This document shows positions 1 to 64,000 of a stretch of DNA of 64,000 nucleotides, one piece after another (within the stretch, counting starts at the first letter, position 1; each line of letters starts with the position of its first letter). The translations under genes were made by a program, and so were the position numbers. The stretch comes from Bacillus rhizoplanae (GTDB lineage Bacteria; Bacillota; Bacilli; Bacillales; Bacillaceae_G). The stretch lies in the NCBI RefSeq assembly GCF_917563915.1, contig NZ_CAKJTI010000001.1, forward strand, positions 350,135 through 414,134. The letters are read 5' to 3'. Under the pieces are notes generated by a model. The model searched no databases. It worked only from the letters and a program-made list of their open reading frames with translations, and was not told the origin of the DNA.

Positions 1-929
1 CATCTAAACGTTCTGCAGGCAAAACGCTTTTATTTAAAGGAGAAGAAGTAACAGTACAAGAAGCTACTCCTGAAAGCTTTGAAGGAGTGGATATTGCACT
101 CTTTAGTGCAGGTGGATCTGTATCAAAACAATTAGCACCAGAAGCAGCAAAGCGCGGTGCAATCGTCGTTGATAATACTAGTGCGTTCCGCATGACAGAA
201 AATGTTCCGCTTGTTGTACCAGAAGTAAACGAAAAAGATTTATTAGAACATAACGGAATCATTGCAAATCCAAACTGTTCTACAATTCAAATGGTAGTTG
301 CTCTCGAACCAGTTCGTCAGCACTTTGGTTTAAAACGAGTAATCGTTTCCACATATCAAGCTGTATCAGGTGCAGGGGCTGCTGCAATTGAAGAGCTTCA
401 TGAACAATCACAAGCCATTTTAAACGGCGAAGAAGTAAAAGCAAATGTTTTACCTGTAAAAGGTGATAAAAAACATTATCAAATTGCATTCAATGTGATT
501 CCGCAAATTGATAAGTTCGAAGATAATGGTTTTACATTTGAAGAAATGAAAATGATTAATGAAACGAAGAAAATTATGCATATGCCAGAACTTGAAGTAG
601 CGGCAACATGCGTACGCTTACCAGTTGTATCAGGTCACTCTGAATCTGTTTACATTGAAGTGGAAAAAGAAGGTGTAACAGTAGAAGAGTTGCGTAATCT
701 ATTAGCAAATGCAGAAGGAATTATACTGCAAGATAATCCGGAAGAGCAAGTATATCCAATGCCAGCAACTGCAGTTGGTAAAAACGAAGTATTCGTTGGT
801 CGTATTCGTAAAGATTTAAACAATGATAAAGGATTCCATCTTTGGGTCGTATCTGATAACTTATTAAAAGGTGCTGCATGGAACTCTGTTCAAATTGCAG
901 AACGATTAGTGAAATTACAATTAGTGTAA
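1..929 (+). CDS. asd: Aspartate-semialdehyde dehydrogenase, 5' end outside window
   Basis: The protein reduces aspartyl phosphate to aspartate semialdehyde with NADPH, the branch point to lysine/diaminopimelate, threonine and methionine. The reading frame is open from base 3 and its first residues (SKRSAGK) match the family's N-terminal region, so about 40 residues lie upstream of the window; the ATG at 87 is internal. The catalytic cysteine sits in NPNCSTIQ, about residue 92 of the visible part. The C-terminal half ([13 protein letters not shown], then [16 protein letters not shown]) is typical of bacterial Asd. It is followed after 22 bases by dapG, so asd, dapG and dapA look like one operon, as in B. 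subtilis. Confidence 0.96.
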
Positions 930-951
930 ACGGCTAAAAGAAGGTGCAAAA

Positions 952-2184
952 ATGAAAATTATTGTCCAAAAATTCGGTGGTACATCTGTGCGTGATGAAA
1001 ATGGTCGAAAGCATGCCCTTCATCACATTCAAAAATCATTGAAAGAAGGCTATAAAACTGTAGTTGTTGTATCTGCGATGGGCCGCAAAGGTGAGCCTTA
1101 TGCGACGGATACATTATTAAGCCTTGTAAATGAAAAACAATCGTTCATTTCAAAACGTGAACAAGACTTACTATTATCTTGCGGGGAGTTAATTTCGGCA
1201 ATTGTGTTTTCAAATATGTTAAATGAAAAGGGTGTAAAGGCTGCAGCGTTTAACGGTGCACAAGCTGGATTCATTACAAATGATGACTTTACAAATGCAA
1301 AGATTATTGAAATGGATTGTCAGCGTATTTTGAAGGAATTAGAAGAAGTTGATGTAGTCGTCGTAACGGGTTTCCAAGGGCAAACGAACGAGGGCGATAC
1401 GACTACACTTGGGCGCGGGGGTAGTGATACATCAGCGTCAGCGTTAGGTGTTGCACTTCATGCTGAGTATATCGATATTTTTACAGATGTAGAAGGTGTG
1501 ATGACTGCTGATCCACGTATTGTAAAAGATGCGCGTCACCTTCAAAATGTAACATATAATGAAATTTGTAATATGGCATATCAAGGTGCAAAAGTTGTTC
1601 ATCCGCGTGCAGTTGAAATTGCGATGCATGCAAAAGTGCCACTGCGTGTGCGTTCAACATATTCTGATAGCGAAGGAACTCTGATTGCAGCGTATGATGG
1701 TGCAACAAAAGGTCGCGATGTACAAGAGCGTCCTGTAACTGGTATTGCTCATGTTTCCAATGTAACGCAAATTAAAGTGTTGGCCAAGGATGGGGCATAC
1801 GATTTACAAACAGAAGTGTTCAAAGAAATGGCAAATGAAAAGATTAGCGTAGATTTAATTAACATTTCTCCTACTGGTGTAGCATACACAGTTAGTGATG
1901 AGGTTGCAGGCCGAGCTGTCGAAGTACTGCATAAACTTGGATATCATCCAATTGTAACTGAGCACTGCGCGAAAGTATCCATTGTTGGAGCTGGTATCGC
2001 AGGTGTTCCGGGTGTTACTGCAAAAATTGTAACGGCGTTAGCTGAAAATGGTGTTCAAATATTACAATCTGCAGATAGCCATACAACAATATGGGTGCTT
2101 GTTAAAGAAGAGAAACTGGTAGATGCTGTAAATGCGCTTCATCGTGCATTTGAGCTTTCAAAAGAAAAGCAACTGGAATTATAA
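952..2184 (+). CDS. dapG: Aspartokinase, DapG type
   Basis: Aspartokinase phosphorylates aspartate, the first step of the aspartate pathway. The 410-residue protein opens with the signature KFGGTS (residues 7-12). A GRGGSDTSA-type substrate motif lies near residues 154-162, and two ACT regulatory domains occupy about residues 260-400. Length and sequence fit the monofunctional Bacillus DapG (aspartokinase I, diaminopimelate-responsive in B. subtilis). The position between asd and dapA supports this isozyme over LysC. A GAAGGTG ribosome binding site precedes the ATG. Confidence 0.95.
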   Translation: MKIIVQKFGGTSVRDENGRKHALHHIQKSLKEGYKTVVVVSAMGRKGEPYATDTLLSLVNEKQSFISKREQDLLLSCGELISAIVFSNMLNEKGVKAAAFNGAQAGFITNDDFTNAKIIEMDCQRILKELEEVDVVVVTGFQGQTNEGDTTTLGRGGSDTSASALGVALHAEYIDIFTDVEGVMTADPRIVKDARHLQNVTYNEICNMAYQGAKVVHPRAVEIAMHAKVPLRVRSTYSDSEGTLIAAYDGATKGRDVQERPVTGIAHVSNVTQIKVLAKDGAYDLQTEVFKEMANEKISVDLINISPTGVAYTVSDEVAGRAVEVLHKLGYHPIVTEHCAKVSIVGAGIAGVPGVTAKIVTALAENGVQILQSADSHTTIWVLVKEEKLVDAVNALHRAFELSKEKQLEL

Positions 2185-2195
2185 GGAGTGAGACC

Positions 2196-3074
2196 ATGAT
2201 AGATTTTGGGATAATTGCAACGGCGATGGTCACACCATTTGATAAGAATGGAAATATCGACTTTGTAAAGACAACAAAATTGGTAAATTATTTAATTGAT
2301 AACGGTACAACAGCAATCGTTGTAGGGGGAACAACAGGTGAGTCTCCTACATTAACATCTGAAGAAAAAGTAGCGTTATATCGCCATGTCGTATCTGTTG
2401 TCGATAAAAGAGTGCCTGTAATTGCTGGAACTGGTAGCAATAATACACATGCTTCTACGGAGCTTACGCAAAAAGCAGAAGAAGTAGGTGTAGATGCGAT
2501 TATGCTAGTTGCACCGTATTATAATAAACCAAGTCAAGAAGGTATGTATCAGCACTTTAAAACAATTGCTGAAAGTACAAAACTGCCGGTTATGTTATAT
2601 AACGTTCCAGGCCGATCTATTGTACAAATTTCTGTTGATACAGTTGTTCGTTTATCACAAATTCCAAACATTGTTGCAATCAAGGATGCAGGCGGCGATG
2701 TATTAACAATGACAGAAATCATTGAAAAAACAGATGATAATTTTGCTGTATACAGCGGTGATGATGGCTTAACATTGCCAGCGATGGCAATTGGAGCGAA
2801 AGGTATTGTATCTGTTGCTTCTCATGTTATTGGTAACGAAATGCAAGACATGATTGCAGCATTCCAAACTGGTGATATGAAAACAGCACAAACGCTTCAT
2901 CAATTGTTAGTAAGAGTGACGAATGCACTATTTATGGCACCGAGTCCAACTCCTGTCAAAACAGCACTGCAAATCGTAGGGTTAGATGTTGGTTCTGTTC
3001 GTTTACCCCTTCTACCATTAACTGAGGCAGAAAGAATGCAATTACTTGAAGTTATACAATCAATTCCTCGTTAA
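2196..3074 (+). CDS. dapA: 4-hydroxy-tetrahydrodipicolinate synthase
   Basis: DapA condenses pyruvate with aspartate semialdehyde, the committed step to diaminopimelate and dipicolinate, which matter for cell wall and spore core. The 292-residue protein has the GGTTGESPTL motif near residue 45, YNVPGRS near residue 133 and the Schiff-base lysine in VAIKDAGGD near residue 161. It starts 11 bases after dapG behind a GGAG site and ends just before a strong hairpin terminator, so it closes the asd-dapG-dapA operon. Confidence 0.96.
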   Translation: MIDFGIIATAMVTPFDKNGNIDFVKTTKLVNYLIDNGTTAIVVGGTTGESPTLTSEEKVALYRHVVSVVDKRVPVIAGTGSNNTHASTELTQKAEEVGVDAIMLVAPYYNKPSQEGMYQHFKTIAESTKLPVMLYNVPGRSIVQISVDTVVRLSQIPNIVAIKDAGGDVLTMTEIIEKTDDNFAVYSGDDGLTLPAMAIGAKGIVSVASHVIGNEMQDMIAAFQTGDMKTAQTLHQLLVRVTNALFMAPSPTPVKTALQIVGLDVGSVRLPLLPLTEAERMQLLEVIQSIPR

Positions 3075-3082
3075 TAGAAAAG

Positions 3083-3117
3083 AAAAGTGGCTTAGTGTTA
3101 TACTAAGTCACTTTTTT
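3083..3117 (+). terminator. Rho-independent terminator after dapA
   Basis: Arms AAGTGGCTTAG and CTAAGTCACTT form an 11-bp stem (one G-U pair) with a 7-base loop, followed by a run of T residues. It lies 10 bases after the dapA stop. Confidence 0.9.
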
Positions 3118-3128
3118 GTGTTTCGTAC

Positions 3129-3201
3129 TGTATCCCGCATTAACGGGCAGTAAGACCCCTATCTACAAAGTAAATCCCCATGGATGGAAGTTTCACTTTA
3201 T
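3129..3201 (+). repeat. Truncated bcr1-type repeat
   Basis: The left end (TATCCCGCATTAACGGGCAG) and right end (ATGGAAGTTTCACTTTAT) of the roughly 155-bp repeat seen several times in this window are joined here with the middle missing, leaving about 73 bp. The right flank carries TTTAT, but the left end has only TAT, so the flanking duplication is decayed. I recognise the family as bcr1 of the B. cereus group. The assignment rests on its ends and TTTAT flanks, not on a database match. Confidence 0.75.
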
Positions 3202-3278
3202 TACTTAGATGAAGTGGTGAAATGAATCCGGTTTATCATCGTGTACATATTCTTCTTTTTCCTTTCTTATAATTTAAC

Positions 3279-3570
3279 TTGTGTTCTATTTCTTGTATCA
3301 GTTATAATATGGCTAAGTAGCTTAGTACGGGTATGCTTAGCAAAAATGGGAAAACTTTACGGATTATCGGATTTTGTATTAATTTACATAAAACATTTGA
3401 TTTATATAATGAAAGAGAGGTGGAACCTGGTTTAAAAACGAAAAAACGTGATATCGCATAGCGATAAGACCTTCGTTTTAGATGCTGAAAAATGATGGTG
3501 GAGTTTCCCCTGGTTTCTCTACAATGTTAGTGGGATCAGTTTTTACAACATTTTTAAACCAGGCAACAAC
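3279..3570 (+). promoter_or_regulatory. Promoter and structured leader of the RNase J2 gene
   Basis: A sigma-A-like promoter is visible as TTGTGT (3279-3284), 18 bases, TATAAT (3303-3308). The leader that follows is over 250 bases long. It contains a 13-bp perfect inverted repeat, CCTGGTTTAAAAA (3426-3438) with TTTTTAAACCAGG (3551-3563). The right arm holds the only ribosome-binding-like AGG before the ATG at 3571. Between the arms AAAACGAA pairs with TTCGTTTT and TATCGC with GCGATA. A second CCTGGTTT (3509-3516) could also pair with the right arm. The leader probably affects translation of rnjB; this is inferred from the pairing only. Confidence 0.5.
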
Positions 3571-5241
3571 ATGAAGAAAAAAGAGATAGGTACTGTAAAA
3601 GTATTCGCTCTCGGTGGAGTGGGCGAAATTGGAAAAAATATGTACTGCGTTGAAATTGACTCTGAAATTTTTATTGTGGATGCGGGACTTATGTTTCCAG
3701 AAGAAGAGATGTTTGGAATAGATATTGTTATTCCTGACATCACATATTTAGTAGAAAATAAAGAGCGAGTAAAAGGACTATTTTTAACACATGGCCATGA
3801 AGATCATATTGGTGGTATTGTCTATGTGTTAAGAAAATTAGATATTCCAGTTTATGGAACGAAGCTAACGAATGGTCTTGTGAAAGAAAAATTAGGAGAA
3901 GCGGGTATGTTAGGTCGCGTTGATTTAAAAACGATTGATTCTAATACTACGGTAGAATTCGATACAACAACTGTTTCCTTCTTTAAAACAACACACAGTA
4001 TTCCAGATGCAGTAGGGGTTTGCTTCCATACTTCACAAGGTGCAATTGTATATACTGGTGATTTTAAATTTGACCAAACTCCAATTGGGAATACTGGTTC
4101 AGATATTGGAAAAATGGCACAAATCGGAAATGAAGGTGTGCTTTGCTTACTATCTGATAGTACAAATGCAGAGCGCCCTGGCTATACAGGATCTGAGAGA
4201 GAAGTCGGTTTGGAGATTTCTAAGGTATTTTATAATTCAGAAGGTCGTATTATTGTGGCTTCATTTGCTTCTAACGTTCACCGTATTCAACAAGTTTTTG
4301 ATGCAGCGTATGAAACTGGGCGTAAGGTAGCGGTAGTTGGACGAAGTATGGTAAAAGTTGTTGATATTGCGTATAAACTAGGATATTTAAATATTCCAGA
4401 CGGTATGATAATTTCACTACACGATGTTGATAATTATCCTGAGAAAAAGGTGACAATTTTAACGACTGGTAGCCAAGGTGAGCCAATGGCTGCTCTTTCT
4501 AGAATGGCAAGACAAGCCCATAAACAAATTTCAATTCGTAAAGGTGATACAGTCATTATTGCTGCATCGCCAATTCCAGGGAATGAAACATCTGTTTCAA
4601 GGACAATTGATTTATTGTTTAGAGCAGGTGCGGATGTCGTATATTACGGAGAAAAGAAAGTCCATGTTTCCGGGCATGGTAGTCAAGAAGAATTGAAACT
4701 AATGTTAAACTTAATGAGACCGAAATATTTTCTGCCTGTACATGGTGAATTCCGTATGCAAAAGGCGCATGCCCGTTTAGCTCAGGATGTTGGCATTCAC
4801 GCAGATCGTATTTTTATCACGGAAAAAGGTGAAGTGATTTCCTTCACAGATGGAGAAGCAAAGCCTGCCGGTAAGGTTCCTGCGGGAAATGTATTGATTG
4901 ATGGATTAGGCGTTGGCGATGTTGGAAATATCGTTTTGCGTGATCGTAAAATGTTATCACAAGATGGTATTTTAGTCGTTGTTGTAACGCTTGGAAAAGA
5001 TGAGAAAAAGATTATTTCTGGACCAGAAATCATTTCACGAGGATTTGTTTATGTTCGTGAATCAGAAGCGTTAATTGAAAAATCAACTGATATTGTACGC
5101 ACAATTGTAGAACAATCTATTAAAGAATATTCTATTGAATGGTCAACGTTAAAACAAAATATTCGTGAGTTACTTGGACAATTTTTATTTGAAAAAACAA
5201 AGAGAAAACCGATGATTTTACCAATTATCATGGAAGTATAA
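3571..5241 (+). CDS. rnjB: Ribonuclease J2
   Basis: RNase J enzymes are metallo-beta-lactamase/beta-CASP ribonucleases with endo- and 5'-to-3' exonuclease activity; J2 forms a complex with J1 in B. subtilis. The 556-residue protein has the zinc motif HGHEDH with His74, His76, Asp78 and His79. TGDFKFD and the beta-CASP motifs HVSGHGSQEE and PVHGEFRM follow, and the C-terminus ends RKPMILPIIMEV. The position between dapA and tepA is that of B. subtilis rnjB. Its ribosome binding site is weak (AGG 7 bases before ATG) and lies inside an inverted repeat arm. A second RNase J-family gene lies at 61920-63593 on the other strand. Confidence 0.93.
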   Translation: MKKKEIGTVKVFALGGVGEIGKNMYCVEIDSEIFIVDAGLMFPEEEMFGIDIVIPDITYLVENKERVKGLFLTHGHEDHIGGIVYVLRKLDIPVYGTKLTNGLVKEKLGEAGMLGRVDLKTIDSNTTVEFDTTTVSFFKTTHSIPDAVGVCFHTSQGAIVYTGDFKFDQTPIGNTGSDIGKMAQIGNEGVLCLLSDSTNAERPGYTGSEREVGLEISKVFYNSEGRIIVASFASNVHRIQQVFDAAYETGRKVAVVGRSMVKVVDIAYKLGYLNIPDGMIISLHDVDNYPEKKVTILTTGSQGEPMAALSRMARQAHKQISIRKGDTVIIAASPIPGNETSVSRTIDLLFRAGADVVYYGEKKVHVSGHGSQEELKLMLNLMRPKYFLPVHGEFRMQKAHARLAQDVGIHADRIFITEKGEVISFTDGEAKPAGKVPAGNVLIDGLGVGDVGNIVLRDRKMLSQDGILVVVVTLGKDEKKIISGPEIISRGFVYVRESEALIEKSTDIVRTIVEQSIKEYSIEWSTLKQNIRELLGQFLFEKTKRKPMILPIIMEV

Positions 5242-5244
5242 GAG

Positions 5245-5275
5245 ATGGCTGCCCATTTGTAGGCGGCTTTTTCTT
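5245..5275 (+). terminator. Terminator after rnjB
   Basis: GGCTGCC and GGCGGC flank a short loop and are followed by a T-rich tract (TTTTTCTTTT). The stem includes one G-U pair. Confidence 0.7.
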
Positions 5276-5344
5276 TTATCCTCTTTCGAATGAAATTTAT
5301 AACTTAACAAATAATAGTTGTATACGTAAGAAAGGGGATACGAT

Positions 5345-6094
5345 ATGGTAGAGCGTGATGAAATGAAAAATGAAGAAAAAGAGGCCGAGACAAAGGAAGA
5401 AACGAAAGAAGCTTCTGTGCTAGAGAAAATTCAGCAGCTTGGACAGACGAATGTCCCGCAATTTAATGAATCGCGTATTCATTGTTTAACGATTGTAGGG
5501 CAAATTGAAGGGCATGTACAATTACCGCCGCAAAATAAAACAACGAAATATGAACATGTTATTCCTCAAATTGTAGCAATTGAACAAAATCCTAAAATTG
5601 AAGGGTTATTAATTTTGTTAAATACAGTTGGAGGAGATGTAGAAGCTGGGCTTGCAATTTCTGAAATGATTGCCTCGCTTTCGAAACCAACAGTATCGAT
5701 TGTTCTTGGTGGAGGTCATTCAATTGGTGTGCCGATTGCTGTGTCAACAGATTATTCATTCATTGCAGAAACAGCAACAATGACGATTCACCCTATTCGT
5801 CTTACAGGTCTTGTGATAGGTGTTCCGCAAACATTTGAGTATTTAGATAAGATGCAAGAGCGTGTCATTCGTTTTGTAACAAAGCATTCAAAAGTAACAG
5901 AAGATCGTTTTAAGGAGCTAATGTTTGCAAAAGGGAATTTAACACGAGATATTGGTACAAATGTTGTAGGTGGAGATGCGGTGAAATATGGTTTAATTGA
6001 TGATGTTGGAGGGATTGGTCAAGCGGTCAAAAAATTAAATGAATTAATTGGCGCAAAAGCATCAACTGAACAAAGCGGGGCGTTATTACAATGA
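5345..6094 (+). CDS. tepA: ClpP-like protease TepA
   Basis: This is a ClpP-class serine peptidase known in B. subtilis as TepA/YmfB (translocation-enhancing protein). The 249-residue protein has a charged, coiled N-terminal tail rich in Glu/Lys (residues 1-30). The ClpP fold follows: [15 protein letters not shown], the probable catalytic serine in GGGHSIGVP (Ser126), and the histidine in TMTIHPIR. The start at 5345 is chosen because GAAAGGGG lies 7 bases upstream. It overlaps the next gene by four bases (ATGA), which implies translational coupling. Confidence 0.88.
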
Positions 6095-6297
6095 TTTTAT
6101 ATACCATTATGCCAGAGCAACTCGTGTATCCGATGGATCATACAGAATTTGCAAGGCAGAAAATTGTACATGTAGATGGTATTGATATGGTTGTTGAAAT
6201 GGGGAATGAAAATGATTATTCTGTTGTACGAGTATTAAGTACAAATCCCCAGCATTTTTTACAATATGAACCGGGGCAGAAAATATCCTTTTCGTAA
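6091..6297 (+). CDS. ylzJ: YlzJ-like small protein
   Basis: This 68-residue acidic protein begins [14 protein letters not shown] and resembles the B. subtilis YlzJ family, which lies in the same place after tepA. No biochemical function is known to me. It overlaps the tepA stop by four bases, so it is probably translated with it. No membrane segment or known motif is visible. Confidence 0.8.
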
Positions 6298-6340
6298 AAG
6301 CAGGATTTTGTTTATGAGCTATGGTATAATATAAAAAACA

Positions 6341-6378
6341 AGAAGGTGGAGCAGCCGTGTATAGGCTGCTTTCTTCAA
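6341..6378 (+). terminator. Probable terminator after ylzJ
   Basis: GCAGCC and GGCTGC flank a short loop and are followed by TTTCTT, giving a compact hairpin. It lies after a TATAAT-containing stretch (about 6326) and just before a bcr1 copy, so it may end a short transcript or the tepA operon. Confidence 0.5.
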
Positions 6379-6540
6379 TTTATCCCGCTATTCGCGGGAA
6401 GTTATCACCTGCCTCAAGATTCTAAGAAAACAAAGAAGATAGGAGCGGGATAATTTCCCGTAAAATCTTGATTGGTCGGGCTAACGATGTGAGGGATGAA
6501 AACCCTGCATTCATGGAGGTTTTACTTTATTCGTATTCGG
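6379..6540 (+). repeat. bcr1-type repeat, full length
   Basis: This is a complete copy flanked by TTTAT on both sides (6379-6383 and 6536-6540). It is more diverged than the copies at 56135 and 27439: the opening hairpin reads CCCGCTATTCGCGGG. It fills most of the gap between ylzJ and spoIIIE. No other coding sequence is visible there. Confidence 0.85.
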
Positions 6541-6656
6541 CTCTAAATTATCTACTGGTAAGATAACGTAAAGAAATTTACTACCATTAGAGCGGGATGG
6601 AAACTACACTTGTTGTACGAAAGTTATATTTTTGAATTGGAATTTGAGGTGAAGAA

Positions 6657-9038
6657 ATGGCAAAACAAAAGCAAAGAGGGACGAAAACAAAAGCAAGACG
6701 TACCATAAAGCCAACTTTGTACTACGAAATCGTCGGTTTGACTCTTTTTGCGCTCTCCATCATTACAATTATGCAGCTAGGTGTTGTCGGAAAAGCATTC
6801 GTGCTATTTTTTCGCTTTTTCTTTGGGGAATGGTACATACTTGGAGTACTCGGAGTTATTGCTCTTTCTATAGCATTTGTTATAAAACGAGAGTGGCCGA
6901 ATTTATTGCACAAACGATTGATTGGTATATATTTAATCGTATTAACCGTGCTCATGTTTAGTCATATTACATTAGTCAATCTTCTAACAAAAGATGGAGC
7001 GGTACAAAGTTCATCTGTTATTGTGACTACGAAAGATTTGTTTTTTCATGAAATGAAAAAAGGAGTCGACACGGTTCATTTAGGCGGGGGAATGTTTGGG
7101 GCTATTATGTTTGCGACATGTTACTTTTTATTTGATGAAGTTGGCGCATACATAATTGGAATGATTCTCATTTTACTTGGTGTACTATGTATTACAAATA
7201 AACATATAGGCGAGGTGCTTGCACCGATTGGGCGTATACTTAGAGGGCAATTTGAAGTGATGCAAGGCGATTACAAAGAGTGGCAAACAAAACGTGCTGC
7301 TGAGAAAACGGAAAAGAAAAAGACTGCTCGTACGCGAAGTGAACGTCATGTGCAAGAAGTGCCGGAGTTAGAAGAGAGTGTAGAAGAGAGAGTAGAAGAG
7401 GTTGATGTAGTGCCGCCGATTATATCAAACTTTACTGAAAACTATGCAGCACCAGATCCAATAAGAAATGAATCGCTTATTTCTGAAACACATCAAGAAG
7501 AATCTCTGCCTATGCAAGAGGAGCAGCTGAAGCCGAAGAAGGGCGGGAAAATTGTTGAATCTCTTGCTGGAGAGACAGCAGCGCCGCCAATGCATTTTTC
7601 AGATGTTGAAAATAAAGATTATAAATTGCCTTCTTTAGAGCTATTAAAGTTTCCGAAGAATAAGCAAGTGACCAATGAAAATGAAACGATTTATGAAAAT
7701 GCACGTAAGTTGGAACGAACATTCCAAAGCTTCGGTGTGAAAGCGAAAGTAACAAAGGTTCATAGAGGGCCAGCTGTTACAAAATATGAAGTGTATCCTG
7801 ACATGGGAGTTAAAGTAAGTAAAATTGTTAGTTTAAGTGATGATTTGGCATTAGCTTTAGCGGCAAAAGATATTCGAATTGAAGCCCCAATTCCGGGGAA
7901 ATCAGCTATCGGGATTGAAGTGCCGAATTCAGAAGTTGCAATCGTTACGTTAAGAGAAGTGTTAGATTCGAAAGCAAATAATCATCCAGAAGAAAAGTTA
8001 TTAATTGGACTTGGGCGTGACATTACAGGAGAAGCTGTATTAGCCCGTCTGAATAAAATGCCTCATTTACTTGTAGCAGGAGCAACTGGTAGCGGAAAGA
8101 GTGTATGTATAAACGGAATTATCACAAGTATCTTAATGCGCGCTAAGCCGCACGAGGTGAAACTAATGATGATTGATCCGAAAATGGTAGAGTTAAATGT
8201 ATACAATGGTGTTCCGCATTTATTAACGCCTGTTGTAACAGATCCAAAGAAAGCATCACAGGCGTTAAAAAAAGTTGTCAATGAAATGGAACGTCGCTAT
8301 GAATTGTTTGCTCATAGTGGAACGCGTAATATTGAAGGATATAACGAGTATATAAAGCAACATAACGAACATTCTGAAGCGAAGCAACCCGAACTTCCTT
8401 ATATTGTTGTTATAGTGGACGAGTTGGCAGATTTAATGATGGTTGCTTCTTCCGATGTAGAGGATGCAATTATGCGTCTTGCACAAATGGCACGTGCAGC
8501 TGGTATTCATTTAATTATTGCAACGCAGCGTCCATCTGTGGATGTTATTACTGGTGTTATTAAAGCGAATATTCCATCGCGAATTGCCTTTGCAGTTTCT
8601 TCTCAAATTGATTCAAGAACTATTCTTGATACAGGGGGAGCAGAGAAATTATTAGGACGCGGTGATATGCTGTTTGTACCAATTGGTGCTTCTAAACCAG
8701 TTCGTGTGCAAGGAGCATTTCTATCAGATGAGGAAGTAGAGAAAGTAGTAGAATATGTTGTTACGCAGCAAAAAGCACAGTATCAAGAGGATATGATTCC
8801 GCAAGATGTACCAGAAACGACGCAAGAAGTAGAGGATAGCTTATATGATGAAGCAGTTCAGCTTGTTGTCGATATGCAGACAGCGTCAGTTTCTATGTTG
8901 CAGCGGAGGTTCCGTATTGGGTATACGCGGGCGGCACGTTTAATCGATGCGATGGAAATAAATGGTGTTGTTGGACCGTATGAAGGAAGTAAGCCCCGTG
9001 AAGTATTAATAAAAGATATTCAAGAGAAAAGTTCGTAA
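6657..9038 (+). CDS. spoIIIE: DNA translocase SpoIIIE/FtsK
   Basis: The protein is a membrane-anchored motor that pumps chromosomal DNA through the septum during sporulation and division. The 793-residue sequence has a basic N-terminus and about four hydrophobic segments (residues 20-180). A charged Glu/Lys-rich linker follows (about 215-330), then the alpha/beta RecA-like motor with Walker A GATGSGKS (475-482) and the Walker B region [13 protein letters not shown]-terminal gamma winged-helix domain (about 725-790) would read DNA polarity signals. The start ATG follows TTGAGGTGAAGAA. The position between ylzJ and ymfC is that of B. subtilis spoIIIE; other FtsK paralogues exist in the group. 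Confidence 0.93.
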
Positions 9039-9191
9039 TAAAGTGAAACTTCCATCAGTCGGGGAGGCTTTATTCCCCGCTGATGGTTAGTTGAACCAAT
9101 CGGGCTCTTATGGGCAGTTATTCCCCATCTATCTTCTTAGCTTTCTCTAAATCTTGAGGTGGGGGCTTACTGCCCGTTAGTGCGGGATAAA
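9039..9191 (-). repeat. bcr1-type repeat, full length, minus orientation
   Basis: This is a complete copy in reverse orientation, bounded by ATAAA (the TTTAT duplication read on the other strand) at 9039-9043 and 9187-9191. It starts one base after the spoIIIE stop codon. Confidence 0.87.
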
Positions 9192-9235
9192 GTGAAACTT
9201 CCATGAATGGGGATTGCCTGTTCATGTGAGATAAA
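9187..9235 (-). repeat. Short bcr1-type remnant adjoining the full copy
   Basis: It shares the ATAAA at 9187-9191 with the full copy and ends in another ATAAA at 9231-9235. The roughly 49 bp carry the bcr1 right end (GTGAAACTTCCAT) and then ATGGGGATT. The same internally deleted right end occurs at 3172-3201, so the two may belong to a short derivative class. Confidence 0.7.
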
Positions 9236-9272
9236 GAAGCCGGTTAGAAACACTTCTAGCCGGTTTCTTTAT
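9234..9272 (+). terminator. Terminator downstream of spoIIIE
   Basis: A 16-bp imperfect stem (AAGAAGCCGGTTAGAA with TTCTAGCCGGTTTCTT, two G-U pairs) is followed by a short T tract. A second small hairpin, ACAACGCT with AGCGTTGT, follows at 9285-9304 without a T run. Confidence 0.8.
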
Positions 9273-9275
9273 TAA

Positions 9276-9742
9276 ATAAAAATGACAACGCTTACTAGCG
9301 TTGTGTTTCGATGAGAATACGAATGGTTATATATTTTTTTATTTCAACGTTCGATTTTTTTGTTGGATTGTATTGACAGTAATCATATCAAGTGGTACGA
9401 TTACTTCGAAATCAAAATAAACCTCATATAATCTTGGAAATAAGGTCCATAAGTTTCTACCTAGCAACCATAAATTAGCTAGACTATGAGGAAAAAGTGT
9501 AAATACAAGGTGTATCATAACTTTGTCCCTAACTTTTTCAGCATATGAGAAATGTAGGGGTACAAAGTTTTTTTTATAGTTTAAAGAAAGAAAATTTAAC
9601 CTAAAAAAATTATTAGCATTTATTCGACGAATTGCAATTTTCTTATTTTTATCCAGGGGCATCCATGGTATATTAATTGTGGAAAAAAGAGAAAAGAGGT
9701 CTTACATCAGAGGTCGAATAAGTGAAGTGTGAGGGGAGTCTT
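9276..9742. other. Intergenic stretch before the GntR gene
   Basis: After the terminators the region holds no gene I can support. A 107-codon minus-strand frame (9339-9662) has no recognisable domain and no good ribosome binding site at its ATG. Near the GntR gene, two GAGGTC boxes 13 bases apart (9696 and 9709) form a direct repeat that could be an operator. This is weak inference. Confidence 0.4.
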
Positions 9743-10468
9743 ATGTCAGTAAAGTCAGATAGTCGACATTTGTATTTACGAGTGATTGACCACATTAAAG
9801 AAAAGATTAAAAACGGGGTGTATAAAGAGAAACAAAAGCTACCATCCGAATTTGATCTAGCAAAAGAGTTAGGCGTCAGTAGAGCGACATTGCGAGAAGC
9901 ACTTCGAATCTTAGAAGAAGAAAACGTTGTTATTCGCAGACACGGTGTAGGGACGTTTGTAAATGCAAAACCTTTGTTTTCTTCAGGAATTGAACAATTA
10001 TCTAGTATTACAGATATGATTGCTAGTGCAGGGAAAACGCCAGGTACAGTGTTTTTATCATCATCAATAGGCAATTTAACAGAAGAAGAAAAAGAGAAGT
10101 TTCATAGTGAAGATGATTTTGAAACACTTATGATTGAACGCGTTCGTACAGCAGACGGGGAACCTGTTGTATATTGTGTTGATAAGTTACCAAAAGAAGT
10201 TCTTCCTGATTTGTCAGAATACAAAGAAGAATCATTACTTACTGTCATTCATAAAAACACAAATAAACGCATTACGTATGCTGTTGCTCATATTGAACCG
10301 CTCGGTTATCATCCGAAGATATCACCGATTCTAGAGTGTGAGCCAGAAACAGCACTACTTGTATTAAAGCAAATGCATTATGATCAAAATGATGAACCAA
10401 TTTTATATTCTATTAACTATTTTCGAGCAGATAAATTTAGCTTTCACGTGTTAAGAAAACGGATGTAA
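9743..10468 (+). CDS. ymfC: GntR-family transcriptional regulator (YmfC-like)
   Basis: This 241-residue regulator has an N-terminal winged helix (about residues 8-75, including [28 protein letters not shown] in spaced form) and a C-terminal UTRA ligand-binding domain, which places it in the HutC/FadR-like branch. The start at 9743 is preferred over the upstream GTG at 9722 because GAGGGGAG lies just before it. It sits directly ahead of a nucleoside ABC transporter operon and is probably its regulator. That link comes from position only. The ligand is unknown. Confidence 0.85.
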
Positions 10469-10557
10469 AATGTTCCCTTTTTAGGGGGGTGACAGCAAGA
10501 AAACGGGGACATGGTCATATAGGTAGAATGATACATATTTTAGGAGGGGTTTCTAGT

Positions 10558-11640
10558 ATGAAGAAAAAAGCGGGGATATTATTATCATTAACGTTAGCGG
10601 CAAGCACGATTTTAGGAGCTTGCGGTAACACTAATAAGGAAAGTGACAAAAAAGAGGGAAAAGAAAATAATAACTTTAAGGTTGGTATGGTTACAGACGT
10701 TGGTGGAGTAGATGATAAATCATTTAACCAATCTGCTTGGGAAGGTTTAACTGCATTTGGTAAAGAGAATAAGTTTAAAGAAAACGAGGGATATCGTTAC
10801 CTTCAATCTACTAAGGAAGCAGACTATATTCCTAACTTAACAAAATTCGCAGAAACAAATTATAATTTGACATTCGGAATTGGATTCTTAATGCAAAAAT
10901 CGATTGAAAAAGTAGCGGATCAATTCCCAAAAAGTCAATTCGCACTTGTAGATGCTGTAGTAAATAAACCGAACGTAACAAGTATTACATTTAAAGACCA
11001 TGAAGGTTCTTTCCTTGTTGGTGTAGTGGCAGCAATGACAACGAAGTCAAATAAAGTTGGCTTTATCGGCGGTGTAAAGAGTCCATTAATTGAAAAATTT
11101 GAATCTGGTTTTAAAGCTGGGGTAAAAGCAGTAAATCCGAACATTGAAATTGTATCTCAATATGCTGAAGCATTTGATAAGCCAGAAAAAGGTTCTGTAT
11201 TAGCTTCTGCTATGTATGGCCAAGGCGTTGACGTAATTTATCATGCATCTGGTGCAACGGGTAACGGTGTGTTTACAGAAGCGAAAAACCGTAAGAAAAA
11301 AGGTGAAAATGTTTGGGTAATCGGTGTTGACCGTGATCAAACCCAAGAAGGTATGCCAGAGAATGTAACATTAACTTCAATGGTAAAACGTGTTGATGTT
11401 GCAGTGGAAAAAGTTTCACAAGAAGCAAAAGATGGTAAATTACAAGGCGGTAAAACAGAAGAGTTTGGTTTAAAAGATGATGGTGTTGGGATTGCAAAAA
11501 CAACTGATAACGTGAAAAAAGTAAATCCAGAGATTTTAACAAAAGTAGAAGATTATAAAAAGAAAATCATAAACGGTGAAATTAAAGTGCCATCTACTCC
11601 AGATGAGTACAAAACATATGAGGCTTCTCTTAAAAAATAA
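10558..11640 (+). CDS. nupN: Nucleoside-binding lipoprotein of the BmpA/Med family
   Basis: This is the extracellular substrate-binding lipoprotein of an ABC importer. The 360-residue precursor has a lipoprotein signal (KKKAGILLSL..., lipobox LGAC with the acylated Cys about residue 22). A Lys/Glu-rich tether and a BMP family domain follow (VGMVTDVGGVDDKSFNQSAW, later VIGVDRDQTQ). B. subtilis NupN binds guanosine. The ATG at 10558 follows TAGGAGGGG; upstream in-frame codons would spoil the signal peptide. It leads the operon with nupO, nupP and nupQ. Confidence 0.9.
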   Translation: MKKKAGILLSLTLAASTILGACGNTNKESDKKEGKENNNFKVGMVTDVGGVDDKSFNQSAWEGLTAFGKENKFKENEGYRYLQSTKEADYIPNLTKFAETNYNLTFGIGFLMQKSIEKVADQFPKSQFALVDAVVNKPNVTSITFKDHEGSFLVGVVAAMTTKSNKVGFIGGVKSPLIEKFESGFKAGVKAVNPNIEIVSQYAEAFDKPEKGSVLASAMYGQGVDVIYHASGATGNGVFTEAKNRKKKGENVWVIGVDRDQTQEGMPENVTLTSMVKRVDVAVEKVSQEAKDGKLQGGKTEEFGLKDDGVGIAKTTDNVKKVNPEILTKVEDYKKKIINGEIKVPSTPDEYKTYEASLKK

Positions 11641-11655
11641 TGTTAGAGAAATAGC

Positions 11656-11682
11656 AAAGGTTAGTTCTTAGAACTAACCTTT
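11656..11682 (+). terminator. Intra-operon hairpin between nupN and nupO
   Basis: A 12-bp perfect stem (AAAGGTTAGTTC with GAACTAACCTTT, 3-base loop) has only a short T tract after it. Placed between the binding-protein gene and the ATPase gene, it probably lowers downstream expression or protects the 3' end of the nupN message. Confidence 0.65.
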
Positions 11683-11721
11683 GTATATATAAAGAACTTT
11701 GTCCTGTCAAGGAGGAATAAC

Positions 11722-13254
11722 ATGGAATACGTAATTGAGATGAACAATATTACAAAAGTATTCCCGGGGATTGTAGCGAATGATAATATTACGCTGCAAG
11801 TGAAACAGGGAGAAATTCATGCTTTACTTGGAGAAAACGGTGCTGGAAAATCGACACTTATGAATGTTTTGTTTGGATTGTATCAACCAGAACAAGGAGA
11901 AATTAAAATTAAAGGGCAGCCTGTGAAAATTACGAATCCGAATGTAGCGAATGATCTTGGAATTGGTATGGTACATCAGCACTTTATGCTTGTTCATAAT
12001 TTTACAGTCACGGAAAATATTATTCTAGGAAATGAACCGAAGAAAAACGGTAAAATTGCTATTGATGAAGCAGCGGGAAAAATTAAAAAATTATCTGAGC
12101 AATACGGACTAGCGGTAGACCCATATGCGAAAATAGAAGATATTTCTGTTGGAACGCAACAACGTGTAGAAATTTTGAAAACGCTCTATCGCGGGGCGGA
12201 GATTTTAATTTTTGATGAACCTACAGCTGTATTAACACCGCAGGAGATTCAAGAGCTTATTCATATTATGAAAAAGCTTGTACAAGAAGGGAAATCTATT
12301 ATTCTTATTACACATAAGTTGAAAGAAATTATGGAAGTATGTAATCGTTGTACAATTATTCGTAAAGGAAAAGGAATTGGTACGGTAGACGTTGCAAATA
12401 CAGATGAAAACAAGCTTGCAGAATTAATGGTCGGACGTCAAGTGAATTTTAAAACTGAAAAGTCAGACGCCAAACCATGTGAAAATGTACTTGCGATTTC
12501 TAATCTTGTTGTGCACGATGCACGTCAGTTACCTACCGTAAAAGGACTTGACTTAACTGTTCGTGGAGGAGAGATTGTTGGTATTGCAGGAATCGATGGA
12601 AATGGACAAAGTGAATTAATAGAAGCGATTACTGGTTTACGAAAAGTTGAGTCAGGCTCTATTACGTTAAGAGAGAAGGACGTGACGAATTGGCCAGTTA
12701 GACGCATTACAGAAGAAGGCGTTGGGCATATTCCAGAAGATCGTCATAAACATGGGCTCGTTCTTGATTTTTCTATTGGAGATAATATGGTACTTCAAAC
12801 ATATTATAAAAATCCGTATTCTAAAAAAGGTATTTTGAATTTTTCGAAAGTATATGAAAAAGCAAAGTCGTTAATTCAACAGTTTGATGTTCGTACACCG
12901 AGTGAGCATACACCGGCGCGGGCGTTATCTGGGGGAAACCAGCAAAAGGCAATTATTGCTCGTGAAGTGGACCGTGATCCGGATTTATTGATTGCTGCAC
13001 AGCCAACACGTGGTTTAGATGTCGGGGCAATTGAATTTATTCATAAAAAGCTAATTGAACAGCGTGATAAAGGAAAAGCAGTTCTACTACTTTCGCTAGA
13101 GCTTGAGGAAATTTTAAATGTAAGTGACCGTATCGCTGTTATTTATGAAGGGAAAATTGTGGACATTGTGAATGCAAAAGAAACAAATGAACAACAACTA
13201 GGTCTATTAATGGCTGGGGGAAAGAAGAAAGAGAAGGTGAATACAAATGGCTAA
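11722..13254 (+). CDS. nupO: Nucleoside ABC transporter, duplicated ATP-binding protein
   Basis: This 510-residue protein carries two ABC ATPase domains in tandem, as in sugar/nucleoside importers of the RbsA/YufO type. The first has Walker A GENGAGKST (about residues 38-46), a weakened signature (SVGTQQRVEI) and Walker B ILIFDEPTAVLT. The second has a degenerate Walker A (GIDGNGQSE) with signature LSGGNQQK. It energises uptake through NupP and NupQ. Its end overlaps nupP by eight bases. Confidence 0.92.
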   Translation: MEYVIEMNNITKVFPGIVANDNITLQVKQGEIHALLGENGAGKSTLMNVLFGLYQPEQGEIKIKGQPVKITNPNVANDLGIGMVHQHFMLVHNFTVTENIILGNEPKKNGKIAIDEAAGKIKKLSEQYGLAVDPYAKIEDISVGTQQRVEILKTLYRGAEILIFDEPTAVLTPQEIQELIHIMKKLVQEGKSIILITHKLKEIMEVCNRCTIIRKGKGIGTVDVANTDENKLAELMVGRQVNFKTEKSDAKPCENVLAISNLVVHDARQLPTVKGLDLTVRGGEIVGIAGIDGNGQSELIEAITGLRKVESGSITLREKDVTNWPVRRITEEGVGHIPEDRHKHGLVLDFSIGDNMVLQTYYKNPYSKKGILNFSKVYEKAKSLIQQFDVRTPSEHTPARALSGGNQQKAIIAREVDRDPDLLIAAQPTRGLDVGAIEFIHKKLIEQRDKGKAVLLLSLELEEILNVSDRIAVIYEGKIVDIVNAKETNEQQLGLLMAGGKKKEKVNTNG

Positions 13255-14305
13255 AAAGTTTTTAACGGAGCGAACAATTAATATGGTAGTACCTGTATTA
13301 TCCGTTATTTTTGGTTTACTTGTTGGAGCCATTGTTATGATTACGAGCGGATACGATCCAATCGCCGGCTATGCTGCATTATGGGATGGAATGGTTGGAA
13401 ATCCACGTGCGGTAGGGGAAACACTTCGAACGATGATTCCACTTGCTCTTGCTGGTTTATCGGTAGCATTTGCGTTCCGTACAGGTTTGTTTAATATCGG
13501 GGTAGAAGGACAATTATTAGTTGGGTGGCTCGCTGCTGTTTGGTTCGGTTATGCTGTTTCTCTACCAGCCTTTCTCCATATTCCATTATCGATATTAGTT
13601 GCAGCCCTTGCTGGCGGACTATGGGGATTTATTCCTGGATATTTAAAAGGGAAATTCAAGGTAAACGAAGTTATCGTTACAATTATGATGAACTATATCG
13701 CGCTTTACGTAACTTATGATATTATTAAACGTTTTTTACATGAAGGAAATGAAAAATCGTATGATATACAAGCGAGTGCGTCTCTAGCTTCTTCTTGGTT
13801 ATCATCTTTAACAGGAGGTTCTCGCCTGCACTGGGGAATTATTGTAGTAATTATTATGGCGATTATTATGTGGTTTTTATTAGAACGAACAACATTAGGT
13901 TACGAGCTCAAATCAGTTGGATTTAATCAACATGCCTCCAAATATGCAGGGATGAAAGTGTCGCGTAATATTATATTGTCAATGACAATTGCTGGTGCGT
14001 TTGCTGGAATTGGCGGTGCGATGGAAGGGCTTGGAACGTTCCAAAGTATGACAGCGATGTCTTCTTTTACAGGAATAGGATTTGATGGTATTGCTGTTGC
14101 TCTTCTTGGTGCAAATAATGCATTTGGTATTTTATTAGCAGCACTTTTATTTGGCGGTCTGAAAAGTGCAGGACCGCAAATGAACTTTGAAGCGAATGTT
14201 CCATCTGAACTAATTAATGTTATTGTTGCTTGTATTATTTTCTTTGTAGCATGCAGCTACGTTTTACGATGGGCACTTTCTCGTTTTAGCAAGGAGGGGA
14301 AATAA
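13247..14305 (+). CDS. nupP: Nucleoside ABC transporter permease NupP
   Basis: This 352-residue integral membrane protein of the BPD_transp_2 family has about eight to ten hydrophobic segments. It has the conserved region GLFNIGVEGQLLVG near residue 77 and a loop with KVNEVIVTIMMNY. It forms half of the membrane channel with NupQ. The start overlaps the nupO stop, and nupQ begins on the base after its stop codon, so the four genes are tightly coupled. Confidence 0.9.
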   Translation: MAKKFLTERTINMVVPVLSVIFGLLVGAIVMITSGYDPIAGYAALWDGMVGNPRAVGETLRTMIPLALAGLSVAFAFRTGLFNIGVEGQLLVGWLAAVWFGYAVSLPAFLHIPLSILVAALAGGLWGFIPGYLKGKFKVNEVIVTIMMNYIALYVTYDIIKRFLHEGNEKSYDIQASASLASSWLSSLTGGSRLHWGIIVVIIMAIIMWFLLERTTLGYELKSVGFNQHASKYAGMKVSRNIILSMTIAGAFAGIGGAMEGLGTFQSMTAMSSFTGIGFDGIAVALLGANNAFGILLAALLFGGLKSAGPQMNFEANVPSELINVIVACIIFFVACSYVLRWALSRFSKEGK

Positions 14306-15265
14306 ATGAGTTTCCTAGATATTGTAGCCATTCTTGTCACGGGTACGTTATATACAGCAGCACCGCTTATTTTTACAGCACTTGGAGGCGTGTTTAGTGA
14401 ACGTTCTGGTGTTGTTAACATTGCATTAGAAGGTTTAATGTTGTTTGGTGCGTTTATTGGAGTTGTTACAACTTTATTAATGGGGGATACATGGGGAGCG
14501 ATGACGCCGTGGATTGCGCTTATTTTTGCGGCGATTGGCGGGGGGTTATTTGCACTTCTTCATGCGGTTGCATCAATTACATTCCGCGCTGATCAAGTTG
14601 TCAGCGGAGTAGCGATTAACTTTTTAGCGTTAGGATTAACAGTGTTTGCGATTAAAAAGATTTTTGGAAAAGGTCAAACTGATTTTATCCAATATCGTAT
14701 TGAAAAAATTGATATCCCTGGTCTTTCTGATATTCCTGTTATTGGAAAAGTGTTTTTCTCTGATGTACCATTAACCTCTTATATTGCAATCATTTTAGCA
14801 TTTGTAGTTTGGTATGTGATTTATAAAACACCATTTGGCTTACGATTACGTGCTGTTGGAGAACATCCGATGGCAGCTGATACAATGGGTATTAATGTTT
14901 ATAAAATGCGCTATATTGCTGTTTGTTTATCAGGCATGTTTGCAGGTGTCGGCGGTGCTGTATTTTCAACATCTATTTCAAATAACTTTTCTGGCGCTAC
15001 AATTACAGGCCAAGGGTTTTTAGCGTTAGCAGCAATGATTTTTGGGAAATGGCATCCAATTGGGGCTCTAGGTGCAGCGTTATTTTTTGGATTTGCACAG
15101 TCACTAGGCGTTGCAGGTGGTACAATTCCTGTTTTAAATCAAATTCCAAGTGTCTTTTTAACGATATTACCATATGTATTAACAATTTTTGCACTTGTCG
15201 GTTTTGTTGGGCGTTCCGAAGCTCCGAAAGCGCTTGGAACACCATATGAAAAAGGAAAACGCTAA
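14306..15265 (+). CDS. nupQ: Nucleoside ABC transporter permease NupQ
   Basis: This 319-residue second permease has the same fold and the GVFSERSGVVNIALEG motif near residue 30. About eight hydrophobic segments are visible. It completes the transporter with NupN, NupO and NupP. A GGAGGGG site lies at the end of nupP, seven bases ahead of the ATG. A terminator follows its stop. Confidence 0.9.
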   Translation: MSFLDIVAILVTGTLYTAAPLIFTALGGVFSERSGVVNIALEGLMLFGAFIGVVTTLLMGDTWGAMTPWIALIFAAIGGGLFALLHAVASITFRADQVVSGVAINFLALGLTVFAIKKIFGKGQTDFIQYRIEKIDIPGLSDIPVIGKVFFSDVPLTSYIAIILAFVVWYVIYKTPFGLRLRAVGEHPMAADTMGINVYKMRYIAVCLSGMFAGVGGAVFSTSISNNFSGATITGQGFLALAAMIFGKWHPIGALGAALFFGFAQSLGVAGGTIPVLNQIPSVFLTILPYVLTIFALVGFVGRSEAPKALGTPYEKGKR

Positions 15266-15274
15266 AAGCTAAAA

Positions 15275-15302
15275 AGCTCGCACATTAGTGCGGGTTTTTT
15301 TA
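15275..15302 (+). terminator. Terminator after nupQ
   Basis: CTCGCAC and GTGCGGG flank the loop ATTA and are followed by at least seven T residues. Confidence 0.88.
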
Positions 15303-15396
15303 CATACAATAACGTTAATACATGAGAAAAGTTGCAATTTCTTTTGTGAAAACTGTATATTGAAGAAGAAAATTCCTTTTTAGAGGAGGTTTACCA

Positions 15397-16671
15397 ATGG
15401 AGCTTATAAAACAAGAAACACATGAATTAGGTGGATTACGCCTACATATTATTCCAACAGAAAAATATAAAACGAATACATTTGTATTGCGCTTGAAGGC
15501 ACCGTTATGTGAAGAAACAGTAACAGAACGGGGATTACTTCCTTATGTATTACAAAGTGCTACAGAAACACACCCATCTGTTATTCGTATTCGTCAATAT
15601 TTAGAGGAGTTATATGGCTCTTCATTAGCTGTAGACGTAAGTAAAAAAGGTGAAGATCATATTATTTCTATTTATATAGATGTTGCTAATGAAACGTATT
15701 TACAAGAAGCGCCTCCGCTCTTTGAAAAAGCGCTTGCTATGCTTGCTGATATTTTACTAAGACCAGCAACAGAAGGTAATGGTTTTTTACAAACGGTTGT
15801 GGAAAGTGAGAAACGTGCGCTTGTGCAGCGTATTGAATCTACGTTTGATGATAAAATGCGTTATGCTAATGAACGCCTCATCGAAGAAATGTGTAAAGTA
15901 GAGCCATATCGCTTAAGTGCAAATGGTCAAAAAGAGCGTGTTTCTGCTATTACAAGCGAAACGCTGTATCAATACTATAAAAAAGTCTTAGAAGAAGATG
16001 AAATGGATTTATATATTATAGGTGATATTGAAGCGGGGGCTCTTGACCTTGTGAAACAATATTTTTCTGTTTCTAAACGTGAGGTGAAAGAAAGTAATAT
16101 AATGTTGCATAAGAAAAATGAAGAAGAGCAAGAAGTTGTAGAAAAACAAGAATTAAAACAAAGTAAATTAAATATTGGATACCGCACATATATTACGTAT
16201 CGTGACGAAGACTATTTTGCTTTGCAGTTATTTAATGGTTTGTTTGGTGGCTTTTCACATTCAAAATTATTTGTTAATGTACGTGAGAAAAACAGTTTGG
16301 CATATTATGCTGCTTCTCGTTATGAAAGTCATAAAGGACTTCTGTTCGTGATGTCTGGAATTGAGGGCAAAAATTATGAAAAAGCTGTTACGATTATTAA
16401 AGAACAAATGACAGCGATGCAAAATGGTGATTTTACTGATGAGGAAATCGTACAAACAAAAAGTGTAATTAAAAATCAAATCTTAGAAACAATTGATACG
16501 CCGCGCGGCCTTGTAGAACTTCTGTATCATGAAATAATTGCAAATTATAATCGCCCTGTAGGCGAATGGTTAACAGGGATTGAACGGGTAACGAAAGATG
16601 CAATCGTGAAAGTGGCTAATGATATCCAGCTAGATACAATTTACTTCTTACACGGGACGGAGGGTGTTTAA
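15397..16671 (+). CDS. ymfF: M16 peptidase-like protein YmfF (probably non-catalytic)
   Basis: The 424-residue protein has the two-lobe M16 (insulinase/processing protease) fold. Where active members carry HxxEH, this one reads LLPYVLQSATE, so zinc ligands are absent. Such partners usually pair with an active subunit; here that would be the adjacent YmfH. The C-terminal lobe has the typical RxxxSLAYYA-type segment (KNSLAYYAAS, about residues 299-308). The start follows AGAGGAGG. In B. subtilis the pair sits in the same place. Confidence 0.85.
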   Translation: MELIKQETHELGGLRLHIIPTEKYKTNTFVLRLKAPLCEETVTERGLLPYVLQSATETHPSVIRIRQYLEELYGSSLAVDVSKKGEDHIISIYIDVANETYLQEAPPLFEKALAMLADILLRPATEGNGFLQTVVESEKRALVQRIESTFDDKMRYANERLIEEMCKVEPYRLSANGQKERVSAITSETLYQYYKKVLEEDEMDLYIIGDIEAGALDLVKQYFSVSKREVKESNIMLHKKNEEEQEVVEKQELKQSKLNIGYRTYITYRDEDYFALQLFNGLFGGFSHSKLFVNVREKNSLAYYAASRYESHKGLLFVMSGIEGKNYEKAVTIIKEQMTAMQNGDFTDEEIVQTKSVIKNQILETIDTPRGLVELLYHEIIANYNRPVGEWLTGIERVTKDAIVKVANDIQLDTIYFLHGTEGV

Positions 16672-16672
16672 G

Positions 16673-17959
16673 ATGGAAAGAATCGTGTACGAACAATTAA
16701 AAGAAACGCTATATTACGAGAAATTTTCGAATGGTTTAGAAGTATATATTCTTCCGAAGCAAGGCTTTAATAAAACGTATGCAACATTTACGACAAAGTA
16801 TGGTTCGATTGATAATGCGTTTGTGCCGCTTGAAAAAGGTGAGATGCTCCGTGTACCGGATGGGATTGCACACTTTTTAGAGCATAAATTATTTGAAAAA
16901 GAGGATCATGATGCGTTTCAATTATTTAGTAAACAAGGAGCTTCTTCAAATGCATTTACATCTTTTACAAGAACTGCATATTTATTTTCTTGCACATCAA
17001 ACGTTGAAACAAACTTAGAAACATTGTTGGATTTCGTGCAAGAGCCGTACTTTTCTGAACAAACGGTTGAGAAAGAGAAGGGAATTATCGGTCAAGAAAT
17101 TCAAATGTACCAAGATAATGCTGATTGGCGTTTATATTTTGGATTAATTGACAGCTTATATAGGAAACATCCTGTAAAGATTGATATCGCTGGAACAATT
17201 GATTCTATTAGCAAAATTACGAAAGATTTACTGTATGAATGCTATCACACATTTTATCACCCAAGCAATATGTTATTATTTATTGTTGGCTCTATTGACC
17301 CAGAGAAGACAATGAATTTAGTACGTGAAAATCAAGCGAAGAAAAATTATACCGCTCAATCTGAAATTGTTCGGTCTTTTGATGAAGAACCAGAACAAGT
17401 AAACGAGAAAAAAATGGTTATTACAATGCCAGTACAAACACCAAAATGTTTAGTTGGTGTGAAAACACAGGACTTAAAGAAAGAAGGAAAAGACCTGCTA
17501 AAACAAGAAATTGCCTTAACCCTTCTGTTAGATTATTTATTTGGAAAAGGTTCTACTCATTATGAGGCATTATATAATGAAGGTTTAATTGATGATACGT
17601 TTTCGTACGATTATACAGAAGAAAGCAGTTTCGGTTTTGCAATGATTGGCGGAGATACGAAACAACCGGATAAGCTAGCGAAGCAAATAACTGATATTTT
17701 ATTGCAAACAAATTATGATGAGTTATGCGGTGAAACATTAGAGCGTGTGAAAAAGAAGAAAATAGGTGGTTTTTTACGTTCGTTAAATTCATCAGAATAT
17801 ATTGCGAATCAATTCACACGATATGCATTTAACGGTTCTAGTTTGTTTGATGCATTATCCGTTTTGGAAAGTTTATCAATTGAAGATTTACAAACAGTCG
17901 CGAAGAGCTTTTTAAAAGAAGAAAGAGTAAGTGTTTGTCAAGTTCTTCCAAAGAAATAA
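16673..17959 (+). CDS. ymfH: M16-family zinc protease YmfH
   Basis: This 428-residue M16 protease has an intact zinc motif, HFLEH, in GIAHFLEHKLFE (about residues 66-77), and a downstream Glu region, EKEKGIIGQEIQMY, for the third ligand. It probably works as a heterodimer with YmfF. The ATG at 16673 is preferred because it follows GGAGGGTG; it lies one base after the ymfF stop, so the two are co-translated. The substrate is not known. Confidence 0.87.
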   Translation: MERIVYEQLKETLYYEKFSNGLEVYILPKQGFNKTYATFTTKYGSIDNAFVPLEKGEMLRVPDGIAHFLEHKLFEKEDHDAFQLFSKQGASSNAFTSFTRTAYLFSCTSNVETNLETLLDFVQEPYFSEQTVEKEKGIIGQEIQMYQDNADWRLYFGLIDSLYRKHPVKIDIAGTIDSISKITKDLLYECYHTFYHPSNMLLFIVGSIDPEKTMNLVRENQAKKNYTAQSEIVRSFDEEPEQVNEKKMVITMPVQTPKCLVGVKTQDLKKEGKDLLKQEIALTLLLDYLFGKGSTHYEALYNEGLIDDTFSYDYTEESSFGFAMIGGDTKQPDKLAKQITDILLQTNYDELCGETLERVKKKKIGGFLRSLNSSEYIANQFTRYAFNGSSLFDALSVLESLSIEDLQTVAKSFLKEERVSVCQVLPKK

Positions 17960-17980
17960 TGTAGTAGAGAGAGGAAGAGG

Positions 17981-18694
17981 ATGAAGAAATACGCATTAGT
18001 TACCGGGGGAAGTGGAGGAATCGGTTCTGCCGTTGTAAGACGGCTAGTGAAAGATGGGTATACGGTATATGTCCATTATAACCGAAGTGAAAAGAAAGTT
18101 TTGGAGTTACAGCTTGAACTAGAAGGTATTATTCCAGTTCAAGCTAATTTATCAGAAGCGGATAGTGCTGAGCGTCTATGGTCTCAAATTCATCATCCAA
18201 TTGATACTGTAGTATATACAGCTGGAAAAAGTATCTTTGGATTAACGACAGACATTACAGATGAACAATTAAATGAGATGGTGGAGCTGCAAGTAAAAAA
18301 TGTATATAAACTTGTTTCATCTGCACTGCCCTCAATGATTCGAAATCGACATGGAAATATTGTCATTATCTCCTCCATATGGGGACAAATAGGTGCTTCA
18401 TGTGAAGTGTTATATTCTATGGTAAAAGGAGCGCAAAATTCGTACGTAAAAGCTTTGGCAAAAGAAGTTGCATTAAGCGGTGTACGAGTGAATGCTGTTG
18501 CTCCCGGCGCAATTGAAACAGAGATGCTACGTGTATTTTCACATGAAGAAAAGCAAGATATTGCAGAAGAAATTCCACTTGGACGATTAGGAATGGCAGA
18601 GGAAGTTGCAAATACAGTGGCATTTATAGTTTCTCCTCAAGCATCTTATATAACAGGTCAAATCATTGGGGTTAATGGGGGCTGGCATTGTTAA
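17981..18694 (+). CDS. ymfI: Short-chain dehydrogenase YmfI
   Basis: This is a 237-residue Rossmann reductase. The NAD(P)-binding motif is TGGSGGIGSA (about residues 8-17). The catalytic set appears as Ser in IISSIW and Tyr/Lys in YSMVKGA, and PGAIETEM follows. In B. subtilis, YmfI reduces a lysine modification on elongation factor P to the 5-aminopentanol form. The same locus after ymfH supports that role over fatty acid synthesis (FabG). The start follows GAGAGGAAGAGG. Confidence 0.82.
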   Translation: MKKYALVTGGSGGIGSAVVRRLVKDGYTVYVHYNRSEKKVLELQLELEGIIPVQANLSEADSAERLWSQIHHPIDTVVYTAGKSIFGLTTDITDEQLNEMVELQVKNVYKLVSSALPSMIRNRHGNIVIISSIWGQIGASCEVLYSMVKGAQNSYVKALAKEVALSGVRVNAVAPGAIETEMLRVFSHEEKQDIAEEIPLGRLGMAEEVANTVAFIVSPQASYITGQIIGVNGGWHC

Positions 18695-18802
18695 CCGCTT
18701 AAAGTAAGGAGCATTGTATTTTGTTTTCTGTTCATACATAAAAAAGGACATAATAGCAAATAGTAAACATGACTCCATTACTTTATAGTGAGGTGCTTAA
18801 CA

Positions 18803-19051
18803 ATGTCAGTGTTAGAAAACTTTGAACAATGGAAAGGCTTTTTAGGAGAGCGTTTAGAGCAAGCGCAAGGAAAAGGGCTAGATGGCGGTGCGATTTCTGA
18901 TATGGCTTATCGCATTGGTGATTATTTAGCAAATGAAGTAGAAGCGCGTAATGATCAAGAAAAATTATTGGCAGAGCTTTGGAAAGTTGCAGATGAACAA
19001 GAGCAACACATAATCGCAAACTTAATGGTGAAAATGGTCAACCATAAGTAA
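18803..19051 (+). CDS. ymfJ: DUF3243 protein YmfJ
   Basis: This small acidic protein has 82 residues (MSVLENFEQWKGFLGERL...). It is predicted to be all-helical and belongs to the DUF3243/YmfJ family. The ATG at 18803 is chosen because GTGAGGTG lies 7 bases upstream. Function is unknown to me. It lies alone between ymfI and a strong terminator, as in other bacilli. Confidence 0.82.
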   Translation: MSVLENFEQWKGFLGERLEQAQGKGLDGGAISDMAYRIGDYLANEVEARNDQEKLLAELWKVADEQEQHIIANLMVKMVNHK

Positions 19052-19052
19052 G

Positions 19053-19083
19053 AAAAAGGGAGGAGGAATCCTCCCTTTTTTGT
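19053..19083 (+). terminator. Terminator after ymfJ
   Basis: Arms GGGAGGA and TCCTCCC form a tight hairpin with a following run of six T residues. Confidence 0.9.
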
Positions 19084-19199
19084 CGATTTTGAAAATCTCT
19101 AGATTAAATTAAGTTCTATTATACATTTCGCTTTCCTATTAGGGGAAAATCATATAATATAGTACGTAGGTGTAAAGTAAGCAAGGGGAGTGTCATCAA

Positions 19200-19985
19200 A
19201 TGATTGAATGGTATTTTGAGTATGAAATACATAAAAACCGACCTGGCTTGCTTGGCGACGTTTCTTCGTTGATCGGTATGCTTGGTATTAATATCATAAC
19301 AATTAATGGGGTAGATAATGCTCGGCGTGGACTATTGTTAATGTGCGATAATCAAGAACAAATTTCTAGACTTGAATCAATTCTAAATACGATGGATAAT
19401 ATAACCGTAACGAAATATCGTGCACCGAAGCTTCGTGATCGGTTAGCAGTTCGACATGGAAGGTACATACAGCGGGATGCGGATGATAAGAAAACATTTC
19501 GTTTCGTTCGTAATGAATTAGGCTTGCTTGTGGATTTTATGGCGGAACTCATGAAAAAAGAAGGTCATAAATTAATTGGAATTCGCGGAATGCCGCGCGT
19601 CGGAAAAACAGAATCTATCGTTGCTGCGAGTGTTTGTGCAAACAAACGGTGGCTTTTTGTATCGTCGACTCTTATTAAACAAACGGTGCGTAGTCAATTA
19701 ATTGAAGATGAATATAATGATAATAATATCTTTATTTTAGATGGAATTGTTTCAACGAAGCGCGCAAATGAACGACACTGGCAGCTTGTTCGCGAAATTA
19801 TGAGATTGCCAGCGACAAAGGTTGTAGAGCATCCAGATATATTTGTGAGTCAGTCAGAATATACACTTGATGATTTTGATTACATTATTGAATTGCGAAA
19901 TGATTACGATGAAGAAATTCAATACAATCTAGTAGATGAAATTGAACAAGGAAATCATAATAATTTTTCTATGTTCGACTTTTAA
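19200..19985 (+). CDS. ymfK: DUF3388 protein YmfK
   Basis: This 261-residue protein has an N-terminal ACT-like domain (residues 1-75, EYEIHKNRPGLLGDVSSLIGM). The central segment contains GIRGMPRVGKTES, which resembles a P-loop. It belongs to the DUF3388/YmfK family found beside rodZ in bacilli. The biochemical role is not known to me. The ATG follows AAGGGGAG. Confidence 0.82.
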   Translation: MIEWYFEYEIHKNRPGLLGDVSSLIGMLGINIITINGVDNARRGLLLMCDNQEQISRLESILNTMDNITVTKYRAPKLRDRLAVRHGRYIQRDADDKKTFRFVRNELGLLVDFMAELMKKEGHKLIGIRGMPRVGKTESIVAASVCANKRWLFVSSTLIKQTVRSQLIEDEYNDNNIFILDGIVSTKRANERHWQLVREIMRLPATKVVEHPDIFVSQSEYTLDDFDYIIELRNDYDEEIQYNLVDEIEQGNHNNFSMFDF

Positions 19986-20006
19986 AGAAATATTGAGGTG
20001 TTAGCA

Positions 20007-20894
20007 TTGACGGAATTAGGACAAAAGCTGAAAGTAGCACGAGAAATGAAAGGTTTTTCCATCGATCAGCTGCAAGAGGTTACGAAAATTCAAAAACGCT
20101 ATTTGATTAGTATCGAAGAAGGGAATTACAGCATATTGCCTGGGGATTTTTATGCACGTGCCTTTATAAAGCAATATGCAGAAGCGGTTGGTCTTAATGG
20201 AGAGGCAGTATTAGAAGAGTATAAACATGAGATACCGCAGTCAGTTTCTCAAGATGTTCCGCAAATTTCAACAGGACAAAAAACGCAGGAAACTGTACAA
20301 AGAGCAACTTCATCACCGATTGCAGATCATATGCCTAAAATTTTAATTACAGTGCTTATTATTGCGATTGGTGTTGCAATTTGGTTTGTTTTTCAATTTT
20401 TGCTAGGGAAAGATGGCGGCCAAGTAAAGCAAACAGAAAGTGCACAAACAGAAGTAGAGAAAGCGAAAAATTCGCCTCTTGATCAAAAGAAAGAAGATAA
20501 AAAAGAAGATAAAAAAGAAGAAGCACCTCAACAACCACAGTCACAACCAACTGCATCTCAAGAAGATGTTAAATTTGTTGAGACAAAAAAGAACGTATCT
20601 ACATTGGAAATTCGGAATAACAAAGAGTTCAAATTAGAAGTTATTGCAAAAGGTACAAGTTATGTAGATATTAAAGACGAAAATAATAATGTACTCTATA
20701 CGGGTACTTTAACAGAAGGGCAAACACAACAACAGGATTTAGGGTCAAAAAATGTTGTGCGGTTAAACATTGGTAGTGCGCCAAATGTTGAAATTAAAAT
20801 TAATGGGCAAACTGTTGCTTTCCCAGTTAATCCAGAAGAAATGTATCATCAAATTTGGGTGATTAAAAACTTAGGAGAACAACCTGCGCAATAA
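20007..20894 (+). CDS. rodZ: Cell-shape protein RodZ (YmfM)
   Basis: RodZ links MreB-type actin to the membrane and supports rod shape. The protein (295 residues) has an N-terminal helix-turn-helix of the HTH_25 type (about residues 1-70). One transmembrane segment lies about residues 112-132, followed by a Lys/Asp-rich repeat linker (KKEDKKEDKKEE). A C-terminal beta-rich DUF4115 domain follows. I choose the TTG at 20007 because GAGGTG lies 6 bases upstream; the in-frame GTG at 19998 overlaps that site. Confidence 0.87.
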   Translation: MTELGQKLKVAREMKGFSIDQLQEVTKIQKRYLISIEEGNYSILPGDFYARAFIKQYAEAVGLNGEAVLEEYKHEIPQSVSQDVPQISTGQKTQETVQRATSSPIADHMPKILITVLIIAIGVAIWFVFQFLLGKDGGQVKQTESAQTEVEKAKNSPLDQKKEDKKEDKKEEAPQQPQSQPTASQEDVKFVETKKNVSTLEIRNNKEFKLEVIAKGTSYVDIKDENNNVLYTGTLTEGQTQQQDLGSKNVVRLNIGSAPNVEIKINGQTVAFPVNPEEMYHQIWVIKNLGEQPAQ

Positions 20895-20895
20895 T

Positions 20896-20919
20896 AGTCA
20901 TCGTTCCGATGACTTTTTT
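20896..20919 (+). terminator. Terminator after rodZ
   Basis: AGTCATCG and CGATGACT flank a 3-base loop and are followed by six T residues. Confidence 0.9.
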
Positions 20920-20958
20920 CAATGCACAAACCGTTTTTGACATGATGGAGGAATAGCT

Positions 20959-21537
20959 GTGAATTTACCAAATAAAATTACTGTATCAAGAATTTGTTTA
21001 ATTCCTATATTTTTAATTATTATGCTTGTTCCATTTGATTGGGGGGCATACACAATTGGAAATGTAGAATTACCGATTCAGCACTTAGCTGGAGCTATCG
21101 TTTTTATTATTGCTTCTGCTACAGATTGGATTGATGGCCATTATGCAAGAAAACATAATCAAGTAACAAATCTAGGGAAATTTTTAGATCCTTTGGCGGA
21201 TAAATTATTGGTATCTGCAGCATTAATTACGCTTGTAGATTTACATTTTGTATCAACTTGGATAGCTGTTGTTATTATTAGCCGAGAATTTGCTGTGACA
21301 GGCTTGCGTCTCGTATTAGCTGGTACAGGGGAAGTAGCGGCTGCAAAGATGCCTGGGAAAATTAAAATGTGGATGCAAGTTATTGCAATTTCTGCGTACT
21401 TATTGCATGACGTTCCATTCAATTTAATTCATATTCCAATCGCGGAAATTTCAATATGGATTGCACTTATTTTTACGGTTATTTCAGGATGGGATTATTT
21501 CTGGAAAAATAGAGAGGTTTTTGTCAATTCGAAATAA
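20959..21537 (+). CDS. pgsA: CDP-diacylglycerol-glycerol-3-phosphate 3-phosphatidyltransferase
   Basis: PgsA makes phosphatidylglycerol phosphate in the membrane from CDP-diacylglycerol. The 192-residue protein carries the full CDP-alcohol phosphotransferase motif: DWIDGHYAR, eight residues, then G-x3-D-x3-D (GKFLDPLAD). It has about five hydrophobic segments. The GTG start follows ATGGAGGAA. Gene order rodZ-pgsA-cinA-recA matches B. subtilis. Confidence 0.94.
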   Translation: MNLPNKITVSRICLIPIFLIIMLVPFDWGAYTIGNVELPIQHLAGAIVFIIASATDWIDGHYARKHNQVTNLGKFLDPLADKLLVSAALITLVDLHFVSTWIAVVIISREFAVTGLRLVLAGTGEVAAAKMPGKIKMWMQVIAISAYLLHDVPFNLIHIPIAEISIWIALIFTVISGWDYFWKNREVFVNSK

Positions 21538-21558
21538 CGGCTTACGGGGGAATGGAAG

Positions 21559-22797
21559 ATGAATGCAGAGATTATCGCGGTTGGTACAGAGTTATTGCTT
21601 GGACAAATTGCGAACACGAATGCCAAATTTTTATCAGAAAAGCTGGCATCTATCGGAATCGATGTATACTATCACACTGTTGTAGGAGATAACAATAATC
21701 GCTTGCGTCAAGCGATTGAAATTGCTCAAAAACGTGCAGATATATTGATTTTTACGGGTGGATTAGGACCGACAAAAGATGATTTAACGAAAGAAACAAT
21801 TGCTTCTTCTTTGCAGGAAGAGCTTGTATATGATGAAATAGCGCTCGCTTCAATCGCTGACTATTATAAACGAACAGGAAGAGAGTTTACGGAAAATAAT
21901 AAAAAACAAGCTCTTGTTTTAAAGGGTTCAACTGTGTTCGCCAATGATCATGGTATGGCTCCAGGGATGGGGGTATGTAAAGATAACAAGGTGTATATTT
22001 TACTTCCGGGACCACCTAAGGAAATGAATCCAATGTATGCAAGTTATGGAGAGACTTGGCTACTCCCTTTTACATCGGGTGAGAATCTATATTCTCGTAC
22101 TCTTCGATTCTTTGGAATTGGAGAATCACAATTAGAGACAATGATTCAAGACTTAATAGATGCTCAAACGAACCCAACGATTGCTCCTCTTGCTTCTGAA
22201 GGAGAAGTAACGCTTCGTCTGACTGCAAAGCACCATGATGCAAAAGAGGCTGAAACGCTAATAAATGATATAGAAGAATTGATTTTACAAAGAGTAGGAC
22301 AATTTTTTTACGGATATAATCAAGATCTTCTTCATAACAAAGTAATAGCCTTGTTAAAACAAAAATGTTTGATGATTGCATGTGCTGAAAGTTTAACAGG
22401 CGGATTATTTGGTGATCGTATTACCGAAGTTGCTGGTGTGTCTTCTGTGTTTACAGGCGGCATAATTTGTTATAGCAACGATGTAAAGCAACATATTTTA
22501 CATGTTCCAAAAGAGATTTTACAAACGGATGGAGCCGTTAGTGAAGCCTGTGCTCGCTATCTTGCAGAAAATGTGAAAAAACTTATGCAAGCCAATATCG
22601 GAATTAGTTTTACTGGAGTAGCTGGGCCAGATGCTTCCGAGGAGAAAGAGCCAGGGACAGTATTTATTGGATTAGCAATAGATGAACAGCCGACGATTGT
22701 TATTCCGCTTGCATTAAGTGGAAGTCGGCAGCAAATTCGTGAACGAACTGTCAAATATGGATTTTATCATCTGTATAAGAAGCTAGAAGAGATTTAA
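21559..22797 (+). CDS. cinA: CinA family protein (nicotinamide mononucleotide deamidase-like)
   Basis: This 412-residue protein has an N-terminal MoaB/MogA-like domain ([15 protein letters not shown], about residues 73-87). A C-terminal CinA domain is marked by CAESLTGG (about residues 275-282) and SFTGVAGPD. The family recycles NMN and belongs to the competence-linked cinA-recA unit. Its last codons form the left arm of a long palindrome that continues past the stop. Confidence 0.92.
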
Positions 22798-22813
22798 ATC
22801 TCTTCTAGCTTCT
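22778..22813 (+). terminator. 36-bp palindrome spanning the cinA stop codon
   Basis: The two 18-base arms are exactly complementary and meet at the stop codon region (GATTT/AAATC). A T-rich stretch follows (TATTATTTTA). It can act as a terminator on the plus strand, and the right flank runs straight into a bcr1 repeat. Confidence 0.75.
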
Positions 22814-22817
22814 ATTA

Positions 22818-22973
22818 TTTTATCCCGCATTCACGGGAAGTAAGACCCCACCTCAAGATTCAGAGAAAGCGAAGAAGATAGTTGTGGAATAACTGTCCGT
22901 AAAAGCCCGATTGGGCAGGCTTTCCATCAGTGGGAGATGAAGAAAAACTCCACTGATGGAAGTTTCACATTAT
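22818..22973 (+). repeat. bcr1-type repeat
   Basis: Full-length copy; the left TTTAT is at 22818-22822, while the right end has drifted to ATTAT. The terminal hairpin CCCGCATTCACGGG and the internal hairpin formed by AGTGGGAGAT and ACTCCACT-type arms are retained. Confidence 0.83.
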
Positions 22974-23014
22974 ATAGAAAAATAAAGGTTTTGATCTACT
23001 GGAAAATAAAAAAA

Positions 23015-23064
23015 CGAATAAACGTTCGATTTTTGTTGGCATAATGGAAAGAAACTATTATAAT
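23015..23064 (+). promoter_or_regulatory. recA promoter with LexA (DinR) box
   Basis: CGAATAAACGTTCG at 23015-23028 differs from the Bacillus LexA consensus CGAAC-N4-GTTCG at one position. The promoter is TTGGCA (23036-23041), 17 bases, TATAAT (23059-23064). The LexA box lies just upstream of the -35, as expected for SOS control of recA. Confidence 0.88.
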
Positions 23065-23098
23065 AAGATTAGCATTTAAGTTAAGGAGGAATTTTTGA

Positions 23099-24133
23099 AT
23101 GAGTGATCGTCAAGCGGCTTTAGATATGGCGTTAAAACAAATAGAAAAACAATTCGGTAAAGGCTCTATTATGAAACTAGGAGAGCAAGCGGAACGAAAG
23201 ATTTCTACTATATCAAGTGGTTCGTTAGCACTTGATGTTGCCCTTGGAGTTGGTGGTTATCCACGTGGCCGTGTTATTGAAATTTACGGACCTGAAAGTT
23301 CAGGTAAAACAACGGTTTCCTTACATGCGATTGCAGAAGTACAACGTCAAGGCGGACAAGCGGCGTTTATTGATGCAGAACATGCAATGGATCCTGTATA
23401 TGCCCAAAAATTAGGTGTTAACATTGATGAATTACTATTATCTCAGCCAGACACAGGAGAACAAGGATTAGAAATTGCAGAGGCATTAGTACGAAGCGGT
23501 GCAATTGATATTATTGTTATTGACTCTGTAGCAGCACTTGTTCCAAAAGCAGAGATTGAAGGAGAAATGGGTGACTCTCACGTCGGTTTACAAGCACGTT
23601 TAATGTCACAAGCTCTTCGTAAATTATCTGGTGCAATTAATAAGTCAAAAACAATCGCAATCTTTATTAACCAAATTCGTGAAAAAGTTGGGGTTATGTT
23701 TGGAAATCCAGAAACAACTCCAGGTGGTCGTGCGTTGAAATTCTATTCAACAGTGCGTTTAGAAGTGCGTCGTGCTGAGCAGTTAAAGCAAGGTAACGAT
23801 ATTGTTGGTAATAAAACAAAAGTGAAAGTAGTAAAAAATAAAGTAGCACCTCCTTTCCGCGTTGCAGAAGTTGATATTATGTACGGAGAAGGGATTTCAA
23901 GAGAAGGCGAAATTTTAGATATGGCTTCTGAACTTGATATCGTTCAAAAGAGCGGAGCTTGGTATTCTTATAATGAAGAACGCTTAGGACAAGGGCGTGA
24001 AAATGCGAAGCAATTCCTAAAAGAAAATCCAGAAGTTACAGATGAAATTGCATTCTTTATTCGTGAGCATCATGGCATTGGTGAAGAAGCGGTATCTGGA
24101 AGTGGAGAAGATATGAATCTTCTTGATGATTAA
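23099..24133 (+). CDS. recA: Recombinase RecA
   Basis: RecA forms filaments on single-stranded DNA, catalyses strand exchange and triggers LexA self-cleavage. The 344-residue protein has Walker A GPESSGKT (64-71), Walker [11 protein letters not shown], loop L1 [10 protein letters not shown], loop L2 ending GGRALKFYS, and an acidic C-terminus. The start follows TAAGGAGGAATTTTTGA. No penicillin-binding gene follows it here, unlike B. subtilis, where pbpX lies between recA and rny. Confidence 0.97.
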
Positions 24134-24160
24134 AAGACACGGTTTCGTGTCTTTTATTTT
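24132..24160 (+). terminator. Terminator after recA
   Basis: A perfect 10-bp stem (AAAAGACACG with CGTGTCTTTT, loop GTTT) is followed by a T-rich tract. Confidence 0.92.
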
Positions 24161-24195
24161 TCATCAGAGGTAAAGAAAGTAAAAGTAGACAACGC

Positions 24196-24451
24196 TTGAC
24201 AATGAAAATAGCGGTAGATACAATAATAATGTATATTTTTTCTTATATTATATACGATACACTCTTCTCAAGAAGAGAAGTAACATTCGGATAGGACTGA
24301 TACTTTCCGAAATAAGCATATGTCTATTTTAATTGTGAAATGAAGAAAGTCCCTTGAAAAGGCGGGACGACAGTCATTGCTGTACGTTGCAAGCGCAAAC
24401 AATGTACATCCATGCAGTCTTTTTTCATTCATAGCAAGAGGAGGTGAAATT
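24196..24451 (+). promoter_or_regulatory. Promoter and long leader of rny
   Basis: A near-consensus sigma-A promoter, TTGACA (24196-24201), 17 bases, TACAAT (24219-24224), lies 230 bases before the rny ATG. The leader contains a small hairpin (CTTCTC with GAGAAG, near 24262-24277). No longer structure or reading frame stands out. Confidence 0.75.
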
Positions 24452-26014
24452 ATGAGTAATGTAGTTTGGCTACTCATCTCCATTTTGCTGGCCATCGTCA
24501 GTGCAGTTGTTGGATTTTTTGTTCGAAAGTCCATTGCAGAAGCGAAGATTAACGGTGCGGCCAATGAAGCGAAGCGTATTGTAGAAGATGCAAATCGTCA
24601 AGCAGAAGCACTGAAAAAAGAAGCGCTGTTAGAAGCAAAGGATGAAATTCATACACTTCGTACAGAAGCGGAATTAGAAATTCGTGACCGAAGAAACGAG
24701 TTACAAAAACAAGAAAATCGTTTAATGCAAAAAGAAGAGAACCTTGATCGAAAAGACGAATCGCTTGAGAAAAGTCAGCAATTGTTAGAGAAGAAAGAGG
24801 AATCTCTTGTAGTAAGACAACAGCAGATTGAAGATTTGGAAAGCAAAGTGGGAGAGTTAGTACAAAAACAGCAAGATGAATTAGAGCGTATTTCTAGCCT
24901 AACGCGTGAGCAAGCAAGAGCCATTATCCTAGAAAAAGTTGAAAATGAAATTTCGCATGAAATCGCTGTTATGGTAAAAGAAACTGAAATACGTGCAAAA
25001 GAAGAAGCAGATAAGAAAGCGAAAGAGATTTTATCTTTAGCTATGCAAAGATGTGCTGCTGATCACGTTGCTGAAACTACGGTTTCAGTTGTAAATCTTC
25101 CAAATGACGAGATGAAGGGACGTATTATCGGACGTGAAGGTCGTAATATTCGTACACTAGAAACGTTAACAGGTATTGATTTAATCATCGATGATACACC
25201 AGAAGCAGTAATTTTATCAGGCTTTGACCCAATTCGTCGTGAAACTGCTCGTATTGCTCTTGATAAACTTGTACAAGACGGACGTATTCACCCAGCACGT
25301 ATTGAAGAAATGGTTGAAAAATCAAGACGTGAAGTGGATGAGTATATTCGTGAAGTTGGAGAACAAACGACTTTTGAAGTAGGAGTACACGGGTTACATC
25401 CAGATTTAATTAAGATTTTAGGTCGTTTGAAATTTAGAACAAGCTACGGTCAAAATGTTTTAAAGCACTCTATGGAAGTTGCTTATTTAGCTGGGCTAAT
25501 GGCAGCTGAACTTGGTGAAGACGAAAAACTTGCTCGTCGTGCTGGCTTATTACATGACATCGGAAAAGCAATCGACCATGAGGTTGAAGGCAGCCACGTT
25601 GAAATTGGTGTCGAGCTGGCGACAAAATATAAAGAGCATCCTGTTGTTATCAATAGTATTGCATCTCACCATGGCGATACGGAACCGACTTCTATCATCG
25701 CAGTTCTTGTGGCAGCGGCAGATGCACTGTCAGCAGCAAGGCCTGGAGCACGAAGTGAGACGCTGGAAAATTATATTCGTCGTCTTGAAAAGCTTGAAGA
25801 GATTTCTGAGTCTTATGAAGGTGTTGAGAAATCCTATGCAATTCAAGCTGGACGTGAAGTTCGTATCTTAGTGAAACCAGATACAATTGATGATTTAGAG
25901 GCTCATCGTTTAGCGCGTGATATTCGAAAACGTATTGAAAGTGAACTTGATTATCCAGGTCATATTAAAGTTACTGTTATTCGTGAAACACGTGCAGTTG
26001 AATACGCAAAATAA
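24452..26014 (+). CDS. rny: Ribonuclease Y
   Basis: RNase Y is the membrane-anchored endoribonuclease that starts decay of many mRNAs in Firmicutes. The 520-residue protein has an N-terminal membrane helix (about residues 5-25) and a long coiled coil rich in Glu/Lys/Gln (about 30-200). A KH RNA-binding domain ([15 protein letters not shown]) and an HD domain ([12 protein letters not shown]) follow. The ATG at 24452 is chosen because GAGGAGGTGAAATT precedes it; upstream in-frame codons would disturb the membrane anchor. Confidence 0.95.
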
Positions 26015-26044
26015 AGTGGTGGTGTTACACCACTTTATTTTTTT
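26011..26044 (+). terminator. Terminator after rny
   Basis: ATAAAGTGGTG pairs with CACCACTTTAT, and the stem is followed by a T run. Confidence 0.9.
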
Positions 26045-26197
26045 GTGCCGGGAATGGACACAATATAGAAAAGCATGTAGAATCGGAAACGATTCATGAA
26101 ATAGAATAATGTAAGTAAATTCGTATTTTTCATAAGTAGAGATTGCTACTTATAAAACTAAACTACGAGAAAAGTATAGATGGAAAGGGTAAACACA

Positions 26198-26992
26198 ATG
26201 AGAATTTTATTTGTTGGGGATGTAGTAGGCTCGCCAGGAAGAAGTATGATTCAAGATTACGTGCCTGCATTAAAGAAAAAATATACACCTACAGTTACGA
26301 TTATTAATGGAGAAAATGCTGCAGGTGGACGTGGAATTACAGAGAAAATTTATCGTAACTTCTTAGAGTGCGGTGCACAGGCAGTTACACTTGGAAACCA
26401 TGCATGGGATAACCGCGAAATTTTTGAATTTATCGATGATGCAAAGTACCTTGCAAGACCAGCAAATTTCCCGGAAGGAACACCAGGAAAAGGACTTATT
26501 TTTGTAAATTGTAATGGTATAGAAGTTGCAGTGATTAATTTACAAGGTCGCACATTCCTACCACCAATTGATTGTCCATTCCGTAAAGTGGATGAATTGA
26601 TTAAGGTTGCGAAAAAGCGTACGAATATTATTTTTATTGATTTTCATGCTGAAACAACGAGTGAAAAGCAAGCGCTTGGCTGGTATGTAGATGGACGCGC
26701 TACAGCGGTTGTTGGAACGCATACGCATGTTCCAACTGCGGATAATCGTATTTTACCAAAGGGAACAGCTTATATTACGGATGTTGGTATGACAGGTCCA
26801 TATGATGGGATTTTAGGGATGGATCGCGAAGCGGTATTGAAGAAGTTTTTAACGAATCTTCCAATACGATTTGAAGTAACGAATGGAAGAACACAGTTAA
26901 GTGCTGTGTTAATTGATGTGGATCCAAATACAGGAAAAGCTAAGAAAATTGATCGTATTTTAATTAATGATGACCAGCCATTTTTTGAATAA
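26198..26992 (+). CDS. ymdB: Metallophosphoesterase YmdB
   Basis: YmdB is a cyclic-nucleotide phosphodiesterase that in B. subtilis affects motility, biofilm decisions and RNase Y-linked processes. The 264-residue protein has the calcineurin-like motifs MRILFVGDVVGSPGR (residues 1-15), NGENAAGG, GNHAWDN, FHAETTSEK and GTHTHVPT. The ATG at 26198 is preferred because GGAAAGGG lies upstream. Gene order rny-ymdB-spoVS is conserved. Confidence 0.92.
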   Translation: MRILFVGDVVGSPGRSMIQDYVPALKKKYTPTVTIINGENAAGGRGITEKIYRNFLECGAQAVTLGNHAWDNREIFEFIDDAKYLARPANFPEGTPGKGLIFVNCNGIEVAVINLQGRTFLPPIDCPFRKVDELIKVAKKRTNIIFIDFHAETTSEKQALGWYVDGRATAVVGTHTHVPTADNRILPKGTAYITDVGMTGPYDGILGMDREAVLKKFLTNLPIRFEVTNGRTQLSAVLIDVDPNTGKAKKIDRILINDDQPFFE

Positions 26993-27052
26993 AAAACACA
27001 AAGGTTAGAAAAGAAAATATATTTCAATTTTTAGAAAAATTACAGAATTTTA

Positions 27053-27082
27053 GCAGGAATATGAATCATTGCTCGTGAATAT
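27053..27082 (+). promoter_or_regulatory. Candidate sigma-H promoter of spoVS
   Basis: GCAGGAATA (27053-27061) matches the sigma-H -35 pattern RnAGGAwww. CGTGAATAT (27074-27082) carries the -10 core GAATwT after a 12-base spacer. B. subtilis spoVS is sigma-H dependent, which fits. The first -10 base differs from the consensus. Confidence 0.65.
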
Positions 27083-27141
27083 AAGTTAAAAGTGAATTCA
27101 ATCGCTAATACTTTTTTTAAGAAACGAGGAGGAAACGAGCA

Positions 27142-27402
27142 ATGGAAATATTAAAAGTTAAAGCAACTTCGGTACCTAACTCTGTAGCTGGTGCACTTGC
27201 TGGAGTTATTCGTGAGCGTGGTTCAGCAGAAATGCAAGCAATCGGTGCTGGTGCATTGAATCAAGCCGTGAAGGCAGTAGCAATTGCGAGAGGATTTGTA
27301 GCGCCGAGTGGTGTGGACTTGATTTGTATCCCAGCTTTCACAGATATTATGATTGATGGTGAAGAACGCACAGCGATTAAATTAATTGTAGAACCTCGTT
27401 AA
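27142..27402 (+). CDS. spoVS: Stage V sporulation protein S
   Basis: SpoVS is an Alba-like small protein needed for spore coat assembly and proper septation in B. subtilis. The 86 residues (MEILKVKATSVPNSVAGALAG...) are highly characteristic of the family. A strong AGGAGGAAACGAGCA site precedes the ATG. A perfect-stem terminator follows, so the gene is monocistronic. Confidence 0.95.
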   Translation: MEILKVKATSVPNSVAGALAGVIRERGSAEMQAIGAGALNQAVKAVAIARGFVAPSGVDLICIPAFTDIMIDGEERTAIKLIVEPR

Positions 27403-27407
27403 ATCGG

Positions 27408-27441
27408 ATGACCTGTTTGCATTTGCAAACAGGTCATTTTT
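27408..27441 (+). terminator. Terminator after spoVS
   Basis: A perfect 13-bp stem (ATGACCTGTTTGC with GCAAACAGGTCAT, loop ATTT) is followed by T residues. Its T run merges into the TTTAT of the next repeat. Confidence 0.93.
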
Positions 27442-27592
27442 ATCCCGCATTAACGGGCAGTAAGATCCCAGCTCAAGATTCAGCGAGAAGCGAAGAAGAT
27501 AGGTGGGGGATAACTGCTGGCATGCGCCTGATTGATTTAACTAATAATCAGTGGAGGATGAAAAAATCCTCACTGATTAAGTTTCACTTTAT
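27439..27592 (+). repeat. bcr1-type repeat
   Basis: Full-length copy with TTTAT at both ends (27439-27443 and 27588-27592), inserted in the T run of the spoVS terminator. Confidence 0.87.
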
Positions 27593-27667
27593 CATTTTCT
27601 GTAAGAAGAGCTTAGCTTCAAACTGAATAGTAAATGAGGCTGGTTCTAGAAGAAGGGATGAAGAACG

Positions 27668-28591
27668 TTGAAAATTTTTGATGCGCATTGTGATGTATTA
27701 TGGCAGTTATGGATGGGAAAAGGAAAAAAATCTTTTCAAAATGATTCATCTTTACATATTACGTACGATCAGTTAAAACAAAATGGCGGTAGTGTTCAAT
27801 GTTTTGCGATTTATGTGCCGGAAGAAGTGCCATATGGACAGCGATTTGCAGTTGCATTAGAGATGACAAATATATTTCATGAACAAATCTTGGCACTGCC
27901 GAATATAAAATGGATCAGGACAAAAGAAGATATTCAGCGATTAGGAAAAGATGAAATTGGAGCGCTTTTAACTTTAGAAGGATGCGATGCAATTGGAAAT
28001 GAATTAGAGAAGCTGAAAACGTTGTATTATCTTGGTGTTCGTTCTGTTGGACTTACTTGGAACTATGCGAATTTAGTTGCTGACGGAGCATTAGAGTCTC
28101 GAGGCGGTGGTCTAACACTGTTTGGAAAAAAAGCAGTGGACGAGTTAAACCGTTACAAAGTATGGACAGATGTTTCACATCTGTCAGAGAAAGGATTTTG
28201 GGATGTGATAGAACTTGCAAATCATCTCATTGCTTCTCATTCGAATAGCTACGAGTTATGTCAGCATCCAAGAAACTTAACGGATGAACAAATAAAAGCA
28301 TTAATCCAAAAAGATGGAATGATTGGGATAACATTTGTACCGATGTTTTTAGCTGCAAATAAGTCTGTTTGTATGGATGATATATTGCGCCATGTTGAGC
28401 ATGTATGTATGCTTGGTGGAGAAAAGAATGTTGGATTTGGATCAGATTTTGATGGAATAACAGAAACAGTGGTACATGTAGAACGGTATGAACATTATGA
28501 ATATGTCATAAATGAACTATTAAAACGATATAAAGAAGAACAAGTAAACAATTTTACATATCGTAATTTTATACACCACATTTCATTCTAA
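27668..28591 (+). CDS. Membrane dipeptidase family (M19) peptidase
   Basis: This 307-residue protein of the renal dipeptidase family would hydrolyse dipeptides using two zinc ions. Metal-binding motifs visible are FDAHCDVL (HxD, residues 3-10), LTLEGCD, an ASHSNSY segment near residue 195, and GSDFDGI near residue 258. The start is a TTG at 27668 behind AAGGGATGAAG. It is somewhat short of some family members but appears intact. No partner genes are evident. Confidence 0.85.
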   Translation: MKIFDAHCDVLWQLWMGKGKKSFQNDSSLHITYDQLKQNGGSVQCFAIYVPEEVPYGQRFAVALEMTNIFHEQILALPNIKWIRTKEDIQRLGKDEIGALLTLEGCDAIGNELEKLKTLYYLGVRSVGLTWNYANLVADGALESRGGGLTLFGKKAVDELNRYKVWTDVSHLSEKGFWDVIELANHLIASHSNSYELCQHPRNLTDEQIKALIQKDGMIGITFVPMFLAANKSVCMDDILRHVEHVCMLGGEKNVGFGSDFDGITETVVHVERYEHYEYVINELLKRYKEEQVNNFTYRNFIHHISF

Positions 28592-28861
28592 GTTATTCTT
28601 ATACAAGAGGCTATTATAGAGGAAAATTAAATATTAGAAAATTTAAAAAATATTCAATGAAATTGTATCAAATTCTTGCATTTTTACAGTGGTAGAGCTA
28701 GAATTGTAAACGAATTAAGATTATGCAAAACATTTACTGAAATCAGAAGAGGTATAATTTGTGTCCATTGTAGTTTCTTGGCTCAAAAAGTGCTAAACTA
28801 GTACTAAACTAGTACTGTAAAAAAATACACTACAATGTATGAAGCTAAAGGGGTGTAGGAG
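28592..28861. promoter_or_regulatory. Upstream region of korAB with tandem 11-bp repeat
   Basis: The region has no gene. Two perfect head-to-tail copies of CTAAACTAGTA lie at 28793-28803 and 28804-28814, about 50 bases before the korA start. They contain overlapping ACTAGT palindromes and could be an operator. No known regulator site is a convincing match. Confidence 0.4.
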
Positions 28862-30619
28862 ATGATTAGTCAACTTTCATGGAAAGTTGGAGGACAACAA
28901 GGTGAAGGAATTGAAAGTACAGGAGAAATCTTTTGTATTGCATTAAACCGATTAGGTTATTATCTATATGGTTATCGCCACTTTTCATCACGAATTAAAG
29001 GTGGTCATACAAACAATAAAATTCGCGTAAGTACAACAGAAGTACGCGCAATATCAGATGATTTAGATATCTTAATTGCGTTTGATCAAGAAACAATTGA
29101 CTTTAACTTCCACGAACTACGTCCAGGTGGGATTGTTGTTGCAGATGCAAAATTCAATCCAAGCATTCCAGAGGGAACAGATGCAATTTTATATGCGATT
29201 CCGTTTACGGATATTGCTTCTGAACTTGGTACATCTTTAATGAAAAACATGGTTGCAGTAGGAGCGTCTAGTGCTGTATTAGGGTTAGACGAAAATGTAT
29301 ATTTAGAAGTTGTTGATGAGATTTTTGGTCGTAAAGGAGAGCAAGTTGTTGAGAAAAACATGGAGGCAATTAAACGCGGCTCTCAATATATGAAAGAATT
29401 ACTAGGCGAAAAAGTAAATATGATGCAACTTGAAAAAGCAGATGAAAAAAAACGGATGTTTATGATAGGAAACGATGCAATCGCATTTGGCGCAGTAGCT
29501 GGTGGTGCTCGTTTTATGTCTGCTTATCCAATTACGCCTGCTTCTGAGATTATGGAATACTTAATTAAGAAGCTTCCAAAAGTAGGAGGAACTGTTATTC
29601 AAACTGAGGATGAGATTGCTGCTTGTACGATGGCAATCGGTGCAAACTATGCTGGTGTACGTACATTAACAGCGTCAGCAGGTCCTGGTTTATCTCTAAT
29701 GATGGAAGCAATTGGTTTAGCTGGGATTACAGAAACACCTCTTGTTATCGTTGATACACAACGTGGTGGACCAAGTACTGGTTTGCCAACAAAACAAGAA
29801 CAATCTGATTTAATGGCAATGATTTACGGTACGCATGGCGAGATTCCGAAAATCGTCATGGCACCAAGTACTGCTGAAGAAGCGTTCTATGATATTGTAG
29901 AAGCATTTAACTTAGCGGAAGAATATCAAGTTCCTGTAATCTTTTTAACGGATTTACAACTTTCTTTAGGCAAACAAACAGTAGAACCACTTCAATTAGA
30001 AAAGGTTGAAATTCGCCGTGGTAAACTTGATTTACATGCGGAGTTACCAGATCGTGAAAATAAAGCATACTTCAAACGTTATGAAGTAACAGAAGATGGC
30101 ATTTCACCACGTGTTGTACCTGGTATGAAAAATGGTATTCACCATGTAACAGGCGTAGAGCACGATGAAACAGGTAAGCCATCAGAGTCAGCACTTAACC
30201 GCAGTGCACAAATGGACAAACGTTTCCGTAAAATGGAAAACATTAAATTCAATACCCCTGTTTACAAAAATGCTAAATATGATGAAGCTGATGTATTATT
30301 AGTAGGCTTTAACTCAACTCGTGGTGCAATTGAAGAAGCGATGGAACGTTTAGAGCAAGAAGGATTAAAAGTAAACCATGCTCATGTTCGCCTAATTCAT
30401 CCGTTCCCAACAGCTGAAATGTTGCCACTTGTGAAGAGTGCAAAACGTGTTGTCGTTGTAGAAAACAATGCAACTGGACAGCTTGCTAATATTATGAAGA
30501 TGAATCTTGGCTATGGCGAGAAAATTTCTAGTCTGTTAAAGTATGACGGAAATCCATTCTTACCGAAAGAAATTTACAACGAATGCAAAAAAGGGGTTGT
30601 TTTAAATGGCAACATTTAA
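28862..30619 (+). CDS. korA: 2-oxoacid:ferredoxin oxidoreductase, alpha/gamma subunit
   Basis: With the next gene this enzyme converts 2-oxoglutarate (or another 2-oxoacid) and CoA to acyl-CoA and CO2, reducing ferredoxin. The 585-residue protein is a fusion: an N-terminal gamma domain (about residues 1-190, SWKVGGQQGEGIESTGE) and a pyrimidine-binding alpha domain (from about 200, SAYPITPASEIMEYL; TEDEIAACTMAIGANYAG). The C-terminal domain contains RLIHPFP. It overlaps korB by 14 bases. Which 2-oxoacid is used cannot be read from sequence alone. Confidence 0.9.
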   Translation: MISQLSWKVGGQQGEGIESTGEIFCIALNRLGYYLYGYRHFSSRIKGGHTNNKIRVSTTEVRAISDDLDILIAFDQETIDFNFHELRPGGIVVADAKFNPSIPEGTDAILYAIPFTDIASELGTSLMKNMVAVGASSAVLGLDENVYLEVVDEIFGRKGEQVVEKNMEAIKRGSQYMKELLGEKVNMMQLEKADEKKRMFMIGNDAIAFGAVAGGARFMSAYPITPASEIMEYLIKKLPKVGGTVIQTEDEIAACTMAIGANYAGVRTLTASAGPGLSLMMEAIGLAGITETPLVIVDTQRGGPSTGLPTKQEQSDLMAMIYGTHGEIPKIVMAPSTAEEAFYDIVEAFNLAEEYQVPVIFLTDLQLSLGKQTVEPLQLEKVEIRRGKLDLHAELPDRENKAYFKRYEVTEDGISPRVVPGMKNGIHHVTGVEHDETGKPSESALNRSAQMDKRFRKMENIKFNTPVYKNAKYDEADVLLVGFNSTRGAIEEAMERLEQEGLKVNHAHVRLIHPFPTAEMLPLVKSAKRVVVVENNATGQLANIMKMNLGYGEKISSLLKYDGNPFLPKEIYNECKKGVVLNGNI

Positions 30620-31472
30620 GGACTTTCGTAATAGTGTAAAGCCAAACTGGTGTCCAGGTTGTGGGGACTTCTCAGTGCAAGCGGCAATTCAACGTGCGGC
30701 TGCAAATGTAGGCTTGAATCCTGATGAATTAGCGGTTATTTCTGGTATCGGATGTTCCGGTCGTATCTCTGGTTATATTAACTCTTACGGTGTTCATAGT
30801 ATTCATGGACGTGCCCTTCCAATTGCACAAGGTGTAAAAATGGCAAATCGTGATTTAACAGTTATTGCCTCTGGTGGTGACGGTGACGGCTTTGCAATCG
30901 GTATGGGTCATACTATTCATTCTATTCGTCGTAATATTGATATTACGTACATTGTTATGGATAACCAAATTTACGGTTTAACAAAGGGCCAAACTTCTCC
31001 TCGTAGTGAAGCGGGCTTTAAAACGAAAAGTACGCCGCAAGGGTCGATTGAGCCAGCGTTATCTGTAATGGAGATGGCATTAACTGCTGGAGCAACGTTT
31101 GTAGCACAAAGTTTCTCTAGTGACTTAAAAGAATTAACACAGCTGATCGAAGCTGGTATTAATCATAAAGGGTTCTCTTTAATTAATGTATATAGTCCAT
31201 GTGTAACATACAATAAGGTAAATACGTATGATTGGTTTAAAGAGAATTTAACAAAGCTTAGCGAAGTAGAAGGATATGATCCATCTAATCGCATGGTTGC
31301 TATGCAAACATTAATGGAAAACAAAGGTTTAGTAACAGGTTTGATTTATCAAAATACAGAGCAACCTTCTTACCAAGAGCTTGTAAAAGGGTATAGTGAA
31401 AAATCATTAGTTCATGCTGATTTGCAAATGGACCAAAAAATGTTTGATGAACTTGTAGCAGAATTTATGTAA
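30606..31472 (+). CDS. korB: 2-oxoacid:ferredoxin oxidoreductase, beta subunit
   Basis: This 288-residue subunit carries thiamine diphosphate and the iron-sulfur cluster. The first cysteine pair is in WCPGCGDF (residues 16-23), another in GIGCSGR, and the thiamine diphosphate-binding GDGDGFAIG lies about residue 97. NQIYGLTKGQ follows. It is made with KorA from overlapping frames. A perfect hairpin terminator follows. Confidence 0.92.
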   Translation: MATFKDFRNSVKPNWCPGCGDFSVQAAIQRAAANVGLNPDELAVISGIGCSGRISGYINSYGVHSIHGRALPIAQGVKMANRDLTVIASGGDGDGFAIGMGHTIHSIRRNIDITYIVMDNQIYGLTKGQTSPRSEAGFKTKSTPQGSIEPALSVMEMALTAGATFVAQSFSSDLKELTQLIEAGINHKGFSLINVYSPCVTYNKVNTYDWFKENLTKLSEVEGYDPSNRMVAMQTLMENKGLVTGLIYQNTEQPSYQELVKGYSEKSLVHADLQMDQKMFDELVAEFM

Positions 31473-31478
31473 TATATG

Positions 31479-31506
31479 AAAGGCTATCGAAATTTCGATA
31501 GCCTTT
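31479..31506 (+). terminator. Terminator after korB
   Basis: GGCTATCGAAA and TTTCGATAGCC form a perfect inverted repeat followed by TTTTC. Confidence 0.88.
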
Positions 31507-31802
31507 TCTAATGAAAATTTATGATAAAGTATTTTTGTGATGGGATGTACTTTCTTTACTAAGAAAATTCAGAATGATAAAATAATAAACAAGAGTTACA
31601 TTATATACGAGCTCTTCTCTTCCCTTTAGTATCAAGTAAAATCGTTCGTGAATGCAAGGCCTCTCTATTGTTTAATTTGACTGAACGCTTTATACTATAA
31701 TAATGTGTATAAGAATGAAGCGATAGGCTTTTTTATAAGGACAAAATAAACAACAACTAAAAGTCAAAACTGTGTATATGTGAGGTTGAAAGGAGATTAT
31801 TC

Positions 31803-33332
31803 ATGAACGAAGAGCAACGATTAGCAGATCAACAAGCAACTTCAACTACTAAAAAAGCAGAAAAAGATTACAGTAAATATTTTGAAAATGTATATCAGCC
31901 ACCTTCTTTAAAGGATGCGAAAAAACGCGGAAAAGAAGAAATTAAAATTGAGCGTGATTTTGGCTTACCTGAAGAGTTTCGTAATTTTGGTGCAGGAAGA
32001 AAGTTTTATATCCGTACTTATGGATGTCAAATGAATGAGCATGACACAGAAGTAATGGCTGGTATCTTTACAGCTCTTGGATACGAACCAACATTCTCTA
32101 CAGAAGATGCAGATGTGATTCTATTAAATACATGTGCAATTCGTGAAAATGCTGAAAATAAAGTATTCGGGGAACTTGGTCATTTAAAATCTTTAAAACA
32201 AAGAAATCCTGATCTTTTAGTCGGTGTATGCGGTTGTATGTCACAAGAGGAATCTGTCGTAAACAAAATTATGCAAAAACATCAGCATGTAGATATGGTA
32301 TTTGGTACACATAACATTCACCGTTTACCATACATTTTAAAAGATGCTATGTTCTCGAAAGCGACAGTTGTTGAAGTATGGTCAAAAGAAGGAGATGTCA
32401 TTGAGAATCTTCCGAAAGTACGCCGTGGGGATATTAAAGCGTGGGTAAACATTATGTACGGATGTGACAAATTCTGCACATATTGTATTGTACCGTATAC
32501 TCGCGGTAAAGAGCGTAGCCGTCGTCCAGGGGACATTATTAAAGAAGTACGTCATTTAGCAGCAAATGGTTATAAAGAAATTACGCTACTTGGTCAAAAC
32601 GTAAATGCATACGGAAAAGACTTTGAAGATATGGAATATGGTTTAGGAGATCTTATGGATGAACTTCGTAAGATTGACGTAGCACGTATTCGTTTTACAA
32701 CAAGCCATCCGCGCGACTTTGATGATCGTTTAATTGAAATACTTGGAAAAGGCGGCAATTTAGTCGAACACATTCACTTACCAGTACAATCTGGAAGTAC
32801 GGATATGTTGAAAATTATGGCACGTAAATACTCACGTGAGCATTATTTAGAACTTGTACGTAAAATTAAAGAAGCGATTCCAAATGTAGTACTAACGACT
32901 GATATTATCGTCGGTTTCCCAAATGAAACAGATGAACAATTTGAAGAAACGATGTCGTTATATCATGAAGTAGGCTTTGATAGTGCATATACATTTATTT
33001 ATTCACCACGTGAAGGTACACCAGCTGCAAAAATGCAAGATAATGTACCAATGGAAGTGAAAAAAGAACGTTTGCAACGTTTAAATGCGTTAGTAAATGA
33101 ATTTTCTGCGAAGAAGAATAAAGCGTATGAAGGACAAACTGTTGAAGTGCTTGTTGATGGAGAAAGTAAAAATAATCCTGATGTACTTGCAGGTTATACA
33201 CGTGCCAATAAACTTGTAAACTTCGTAGCTCCAAAATCTGTAATCGGTCAGCTTGTAAAAGTGAAAATAACAAAAGCAAAAACTTGGTCTCTAAACGGGG
33301 AATTGGTTGAGGAGCCGATCGAGGTGAAATAA
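31803..33332 (+). CDS. miaB: tRNA methylthiotransferase MiaB
   Basis: MiaB is a radical SAM enzyme that adds a methylthio group to i6A37 of tRNAs reading UNN codons. The 509-residue protein has an N-terminal UPF0004 domain with three cluster cysteines ([25 protein letters not shown]). The radical SAM motif is CDKFCTYC, and a TRAM domain lies at about residues 435-500. A charged N-terminal extension of about 65 residues is usual in Bacillus. AAAGGAGATTATTC precedes the ATG. It is followed by ricA after 3 bases. Confidence 0.95.
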
Positions 33333-33335
33333 TAG

Positions 33336-33767
33336 ATGAAAATTTTTACAAAAGATGAAATTGTAGAGCAAGCGAAAGAATTAGCAAAAATGATTTCTGA
33401 AACAGAAGAAGTTGATTTCTTTAAACGTGCAGAAGCGCAAATTCATAAAAATGAGAATGTAAAACGCACGATTGATGAAATTAAAGCTTTGCAAAAACAA
33501 GCAGTGAATCTACAACATTATGGGAAATGGGAAGCGCTAAAAAAAGTAGAATCAGAAATTGATGCGTTGCAAGATAAACTAGATGAAATTCCAGTTGTAC
33601 AGCAGTTCAAATCTTCTCAAACATATGTAAATGATTTATTGCAGCTTGTCGCAAGTACAATTTCAAACACGGTCACAGATGAAATTTTAATTTCAACTGA
33701 CGGCGATGTATTAAAAGGAGAAACAGGTGCTGAAGTAGCAAATAAAAAAGGCACATGTGGCTGTTAA
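33336..33767 (+). CDS. ricA: RicA (YmcA), RNase Y-associated regulator
   Basis: This 143-residue, largely helical protein is of the YlbF/YmcA family. In B. subtilis RicA, RicF and RicT form an iron-sulfur complex that steers RNase Y processing, competence, biofilm and sporulation. The C-terminus ends CGC, consistent with cluster ligands. It lies 3 bases after miaB and probably shares its transcript. Confidence 0.9.
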   Translation: MKIFTKDEIVEQAKELAKMISETEEVDFFKRAEAQIHKNENVKRTIDEIKALQKQAVNLQHYGKWEALKKVESEIDALQDKLDEIPVVQQFKSSQTYVNDLLQLVASTISNTVTDEILISTDGDVLKGETGAEVANKKGTCGC

Positions 33768-33797
33768 AAGAGATGTCGAATTCGACATCTCTTTTTG
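33766..33797 (+). terminator. Terminator after ricA
   Basis: A 30-bp perfect palindrome (AAAAGAGATGTCGAA and its complement) starts within the ricA stop codon and ends in T residues. Confidence 0.92.
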
Positions 33798-33914
33798 TTT
33801 CATTTTAATAGGCAATAAGGTATTATCTCCTTCTAGAAAGTAGAAGTTTCACGTTACATAATGAGCAGGACAGAGCATTTTCAAAAAAGAATAACACATT
33901 CCGCATTTGTCCCG

Positions 33915-33923
33915 CATATAATG
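33915..33923 (+). promoter_or_regulatory. Candidate sporulation-type -10 element upstream of cotE
   Basis: CATATAATG lies 30 bases before the cotE start and resembles the -10 of sigma-E/sigma-K promoters (CATA-nnn-T). No clear -35 can be fixed. A similar CATATAATG precedes the cotW-like gene at 60860. Confidence 0.4.
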
Positions 33924-33952
33924 AATTGAACATTCATTGAGGAGGGGTTCGT

Positions 33953-34513
33953 ATGTCTGAGTTTAGAGAAATTATTACGAAAGCAGTTGTGGGGAAAGGG
34001 CGTAAGTATATGAAAACAACTCACACTGTTACACCGAATCACCCGCCGACAAGTATTTTGGGGTGTTGGGTTATTAACCATGCATATGAAGCAAAGAAAA
34101 ATGGAAAGTATGTAGAAATCGAAGGATTCTACGATATTAACACATGGTATTCGTATGAAGAAAATACGAAAACAGAAGTCGTGACAGAACGTGTGAATTA
34201 CACAGATGATGTGAACATTGGTTATCGTGATAAGAACTTTTCAGGGGAAGATTTAGAAATTGTTGCACGTGTCATGCAACATCCAAATTGTTTAGAAGCT
34301 GTTATTTCACCAAATGGAAACAAAATGGCTGTCACTGTGGAACGGGAATTTGTAACCGAAGTCGTGGGTGAAACAAAAATTTGTGTGAGTGTGAATCCGG
34401 ATGGCTGTCAAGAAGATGATCAGCAATTTGAAGTTGAAGCTGAAGTGGATGATAATGAGTTTGAAGAACTTGATCCGAACTTTATCATAGAAACGGAAGA
34501 AGAAGAAGAATAA
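33953..34513 (+). CDS. cotE: Spore coat morphogenetic protein CotE
   Basis: CotE builds the outer coat layer, and in the B. cereus group it is needed to attach the exosporium. The 186-residue protein ([21 protein letters not shown]...) is characteristic, and it ends in an acidic tail rich in Glu. GAGGAGGGG precedes the start. It lies between ricA and mutS as in B. subtilis. Confidence 0.94.
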
Positions 34514-34517
34514 GTTG

Positions 34518-34547
34518 AAGCTAGGGAGAATCTCTTCCTAGCTTTTT
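34518..34547 (+). terminator. Terminator after cotE
   Basis: AAGCTAGG...GAGA pairs with TCTT..CCTAGCTT, then five T residues. Confidence 0.87.
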
Positions 34548-34641
34548 GTATATGTTTCAGATGATGGAACAAAATCATTCGTGTATAATTGTGTTATAAT
34601 ATATTTTTAAAGTGAAAAAGAAAGATGTATGGGGGATCAAA

Positions 34642-37305
34642 ATGGCACAGTACACGCCGATGATGCAGCAATATTTAAAGATCAAGGCAGATTATCAAGA
34701 TGCCTTTTTATTTTTTCGATTAGGCGATTTTTATGAGATGTTTTTTGAGGATGCTGTAAAAGCAGCACATGAACTTGAAATTACATTGACGAGTCGCGAT
34801 GGGGGCGGGAGCGAACGGATTCCAATGTGCGGTGTACCGTATCACGCTGCGAAAAACTACATTGAACAACTGATTGAAAAAGGATATAAAGTAGCAATTT
34901 GTGAACAAGTTGAAGATCCAAAAACAGCAAAAGGTGTTGTGCGCCGTGAAGTTGTTCAGTTAATTACGCCAGGAACGATGATGGAAGGTCGTACAATAGA
35001 TGAAAAGGAAAATAATTTTCTCGCAGCACTAGCACATTTTGAAGATGGTTCCTATGCATTAGCATGTAATGACTTAACAACAGGTCAAAATACAGTAACA
35101 TTGTTAACTGGAACACTTGAAGATGTATTACTAGAAGTATATGCAACGGGTGCGAAAGAGATTGTCGTATCTTCCACGTTCTCTAAGGAAGAATTGGACA
35201 AGATGTTAGCAACATTAAAAATGACAGTTTCGTATGAGGAAGAAACGAAAATTCCAGAGAGTCTTATGCATCTCGTTCAAAATGTAACGCAAACAAAATT
35301 AATTGCAGCAGTTGGACGTTTATTTAACTATGTTTTACGAACACAAAAACGTTCGCTAGATCACTTGCAACCGGTTGAAATTTATTATACAAATCAATTT
35401 ATGAAGATTGATGTTCACTCTAAACGTAATTTGGAGCTAACAGAAACCATTCGAACAAAAGAAAAAACAGGCTCCCTATTATGGTTGTTAGATAAAACGA
35501 AAACAGCGATGGGTGGACGAATGTTAAAACAGTGGATGGAACGTCCACTCATTCAAAAAGAAAAAATTGAAGAACGTTTAGAGATGGTTGAAACGTTTGT
35601 GAACGATTATTTCTTACGTGAAGATTTAAAAGAAAAATTAAAAGAAGTATACGACTTAGAACGGTTAGCAGGAAAAGTTTCATATGGAAATGTCAATGCG
35701 CGTGATTTACTGCAATTAAAGCGTTCCTTAATGCAAGTTCCGGCTATTTTAGAGGCAGTTAGTCTTTTAGATAATTCTTATGCTGCAAACTTAATTCAAG
35801 GTGCTGATCCTTGTGAAAGCTTAACGGCGTTATTAGAGAGAAGTATTCAAGAAAATCCGCCACTTTCTATAAAAGATGGTGACATTATAAAAGACGGTTA
35901 TAGTGAGAAATTAGATCAATATCGCTACGTAAGTAAAAACGGAAAAACATGGATTGCAGAGCTTGAAAAACGTGAGCGTGATATAACAGGAATTAAATCA
36001 TTAAAGATTGGTTACAACCGTATTTTTGGTTATTATATTGAAGTTACAAAAGCAAACCTTACCGCACTTCCAGAAGGACGCTATGAACGAAAACAAACAC
36101 TTGCGAATGCAGAGCGTTTTATTACAGACGAATTAAAAGAAAAAGAAACATTGATTTTAGAAGCAGAAGAAAAAATCGTTCAGTTAGAATATGATTTATT
36201 CACGGCTCTTCGTGAAGAAGTGAAAGTGTTTATTCCGAAGTTACAGCAATTAGCGAAAATTATTAGTGAACTAGATGTCCTTCAAAGCTTTGCAACTGTA
36301 AGTGAAGAAGAACAATTTGTAAAACCAATATTAACGAGTAAACGAGAAATCTTTATTAAAGATGGCCGTCATCCGGTCGTTGAAAAAGTATTAAACGGCA
36401 AGTTGTATGTTCCAAATGATTGTATAATGCCTGAAAATATGGATGTCTTTTTAATTACTGGTCCAAATATGTCCGGTAAAAGTACGTATATGCGTCAATT
36501 AGCACTTATTACTGTTATGTCGCAAATCGGTTGCTTTGTACCAGCAGCAGAAGCTGTACTCCCTGTGTTTGACCAAATCTTTACGAGAATTGGGGCAGCA
36601 GATGACTTAATTTCAGGCCAAAGTACGTTTATGGTTGAGATGTTAGAAGCAAAAAATGCGATTGCGAATGCATCGGAAAGAAGCTTAATTTTATTTGATG
36701 AAATTGGTCGTGGTACATCTACGTATGACGGTATGGCATTAGCGCAAGCAATCATTGAGCATATTCATGATCAAATTGGTGCGAAAACGTTATTTTCAAC
36801 ACACTATCATGAATTAACAGTGCTAGAGGAAAGTTTAGATCAACTAAAAAATGTACATGTTTCAGCAATTGAGGAAAACGGAAAAGTTGTCTTCTTGCAT
36901 AAAATTCAAGAAGGGGCAGCAGATAAGAGTTACGGTATTCACGTTGCTCAGCTTGCAGAGCTGCCAGATAGCTTAATCGCTCGCGCGAAAGAAGTATTAG
37001 CGCAGCTTGAAGGTCAAGAGGAGATTACGATTCCGAAACGAACAGAAGTCAAAGTTCCGGAAGAAATCGTACAAGAACCTGTAGTCGTGAAAGAAGAAGC
37101 ATTGTCGCAAGAAGAAGTGAAAGAAGAATCGCAGCTATCCTTCTTTGCGGCGGAACAAACAGTGGAAAAAGAAGACAAGATTGTACTTGATTCAAAAGAA
37201 ACTGCTGTATTAACGCAAATCAAAAAAATAGATTTACTGGATATGACACCGCTAGAAGCATTAAACGAACTGTACCGTTTACAGAAAAAGTTGAAGAAAG
37301 GATGA
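34642..37305 (+). CDS. mutS: DNA mismatch repair protein MutS
   Basis: MutS recognises base mismatches and starts repair with MutL. The 887-residue protein has the mismatch-contact motif [10 protein letters not shown] (about residues 27-36), the clamp and lever domains, Walker [10 protein letters not shown] (607-615), [13 protein letters not shown], and a C-terminal dimerisation/beta-clamp tail. The ATG at 34642 is chosen because GGGGGATCAAA precedes it. The start of the next gene is 9 bases after its stop. Confidence 0.96.
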
Positions 37306-37313
37306 GTAAGTAG

Positions 37314-39221
37314 ATGGGGAAAATTCGCAAACTCGATGATCAACTTTCTAACTTAATTGCAGCGGGAGAAGTAGTAGAACGACCTGCTTCAGTTGTAAAA
37401 GAACTTGTCGAAAATTCCATCGATGCGAATAGTACATCTATTGAAATCCACTTAGAAGAAGCTGGATTATCGAAAATTCGCATCATCGATAATGGAGATG
37501 GAATTGCTGAAGAAGACTGTATCGTTGCTTTTGAACGACATGCAACAAGTAAAATTAAAGATGAAAATGATTTGTTTCGTATTCGGACGCTTGGTTTTCG
37601 CGGTGAAGCATTGCCAAGTATTGCATCTGTTAGTGAATTAGAGTTAGTAACGAGCACAGGGGATGTGCCAGGAACACACCTTGTTATTAAAGGTGGCGAG
37701 ATTTTGAAACAAGAAAAAACAGCGAGCCGTAAAGGAACAGATATTACGGTTCAAAACCTGTTTTTTAATACACCAGCACGTTTAAAATATATGAAAACGA
37801 TTCATACAGAGCTTGGAAACATTACGGATATTGTATACCGCATTGCTCTATCACATCCAGAAGTCTCTCTGCGTTTGTTTCACAATGAGAAAAAACTGCT
37901 TCATACATCAGGAAATGGTGATGTAAGACAAGTTCTTGCGGCAATTTACAGCATCCAAGTTGCAAAAAAACTAATTCCGATTGAAGCAGAATCGTTAGAC
38001 TTTACGATTCGTGGTTATGTGACGTTGCCAGAAGTAACGCGTGCATCTCGTAACTATATGTCAACGATTGTAAATGGTCGTTACGTTCGGAACTATGTCT
38101 TAATGAAAGCTGTGCAGCAAGGCTATCATACATTGCTACCGGTTGGACGTTACCCAATTGGCTTTTTATCAATTGAAATGGATCCGATGTTAGTTGATGT
38201 GAACGTTCATCCAGCAAAACTAGAGGTTCGCTTTAGTAAAGAGCAGGAGCTATTACAGCTTATTGAAACAGCATTGCAAGATGCTTTTAAAAAGATTCGA
38301 CTCATTCCTGATGCCGGTGTTACAACAAAGAAAAAAGAAAAAGATGAAAGTGTTCAGGAGCAGTTTCAGTTTGAGCATGCAAAACCGAAAGAACCATCGA
38401 TGCCCAATATTGTTTTACCGACCGGAATGGATGAGCAAGAAGAAGAAAAGCCAAAGCAACAGTCACCGCTTTGGAATCCACCAAAGCAGGAATGGCAGCC
38501 ATCAGAGTCTCTTGTAAGAGAAGAAAACAATTGGCAACCATCCAAGGTAATTGTAGAAGAACCGCTTCCACAAGAGAATGAGGAAGATTTTGAGTTAGAA
38601 GAACAGGAAGAAATACAAGAAATTCAAATGAACGGAAACGATTTACCGCCACTGTATCCAATTGGACAAATGCACGGCACGTACATTTTTGCTCAAAACG
38701 ATAAAGGGTTATATATGATTGATCAGCATGCCGCTCAGGAGCGTATCAATTATGAATATTTCCGTGATAGAGTAGGACAAGTTGCACCAGAGGTACAAGA
38801 ATTACTCGTTCCATATAGAATTGATTTATCACTCAATGAATTTTTACGAGTAGAAGAACAATTAGAAGAACTGAAAAAAGTAGGATTATTCTTAGAGCAC
38901 TTCGGCCATCAATCATTCATTGTACGTTCACATCCAACATGGTTTCCAAAAGGACAAGAAATGGAGATCATTGATGAAATGATGCAGCAAGTATTGAAAT
39001 TGAAAAAAGTCGATATCAAAAAACTGCGTGAAGAAGCAGCTATTATGATGAGCTGCAAAGCATCTATTAAAGCAAATCAATATTTAACGAACGATCAAAT
39101 CTTCGCCTTATTAGAAGAGCTGCGAACAACAACAAATCCTTATACATGTCCGCATGGCAGACCGATTATTGTGCATCATTCGACTTATGAACTGGAGAAG
39201 ATGTTTAAGCGGGTGATGTAG
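37314..39221 (+). CDS. mutL: DNA mismatch repair protein MutL
   Basis: MutL is the GHKL ATPase that links mismatch detection to strand removal. The 635-residue protein has ATPase motifs ([35 protein letters not shown]) in the first 330 residues. A variable Glu/Gln-rich linker follows (about 340-450). The C-terminal domain carries the endonuclease motif [13 protein letters not shown], expected where MutH is absent. It closes the conserved block before the accessory region. Confidence 0.96.
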
Positions 39222-39378
39222 GGTGCTGTCTAAAGGGAAAAAGTTCGCTACTGGGTAATGAAAATGGTTTGTACTGTTGAAAGTTATTATAAAGAATGAA
39301 AAGTACCACTGAATGAATGAGTTTTTACGTTAATATATTAAAAAAATAATACTGTAAGAGAAGAATTTTTTAATAGCG

Positions 39379-39411
39379 AAAAAGCATGACAATTTTATGT
39401 CATGCTTTTTG
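39379..39411 (+). terminator. Terminator downstream of mutL
   Basis: AAAAAGCATGACA pairs with TGTCATGCTTTTT in a near-perfect stem, and the right arm itself supplies the T run. Confidence 0.9.
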
Positions 39412-39440
39412 TTAGTTATCCGTAATTTGTTAATAATAAA

Positions 39441-39676
39441 GTATTTGTAATGGTGGCTTTATTCACATTGGGAATGGTCTACGGTTATATAAGAATGAAA
39501 AAATGGGGTTTTTGGCTAATGATAACCTACTCAGTTCTTGTTGGAATAGTCAGTTCCTTGTTGATAACTAATCAATCACATCAGCCATTCATAGGGAATT
39601 TGGTTTGATCAATTATTGTGTTAGTTTATACAATTTATGTGAAGAAGGAATTTTTTAAAACAAACATCGAACATTA
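39441..39676 (+). pseudogene. Remnant of a small membrane-protein gene
   Basis: One frame reads as a hydrophobic protein (FVMVALFTLGMVYGY..., two likely membrane segments) but lacks a ribosome binding site. An in-frame TGA interrupts it at about 39606 before a further membrane-like stretch that ends at TAG 39674. It looks like a decayed two- or three-helix protein. No family can be named. Confidence 0.45.
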
Positions 39677-39734
39677 GAACAATCAAAGTTTTCCCTATTC
39701 GCATAAAGGGTGTTTATGTTGAATAAATCGATAA

Positions 39735-39775
39735 AAAGAAACGCTCAGAGTTTTTTTATACTCTAAGCGTTTTTT
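39735..39775 (+). terminator. Hairpin with T run in the decayed region
   Basis: AACGCTCAGAGT and ACTCTAAGCGTT pair around a T-rich loop and are followed by seven T residues. It probably ended the transcript of the lost gene before it. Confidence 0.75.
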
Positions 39776-39900
39776 TCTTTACCGATAACGTCGTTAATTA
39801 GCCTGTTAATTTAAATGGTAATCCGCTGTGAAAAATGAAAGTTTAATCAGAGAAAAGCGTCCGATTTGTTTAACGAAAAATTGGTGGGAGAAAAAATTGG

Positions 39901-40113
39901 ATGTTTTCAAATACACCACGAGGTGCTAGAGGAAGTGCCATCATGTATAGTGTGGTTGAAACCGCAAAAGAGAACAATTTAAGTTCCTATCATTATCTTC
40001 GTTATTTGTTTGAAACGCTCCCTAATATCGATTTAAATAATAAAGAGGAAATTGATAAAGTCTTGCTGTAGTCAATGGATTTACCATCTAGTTGCAAAGG
40101 CCGAAAAAAGTAA
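39901..40113 (+). pseudogene. IS66-family transposase C-terminal remnant (copy 1)
   Basis: The frame encodes the typical IS66 TnpC end: NTPRGARGSA, VVETAKENN, YHYLRYLFETLPNIDLNN, then DLPSSC. A Trp codon of the related copies (VLPW) is changed to TAG near 40069. Only about 70 codons remain, with no terminal repeat that I can define. It marks the left edge of the accessory region. Confidence 0.8.
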
Positions 40114-40242
40114 AGTAAACAAAAGGTAACTCTAAAATCAATCTTCATGGTATTTTTGGGATTTTATTAACATTTACGGTATAGACATAATGAAGTAATA
40201 TATTGAATGAAATGAAGTGAATACATGAAGGATGGACATAAA

Positions 40243-42012
40243 ATGGGAGATTTATTATTGATGATGATTGAACGCGTTGGTTTAATTGTCATTTTAGGAT
40301 TTTTACTTTCACATATTAAGGCGTTCCGTTGGCTGCTGCATAAGCAAGATGGCTATAAAGGTAGCTTTATGTTAATTGGCATATTTTCATTATTTACAAT
40401 TGTAAGCAACTACACAGGGATTGAGATTTCTGGTAATACGATTATGAATGATAACTGGCTGCGGGGCGTCTCTTCTTCTAGTACGATTGCGAATACGCGT
40501 ATTATGGGAATTGGGATTAGCGGGTTACTTGGAGGTCCAATTGTTGGAATAGGAGTAGGATTTATAGCTGGCATTCATCGTTATGTGCTAGGGGGAACGA
40601 CTGCATTAAGCTGTGCAATCTCTTCTATTTTAGCTGGGATTGTGACAGGTTATATTGGCTATTTATATCAAAAACGGAATCGCGTTGTGACCCCTAAGTT
40701 TTCTGCAGTGCTTAGCATCTGTATGGTATCGCTGGAAATGATTATGATTCTTTTCATAGTCGATGACGGCTGGAGTATTGTGAAAACAATTGCACTCCCA
40801 ATGATTATCGTAAATGGTTTTGGAAGTTTTATTCTATTGTCAATGATTCAGTCCATTTTACGACAAGAAGAACATGCGAAGGCATTACAAACGCATAAAG
40901 TATTGCGCATTGCTGATAAAACGCTTCCGTATTTCCGCCAAGGATTAACGGAAGAATCATGTACGCATGTGGCACAAATTATCCACCGCTTTACAGGAAC
41001 AGATGCAGTATCTTTAACAGATACAGAAAAAATATTAGCACATGTTGGATTAGGATCTGATCATCATATTCCTTCTCATAGCTTAATTACTGAATTGTCA
41101 AAAGAGGTGTTAAAGACCGGGAAAATTATGAAAGCAAAGTCGCGCGAAGAGATTAATTGTCAGCATGAAGGGTGTTTATTACAAGCGGCAATCGTGATTC
41201 CGCTCACATCTCGTGGAAAGACCATCGGTACGTTAAAGCTTTATTTTAAAAATCCCAATTCATTAAGCCCCGTAGAGGAAGAGCTGGCAGAAGGATTAGC
41301 AAAAATCTTTTCAACGCAGCTTGAGCTTGGAGAAGCAGAACTGCAAAGTAAATTGTTGCAAGATGCGGAAATAAAGGCGCTGCAAGCACAAATTAACCCT
41401 CATTTTCTTTTTAATGCGATTAATACAGTCTCTGCTTTATGTCGCACAGATGTAGAGAAAGCAAGGAAATTATTGTTACAGCTAAGCGTGTATTTTCGCT
41501 GCAATTTACAAGGTGCAAGGCAGCTTCTCATTCCGTTAGAACAAGAATTGAATCATGTGCATGCGTATTTGTCGTTAGAACAAGCAAGATTTCCGAACAA
41601 ATATGAGGTAAAAATGTACATTGAAGACGAGCTGCATAATATTTTGCTTCCACCGTTTGTGTTGCAACTATTAGTGGAAAATGCTCTTCGTCATGCATTT
41701 CCTAAAAAACAGCCTCTATGCCAAGTTGAAATTCATGTTTATGCCAAGAAAAACAGCGTGCATTTCAAAGTAAAAGATAACGGTCAAGGGATTGAGCCGG
41801 AGCGATTAGAGCGGTTAGGAAAAGCAATTGTATCGTCAAAAAAAGGGACGGGAACAGCATTATATAATATTAATGAACGGTTAATGGGGCTGTTTGGAAA
41901 AGGTACAACGCTTCATATCGTCAGTGAACTGGAAACAGGGACGGAGATTTCCTTCACGATTCCAATTCAAAGAAAAGGAGGCAGCGATATTGAAAATATT
42001 AGTAGTCGATGA
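40243..42012 (+). CDS. LytS/YpdA-type sensor histidine kinase
   Basis: This 589-residue membrane sensor has an N-terminal 5TM-LytS domain (about residues 1-205) and a GAF-like domain (about 215-370). The His_kinase domain has phospho-acceptor QINPHFLFNAINT, and the HATPase domain has LVENALRHAF and DNGQGIEP. The ATG at 40243 is chosen from family start points (MMIERVGLI); an ATG at 40225 is also possible. Its stop overlaps the next gene by 23 bases. Because the neighbour is a YhjX-like transporter, not lrgAB, it more likely plays the YpdA role (sensing pyruvate or a related acid). This is inference from context. Confidence 0.87.
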   Translation: MGDLLLMMIERVGLIVILGFLLSHIKAFRWLLHKQDGYKGSFMLIGIFSLFTIVSNYTGIEISGNTIMNDNWLRGVSSSSTIANTRIMGIGISGLLGGPIVGIGVGFIAGIHRYVLGGTTALSCAISSILAGIVTGYIGYLYQKRNRVVTPKFSAVLSICMVSLEMIMILFIVDDGWSIVKTIALPMIIVNGFGSFILLSMIQSILRQEEHAKALQTHKVLRIADKTLPYFRQGLTEESCTHVAQIIHRFTGTDAVSLTDTEKILAHVGLGSDHHIPSHSLITELSKEVLKTGKIMKAKSREEINCQHEGCLLQAAIVIPLTSRGKTIGTLKLYFKNPNSLSPVEEELAEGLAKIFSTQLELGEAELQSKLLQDAEIKALQAQINPHFLFNAINTVSALCRTDVEKARKLLLQLSVYFRCNLQGARQLLIPLEQELNHVHAYLSLEQARFPNKYEVKMYIEDELHNILLPPFVLQLLVENALRHAFPKKQPLCQVEIHVYAKKNSVHFKVKDNGQGIEPERLERLGKAIVSSKKGTGTALYNINERLMGLFGKGTTLHIVSELETGTEISFTIPIQRKGGSDIENISSR

Positions 42013-42727
42013 TGAAATGTTGGCGCGTGACGAATTAAAATATTTATTATATCGAACGAAAGAGGTCGATATTATTGATGAGGCAGACAGTGTAGAAGAA
42101 GCGTTAGAGAAGTTGATAGAAAGTAAACCGGATCTTGTTTTTTTAGATATTCAGCTGTCGGATGATAATGGATTTGAGATTGCTAATATACTAAAGAAGA
42201 TGAAAAATCCACCTGCTATTGTATTTGCAACGGCCTATGATCAATATGCCATTCAGGCATTTGAAGTAGATGCTTTAGATTATATTTTAAAGCCGTTTGA
42301 CGAAGAGCGCATTGTCCAAGCGATTAAGAAATTTAAAAAACGAAAACAGCATGAAATGGAGGAGAAGCAAGAAGTACATGCGTCAGATGTATCTAGCAGA
42401 ATGAAAAAATTAGCGCTGCCGATTGATGAATCGATTGTATTAGTGAATATAGAAGATATCGTATATGCTGGAGTGTTAGATGGAAAAGTAATTGTGAAAA
42501 CGATTTGTGATACGTATGTGACGTACGATACGCTTGCCATATTAGAAAAGAAATTGCCACAAATGAATTTTCTGCGTGTGCATCGCAGTTTTATCGTAAA
42601 TGTAAATCATATTTCTGAAATCCAGCCGTGGTTTAACTCTACGTATAATTTAATTATGAAAGAGGATTCAAAAGTACCTGTAAGCCGTACCTATGCAAAA
42701 GAATTAAAGAAGCTGCTTCGTATTTAA
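41990..42727 (+). CDS. LytTR-family response regulator
   Basis: This 245-residue regulator has a receiver domain (KILVVDDEMLARDE, phospho-Asp in LVFLDIQLSDDNG, Lys in ALDYILKPF) and a LytTR DNA-binding domain (about residues 145-243). The start is TTG at 41990, placed by AGGAGG 8 bases upstream, inside the end of the kinase gene. The expected target is the transporter gene just downstream. Confidence 0.88.
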   Translation: MKILVVDDEMLARDELKYLLYRTKEVDIIDEADSVEEALEKLIESKPDLVFLDIQLSDDNGFEIANILKKMKNPPAIVFATAYDQYAIQAFEVDALDYILKPFDEERIVQAIKKFKKRKQHEMEEKQEVHASDVSSRMKKLALPIDESIVLVNIEDIVYAGVLDGKVIVKTICDTYVTYDTLAILEKKLPQMNFLRVHRSFIVNVNHISEIQPWFNSTYNLIMKEDSKVPVSRTYAKELKKLLRI

Positions 42728-42740
42728 CAAGCAGCTTTTT
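42710..42740 (+). terminator. Terminator overlapping the end of the regulator gene
   Basis: AAGCTGCTT inside the last codons pairs with AAGCAGCTT after the stop, followed by TTTTT. Confidence 0.8.
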
Positions 42741-42830
42741 GCATTTCATTCTTCTTTTTCTGTAACTGATTTCATATATTTGACGCTCTGTGTTGTAAGT
42801 GCTTACGGAATCGTTTACATCCTATACAAT
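42740..42830 (+). promoter_or_regulatory. Control region of the YhjX-like transporter
   Basis: TGCATTTCAT (42740-42749) matches nine of ten bases of GGCATTTCAT, the repeat bound by E. coli YpdB at yhjX. A weaker CTGATTTCAT lies at 42766-42775. TGTAAGTGCTTACG (42794-42807) is a palindromic cre-like box with two differences from the CcpA consensus. It overlaps the -35 (TTACGG, 42803) of a promoter with -10 TACAAT (42825). The spacing of the two T-rich repeats (26 bases) is not the E. coli spacing. Confidence 0.5.
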
Positions 42831-42864
42831 AAAGGCATCAAATCGAAAGAGGTGGAAGGATGAT

Positions 42865-44067
42865 ATGAAACAATCATCTGTTAATCCATGGCTTGTTGTC
42901 CTCGGTACAGTCATTGTACAAATGGGACTTGGAACGATATATACATGGAGTTTATTCAATCAACCTTTAGTGAGTAAATACGGCTGGAGTCTTAACGCTG
43001 TTGCTATAACTTTCTCAATCACTAGCTTTTCTTTAGCATTTTCAACTTTGTTTGCGGGTAAATTACAAGAGAAATTGGGACTTCGTAAACTTATTATGAT
43101 TTCCGGAGTAGCCTTAGGAATTGGCTTGATGCTTAGTTCGCAAGTTTCCTCATTAGTAATGCTTTATGTACTAGCAGGAGTTGTTGTAGGTTACGCAGAT
43201 GGTACAGCCTATATTACTTCACTATCCAATTTACTAAAGTGGTTTCCAGAGCGTAAAGGTTTAATTGCTGGTATATCTGTCTCCGCATATGGCACAGGTA
43301 GCCTAATTTTTAAATACATTAACGCAAAGTTCATTGATTCAGTTGGTGTATCACAAGCGTTTTTATATTGGGGCCTAATTGTTACAGTTATGATAGTGGT
43401 AGGCGCTTGTCTTATCCATCAAGCCGCTGAACAAGATACAGTTCATGAAACAAAAAGTCGTGACTATACAACAAGAGAAATGCTAGGTACAAAACAAGTT
43501 TATCTGTTATTTATTATGTTATTTACATCATGTATGAGTGGCTTATACTTAATTGGCATGGTAAAGGATATTGGTGTTCAACTCGTAGGGCTTAGCGCAG
43601 CAACAGCAGCTAATGCTGTCGCTATAGTTGCGATCTTTAATACGGTTGGCCGAATCATTTTGGGACCGTTATCAGATAAAATCGGCCGTTTGAAAATTGT
43701 TACTGCAACGTTTGTCGTTATAGCTACGTCTGTCTTTGTACTTAGTTTTGTGGATTTAAATTATGGCATTTATTTAGCCTGTGTAGCAAGTGTTGCTTTT
43801 TGTTTTGGTGGAAATATCACTATTTTTCCAGCCATTGTTGGTGATTTCTTCGGTCTAAAAAATCATAGTAAAAACTACGGAATCGTGTATCAAGGCTTTG
43901 GTTTGGGAGCACTCGCAGGTTCCTTTATCGGTGTAATTCTAGGTGGATTTAAACCAACTTTTATGGTGATTGGCGTACTGTGTGTCGTGTCATTTATCAT
44001 CGCTATTTTCATTCAACCACCTAATCAGCAAAAAGAAAAACAAGAAAATTATCGCAGCGTAGCGTGA
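42865..44067 (+). CDS. MFS transporter of the OFA family, YhjX-like
   Basis: This 400-residue protein has twelve predicted membrane segments. It shares long stretches with E. coli YhjX, such as GTIYTWSLFN, SLAFSTLFAGKLQE, KWFPERKGLI and MSGLYLIGMVKDI. YhjX is induced by the YpdA/YpdB system in response to pyruvate. The neighbouring LytS/LytTR pair makes the same logic likely here. Candidate substrates are pyruvate, oxalate or formate; the sequence does not decide. The ATG at 42865 follows GAGGTGGAAGGATG. Confidence 0.85.
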   Translation: MKQSSVNPWLVVLGTVIVQMGLGTIYTWSLFNQPLVSKYGWSLNAVAITFSITSFSLAFSTLFAGKLQEKLGLRKLIMISGVALGIGLMLSSQVSSLVMLYVLAGVVVGYADGTAYITSLSNLLKWFPERKGLIAGISVSAYGTGSLIFKYINAKFIDSVGVSQAFLYWGLIVTVMIVVGACLIHQAAEQDTVHETKSRDYTTREMLGTKQVYLLFIMLFTSCMSGLYLIGMVKDIGVQLVGLSAATAANAVAIVAIFNTVGRIILGPLSDKIGRLKIVTATFVVIATSVFVLSFVDLNYGIYLACVASVAFCFGGNITIFPAIVGDFFGLKNHSKNYGIVYQGFGLGALAGSFIGVILGGFKPTFMVIGVLCVVSFIIAIFIQPPNQQKEKQENYRSVA

Positions 44068-44096
44068 GCATTTTAAATTTTTATTACATTCTAAAA

Positions 44097-44389
44097 GTAA
44101 ACGTAAAGTAACTCCAAAATATACAATAAAAGTTGATTTTGGAGTTACTTTTTTTCGGCACTCCGCATCTAGACGGTAAATCCGTTGACCATGGCAAGAC
44201 TTTATCAATTTCTTCTTTATTGTTTAAATCGATATTGGAGAGTGTTTCAAACAAATAAAGAAGATAATGATAGGGACTTAAATTGTTCTCTTTTGAGGTT
44301 TCAACCAGAAGGTTTTGGACAGACTTATCCCTATGACCGTGTTTCTTCTTACGACAATAGGTAATCATTTCAACAGCTGGAGGCTGCAA
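44097..44389 (-). pseudogene. IS66-family transposase remnant (copy 2), internally deleted
   Basis: The minus-strand frame joins a piece that resembles the IS66 TnpC segment after the zinc-finger region (ITYCRKKKHGHRD) directly to the C-terminal end (SKENNLSPYHYLLYLFETLSNIDLNN, VLPWSTDLPSRC). The middle, with the DDE catalytic core, is missing. At 44105-44151 the remnant ends in a long hairpin (AAAGTAACTCCAAAAT with ATTTTGGAGTTACTTT). That hairpin also serves as a terminator after the transporter gene. Confidence 0.8.
44105..44158 (+). terminator. Hairpin terminator shared by the transporter gene and the IS66 end
   Basis: There are 16-base complementary arms with a 15-base loop, followed by TTTTTTT on the plus strand. 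The same hairpin in the other orientation occurs at 60698-60740 next to IS66 copy 3. Confidence 0.8.
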
Positions 44390-44517
44390 AGTTAATTATC
44401 CGAAAGATCAGCGGCAGATAGTGCAATTATGCTTGTCAATGCATGGCTTCGTGATTAAACGAATATATCCAAAAAAGTCAGAGCATTAAGTGCTGTGACT
44501 TTTTTATAATTTTTATA

Positions 44518-44709
44518 TTGTATATTTTTGGAGTAAACGCTATAATGATAGTGTTAAAGATGGAATCGTGATATGACCTGTTATGAATCTATCATTTTAT
44601 TTACAAATAAATGGATTGGTATTTTAGCAAGATGTGCTAATGAACTACTCCACCATGATGATAGCGTACCTATTAATTCGGTGCGTATATTTTCGTGGTG
44701 GAGTTTTTT
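44518..44709 (+). promoter_or_regulatory. Promoter and terminator-type leader RNA of the formate dehydrogenase gene
   Basis: The promoter is TTGTAT (44518-44523), 17 bases, TATAAT (44541-44546). The leader contains TGGAAT (44561), then TTACAAAT and TGGATTGGTAT. A 6-bp hairpin follows (TTAGCA, 44624-44629, with TGCTAA, 44635-44640). A terminator comes next, ACTCCACCA (44647-44655) with TGGTGGAGT (44696-44704), then seven T residues. TGGA segments upstream can pair with TCCA inside the terminator's left arm and so compete with it. The leader at 55854-56051 has the same parts. This predicts control by premature termination; the signal is unknown. Confidence 0.65.
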
Positions 44710-44733
44710 TATTCTCAAAAAGGGGGAAAGACC

Positions 44734-47673
44734 ATGAACGACAGCATGGTTCATATTACAATTGACGGCAAAGAATATAGTGCTGAGCCCGGTTCAACTA
44801 TATTGGATATCATTAATCAAAACGGGATTGAACATCCACAAATCTGTCACGTGCCTGAAGTGGATCCTATCCAAACGTGTGATACTTGTATTGTAGAAAT
44901 TGATGGAAAACTTGTGCGATCCTGCTCAACAGTAGCAACGAACGGTATGAATATTGAGTTGTCCTCTATTAGTGCGAAGGCAGCACAAACTGAGGCGATG
45001 GACCGCTTATTGGAAAACCATTTACTTTATTGTACGGTCTGTGACAACAATAATGGGAACTGTAAATTGCATAATACGGCAGAATTAATGGAAATTGAGC
45101 ATCAAAAATATCCTTACAAACCAAAAGTAGATGTGAGTGAGGTTGACATGTCACATCCATTTTATCGCTATGACCCTAATCAGTGTATCGCGTGTGGTCA
45201 ATGTGTAGAGGTTTGTCAAAACTTGCAAGTAAATGAAACGTTATCTATTGATTGGGAGGCAGAGCGTCCTCGTGTTATTTGGGATGATGGAGCGGCTATT
45301 AATGATTCTTCATGTGTAAGCTGCGGTCAATGTGTAACTATTTGTCCTTGTAATGCTTTGATGGAAAAATCGATGCTTGGTGAAGCTGGATTTATGACTG
45401 GGCTGAAGCCGGACATTCTTGAGCCGATGGTTGATCTTATAAAAGAAGTTGAACCTGGATACAGCGGTATTTTCGCTATATCAGAAGTAGAAGCTGCCAT
45501 GCGCGAAACTCGTACAAAGAAGACGAAAACAGTATGTACGTTTTGTGGTGTAGGATGCTCATTTGAAGTGTGGACGAAGGGACGTAAAATTCTTAAAGTA
45601 CAACCAACTTCTGAGGCACCAGTTAATGCAATTTCTACTTGCGTAAAAGGGAAATTTGGTTGGGATTTCGTAAATTCTGAAGAACGACTCACTAAGCCTT
45701 TAATTCGTAAACATGGAACATTTGTTGAATCAACTTGGGAAGAAGCGCTTGATTTAGTGGCAAATAAATTAGGATCCATTAAAGAACAATACGGTAAAGG
45801 ATCTGTAGGCTTTATTTCTTCTTCTAAAATTACGAATGAAGACAACTATGTCATTCAAAAATTAGCTCGACAAGTGTTTGAAACAAACAATGTTGATAAC
45901 TGCTCTCGTTATTGTCAATCACCAGCAACAGATGGATTGTTCCGTACAATTGGTATGGGCGGAGATGCGGGAACGATTAAAGATATTGCGCAATCAGGTC
46001 TTGTTATTATCGTTGGTTGTAACCCAACAGAAGGTCACCCGGTATTAGCGACTCGTGTGAAACGTGCGCATAAACTTCACGGTCAAAAATTAATTGTTGC
46101 AGATCTTCGTAAAACCGAAATGGCAGAGCGTTCAGATATCTTTATTAGTCCAAAGCAAGGAACAGACCAAGTATGGTTAATGGCTGTTACGAAATATATG
46201 ATTGACCAAGGTTGGCATGATCAACAGTTCATCGACGAGAATGTAAACTTCTTTGAAGATTTCAAAGATAGTCTTGCAGAGTATACGCTTGAATATGCAG
46301 AAGAGATTACAGGCATTTCAAAAGAAACTCTCGTTCAAATGGCCGAAATGATTCGTGATGCAGATGGTACTTGTATTCTTTGGGGAATGGGGGTAACTCA
46401 AAATACGGGTGGTTCAGATACTTCCGCTGCGATTTCAAATTTACTTCTTGCAACAGGAAATTATCGTCGCCCAGGTGCTGGTGCATATCCGCTTCGAGGT
46501 CATAACAACGTACAAGGTGCTTGTGATATGGGAACTCTCCCAGGCTGGCTTCCAGGATATCAGCACGTTACCGACGATGTAGAACGTGCGAAATTTGAAC
46601 AAGCTTACGGGGTGAAAATTGATAACAAACCAGGTCTTAACAACATTCAAATGCTTCACGCAATTGAAGAAGGAAAAATGAAAGCAATGTATCTTGTTGG
46701 AGAGGATATGGCTCTTGTAGACTCTAACGCAAATCATGTACATGAAGTTCTATCAAGCCTTGATTTCTTTGTCGTTCAAGATGTATTCCTTTCTAAAACT
46801 GCTCAATATGCCGATGTAGTGTTACCAGCGGCGCCATCTCTTGAAAAAGAAGGTACTTTTACAAATACAGAACGTCGTGTACAAAGACTATATCAAGTAC
46901 TTCCTACGCTCGGAGATGCGAAACCAGACTGGTGGATCGTACAAGCGATTGCAAATAAATTAGGTGCAAACTGGAACTATAGTCATCCAAGTGAAATCTT
47001 TGCTGAAATGGCAAGTTTATCGCCACTTTTCGCAAAAGCAAACTATGAAGTGCTTAAAGGTTGGAACAGTTTCCATTGGGGAAGCTTTGACGGAACGAAT
47101 ACGCCGCTTCTTTTCCAAGATGGATTTAACTTCCCAGATAAAAAAGCTCGTTTCGCCATAGCTGACTGGGTACGTCCTGCTGAATTCCCAGAGGAATATG
47201 ATCTTCACATTAATAATGGTCGTATGCTTGAACATTTCCATGAAGGTAACATGACAAATAAATCAACTGGTATTCAAGCTAAAGTGCCTGGTGTCTTCGT
47301 TGAAGTTTCTCCAGAACTTGCACAAGAACGTGGAGTTAAAACTGGTTCGTTAGTGCGCCTTGTTTCTCCTTTTGGAGCACTTAAATTACGTGCGCTTGTA
47401 ACGGATCGTGTAAAAGCAAATGAGCTTTATTTACCGATGAACTCGACGGACAAAGAATCGGCGATTAATTTCTTAACTGGTCCTGCGGTCGATCAACGTA
47501 CGAATACACCTGCATATAAACAAACGAAGGTTCGTATGGAAGTGTTACAAGTAGAAGGTGAAAATCCGATGCCAAAAGCGAATCCACGTAACAAAAAGCG
47601 TCACCCTCAAAATGGGATTGAGGTAAATCGTAAGTGGGCTCGTCCAGGATACGTACACTTAACGGATAACTAG
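44734..47673 (+). CDS. Formate dehydrogenase, molybdenum subunit (YrhE/YjgC-like)
   Basis: This is a cytoplasmic enzyme that oxidises formate to CO2. The 979-residue protein begins with a 2Fe-2S ferredoxin domain (Cys at about 38, 49, 52 and 64) and a HLLYCTVCDNNNGNC cluster site. Two 4Fe-4S motifs follow (CIACGQCVEVC near 150, CVSCGQCVTIC near 193). The bis-MGD dehydrogenase domain starts at CTFCGVGC (about 268). The active-site selenocysteine of some relatives is a cysteine here (SRYCQSP, Cys394). There is no signal peptide. The start follows AGGGGGAAAGACC. It forms a unit with the next gene, as in B. subtilis yrhE-yrhD. Confidence 0.92.
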   Translation: MNDSMVHITIDGKEYSAEPGSTILDIINQNGIEHPQICHVPEVDPIQTCDTCIVEIDGKLVRSCSTVATNGMNIELSSISAKAAQTEAMDRLLENHLLYCTVCDNNNGNCKLHNTAELMEIEHQKYPYKPKVDVSEVDMSHPFYRYDPNQCIACGQCVEVCQNLQVNETLSIDWEAERPRVIWDDGAAINDSSCVSCGQCVTICPCNALMEKSMLGEAGFMTGLKPDILEPMVDLIKEVEPGYSGIFAISEVEAAMRETRTKKTKTVCTFCGVGCSFEVWTKGRKILKVQPTSEAPVNAISTCVKGKFGWDFVNSEERLTKPLIRKHGTFVESTWEEALDLVANKLGSIKEQYGKGSVGFISSSKITNEDNYVIQKLARQVFETNNVDNCSRYCQSPATDGLFRTIGMGGDAGTIKDIAQSGLVIIVGCNPTEGHPVLATRVKRAHKLHGQKLIVADLRKTEMAERSDIFISPKQGTDQVWLMAVTKYMIDQGWHDQQFIDENVNFFEDFKDSLAEYTLEYAEEITGISKETLVQMAEMIRDADGTCILWGMGVTQNTGGSDTSAAISNLLLATGNYRRPGAGAYPLRGHNNVQGACDMGTLPGWLPGYQHVTDDVERAKFEQAYGVKIDNKPGLNNIQMLHAIEEGKMKAMYLVGEDMALVDSNANHVHEVLSSLDFFVVQDVFLSKTAQYADVVLPAAPSLEKEGTFTNTERRVQRLYQVLPTLGDAKPDWWIVQAIANKLGANWNYSHPSEIFAEMASLSPLFAKANYEVLKGWNSFHWGSFDGTNTPLLFQDGFNFPDKKARFAIADWVRPAEFPEEYDLHINNGRMLEHFHEGNMTNKSTGIQAKVPGVFVEVSPELAQERGVKTGSLVRLVSPFGALKLRALVTDRVKANELYLPMNSTDKESAINFLTGPAVDQRTNTPAYKQTKVRMEVLQVEGENPMPKANPRNKKRHPQNGIEVNRKWARPGYVHLTDN

Positions 47674-47688
47674 GGAGGAGAAAGGAAT

Positions 47689-48171
47689 ATGGCAGCACCT
47701 ATTAAAGCGATCCAAAAGCAGGAGCTAACTGAGGAAGAACAACGACAACAAAAGCTAGAAGATTTAAAAGCACTTCTAGCTAATAATGAAGAAGCTTTAA
47801 ATCAAATGTTTAATATTGTAGGTGAACTGAATGACATTGGGATGCTAGAAGCTGCAAATTCGATGCTTAAAGCGAAAGAACCAATTGCAAAAATTGTTCT
47901 AGGTCAAGTCACTCGTGAACCAGTTACGAATTTAATTAATAATATGATGGGCGCTGCAGGAGCTTTAACAGAACTTGATCCGGAACTTACTAAAAAACTA
48001 GTAAGTAGTGTATTAACAGGTATGGATGAAGGAAACCAACATCTGCAAAGTAATAAAAAAGTAGGAATACTGGACCTTATGAAAGTGCTTAAGGATCCAG
48101 ATATTAACCGTGCTATCGGATTCGGTCTTCATTTCTTAAAAGGTATGGGTAAAGGGTTAAAAGACGAATAG
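47689..48171 (+). CDS. DUF1641 protein, YrhD/YjgD-like
   Basis: This 160-residue helical protein of the DUF1641 family is found next to formate dehydrogenases in many Firmicutes. It may act as a small companion subunit or electron-transfer partner; the role is not established to my knowledge. The region LTEEEQRQQKLEDL is an acidic N-terminal helix, and NLINNMMGAAGALTELDPE forms the conserved core. It lies 15 bases after the dehydrogenase gene behind GGGAGGAGAAAGG. Confidence 0.85.
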   Translation: MAAPIKAIQKQELTEEEQRQQKLEDLKALLANNEEALNQMFNIVGELNDIGMLEAANSMLKAKEPIAKIVLGQVTREPVTNLINNMMGAAGALTELDPELTKKLVSSVLTGMDEGNQHLQSNKKVGILDLMKVLKDPDINRAIGFGLHFLKGMGKGLKDE

Positions 48172-48224
48172 GTAAGCAACAATAATATTATTTCATACGT
48201 TGTATGCATGTTTGAAATAATTCT

Positions 48225-48290
48225 AAAAGATGAGCCTTTTCGTCTAATTATTTGAGTGGAATAATTTAGACGAGAAGGTCATTTTGTTAA
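48225..48290 (+). terminator. Long imperfect hairpin before the MpsC-like gene
   Basis: TGAGCCTTTTCGTCTAA.. pairs with ..TTTAGACGAGAAGGTCA and is followed by TTTTG. It probably ends the dehydrogenase transcript in part. The next gene starts 63 bases later, with little room for a promoter. Confidence 0.6.
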
Positions 48291-48352
48291 AATGTGTATG
48301 ATGAAGTAGTATTCGAAAAAATATTATTGATTAACTGGGGAGGAATGAGAGA

Positions 48353-48697
48353 ATGTCAAAAATGGTACATGAATTTAATGATATGATACGAAAGCTTCGA
48401 AAGGATTTGTTCGGTAAAGGGCCGGAACGAATTCATACTGTATTTGCTGAGAATATGGCTATTGCCACACTTTATGGAAATTTGACACCTACTGAGAAAT
48501 TCATTTCGGGAACTATGGATGGTGCGGAAATGGTTCATATGGCTAGAACGAAAATGATTCAGGAGGTTTATGCAGTTAATTCTCGTGAACGTTTGGAGGA
48601 ACTTGTTGGGGCGAAATTAGTTCATCTGTTTTCGGATATGAAAGTGGACGAAGATATTGCAGTTTCAGTGTTTGTCTTTGATAAAAATATAACGTGA
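48353..48697 (+). CDS. DUF2294/MpsC-like protein (YrhF-like)
   Basis: This 114-residue protein belongs to the family first called DUF2294 and now linked to MpsC of the membrane potential/bicarbonate system. A related gene (yrhF) lies beside formate dehydrogenase in B. subtilis. Conserved parts are LRKDLFGKGPERI, ENMAIATLYGNLTPTE and VYAVNSRERLEELVG. It has no membrane segment. Its role with formate dehydrogenase, whose product is CO2, is open. The start follows GGGGAGGAATGAGAGA. Confidence 0.82.
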   Translation: MSKMVHEFNDMIRKLRKDLFGKGPERIHTVFAENMAIATLYGNLTPTEKFISGTMDGAEMVHMARTKMIQEVYAVNSRERLEELVGAKLVHLFSDMKVDEDIAVSVFVFDKNIT

Positions 48698-48713
48698 GAG
48701 AAGGATACTGATC

Positions 48714-49511
48714 GTGAAATCGATACAGGTGGAACGGGAAATTTTCCGTTATGAGCAAGAGGAGTTTAAACATATAGAGGACAGCATTGTAACAGAGTTT
48801 CCAGTTACAGTTAAAATTAACGGACAGGAGTTTGTTACAATGGTTAGTACTCCAGAGTATATTGAAGATATGGTGATAGGCTTTTTAGCATCTGAAGGTA
48901 TTATCCGAAAGTATGAAGACATTGATGAAATATGGGTGCAGGATAAAGAAGGATATGTACACGTAACAACGACAAAAATCAATCCTTATTATCGTGACAT
49001 CCAAAATAAGCGTTATATTACTTCATGCTGTGGAATGAGTAGACAAGGATTTGTTTTCGTAAACGATGCACTGACCGCGAAGAAGATGAATGATATTCGC
49101 GTAACAATCTCTGCCCAGGATTGTTTTCGATTAATGAATGATATGCAGCAATCTGCGGCTACTTTTCAGCATACAGGCGGGGTTCATAATGCAGCCTTAT
49201 GCGATGTGAATGGAATTATTTTAAGCCGAATGGATATAGGAAGACATAATGCTTTAGATAAAATTTTCGGCTATTGTTTAAAAAACAACATTTCTATTAG
49301 TGATAAAATTATTGTTTTTAGTGGCCGTATATCATCTGAAATTCTATTAAAAGTTGCGAAAATTGGCTGCGAAGTAATATTGTCAAAATCCGCTCCAACT
49401 GAGTTAGCATTGCAGCTAGCAGAACAATTAGGGATTACTACAGTAGGTTTTATTCGTAATGAATCTTTAAATGTATATACTCACCCAGAGCGGGTTGTAA
49501 ATATTAAATAA
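48714..49511 (+). CDS. fdhD: Formate dehydrogenase sulfurtransferase FdhD
   Basis: FdhD passes sulfur to the molybdenum cofactor to activate formate dehydrogenase. The 265-residue protein has the conserved TSCCGMSRQG (about residues 102-111, the sulfur-carrying Cys pair is CC here), FQHTGGVHNAAL and DIGRHNALDKIFG. The start is GTG at 48714 behind GAGAGAAGGATA, 16 bases after the MpsC-like gene. The position beside the dehydrogenase supports the function. Confidence 0.93.
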   Translation: MKSIQVEREIFRYEQEEFKHIEDSIVTEFPVTVKINGQEFVTMVSTPEYIEDMVIGFLASEGIIRKYEDIDEIWVQDKEGYVHVTTTKINPYYRDIQNKRYITSCCGMSRQGFVFVNDALTAKKMNDIRVTISAQDCFRLMNDMQQSAATFQHTGGVHNAALCDVNGIILSRMDIGRHNALDKIFGYCLKNNISISDKIIVFSGRISSEILLKVAKIGCEVILSKSAPTELALQLAEQLGITTVGFIRNESLNVYTHPERVVNIK

Positions 49512-49620
49512 ATGCAAACTGGTCAGCACGTCGGCCGACCGTTTGTTGAGTAATATACAATAGGTGTTTTAAATAAAATTTGTACGGAATCACAAAATAT
49601 GCAGAAGTGAGGCAATAAAC

Positions 49621-50637
49621 ATGAAATCTGTCACATTGGACAAATTGCACCGTCCTTTAAGGGATTTGCGTATCTCTGTTACCGATCGCTGTAATTTTCG
49701 CTGTCGATATTGTATGCCAGAGGAAATATTTGGTCCTGACTATTCTTTTTTGCCTAATGATAAAATTTTATCTTTTGATGAAATTGAAAGGGTAACACGT
49801 ATTTTCGTTTCTTTAGGTGTAAGAAAGTTGCGTATTACTGGGGGAGAGCCTTTACTTCGGAAAAACCTTCCTGAGCTAATCGAGCGACTTAACAAAATTG
49901 ATGGAGTAGAGGATATTGGTTTAACTACAAATGGGTCCTTACTCAAGAAGTTTGCTGGTGATTTATATAAGGCGGGTTTATCACGTGTGACAGTTAGTTT
50001 GGATTCTTTGGAAGAAGAGCGTTTTGCTTATTTAAATGGTAATAGAAGTAAAGTGAAAACGGTTCTTGGAGGAATACAGGCTGCAGCGGAAGTCGGGATG
50101 AAAATCAAAATGAACATGGTTGTCCAAAAAGGAAAAAATGAACAGGACATCATTCAGATGGCGCAATACTTTAAAGAGAATAAGCATATTCTTCGGTTTA
50201 TTGAATATATGGATGTCGGGAATTTTAACGGCTGGGAATTAGACGAAGTAATCTCTAAACAAGAGATATTAGAAACTATTAATAAAGTTATGCCGCTTGA
50301 ACGAATTGAAGCAAACTATCCCGGCGAAGTCGCCACTCGCTATCGTTATATCGATAGCGATGAGGAAATAGGAATTATTTCATCTGTAACAGATTCTTTT
50401 TGTTCATCATGTACAAGAGCTCGTATTTCCGCGGAAGGAAAGCTATATACTTGTTTGTTTACTTCCAAAGGAAATGATCTTAGAGAATTGCTTCGTTCTG
50501 GGTATACCGATGAGGAGATTACCGATGTTATTCGTGACATTTGGAATAATCGTTCAGATCGCTATTCAGATGAACGGTTGAGCAATACAAATAAAAAAAC
50601 ACTTCCAAAAATTGAAATGTCGCATATTGGTGGTTGA
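49621..50637 (+). CDS. moaA: GTP 3',8-cyclase MoaA
   Basis: MoaA is a radical SAM enzyme that starts molybdopterin synthesis from GTP together with MoaC. The 338-residue protein has the N-terminal cluster motif CNFRCRYC (Cys24, Cys28, Cys31). The C-terminal cluster motif is [18 protein letters not shown]. The C-terminus ends in GG, which is essential in this family. The start follows AAGTGAGG. Only moaC, further along, supplies its partner reaction. Confidence 0.95.
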
Positions 50638-50898
50638 GGAATAAATAATATGTTAGGATGACTTTCAAAACACTATGAAAAAAGGTTATTAGTAGCTTCT
50701 TTTTGTTATAGCAGATAATGCTTGAATATACGAAGTGGAAAGTGTGCAAGTCCTGTAGATTTTCTATTTTATAGTAAAAATGATGATTGATATCTCTGTA
50801 AGAGAAGTGCAGGGAGATTAAAACAGCATTCAAAAATCCTTACTATGTTAAGGGTTTCTTGAAGCTGTTTTTTATTTGAAAAAATGGAGGAATTGGTT
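50638..50898 (+). promoter_or_regulatory. Leader of the formate channel gene with terminal attenuator-like hairpin
   Basis: A stem of about 21 bp lies at 50821-50870 (AAACAGC, TTCAA, AAATCCTTA with TAAGGGTTT, TTGAA, GCTGTTT) and is followed by TTTTTTATTT. Only 22 bases separate it from the start codon, so a promoter cannot fit after it and transcripts must read through. Upstream, CTCTGTA (50794-50800) can pair with TGCAGGG (50808-50814). It looks like an attenuator; no known riboswitch class is recognised. Confidence 0.55.
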
Positions 50899-51681
50899 AT
50901 GGCATTTCATAAACCGGAAAAAATCGCTGAGCTTGTGATTGAAGCCGGTGTTCAAAAGGTAAGGCAATCGCTATCCGCCATGCTTATTCTTGGTTTTTTA
51001 GGAGGAGCATTCATTTCGTTAGGGTTTTTGCTTAATATTCGAGTTCTTGGTAATTTACCGGAGCAATGGGGAAGTCTAGTAAATTTTTTGGGAGGAGCAG
51101 TTTTTCCTATAGGGCTTATGCTCGTTGTCCTGGCAGGAGGAGAATTAATTACGGGAAACATGATGTCAGTGTCTATGGCCCTGTATGCACGAAAAATCTC
51201 ATTGAAAAGTGTGTTAAATAATTGGATTTGGATAACTTTAAGTAATTTTGTTGGTGCACTTTTCGTAGCTTATTTTTTCGGTCATCTTGGAGGATTGACG
51301 GAGGGGGAATATTTAAATAAAACAGTAGAAATAGCCCAAGAGAAATTACATGAACCGTTTGGGAAAACATTAATTTCAGCAATCGGTTGTAACTGGCTTG
51401 TTTGTCTTGCAATTTGGTTGGCTCATGGAACTAACGATTTTGTTGGGAAAATTATCGGAATTTGGATTCCTATTATGACATTTGTGGTAATTGGATTTCA
51501 GCAAGTGGTAGCAAATATGTTTGTAATCTCAGCAGCTATTTTTGCGGGTCACCTTTCGTGGATAGATCTTGCAGAGAATTTTGTTCCTGTTTTTATAGGA
51601 AATGTAATTGGTGGAGCTGGGTTTGTTGGATTTGCTTACTTTTCTTGTTATCAGAAACAAAGCCATATAGAGAAAGAGTAA
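50899..51681 (+). CDS. Formate/nitrite transporter family channel (YrhG-like)
   Basis: This 260-residue FNT-family pentameric channel would carry formate (or nitrite) across the membrane. It has six predicted membrane helices and the family motif GNWLVCLA-type sequence (GCNWLVCLAIWLAHGT, about residues 160-175). Another conserved segment, FPIGLMLVVLAGGELITGN, lies near residue 73. In B. subtilis a related gene (yrhG) lies with the formate dehydrogenase. The ATG at 50899 follows ATGGAGGAATTGGTT. Confidence 0.9.
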   Translation: MAFHKPEKIAELVIEAGVQKVRQSLSAMLILGFLGGAFISLGFLLNIRVLGNLPEQWGSLVNFLGGAVFPIGLMLVVLAGGELITGNMMSVSMALYARKISLKSVLNNWIWITLSNFVGALFVAYFFGHLGGLTEGEYLNKTVEIAQEKLHEPFGKTLISAIGCNWLVCLAIWLAHGTNDFVGKIIGIWIPIMTFVVIGFQQVVANMFVISAAIFAGHLSWIDLAENFVPVFIGNVIGGAGFVGFAYFSCYQKQSHIEKE

Positions 51682-51764
51682 AAAAAACCTCATATGAAGC
51701 AGATTTTTTTAATTAATGGGGTGTTTTAGAACAAGAATTATCTAAAAGAAAGGAAGGCTTTCTA

Positions 51765-52781
51765 ATGATAGAGCGGTATTCACGACAACAGTTGTTCATT
51801 CCTATTGGGAGTAAAGGACAAGAGAAGATTAGAAATAAGCATGTGTTGATTGTGGGGGCAGGTGCATTAGGAAGTGCAAGCGCAGAAGCGTTGGTTCGTG
51901 CAGGTATCGGAAAGTTAACGATCATTGATCGTGATTACGTAGAATGGAGTAATTTACAGCGACAACAACTTTACGTTGAACAAGATGCAACAGAAAAATT
52001 ACCAAAAGCAATTGCAGCTCAGAATCGTTTAAAACAAATCAATTCAGAGGTACAGATTGATGCTTTAGTGATGGATGCAAGAATAGAGAATATGGAAGCT
52101 TTGTTAGGCGACGTCGATATAATCATTGATGCAACAGATAATTTTGATATTCGATTTGTGATAAATGATCTATCACAAAAATATGATATTCCCTGGATTT
52201 ATGGTTCTTGTGTGGGGGGATATGGCATGAGCTATACCATTATTCCAAGGAAAACACCGTGCTTACATTGTGTACTTAAAAGTGTTCCAGTTACAGGAGC
52301 GACGTGTGACACAGTTGGAATCATTAGTCCAGCTGTCCAAATGGTGGCAGCGTATCAAGTAGTGGAAGCATTCAAAATTCTAGTGGAAGATTTTTCAGCA
52401 ATTAGAAACACCTTTTTAATGTTTGATATATGGAGTAATCAACACCATTCTGTCAAACTAGAAAAAATTAAAACGGACAATTGTCCTTCGTGCGGAACAC
52501 ATAGAACTTATCCTTATTTATCTTATGAAAACCAAACAAAGACAGCTGTTTTATGTGGGAGAAATACGGTTCAAATTAGACCGCCGCATAATAGTCGTTA
52601 CAATCTTGACCATTTAGAAAAACAACTAAAAAAACATGGGAAAGTAGATCGGAACCCGTATTTGTTATCTTGCCAACTAGATGATTATCGTTTGGTCATG
52701 TTTCAGGATGGTCGTGTATTTATCCACGGGACAAATGAAATTCAAAAAGCGAAAAAAATATACTATCGTTTATTAGGGTAA
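51765..52781 (+). CDS. moeB: MoeB/ThiF-type adenylyltransferase
   Basis: This E1-like enzyme activates the C-terminal glycine of a sulfur carrier (MoaD or ThiS) with ATP. The 338-residue protein has the nucleotide motif VGAGALGSASAEAL (about residues 28-41), the DRDYVEWSNLQRQ region and the adenylation-domain arginine. There are two CxxC pairs (TPCLHCVL and NCPSCGTH) for zinc. The tail of about 100 residues beyond the usual E1 fold contains no rhodanese cysteine motif. With moaD in the same cluster, MoaD is the likely partner. Confidence 0.88.
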   Translation: MIERYSRQQLFIPIGSKGQEKIRNKHVLIVGAGALGSASAEALVRAGIGKLTIIDRDYVEWSNLQRQQLYVEQDATEKLPKAIAAQNRLKQINSEVQIDALVMDARIENMEALLGDVDIIIDATDNFDIRFVINDLSQKYDIPWIYGSCVGGYGMSYTIIPRKTPCLHCVLKSVPVTGATCDTVGIISPAVQMVAAYQVVEAFKILVEDFSAIRNTFLMFDIWSNQHHSVKLEKIKTDNCPSCGTHRTYPYLSYENQTKTAVLCGRNTVQIRPPHNSRYNLDHLEKQLKKHGKVDRNPYLLSCQLDDYRLVMFQDGRVFIHGTNEIQKAKKIYYRLLG

Positions 52782-52798
52782 CAGAAGGAGTGAGGAAA

Positions 52799-54115
52799 AT
52801 GATAGAAAAACGAATACCGATTGCAATTGGAGAGGCCATCCATAAAGTAATGGAATTTGCCAGCCATGGTTTAAAAGAGCTGGTATCACTTGAATTAGCT
52901 TACGGACGTATATTAGCCGAGGATTTAGTAGCTGATCATGATGTTCCCTCCTTCGATCGCTCACCTTATGATGGATTTGCTATTAGAGCAGAAGATACTG
53001 CCTGGGCAAGTTATGAGAATCCAACTATATTCGAAGTAATCGGCGAAATTGGGGCAGGCTCCATATTTCCTCAAGAGGTAGGGCCATTTCAAGCGGTTCG
53101 AATCATGACGGGGGCACAAATTCCGGAAGGATGTAACGCGGTTGTGATGCTGGAACTGACCCGTCAATATGAGGATGTCGGTAAAATCTATATGGAAGTG
53201 AAACGCTCATTCAAAAAAGGAGAAAATATTTCCTTTCAAGGTGAAGATACACGTAAAGGGACGATTCTTGCGAAGAGAGGAGTTTACATTAATCCAGGTA
53301 TTTCAGCTCTCCTTGCTACATTTGGTTACAGCGAAGTGCCAGTTGCTAAAAAACCTATGATTGGAGTATTAGCGACTGGGAGTGAGCTTCTTGATGTAAA
53401 TGAATCGCTAAAACCCGGTAAAATTCGAAATAGTAATATGTACATGATATTGTCCCAAATTCGAAGAGCAGGGGGAAGAGTGAAATACTTTGGGAAGTTT
53501 AGTGACGATTTTGATACGTGCTTCACAGCCGTAAAAGAAGCATTAAGTCAAGTGGATATGTTAATCACAACCGGTGGTGTTTCGGTAGGGGATTATGATT
53601 ACTTGCCAGCTATCTACGAAAAACTAGGGGCATCGGTTCTTTTTAACAAAGTTGCAATGCGGCCGGGCAGCGTCACGACCGTAGCACAATTAAATAAAAA
53701 ATTATTATTTGGATTATCAGGTAATCCCTCTGCTTGTTATGTAGGCTTTGAGTTATTCGTAAGACCTAGCATTCGTAACTATATGTTTAGTGAAAAGCCA
53801 CATTTAAAAAGAGAAAAAGCATTACTGGGAGAAAATTTTTTAAAACCTAATCCATTTACAAGATTTGTACGAGCAAAGCTCATATATAACGAAGGACAAT
53901 TAATCGTCTATCCATCAGGATTTGATAAGTCTAGTGCGGTTTCTTCATTAGCAGAATCAAACGCTTTTATCGTACTCCCAGGCGGTACAAGAGGATATAA
54001 AAAAGGGATGTTTGTAGATATTCTATTATTAGAAGATAACCAAGGAAGTGAATGGCCTTGGAGTAATATTATTCCATCTTATAAACAACAGAGTTTTAAA
54101 ACAACGGGAAGATAA
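52799..54115 (+). CDS. moeA: Molybdopterin molybdenumtransferase MoeA
   Basis: MoeA inserts molybdate into adenylylated molybdopterin. The 438-residue protein has the MoeA N-terminal domain (DVPSFDRSPYDGFAIRA, about residues 44-60). The MogA-like domain has TTGGVSVGDYDY and GLSGNPSACYVGFELF, and a C-terminal domain IV follows. The ATG at 52799 is chosen because AGAAGGAG precedes it. It begins 17 bases after moeB. Confidence 0.94.
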   Translation: MIEKRIPIAIGEAIHKVMEFASHGLKELVSLELAYGRILAEDLVADHDVPSFDRSPYDGFAIRAEDTAWASYENPTIFEVIGEIGAGSIFPQEVGPFQAVRIMTGAQIPEGCNAVVMLELTRQYEDVGKIYMEVKRSFKKGENISFQGEDTRKGTILAKRGVYINPGISALLATFGYSEVPVAKKPMIGVLATGSELLDVNESLKPGKIRNSNMYMILSQIRRAGGRVKYFGKFSDDFDTCFTAVKEALSQVDMLITTGGVSVGDYDYLPAIYEKLGASVLFNKVAMRPGSVTTVAQLNKKLLFGLSGNPSACYVGFELFVRPSIRNYMFSEKPHLKREKALLGENFLKPNPFTRFVRAKLIYNEGQLIVYPSGFDKSSAVSSLAESNAFIVLPGGTRGYKKGMFVDILLLEDNQGSEWPWSNIIPSYKQQSFKTTGR

Positions 54116-54206
54116 TGTTGATGGGAAAATAAATTACAAGAGCTGTGAAAAAAAGAAATGATATTAGCTATTCAAGTTAGCAGAGGATAAAAAATGAATT
54201 CATTTT

Positions 54207-54292
54207 TTTATCCCGCATTAACGGGCCGATTGGTTCAACTAACTGTCAGTGGGGGATGAAGAAAACCCCCACTAACGGAAGTGTCACTTTAT
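54207..54292 (+). repeat. bcr1-type repeat with internal deletion
   Basis: Both ends carry TTTAT (54207-54211 and 54288-54292). The length is 86 bp because the part between the left hairpin and GATTGGTTCAACTAAC is missing compared with the full copy at 56135. It lies between moeA and moaE. Confidence 0.85.
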
Positions 54293-54312
54293 TGAGATAG
54301 TGAGGAATTTTG

Positions 54313-54777
54313 ATGGGACAAGTATTATTTGAAATTGTAGATACTCCTATTTTAGTCGAAGAAGTAACGAATAAGGTAGCAAGAAGAGAAGCAGGTGCCA
54401 TTACAACCTTTATTGGAACAGTAAGAGAATTGACAAAAGGAAAACGAACTTTACATCTAGAGTACCAAGCATACGAATCAATGGCAGTAAAAATGCTTAC
54501 TCAAATTGGTGAAGAAATCAAGAAAAAGTGGCCGGATGCAAAAATAGCAATTACACACCGGGTGGGACGACTAGAAATAATGGATATTGCAGTTGTAATT
54601 GCAGTTTCGTCGCCACATCGTAAAGTGGCCTACGAAGCGAATGAATACGCAATTGAACGAATTAAGCAAATCGTCCCAATTTGGAAAAAAGAATTTTGGG
54701 AAGATGGAACAATGTGGATTGGAGATCAGCTCGAAAATACGCCGTACCCGGAAGGGGAACCAAAGAAGGAAGAGTGA
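54313..54777 (+). CDS. moaE: Molybdopterin synthase large subunit MoaE
   Basis: MoaE joins with MoaD to add the dithiolene sulfurs to precursor Z. The 154-residue protein has GAITTFIGTVRE (about residues 29-40), the catalytic Lys in IAITHRVGRLEI-type region, and IWKKEFWEDG near residue 122. The start follows GAGGAATTTTG. The moaD start lies four bases after its stop. Confidence 0.93.
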   Translation: MGQVLFEIVDTPILVEEVTNKVARREAGAITTFIGTVRELTKGKRTLHLEYQAYESMAVKMLTQIGEEIKKKWPDAKIAITHRVGRLEIMDIAVVIAVSSPHRKVAYEANEYAIERIKQIVPIWKKEFWEDGTMWIGDQLENTPYPEGEPKKEE

Positions 54778-54781
54778 GAAG

Positions 54782-55018
54782 ATGATTACAATTTTATTGT
54801 TCGCAAATTTGCGAGAGGAAGTCGGCTCAGACCAATTATTAATAATAGAAAAAAAAGAGATAAGGGTTCATCAATTAAAAGAATGGCTCAAGGATAGCTA
54901 CCGTTTACAATCTTTGGATCAAGTCATGACGGCTATCAACGAAGAATTTGCAATTGACGAGGATATTGTAAAAGATGAAGATACAGTTGCGTTTATCCCT
55001 CCTGTAAGTGGAGGATAA
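54782..55018 (+). CDS. moaD: Molybdopterin synthase sulfur carrier MoaD
   Basis: This ubiquitin-like sulfur carrier has 78 residues and ends VSGG, the C-terminal Gly-Gly that is activated by MoeB and thiocarboxylated. The start MITILLFANLREEVG is typical. GAAGGAAGAG precedes the ATG. The stop overlaps the next small frame by one base. Confidence 0.92.
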   Translation: MITILLFANLREEVGSDQLLIIEKKEIRVHQLKEWLKDSYRLQSLDQVMTAINEEFAIDEDIVKDEDTVAFIPPVSGG

Positions 55019-55221
55019 TGTTGTTTGATGAAACTATACATCCGCTTTTGGCGTTTTATCATCGCCGAAGCCTTAGAAAAATGGAGCAGCTTATAGCTGA
55101 AAATAAAAAAAAGATTCGATTATTGTTAAGAGAAATGCACGTGTTGAACGTTCCTTTTTCTTCTAACGATGATATATTTACAAACATTAATAGCCAGGAA
55201 GACTGGCTTAAATATAGATAA
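55018..55221 (+). CDS. Small protein of unknown function in the Moco cluster
   Basis: This 67-residue frame starts on the last base of the moaD stop (TAATG overlap), which implies translational coupling. It is basic in the middle (HRRSLRKMEQLIAENKKKIRLLL, helix-like) and has one histidine pair region. I recognise no family. The coupling suggests that it is expressed with MoaD/MoaE. Confidence 0.6.
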   Translation: MLFDETIHPLLAFYHRRSLRKMEQLIAENKKKIRLLLREMHVLNVPFSSNDDIFTNINSQEDWLKYR

Positions 55222-55317
55222 AAAACGGATATAGAAGTAGTATCAAGTCATTTTGTCTCAAATATCGCATCTTTCAAAGGCATTTATAATAAACTCAGTA
55301 CATTAAGGAGGTAAACC

Positions 55318-55815
55318 ATGAGTAATTTCTCGCACTGGAACGAAGAGGGGAGGCCCAAAATGGTTGATATCTCTCAAAAGGATATTTCAATACGGACAGC
55401 TGTTGCACAGAGTACAATTTCTTTATCTGATGAATTATTTCAAGCTATTCAAAGTGGAGTACTGAAAAAAGGCGATCCACTTCAAGTAGCACAAGTTGCT
55501 GGAATTATGGGTGCTAAAAAAACAGCTGATGTAATTCCTATGTGTCACCCCATATTAATACAAGGAACAGACTTTACGTTCAATTATGAAAAGAAAATCA
55601 ATGGATATGATTTAATTATACAAGCTACAGTAAAATGTAGTGGTAAAACAGGGGTAGAAATGGAGGCGTTGACCGCTGTTTCCATCGCTGCTCTTACCTT
55701 TTATGATATGTGTAAAGCCGTTGATAAAACAATGGTCATTAAAGAAACATATTTGGTTCAAAAAACGGGTGGTAAAAGCGGAGATTTTTTTCATACATTA
55801 ACAACTCAAGGATAA
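55318..55815 (+). CDS. moaC: Cyclic pyranopterin monophosphate synthase MoaC
   Basis: MoaC turns the MoaA product into cyclic pyranopterin monophosphate. The 165-residue protein has KKTADVIPMCHP (the active-site His region, about residues 63-74), KTGVEMEALTAVS and DMCKAVDK. The start follows a strong AAGGAGGTAAACC. It ends about 40 bases before the next promoter. Confidence 0.95.
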   Translation: MSNFSHWNEEGRPKMVDISQKDISIRTAVAQSTISLSDELFQAIQSGVLKKGDPLQVAQVAGIMGAKKTADVIPMCHPILIQGTDFTFNYEKKINGYDLIIQATVKCSGKTGVEMEALTAVSIAALTFYDMCKAVDKTMVIKETYLVQKTGGKSGDFFHTLTTQG

Positions 55816-55853
55816 ACGAGGAAAGCCATTTTCGACAAAATCTTTAATTGGTG

Positions 55854-56051
55854 TTGTTTGTTATTAAAGTTAACCCTATACTTATGATTATAATAGATGG
55901 AATGGTAATAATGAATTGTTATCATTTTATCACTTTTTATTTATGTTACAAATGGTTGGATTGGTATATTAGTAAGTATTGCTAGTAATCTATTCCACCA
56001 TGAGTACACAAGCCTATTTAATTAGGTTCGGGTACTCATGGTGGTTTTTTT
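55854..56051 (+). promoter_or_regulatory. Second terminator-type leader RNA, upstream of mrp
   Basis: The promoter is TTGTTT (55854-55859), 17 bases, TATACT (55877-55882). The leader repeats the parts of the formate dehydrogenase leader: TGGAAT (55898), ATCATTTTAT, TTACAAAT and TTGGATTGGTAT. The hairpin is TTAGTA (55969-55974) with TGCTAG (55980-55985). A 13-bp perfect terminator stem, CCACCATGAGTAC (55995-56007) with GTACTCATGGTGG (56032-56044), precedes seven T residues. ATTCCA (55992) can pair with TGGAAT and compete with the terminator. Confidence 0.65.
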
Positions 56052-56134
56052 GTTTACAAATTAAGACAGGAGGCAAGAAATATGTACTAATCCATCTCCG
56101 GTACTAAATATGAGGCGTTGAATAAACGGATAAT

Positions 56135-56291
56135 TTTATCCCGCATTAATGGGCAGTAAGACCCCCACCTCAAGAATGAGAGAGAAGCGAAGAAGATAGG
56201 TGGGGGATAACTGCTCGTAAAAGCCTGATTGGTTCAACTAACCATCAGCGGGGGATGAAGAAAACCCCCACTGATGGAAGTTTCACTTTAT
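56135..56291 (+). repeat. bcr1-type repeat, best-preserved copy
   Basis: Full-length copy of 157 bp with TTTAT at 56135-56139 and 56287-56291. The internal pairings ACCCCCACCTC/GGTGGGGG and CATCAGCGGGG/CCCCCACTGATG are intact. It splits the second leader RNA from the mrp coding region. Confidence 0.9.
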
Positions 56292-56335
56292 TTGTACTAA
56301 AAATTATCAAATAAAAATAAGAAGGACTGAGATTT

Positions 56336-57385
56336 ATGCTTACTCATGAACAAATTATGAATGCTCTAAACCATGTTCAAGATCCAGAGTTGCACAAAAG
56401 TATTGTGGAATTAAACATGGTAAGAAATATTCAAATAGATGGTACACAGATTCAACTTGAAGTTGTTTTAACTATTCAAGGTTGTCCTTTAAAGGCAAAA
56501 ATTCAACAAGATATTGAAGACTCTCTTCGAAACATTGGGGCCTCTAAGGTTTCTTTGGCCTTCGGCTCCATGACACCGGAAGAACGAGCTGCATTAACAC
56601 AGACTTTAAAGAAAAACTCTAGAACGGAAACCGGCATGCCTAGTATGCTGCAACCTGATTCAGGGGTACGTTTTATTGTTGTGACAAGTGGAAAAGGTGG
56701 AGTAGGGAAATCAACTGTGACAATTAACCTTGCTACTGCTTTAGCCCGTATGGGGAAAAAGGTTGGGATTTTAGATGCAGATATATATGGATTCAGTATC
56801 CCAGCTATGATGGAAGCTAATCAAAAGCCAACAATGATAGATCAGACAGCGATTCCGGTCGTTAGTCACGGCGTTAAAATCATGTCAATGGGATTTTTTA
56901 CAGAGGGTAATAACCCAGTTATGTGGCGAGGACCAATGCTAAACAAATGGATTCAAAATTTCCTTGCCAACACTCACTGGGGAGAATTAGATTATCTTCT
57001 TCTTGATTTGCCTCCTGGTACAGGAGATGTTGCGATTGATGTGGCTGCGATGATTCCTCATGCGAAGGAAATTATAGTTACTACTCCTCATAATGTAGCT
57101 TCGTTTGTTGCTTCCAGAGTAGGGGTAATGGCAAAGCATACAAAACACGATATTTTAGGTATCGTTGAGAATATGGCATATTATGAGGAACAAGATGGTT
57201 CAAGGAACTATCTCTTTGGGAAAGGTGGCGGCGAAATGTTAGCAGAACAACTGCAAACAGAAGTGATAGCACAAATACCTTTAGCAAAGCCTGAAGAAAA
57301 TAAAGGTTCGTCCGTATATGACGAAGATTCGCTTGTTGGGGAGATGTTTACATCTTTAGCTCAAGATCTTATCTACAAAGGATAA
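56336..57385 (+). CDS. Mrp/NBP35-family ATPase (SalA-like)
   Basis: This 349-residue P-loop ATPase would carry iron-sulfur clusters or act as a regulator of the SalA type. It has an N-terminal MIP18 domain (residues 1-85, VQDPELHKSIVELNM) and the deviant Walker A GKGGVGKST (about 118-126). The region that holds CxxC in many Mrp proteins reads YYEEQDGSRNY and has no cysteines, as in B. subtilis SalA. Its location in the formate dehydrogenase/Moco cluster suggests cluster delivery to the dehydrogenase; this is inference. The group probably has another copy elsewhere. Confidence 0.85.
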   Translation: MLTHEQIMNALNHVQDPELHKSIVELNMVRNIQIDGTQIQLEVVLTIQGCPLKAKIQQDIEDSLRNIGASKVSLAFGSMTPEERAALTQTLKKNSRTETGMPSMLQPDSGVRFIVVTSGKGGVGKSTVTINLATALARMGKKVGILDADIYGFSIPAMMEANQKPTMIDQTAIPVVSHGVKIMSMGFFTEGNNPVMWRGPMLNKWIQNFLANTHWGELDYLLLDLPPGTGDVAIDVAAMIPHAKEIIVTTPHNVASFVASRVGVMAKHTKHDILGIVENMAYYEEQDGSRNYLFGKGGGEMLAEQLQTEVIAQIPLAKPEENKGSSVYDEDSLVGEMFTSLAQDLIYKG

Positions 57386-57391
57386 TTTTTC

Positions 57392-57459
57392 AGCTAACTA
57401 AAAGGCTGGCATAAAAATAGTAGGAAATTTCTTTATGCCAATCTTCTAGTTAGCTAAAA
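57392..57459 (+). terminator. Large hairpin after mrp
   Basis: AGCTAACTA, then GGCATAAA, pair with TTTATGCC and TAGTTAGCT. The stem is long, but the following AAAATAA is not a T run, so termination on the plus strand is uncertain. Confidence 0.5.
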
Positions 57460-57538
57460 TAACTCTTCGTCTCTTATGAATGGGATTGGTAATTATTTCT
57501 TATGAAGATAAAACGAAAACAGAAATATAAGGAAGTGA

Positions 57539-58108
57539 ATGACTGTGGGGAAAAATTGTCCTATCCTGCAGATTGTAGGATTCCAAAACAGTGGCAAAAC
57601 AACGCTCACGGAAAGATTAATTTTTAGAGCTAGTAAAGACGGATTAAAGGCTGCATCAATCAAACATCATGGTCATGGAGGAACCCCAGATAATGAATTA
57701 AGCTCCAAAGACAGTATGCGTCATCATGAAGCAGGTGCTGTAGTTTCTAGTGTGGAAGGAGATGGGGTCTTACAGCTACGTGCTAAGTTTGATAATTGGA
57801 ATCTCGAGGAAATGATTAAGTTATATCATTTTTTTTCTGTAGATGTCATTTTCGTAGAGGGATATAAGAAAAATCCTTATCCCAAAGTTGTTTTAATCCG
57901 AGATGAGGACGATCTTTCATTACTTAATTCACTAGTTAATGTCCGGTGTGTAATAAGTCATGTGAAATTGGAAAGTAAGGGACTCAAGCATTATCAGGTT
58001 TTTCAGCTAGAAGATGATGATTTGTATATAGATTTTTTAATGAAAGAAGCAATGAAAAAGAGCAGGAACAGAACTTGTAAAAGAGATAGAGATAAGGAGG
58101 GATTTTAA
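57539..58108 (+). CDS. mobB: Molybdopterin-guanine dinucleotide protein MobB
   Basis: MobB is a GTP-binding helper for making the bis-MGD cofactor used by formate dehydrogenase. The 189-residue protein has Walker A GFQNSGKTTL (about residues 14-23), a HHGHGG segment, and FVEGYKKNPYPKVVLIRDE typical of MobB. Its partner MobA is not in this window. The start follows ATAAGGAAG; its stop overlaps the next frame by one base. Confidence 0.9.
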   Translation: MTVGKNCPILQIVGFQNSGKTTLTERLIFRASKDGLKAASIKHHGHGGTPDNELSSKDSMRHHEAGAVVSSVEGDGVLQLRAKFDNWNLEEMIKLYHFFSVDVIFVEGYKKNPYPKVVLIRDEDDLSLLNSLVNVRCVISHVKLESKGLKHYQVFQLEDDDLYIDFLMKEAMKKSRNRTCKRDRDKEGF

Positions 58109-58335
58109 TGGGAATGTGTAATGTAGATCATTCTTCTGAAGATGTAATCAATAAACTTGAAACTCAGCAATGCTTTTTATCCGAATTTTTGGTTAAAGAC
58201 TTACATGAATTTTTAAAGAGCAATCATTCACAGCAAATATTAAATGAACTATTTCACCTTTTAAAAAAGTACGACCTAGCATCTAAAGAAGAGCGGGAGA
58301 AAAGAAATGAACAATTAATGTTACTTATAAGTTAA
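58108..58335 (+). CDS. Small acidic protein of unknown function after mobB
   Basis: The 75-residue protein starts in the mobB stop (TAATG overlap) behind AAGGAGGG, a strong ribosome binding site. It is helical with two Cys (MCNV and QQCF) and His-rich points. I recognise no family. Coupling to mobB suggests a role in molybdenum metabolism. Confidence 0.65.
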   Translation: MGMCNVDHSSEDVINKLETQQCFLSEFLVKDLHEFLKSNHSQQILNELFHLLKKYDLASKEEREKRNEQLMLLIS

Positions 58336-58403
58336 TCAATAGAATTAACAGCAGTATTTAACTTGCGTTTTCTTTAGTTAGCTTTTCGGAAAGGGTGAAT
58401 CCC

Positions 58404-58769
58404 ATGGATATCAAAAAGATGATAGATACAATAGAGACAAAAGGAATTGATGCAGAGTCATTTGTTCCTGAGCTACATGATAAATTGGTAAAACTCTATA
58501 ATGAAAAAGATATTGAATGGTATATTGAGATTTTAAAAGATATGCTATCGTTGGCCGTTCATCTTAAATTTGATCTTGTTTTGAAATATTTTGAAGTACG
58601 CCCTATTGTTACTTCAGATGAACGAAAACAATTTCAGGAAATATTTAAGTGCCTGGCTACGAGGAATAATAATAAAGATTGGTTTTTGAATTTATTTGCT
58701 TTATATCTAGGATTAATCGTTGTTTTTCAATTTGATGCCAAAATTATTGAGAGAAACTTCTTTGGTTAG
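58404..58769 (+). CDS. Protein of unknown function between mobB and modA
   Basis: This 121-residue frame (MDIKKMIDTIETKGIDAES...) has a GGAAAGGG site 8 bases before the ATG. It seems helical, with a hydrophobic C-terminal part (FLNLFALYLGLIVVFQF) that could be a membrane-associated helix. No family is recognised. It lies in the same direction as its neighbours, 62 bases before modA. Confidence 0.6.
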   Translation: MDIKKMIDTIETKGIDAESFVPELHDKLVKLYNEKDIEWYIEILKDMLSLAVHLKFDLVLKYFEVRPIVTSDERKQFQEIFKCLATRNNNKDWFLNLFALYLGLIVVFQFDAKIIERNFFG

Positions 58770-58830
58770 TTTAATCGTGAGATCTTATATAGTTAATATG
58801 ACATGTTATAACTAAAAGTAGGTGAAAGAA

Positions 58831-59661
58831 ATGAAAAAGGGATTCAAAAGGTTACTTACAACAGTGTTTTTTTTGGTAGCTGCAGTCGCGATCGTTGTTG
58901 GTTGTTCTGGTAATTTAGATACAAGCAGTAAGTCAAATAATCAAAAAGTTACTGGAGAGAAAAAAGAAAAAGTAGAGTTAACTATATCTGCTGCTACGAG
59001 CTTGCAAGACGCTCTTATAGAACTTCAAAAAACGTTTGAAAAAGATCATTCCAATATAAAGTTAAAGTTTAATTTTGGATCTTCCGGAGCATTGCAACAA
59101 CAAATTGCACAGGGAGCACCAGTAGATTTATTTTTTTCAGCTGCAAAAGATAAATTTGATGCGCTAGTTAAGGAGGGATTAATTTCTAAAGAAGATGGTG
59201 TTGATTTAGTTGGAAATGAGCTTGTGTTAGTCGTTCCTAAGGATACAGCTTCTGGTGTGAAAAATTTTGGGGATTTAACAAAAAAAGAAGTTAAAAGGAT
59301 TTCAATTGGGACGCCTGAATCAGTACCCGCTGGTCAGTATGCAAAAGAGTCGTTTAAAAATACGAAAATATGGACGGGCATTGAATCAAAGGTTGTATAC
59401 GCAAAAGATGTACGTCAGGTTCTTTCATATGTAGAAACAGGAAATGTAGATGCTGGAGTCGTTTATAAAACAGATGCTCTTTCTTCGAATAAAGTTAACA
59501 TTGTAGCAACAGCAGATAAACAAACTCACACACCTATCATTTATCCTGTTGGTATCATTAAGGATACGAAACATCGTACGGAAGCGAAGGAGTTTTACAA
59601 GTTTCTTCAAAGTAAATATGCTATGAAGACTTTAGAGAAATATGGTTTTACATCGAATTGA
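58831..59661 (+). CDS. modA: Molybdate-binding lipoprotein ModA
   Basis: ModA is the extracellular binding protein for molybdate. The 276-residue precursor has a lipoprotein signal (lipobox VVGC, Cys about residue 25). The mature domain opens with ISAATSLQDAL, and GSSGALQQQIAQGAPVDLFFSA binds the oxyanion. The start at 58831 follows TAGGTGAAAGAA. TAGTTA and TAACTA (58791 and 58810) form an inverted repeat 15 bases before the start and could be an operator. It lies 12 bases before modB. Confidence 0.93.
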   Translation: MKKGFKRLLTTVFFLVAAVAIVVGCSGNLDTSSKSNNQKVTGEKKEKVELTISAATSLQDALIELQKTFEKDHSNIKLKFNFGSSGALQQQIAQGAPVDLFFSAAKDKFDALVKEGLISKEDGVDLVGNELVLVVPKDTASGVKNFGDLTKKEVKRISIGTPESVPAGQYAKESFKNTKIWTGIESKVVYAKDVRQVLSYVETGNVDAGVVYKTDALSSNKVNIVATADKQTHTPIIYPVGIIKDTKHRTEAKEFYKFLQSKYAMKTLEKYGFTSN

Positions 59662-59670
59662 GGGGATTAA

Positions 59671-60327
59671 ATGATTCAAGAATTCCTAACACCGCTGCAG
59701 TTATCCTTTAAAATCGCCATCATATCTGGACTCGTTGTTATTATTTTAGGAACTGTGGTGGGGCGAGTATTATCTCAAAAGTCATTTAAAGGAAAAGTAA
59801 TAGTAGAAACTATCCTAATGCTTCCTTTAGTTCTCCCTCCTACTGTTGTGGGATTCTTTTTGATTATTATCTTTGGTAAGCAAAGTATACTTGGAAAAGT
59901 TATTGAATGGATTTTTAAGCAACCTGTTATTTTTACATGGTGGGCAGCTGTTCTTGCGTCGATTGTTGTAGCCTTCCCACTTATGTATCAATCAGCAAAG
60001 AATGGTTTCCAAGGGATAGATCATGATATTGAAGATGCAGCTCGAGTGTGTGGGGCTAATGAATGGCAAGTCTTTTTCTTTATTTCTATCCCTTTATCTT
60101 TAAAGGCTATTGTCTCAGGAAGTATCTTAAGTTTTGCCAGGATTCTCGGTGAATTTGGCGCAACATTAATGTTTGCAGGTAATATTCCAGGAAAGACCCA
60201 GACAGTTCCAACAGCGATTTATCTAGCTATTGATTCTGGAAATATGAAGATGGCCTGGCTATGGGTTCTTTCAATTGTTTTACTTTCCTTTATTATGTTG
60301 TTAATTATGCAAGTAAAACAGAATTAA
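59671..60327 (+). CDS. modB: Molybdate ABC transporter permease ModB
   Basis: This 218-residue permease has five to six membrane helices and the EAA loop (EDAARVCGANEWQVFFFISIPL, about residues 124-145) that contacts the ATPase. LMLPLVLPPTVVGFFL is typical of ModB. No modC ATPase gene follows in this window; an IS66 remnant begins instead. The ATPase must be encoded elsewhere or shared. Confidence 0.92.
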   Translation: MIQEFLTPLQLSFKIAIISGLVVIILGTVVGRVLSQKSFKGKVIVETILMLPLVLPPTVVGFFLIIIFGKQSILGKVIEWIFKQPVIFTWWAAVLASIVVAFPLMYQSAKNGFQGIDHDIEDAARVCGANEWQVFFFISIPLSLKAIVSGSILSFARILGEFGATLMFAGNIPGKTQTVPTAIYLAIDSGNMKMAWLWVLSIVLLSFIMLLIMQVKQN

Positions 60328-60526
60328 TATCTGATTTTTTGAGCCTAATCTAAGTAATAAAGGCGCAAATCCTATAAAGAATGAAATTGAAGTGAGCTCA
60401 TTAAAACTCTATAATTTAGAAAGCTTTGTAACTTAAAAACAACTTATCTTAAGTCGTTACGAGATGCGGAAAAAGAGATGGCTTCAAATAGAAACTCTAG
60501 ATTATCACAGATATTAGAAAATCTGT

Positions 60527-60688
60527 GAAACCGCAAAAGAGAATAATTTAAGTCCCTATCATTATCTTCGTTATTTGTTTGAAACGCTATCCAATATCGA
60601 TTTAAACAATAAAGAAGAAATTGATAAAGTCTTACCGTGGTCAATAGATTTACCATCTAGTTGCAGAGTACCGAAAAAAATGAAGTAA
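60527..60688 (+). pseudogene. IS66-family transposase C-terminal remnant (copy 3)
   Basis: Fifty-three codons encode ETAKENNLSPYHYLRYLFE and IDLNNKEEIDKVLPW, then SIDLPSSCRVPKKMK and a stop. It is intact in frame but lacks everything upstream. It is followed by the hairpin TAACTCCAAAAT/ATTTTGGAGTTA and then by ACGTTTACTTTTA. That order is the exact inverse complement of the end beside copy 2. Confidence 0.8.
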
Positions 60689-60697
60689 ACAAAAAAT

Positions 60698-60740
60698 AAC
60701 TCCAAAATCAACTTTTATTGTATATTTTGGAGTTACTTTA
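60698..60740 (+). repeat. Hairpin at the IS66 end, inverse of 44105-44151
   Basis: TAACTCCAAAAT and ATTTTGGAGTTA flank an interior that also matches (CAACTTTTATTGTAT). The same sequence appears in reverse at 44105-44151, so both remnants derive from one element type. Confidence 0.75.
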
Positions 60741-60840
60741 CGTTTACTTTTAAATAATCTTGTTCGGCTATTAAGACCAACGTAATCTATTATTTACTAA
60801 AAAAATATTGTAGAAACTTTTTTTAAATGATACTTGTCCA

Positions 60841-60868
60841 AACCATATCTATTCTATTTCATATAATG
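60841..60868 (+). promoter_or_regulatory. Candidate sigma-K promoter of the cotW-like gene
   Basis: AACC (60841-60844), 15 bases, CATATAATG (60860-60868) approximates the sigma-K pattern mACm and CATAnnnTA. The downstream coat genes make a late mother-cell promoter reasonable. Confidence 0.4.
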
Positions 60869-60924
60869 ATTCTAGTTAGATAATACTAACTAATAATTTA
60901 AACCCAATTTGGAGGGATATTGGA

Positions 60925-61125
60925 ATGGATGATTTAAAAAAAATGATTTCTTCAACACTTAATGGAAATCAAAAGAACGAAATACTCAATACAGTACTTT
61001 CAGATATTTTAAATAGAAATGGTATAACAGATTCATCTCTAAAAAAATTACCCCAAAAGAAAAAAGCACAAATCAAAAAAATCTTTACTGAATTACAAAA
61101 TCAAATTAATAACATTTTAGACTAA
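60925..61125 (+). CDS. CotW-like small spore coat protein
   Basis: This 66-residue basic, Asn/Lys-rich protein has a segment DILNRNGITDSSLKKLPQ that resembles B. subtilis CotW (NIFSKHGVTKDKMKKVS). CotW lies next to CotX in B. subtilis, and a CotX-like gene follows here after 13 bases. GGAGGGATATTGGA precedes the ATG. Insoluble coat or exosporium fraction is the likely location. Confidence 0.65.
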   Translation: MDDLKKMISSTLNGNQKNEILNTVLSDILNRNGITDSSLKKLPQKKKAQIKKIFTELQNQINNILD

Positions 61126-61138
61126 AAGGAGAGAGTTT

Positions 61139-61591
61139 ATGTCTGGAGTTTGGTATCCAAACGAAGATAAAAAGTGGAACGCACTAGATTCTTCAAAGCC
61201 TCATCCATCATTCTACGATCCAACAATCTCAGAAGAAGCTGAGCAAAAAAATAAAATGTATCAATTGTCTGAAGAATATATTTCGATTGTTGACTCCGCT
61301 GACGTTCAAGTTACTACCACAGATACAAAAGTAGCACTATCGATTCAAGCAGCATTACAAGCAGCAATTACTGTTATTTTAAGTATATCCATTGCAGATA
61401 GTGAAAAAGCTGATAAAATAGCACAAGAACTTTTTCAAAAATCAGCTATTACACAAGTTAATAGACAACGCACTATTATTAGAAATTCTCGAAACGTCTC
61501 AGTAACTACTACAGATACTGATATAGCAGTAAATATTCAAATCCTTCTTCAAATTTTACTAGCTTTATTAGTTAAATTAAATATTTTATAA
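61139..61591 (+). CDS. Spore coat protein X/V domain protein
   Basis: This 150-residue protein has two repeats of the CotX/CotV domain: VQVTTTDTKVALSIQAALQ (about residues 57-75) and VSVTTTDTDIAVNIQILLQ (about 120-138). Each is followed by a hydrophobic stretch. An N-terminal linker of about 50 residues precedes them. Such proteins form part of the insoluble outer coat or exosporium. AAAAGGAGAGAG precedes the start. Confidence 0.85.
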   Translation: MSGVWYPNEDKKWNALDSSKPHPSFYDPTISEEAEQKNKMYQLSEEYISIVDSADVQVTTTDTKVALSIQAALQAAITVILSISIADSEKADKIAQELFQKSAITQVNRQRTIIRNSRNVSVTTTDTDIAVNIQILLQILLALLVKLNIL

Positions 61592-61684
61592 AAAAATAAT
61601 TTAACTTTCCTATCAAGGTTCAATATTTAAAATTCAATATGAGAATCCATTGATTTTTAAGCGTTGTGTAAAAACGCCTCCCAA

Positions 61685-61711
61685 AAACCCCCTCCAATTG
61701 GGGTTTTTTTA
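61685..61711 (+). terminator. Terminator after the cotX-like gene
   Basis: AACCCCC and TTGGGGTT-type arms around TCCAAT are followed by seven T residues. Confidence 0.82.
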
Positions 61712-61827
61712 TAGTTGAAACTTTGTTTGATTAGCTAGACCGTTGCAAACACATTACACAAAAGGATATTTTTCACTTGTTAGATGTAAATAAATTATCA
61801 ACATTAGCTATAGATATTTATAAAGTT

Positions 61828-61865
61828 CTCCTTATTAAACTAAATGGATTTAGTTTAATAAGGAG
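61828..61865. terminator. Perfect palindrome between convergent genes
   Basis: Two 18-base arms, CTCCTTATTAAACTAAAT and its complement, are separated by two bases. It lies between the converging cotX-like and RNase J-like genes. T runs are weak on both strands, so its strength as a terminator is uncertain. Confidence 0.5.
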
Positions 61866-61919
61866 CTTGTTAATTCAAATTTAAATATATGCTTACTGTA
61901 AGACAAAAAAGTATTCTTT

Positions 61920-63593
61920 TTAAACTTCAATTATTATAGGAAGTATCATTGGTTTTCTTTTTGTATGTTCATATACAAATTGTCCAAGTGTTTCTTTTAT
62001 GTTTTTTTTAAGAACATTCCATTGGCTAATATTCGCTTTTTGTGGATTATTAACAATTGTTACAACCAGTTGATTAATTTTCTTTAAAAAATCTTCTGAA
62101 TCGCGCACATATACAAATCCACGAGAAATTGTGTCTGGACCAGAAATCATTTTCCCATCTGTTTTACTAAGAGTTATGACTATGACAAGCATACCATCCT
62201 CTGCAAGCTGTTTACGGTCACGTAAAATAATATTTCCAACATCACCAATACCCAATCCGTCTACATATACATCTCCTGCAGGTATTCGTCTAGATTGATA
62301 AGCAACTTGGTTTTTTATATCCACAACATCACCATTATTCATAACAAAAATATTATCTTTCTTAACACCAACGGACTCTGCTAAAAGACGATGATGATGT
62401 AACATTCTAAATTCACCATGAATAGGAATGAAGTATTTGGGTTTCATTAAAGTAAGCATTAATTTTAGTTCTTCTTTATAAGCATGTCCAGAAACGTGCA
62501 TACCCGTTGAACTTCCCGTTCCATAAATCACATTAGCTCCTAATAAAAATAAATTATCTACAATACGCGAAACATTTCTTTCATTTCCTGGTATAGGGGT
62601 TGCAGCTATAATAACAGTATCTTCAGGCAGGATATCTACCTGTCTATAGTTTCCACTAGCTAAACGAGCTAAAGCAGCCATTGGCTCACCTTGACTACCA
62701 GTACAAAGAATAGTTACCTTTTCTGGATCCATTTGGTTGATTTCATGTGCTTCTATCAGCATTCCCTCTGGAATATTCAAATATCCTCGCTCCAATGCAA
62801 CAGATACTACATTCACCATACTTCTTCCAAGCAAAGCGAGTTTTCGATTTGTTTTACGTGCAGCATCTACTACTTGCTGTACGCGATTAACATTAGAAGC
62901 AAAAGTGGAAAGAATAACTTTTCTACGGGCCTTGAGAAATGCTTCTTCAATATGTTCACCTACAATTCGTTCTGACGGAGTAAATCCAGAACGTTCCGCA
63001 TTTGTACTTTCAGAGAGTAAAGCTAAAACACCATTACTTCCGATTTTGGCCATTTTATGGATATCTGGATATTGATTATTTACAGGGGTCAAATCAAACT
63101 TGAAGTCACCTGTATGTACTACTGTACCTTCTGGTGTATGAAAAGCAATACCAAGACAGTCCGGAATACTATGATTCGTTTTGAAAAAAGTAAGACTAAT
63201 TTGTCCAAGTTCAATTAACGATTCAGAGTCAATTACAAATAGATCTGTTACATTTTGAAGTTTATGTTCTTTTAATTTAACTTCAATTAAACCTAACGTT
63301 AAACGTGTTGCATAAATTGGTACATTCAATTGTTTTAATATATATGGAATACCTCCAATATGATCTTCATGTCCGTGTGTAACAACTAAAGCCCGAATCT
63401 TATCTTGATTTTCCTTTAAGTATGTAATATCAGGAATAATCAAATCAATTCCTAATAAACTTTCATCGGGAAACTTTGAACCACAATCAATGATCACAAT
63501 GTCATTTGCATACTGGATAACATACATATTTTTTCCTATTTCATTTATGCCGCCTAAAGCAAAAATGGATAGTGTATTTTCTGCTGTACTCAA
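61920..63593 (-). CDS. RNase J-family ribonuclease, extra paralogue
   Basis: This 557-residue metallo-beta-lactamase/beta-CASP protein has the full set of motifs: HGHEDH, HTGDFKFD, GSQGEPMAAL, HVSGHAYKEE, PIHGEFRM and the tail RKPMILPIIIEV. It is a second RNase J-type gene in this window besides rnjB at 3571. By sequence it resembles J1-type proteins (for example NEINQMDPEKVTILCTGSQGEP) but with clear changes. The start is a TTG (complement of 63591-63593) behind AGGAGG; the ATG 24 bases earlier has no ribosome binding site. Its neighbours are spore coat genes. Housekeeping RNase J1 is usually found elsewhere, so this may be a third copy; that cannot be proved here. Confidence 0.85.
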   Translation of the reverse strand: MSTAENTLSIFALGGINEIGKNMYVIQYANDIVIIDCGSKFPDESLLGIDLIIPDITYLKENQDKIRALVVTHGHEDHIGGIPYILKQLNVPIYATRLTLGLIEVKLKEHKLQNVTDLFVIDSESLIELGQISLTFFKTNHSIPDCLGIAFHTPEGTVVHTGDFKFDLTPVNNQYPDIHKMAKIGSNGVLALLSESTNAERSGFTPSERIVGEHIEEAFLKARRKVILSTFASNVNRVQQVVDAARKTNRKLALLGRSMVNVVSVALERGYLNIPEGMLIEAHEINQMDPEKVTILCTGSQGEPMAALARLASGNYRQVDILPEDTVIIAATPIPGNERNVSRIVDNLFLLGANVIYGTGSSTGMHVSGHAYKEELKLMLTLMKPKYFIPIHGEFRMLHHHRLLAESVGVKKDNIFVMNNGDVVDIKNQVAYQSRRIPAGDVYVDGLGIGDVGNIILRDRKQLAEDGMLVIVITLSKTDGKMISGPDTISRGFVYVRDSEDFLKKINQLVVTIVNNPQKANISQWNVLKKNIKETLGQFVYEHTKRKPMILPIIIEV

Positions 63594-64000
63594 AATGAAT
63601 ATCCTCCTTTTAAACATTAAGTGTGTTTGAAGAAATACGGAGTTCTTTTTTATGATTAACCTATATAAGTAAATGTTATTCTATTTTATAGTGAAACAAA
63701 CATTGATTTTCCATTCATCATGAGATATGGATTAACTTCTTCAATATATCCAAATTTATTAAATTTCATAGGAATTACATCAATCAATAGCGAAATTCGT
63801 ACACAAAGTAAAACTCCACAACGAAAAAGCCGATTTCCTATGCTCTAAAGGATAATCGGCTTTTCTATTAATCTGTTTCACACACGCATTATAATTAAAA
63901 TATACACTAGTTCCTTCATATGGATTTCAAATAAAGTTTAACTGTTTATAAAAAAAGATTGGTGTTACCTCTAAAAGAGAAAGTTAATTCAGAATAAAAT
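63594..64000. other. Right edge of the window without a supported gene
   Basis: The region holds the promoter area of the minus-strand RNase J-like gene. A hairpin (AAAGCCGATT, about 63824-63833, with AATCGGCTTT, about 63853-63862) followed by TTCT could be the terminator of a gene. No reading frame of convincing length is present. Confidence 0.5.

Follow-up and report, generated by a model that had tools for sequence, protein, structure and literature searches.

A conserved transcription attenuator upstream of formate genes in Bacillus rhizoplanae and its relatives, with MpsC (DUF2294) proteins as candidate antiterminators

Background

The 64,000-nt stretch of Bacillus rhizoplanae DNA analysed here (the window) carries similar leaders, each ending in a terminator, ahead of a formate dehydrogenase gene and an iron-sulfur carrier gene. 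What kind of switch are they, and what operates it? A preliminary description of the sequence gave them the layout of a riboswitch or a protein-bound attenuator and left that choice undecided. We conclude that the leader is an attenuator in which, probably, an adjoining MpsC protein of the YrhF type stabilises an antiterminator hairpin, P3/P2, and so allows inducer-dependent read-through.

Leader copies in the window

The window holds three copies of the leader, before fdhA (44558-44658), before mrp (55895-56003) and, in diverged form, before focA (about 50732-50876). The preliminary description had located the first two correctly, each with TGGATTGGTAT and a T-run terminator, and had overlooked the third. 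The features are these:

44541-44546, + strand: promoter of the fdhA leader, -10 box TATAAT (sequence)
44559-44593, + strand: hairpin P1 of the fdhA leader (covariation)
44612-44652, + strand: P3/P2, the antiterminator core of the fdhA leader, 41 nt (56 bits and E = 1e-11 with model R3; nascent-RNA folding)
44648-44710, + strand: intrinsic terminator of the fdhA leader, its 5' arm overlapping the P3 3' strand (folding)
44734-47673, + strand: fdhA, forC-type formate dehydrogenase, target (TIGR01591, 823.8 bits)
48353-48697, + strand: MpsC/DUF2294 protein of the YrhF type, proposed antiterminator protein (PF10057, E = 2.8e-30; linkage)
50732-50770, + strand: P1 of the diverged leader before focA, followed by its core (about 50784-50827) and terminator (about 50821-50876) (sequence, folding)
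50884-51681, + strand: target ORF, a focA-like formate transporter that probably begins at the ATG at 50899
55896-55931, + strand: hairpin P1 of the mrp leader (folding, covariation)
55957-55997, + strand: P3/P2, the antiterminator core of the mrp leader (54.7 bits and E = 2.2e-11 with model R3)
55995-56051, + strand: intrinsic terminator of the mrp leader (folding)
56336-57385, + strand: mrp/apbC-type iron-sulfur carrier, target (PF10609 and PF01883)

R1 denotes the full-leader model and R3 the core model. R3 gave no match to the diverged focA leader of the window; the same element also lies 5' of focA in locus L001 (15885-15980), and one like it occurs in L329. We take the ORF at 50884-51681 to be FocA from its gene context and general knowledge of the family. 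The nearest named relative of the window's FdhA, among the matches listed, is that of Gottfriedia solisilvae (88% identical).

Structure and covariation

The leader runs from the promoter through P1, a short AU-rich linker and the 41-nt imperfect hairpin P3/P2 to a terminator with a T-run. P3 pairs TGGATTGGT with ACTAYTCCA, with a U-Y mismatch, and a 3x3 internal loop separates it from P2, TTAGYA/TGCTAA with a 5-nt loop. P2 is the 6-bp hairpin with a 5-nt loop first reported as TTAGCA/TGCTAA before fdhA and TTAGTA/TGCTAG before mrp, and both forms are present as described. The difference between them had been offered as compensatory; it is only a wobble, and true compensatory changes are found in relatives. 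TGGAAT does occur soon after the expected start, but it is the 5' arm of the long hairpin P1, which had been missed. ATCATTTTAT is found in each copy, though at positions that do not correspond; in the mrp copy it lies in the 3' arm of P1. TTACAAAT, proposed as another common element, is not conserved in relatives.

Both leaders fold far better than their dinucleotide shuffles (z-scores -6.34 for fdhA and -6.87 for mrp). Across 42 aligned sequences, 94.9% of the cells are paired and 16 of 28 pairs show double changes; the double-changed cells number 101, whereas shuffles give 23.9 and slid controls 20-42. Most of this covariation sits in P1, where 12 of 14 pairs have double changes. For 62 distinct cores picked by hand (alignment A7), P3 and P2 contain 34 double-changed cells against 10.8 in shuffles; the number of pairs with double changes in this set (4 against 3.6) shows no excess, a consequence of the strong conservation of the core. 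Between alignments A8 and A10, two sequences with indels (L336, L315) were taken out and six others put in; in A8, 89.6% of cells are paired and 7 of 14 pairs show double changes.

The high conservation of the P3/P2 bases, and the occurrence of P1 as another conserved hairpin in most leaders, would suit a riboswitch, in which the leader would bind a small molecule (formate, bicarbonate or a molybdenum-cofactor intermediate) and MpsC would be a mere regulon neighbour. We consider this unlikely, in part because P1 is dispensable. Several Paenibacillus leaders (L058, L059, L061, L070) lack P1 and keep the core, which rules out P1 as a necessary part; the single imperfect hairpin that remains is sized like a protein site, not like most aptamers.

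Antiterminator and terminator

A regular expression found 125 cores, of which two chance matches (L026, L037) were dropped to leave 123 distinct cores. An exact TATAAT lies within 140 nt 5' of the core in 107 of them, against about 30 in shuffled sequence. The last four bases of P3 pair into the terminator, by 3-4 nt, in 116 of the 123, and three more, which had scored zero overlap, are judged by eye to be artefacts of segmentation, bringing the count to 119. In the other four, which belong to the B. subtilis group, P3 and the terminator have only one base in common, and the two structures must there exclude each other sterically or by some other route. The layout read from the window is thus conserved in many genomes, and a model search of relatives and their downstream genes found both the P3/P2 hairpin and the TGGA/TCCA pairing preserved. 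Antiterminators of attenuators with intrinsic terminators are recognised by the bases they share with the terminator's 5' arm; the 3' strand of P3 overlaps that arm, and P3 is therefore the antiterminator. An antiterminator formed by TGGA and TCCA segments had been proposed, and this stands with the specification that it is the second TGGA segment that pairs.

The terminator is predicted to be more stable than the core in all 123 distinct cores, which had been selected for a downstream T-run, and the default state is therefore off. While its terminator is still incomplete, the nascent fdhA RNA is predicted to fold into P1 and P3/P2; the nascent fold of the mrp leader differs from this in detail. 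If termination is the default, something must hold the antiterminator. That the leader, as RNA, is a transcription attenuator is well supported.

These facts also bear on two other explanations. The attenuator might be bound by a different or additional protein, such as Hfq, or MpsC might act negatively, favouring termination. According to PMC3574147, the yrhE leader RNA of B. subtilis is enriched 170-fold with Hfq, although the authors report there that many structured leaders are enriched too. It is the antiterminator, rather than the terminator, that the conserved core coincides with, and in silico the terminator needs no help to form; we think such schemes improbable. The terminated leader might instead be a trans-acting small RNA, and a short RNA does accumulate in B. 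subtilis (PMC3574147). This we regard as very improbable, given that the antiterminator is conserved and that the order of promoter, leader and terminator is kept directly before the target, with several different genes in that place.

Comparison with known classes

At the gathering score, no Rfam 15 family matches the leaders in the window and ten related loci, and a search of the fdhA leader at E values up to 10 returned nothing for the leader. The leader is a new attenuator class, absent from Rfam 15, in agreement with the preliminary description, which could name no class that fits. The parts of the literature openly accessible (subscription papers mostly lay outside reach) contained no account of the leader as a regulatory class or of MpsC as a regulator.

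Three known systems resemble the leader and were set aside by domain and Rfam-match tests. The RAT elements read by BglG, LicT and SacY are likewise imperfect hairpins that overlap the 5' arm of a terminator, and the gene for the protein that stabilises them is often close by; the leader antiterminator begins GGATTG, as RAT does. The leader core differs in being 41 nt long with a 6-bp apical stem and in having formate genes as targets, and the linked protein matches PF10057 only, with no BglG-type RNA-binding domain. The RAT-type model (bglG-cis-reg, RF03530) scored 15.8 bits in the fdhA leader, against a gathering score of 80. The Moco riboswitch (which we take to be RF01055) and the moco-II motif also occupy leaders of molybdoenzyme or cofactor genes, but they differ from our leader in size and sequence, and many leader targets have no molybdenum link. 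The Moco model had no match in the window at the gathering score, nor in the fdhA leader at E values up to 10, and the leaders had rightly been called unlike it. ANTAR-domain antitermination (NasR/EutV type) is protein-dependent, as proposed here; it requires an ANTAR protein and a pair of hexaloop hairpins, whereas P2 usually has a 5-nt loop and the partner matches MpsC only, with no ANTAR domain.

Distribution and target genes

Model R1 matched 14 of 14 chosen genomes and 13 of 19 in a further genome sample. Model R2 matched 71 of 397, 10 of 344, 3 of 15 and 84 of 200 genomes in four samples, and R3 matched 15 of 296 Paenibacillales-type genomes and 25 of 250 in a class sample, all 25 of which the order samples had already included. 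Filters were stricter in the large samples, and their counts are therefore lower bounds. Among the 80 loci with the closest FdhA relatives (the best 80 among the matches listed), the core model places the leader before fdhA in 61. In species of the B. subtilis group it precedes the yrhE homolog (L004-L010).

We tallied the first recognised downstream gene at 157 leader places with context (L099 and above, with about twenty further R2 places left out). It was fdhA at 136, a TRIC/Gly_transporter-like membrane protein at nine, MpsC/DUF2294 (then psiE or moaB) at eight and modA, at 1 kb, at one; none was recognised at three. Earlier locus sets add mrp, psiE-mrp and focA. The common theme of the targets is formate. 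A link to molybdenum or iron-sulfur supply, as first suggested, does not hold in this wider gene set, which points to formate, and to bicarbonate for the MpsC paralogs.

A few places lie outside the formate theme: in L149 and L314 the leader precedes a 179-aa ORF accompanied by an EamA-like permease; in L258 it precedes a 142-aa ORF.

Linkage to MpsC proteins

The constant neighbour of the leader is a protein of about 115 aa of the MpsC/DUF2294 family. Among leader-bearing genomes, MpsC is encoded no more than 1.5 kb from a leader in 83 of 84 in one order sample and in 68 of 71 in another (70 of 71 within 15 kb). In the best 80 FdhA loci, MpsC stands within 1 kb upstream of fdhA at 54 of the 61 that have the leader and at none of the 19 that lack it; eight of those 19 have an MpsC gene elsewhere within 10 kb on either side, at 40-63% identity or partial. 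MpsC also adjoins leaders of other genes, at seven of the nine TRIC-type places and at all eight where it is itself the first gene. Fisher values for the association are tiny and overstate the evidence, because the counts ignore kinship. Since MpsC is nearly always beside the leader, it is the likely hand on the switch, and the linkage points to a protein rather than a ligand; it spans several target genes and is rare without the leader, which a riboswitch would not lead one to expect.

MpsC genes are assigned to the YrhF type by score band and position. In the 200-genome sample, five MpsC rows of that score band lie away from R2 matches. G781 and G829 have YrhF and appear leaderless, yet the core was found on inspection. 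L329 has a second YrhF copy before focA, with a leader-like element, in a leader-bearing genome, and the rows of G876 and G864 belong to the MpsC3 group.

The rule that every leader adjoins MpsC is nevertheless untrue. Five of 88 leader places in the same sample have no MpsC within 1.5 kb, and G950, G262 and G002 are without a YrhF-type gene. In G950 the MpsC gene is gone and the core and terminator have decayed; G002 has an intact leader and a 20-aa remnant as the last MpsC sequence in its assembly, and G262 has an intact leader and only distant two-domain MpsC proteins. The retention of the leader in G002 and G262 favours a riboswitch, and because of these three genomes that explanation stays the main rival. 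It also tells against MpsC that a genome's single YrhF-type protein would need to recognise fairly dissimilar cores, such as those of G772 and G780.

Comparison of the predicted MpsC fold with known structures gave no confident match to an RNA-binding protein; the best Foldseek matches were TRAPP-like and designed proteins, and the best with VIA were FtsK motor domains. In many genomes there are also longer MpsC proteins, of about 230-300 aa, that contain the MpsC domain twice. In L145 two MpsC genes in tandem point away from the leader, and downstream there is an EAL-domain-like ORF.

Proposed mechanism

We propose that the unaided nascent RNA would fold the strong intrinsic terminator, stopping transcription before fdhA (or mrp, or focA). 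The P3/P2 hairpin, by using bases of the terminator's 5' arm, would exclude the terminator, and a YrhF-type MpsC protein would bind and stabilise P3/P2 when inducer is present, letting RNA polymerase read through. The inducer would most likely be formate, with bicarbonate for the MpsC paralogs. In the window the MpsC gene is within the fdhA operon, the one it would switch on, so the circuit would have positive feedback. MpsC is a strong candidate for the protein part, specific enough to be put to the test, and we think it rather likely that such proteins act as RNA-binding antiterminators of formate and bicarbonate genes, although the binding to RNA, the positive action and the signal are all inferred.

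Data from B. subtilis fit the MpsC antiterminator model. Its YrhF can be assigned to the MpsC family by synteny in close relatives and a PF10057 match in B. subtilis. Table 2 of PMC3574147 lists a 139-nt 'New sRNA or yrhE leader region', with the highest Hfq enrichment in that table, and a leader had been suggested earlier. yrhF is a reported RoxS target (PMC8216469, PMC10433868), and when RoxS is induced yrhF falls to 0.42 and forC2/forE2 to 0.69 (PMC10433868, Table 1); these effects could reflect direct RoxS action. On ForCE regulation more generally, PMC8808070 states that ResED lowers forCE2 and reports the ForCE enzymes as outside the usual anaerobic or formate control.

If the proposal is right, one more protein family joins the few RNA-binding antiterminators, and bacteria would seem to sense formate and bicarbonate at the RNA level. 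With the leader class and a candidate protein in hand, the regulation of formate oxidation and the function of MpsC can be tested together in B. subtilis 168.

MpsC paralogs and their RNA elements

In a tree of MpsC proteins, MpsC1 (58 sequences) and MpsC3 (19) each form a single clade, and MpsC3 and YrhF fall together in one. Both paralog groups stand before antiterminator/terminator elements distinct from the leader. Twenty-four MpsC1 genes are followed by the bicarbonate transporter gene sbtA (Sbt_1, PF05982). Of these pairs, 20 have a GGGAG...AAACC hairpin, which runs into a terminator in 18, and the element occurs with 6 of 34 MpsC1 genes without sbtA; at one such locus tested, the next gene is NuoL/MpsA-like (PRK08601). 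Thirteen MpsC1 elements are 96.4% paired, with double changes in 10 of 13 pairs and 36 double-changed cells against 10.9. In L390, at about 1945-2090, two tandem GGGAG...AAACC elements precede a NuoL/MpsA-like gene.

The MpsC3 set comprises 17 loci, all in genomes that lack the leader. Upstream of MpsC3, 15 have an oxalate/formate- or lactate-type MFS transporter; downstream, 16 have an FdhF/YdeP-like oxidoreductase, and a conserved GG..GG/CTAACC hairpin with a terminator stands between MpsC3 and the FdhF/YdeP-like gene in 15. The consensus fold of these elements is the apical stem only (7 pairs, 2 with double changes), and the outer helix is visible in single folds only. Two MpsC3-TRIC pairs have an element like that of MpsC3.

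A riboswitch does not predict that MpsC1 and MpsC3 should recur with unlike RNA elements. The MpsC proposal may extend to the whole PF10057 family, as RNA-binding antiterminators that would sense small C1 anions (formate, bicarbonate) and act on at least four unlike hairpin elements, a step we offer more tentatively. The four would be the leaders of fdhA/TRIC/mrp, of focA, of sbtA/MpsA-like genes and of FdhF-like genes. The mpsABC locus of S. aureus, whose MpsC (PF10057) is of the same family as the YrhF type and adjoins bicarbonate-transport genes, is pertinent here. In the part of PMC6689103 available, this MpsC makes no contribution to transport and its function is reported as unknown, an mpsC deletion leaves growth unaffected and a weak terminator lies between mpsAB and mpsC; that part describes no RNA element at mpsABC. 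Were the family-wide reading true, it would give a function to the MpsC of the staphylococcal bicarbonate operon and would imply a C1-anion-responsive RNA switchboard in bacteria.

Other features of the window

A 32-nt sequence occurs twice in the window with 2 mismatches, at 56223-56254 and at 9074-9105 (minus strand), and is possibly a small mobile element; the former copy lies between the mrp leader and the mrp gene, where the sequence is rich in hairpins. A Purine riboswitch lies at 9404-9506 (Rfam, 78.3 bits). The region 40225-44067 encodes a two-component pair, presumably LytS/LytT-like, and after it an MFS transporter of the lactate/oxalate-formate type.
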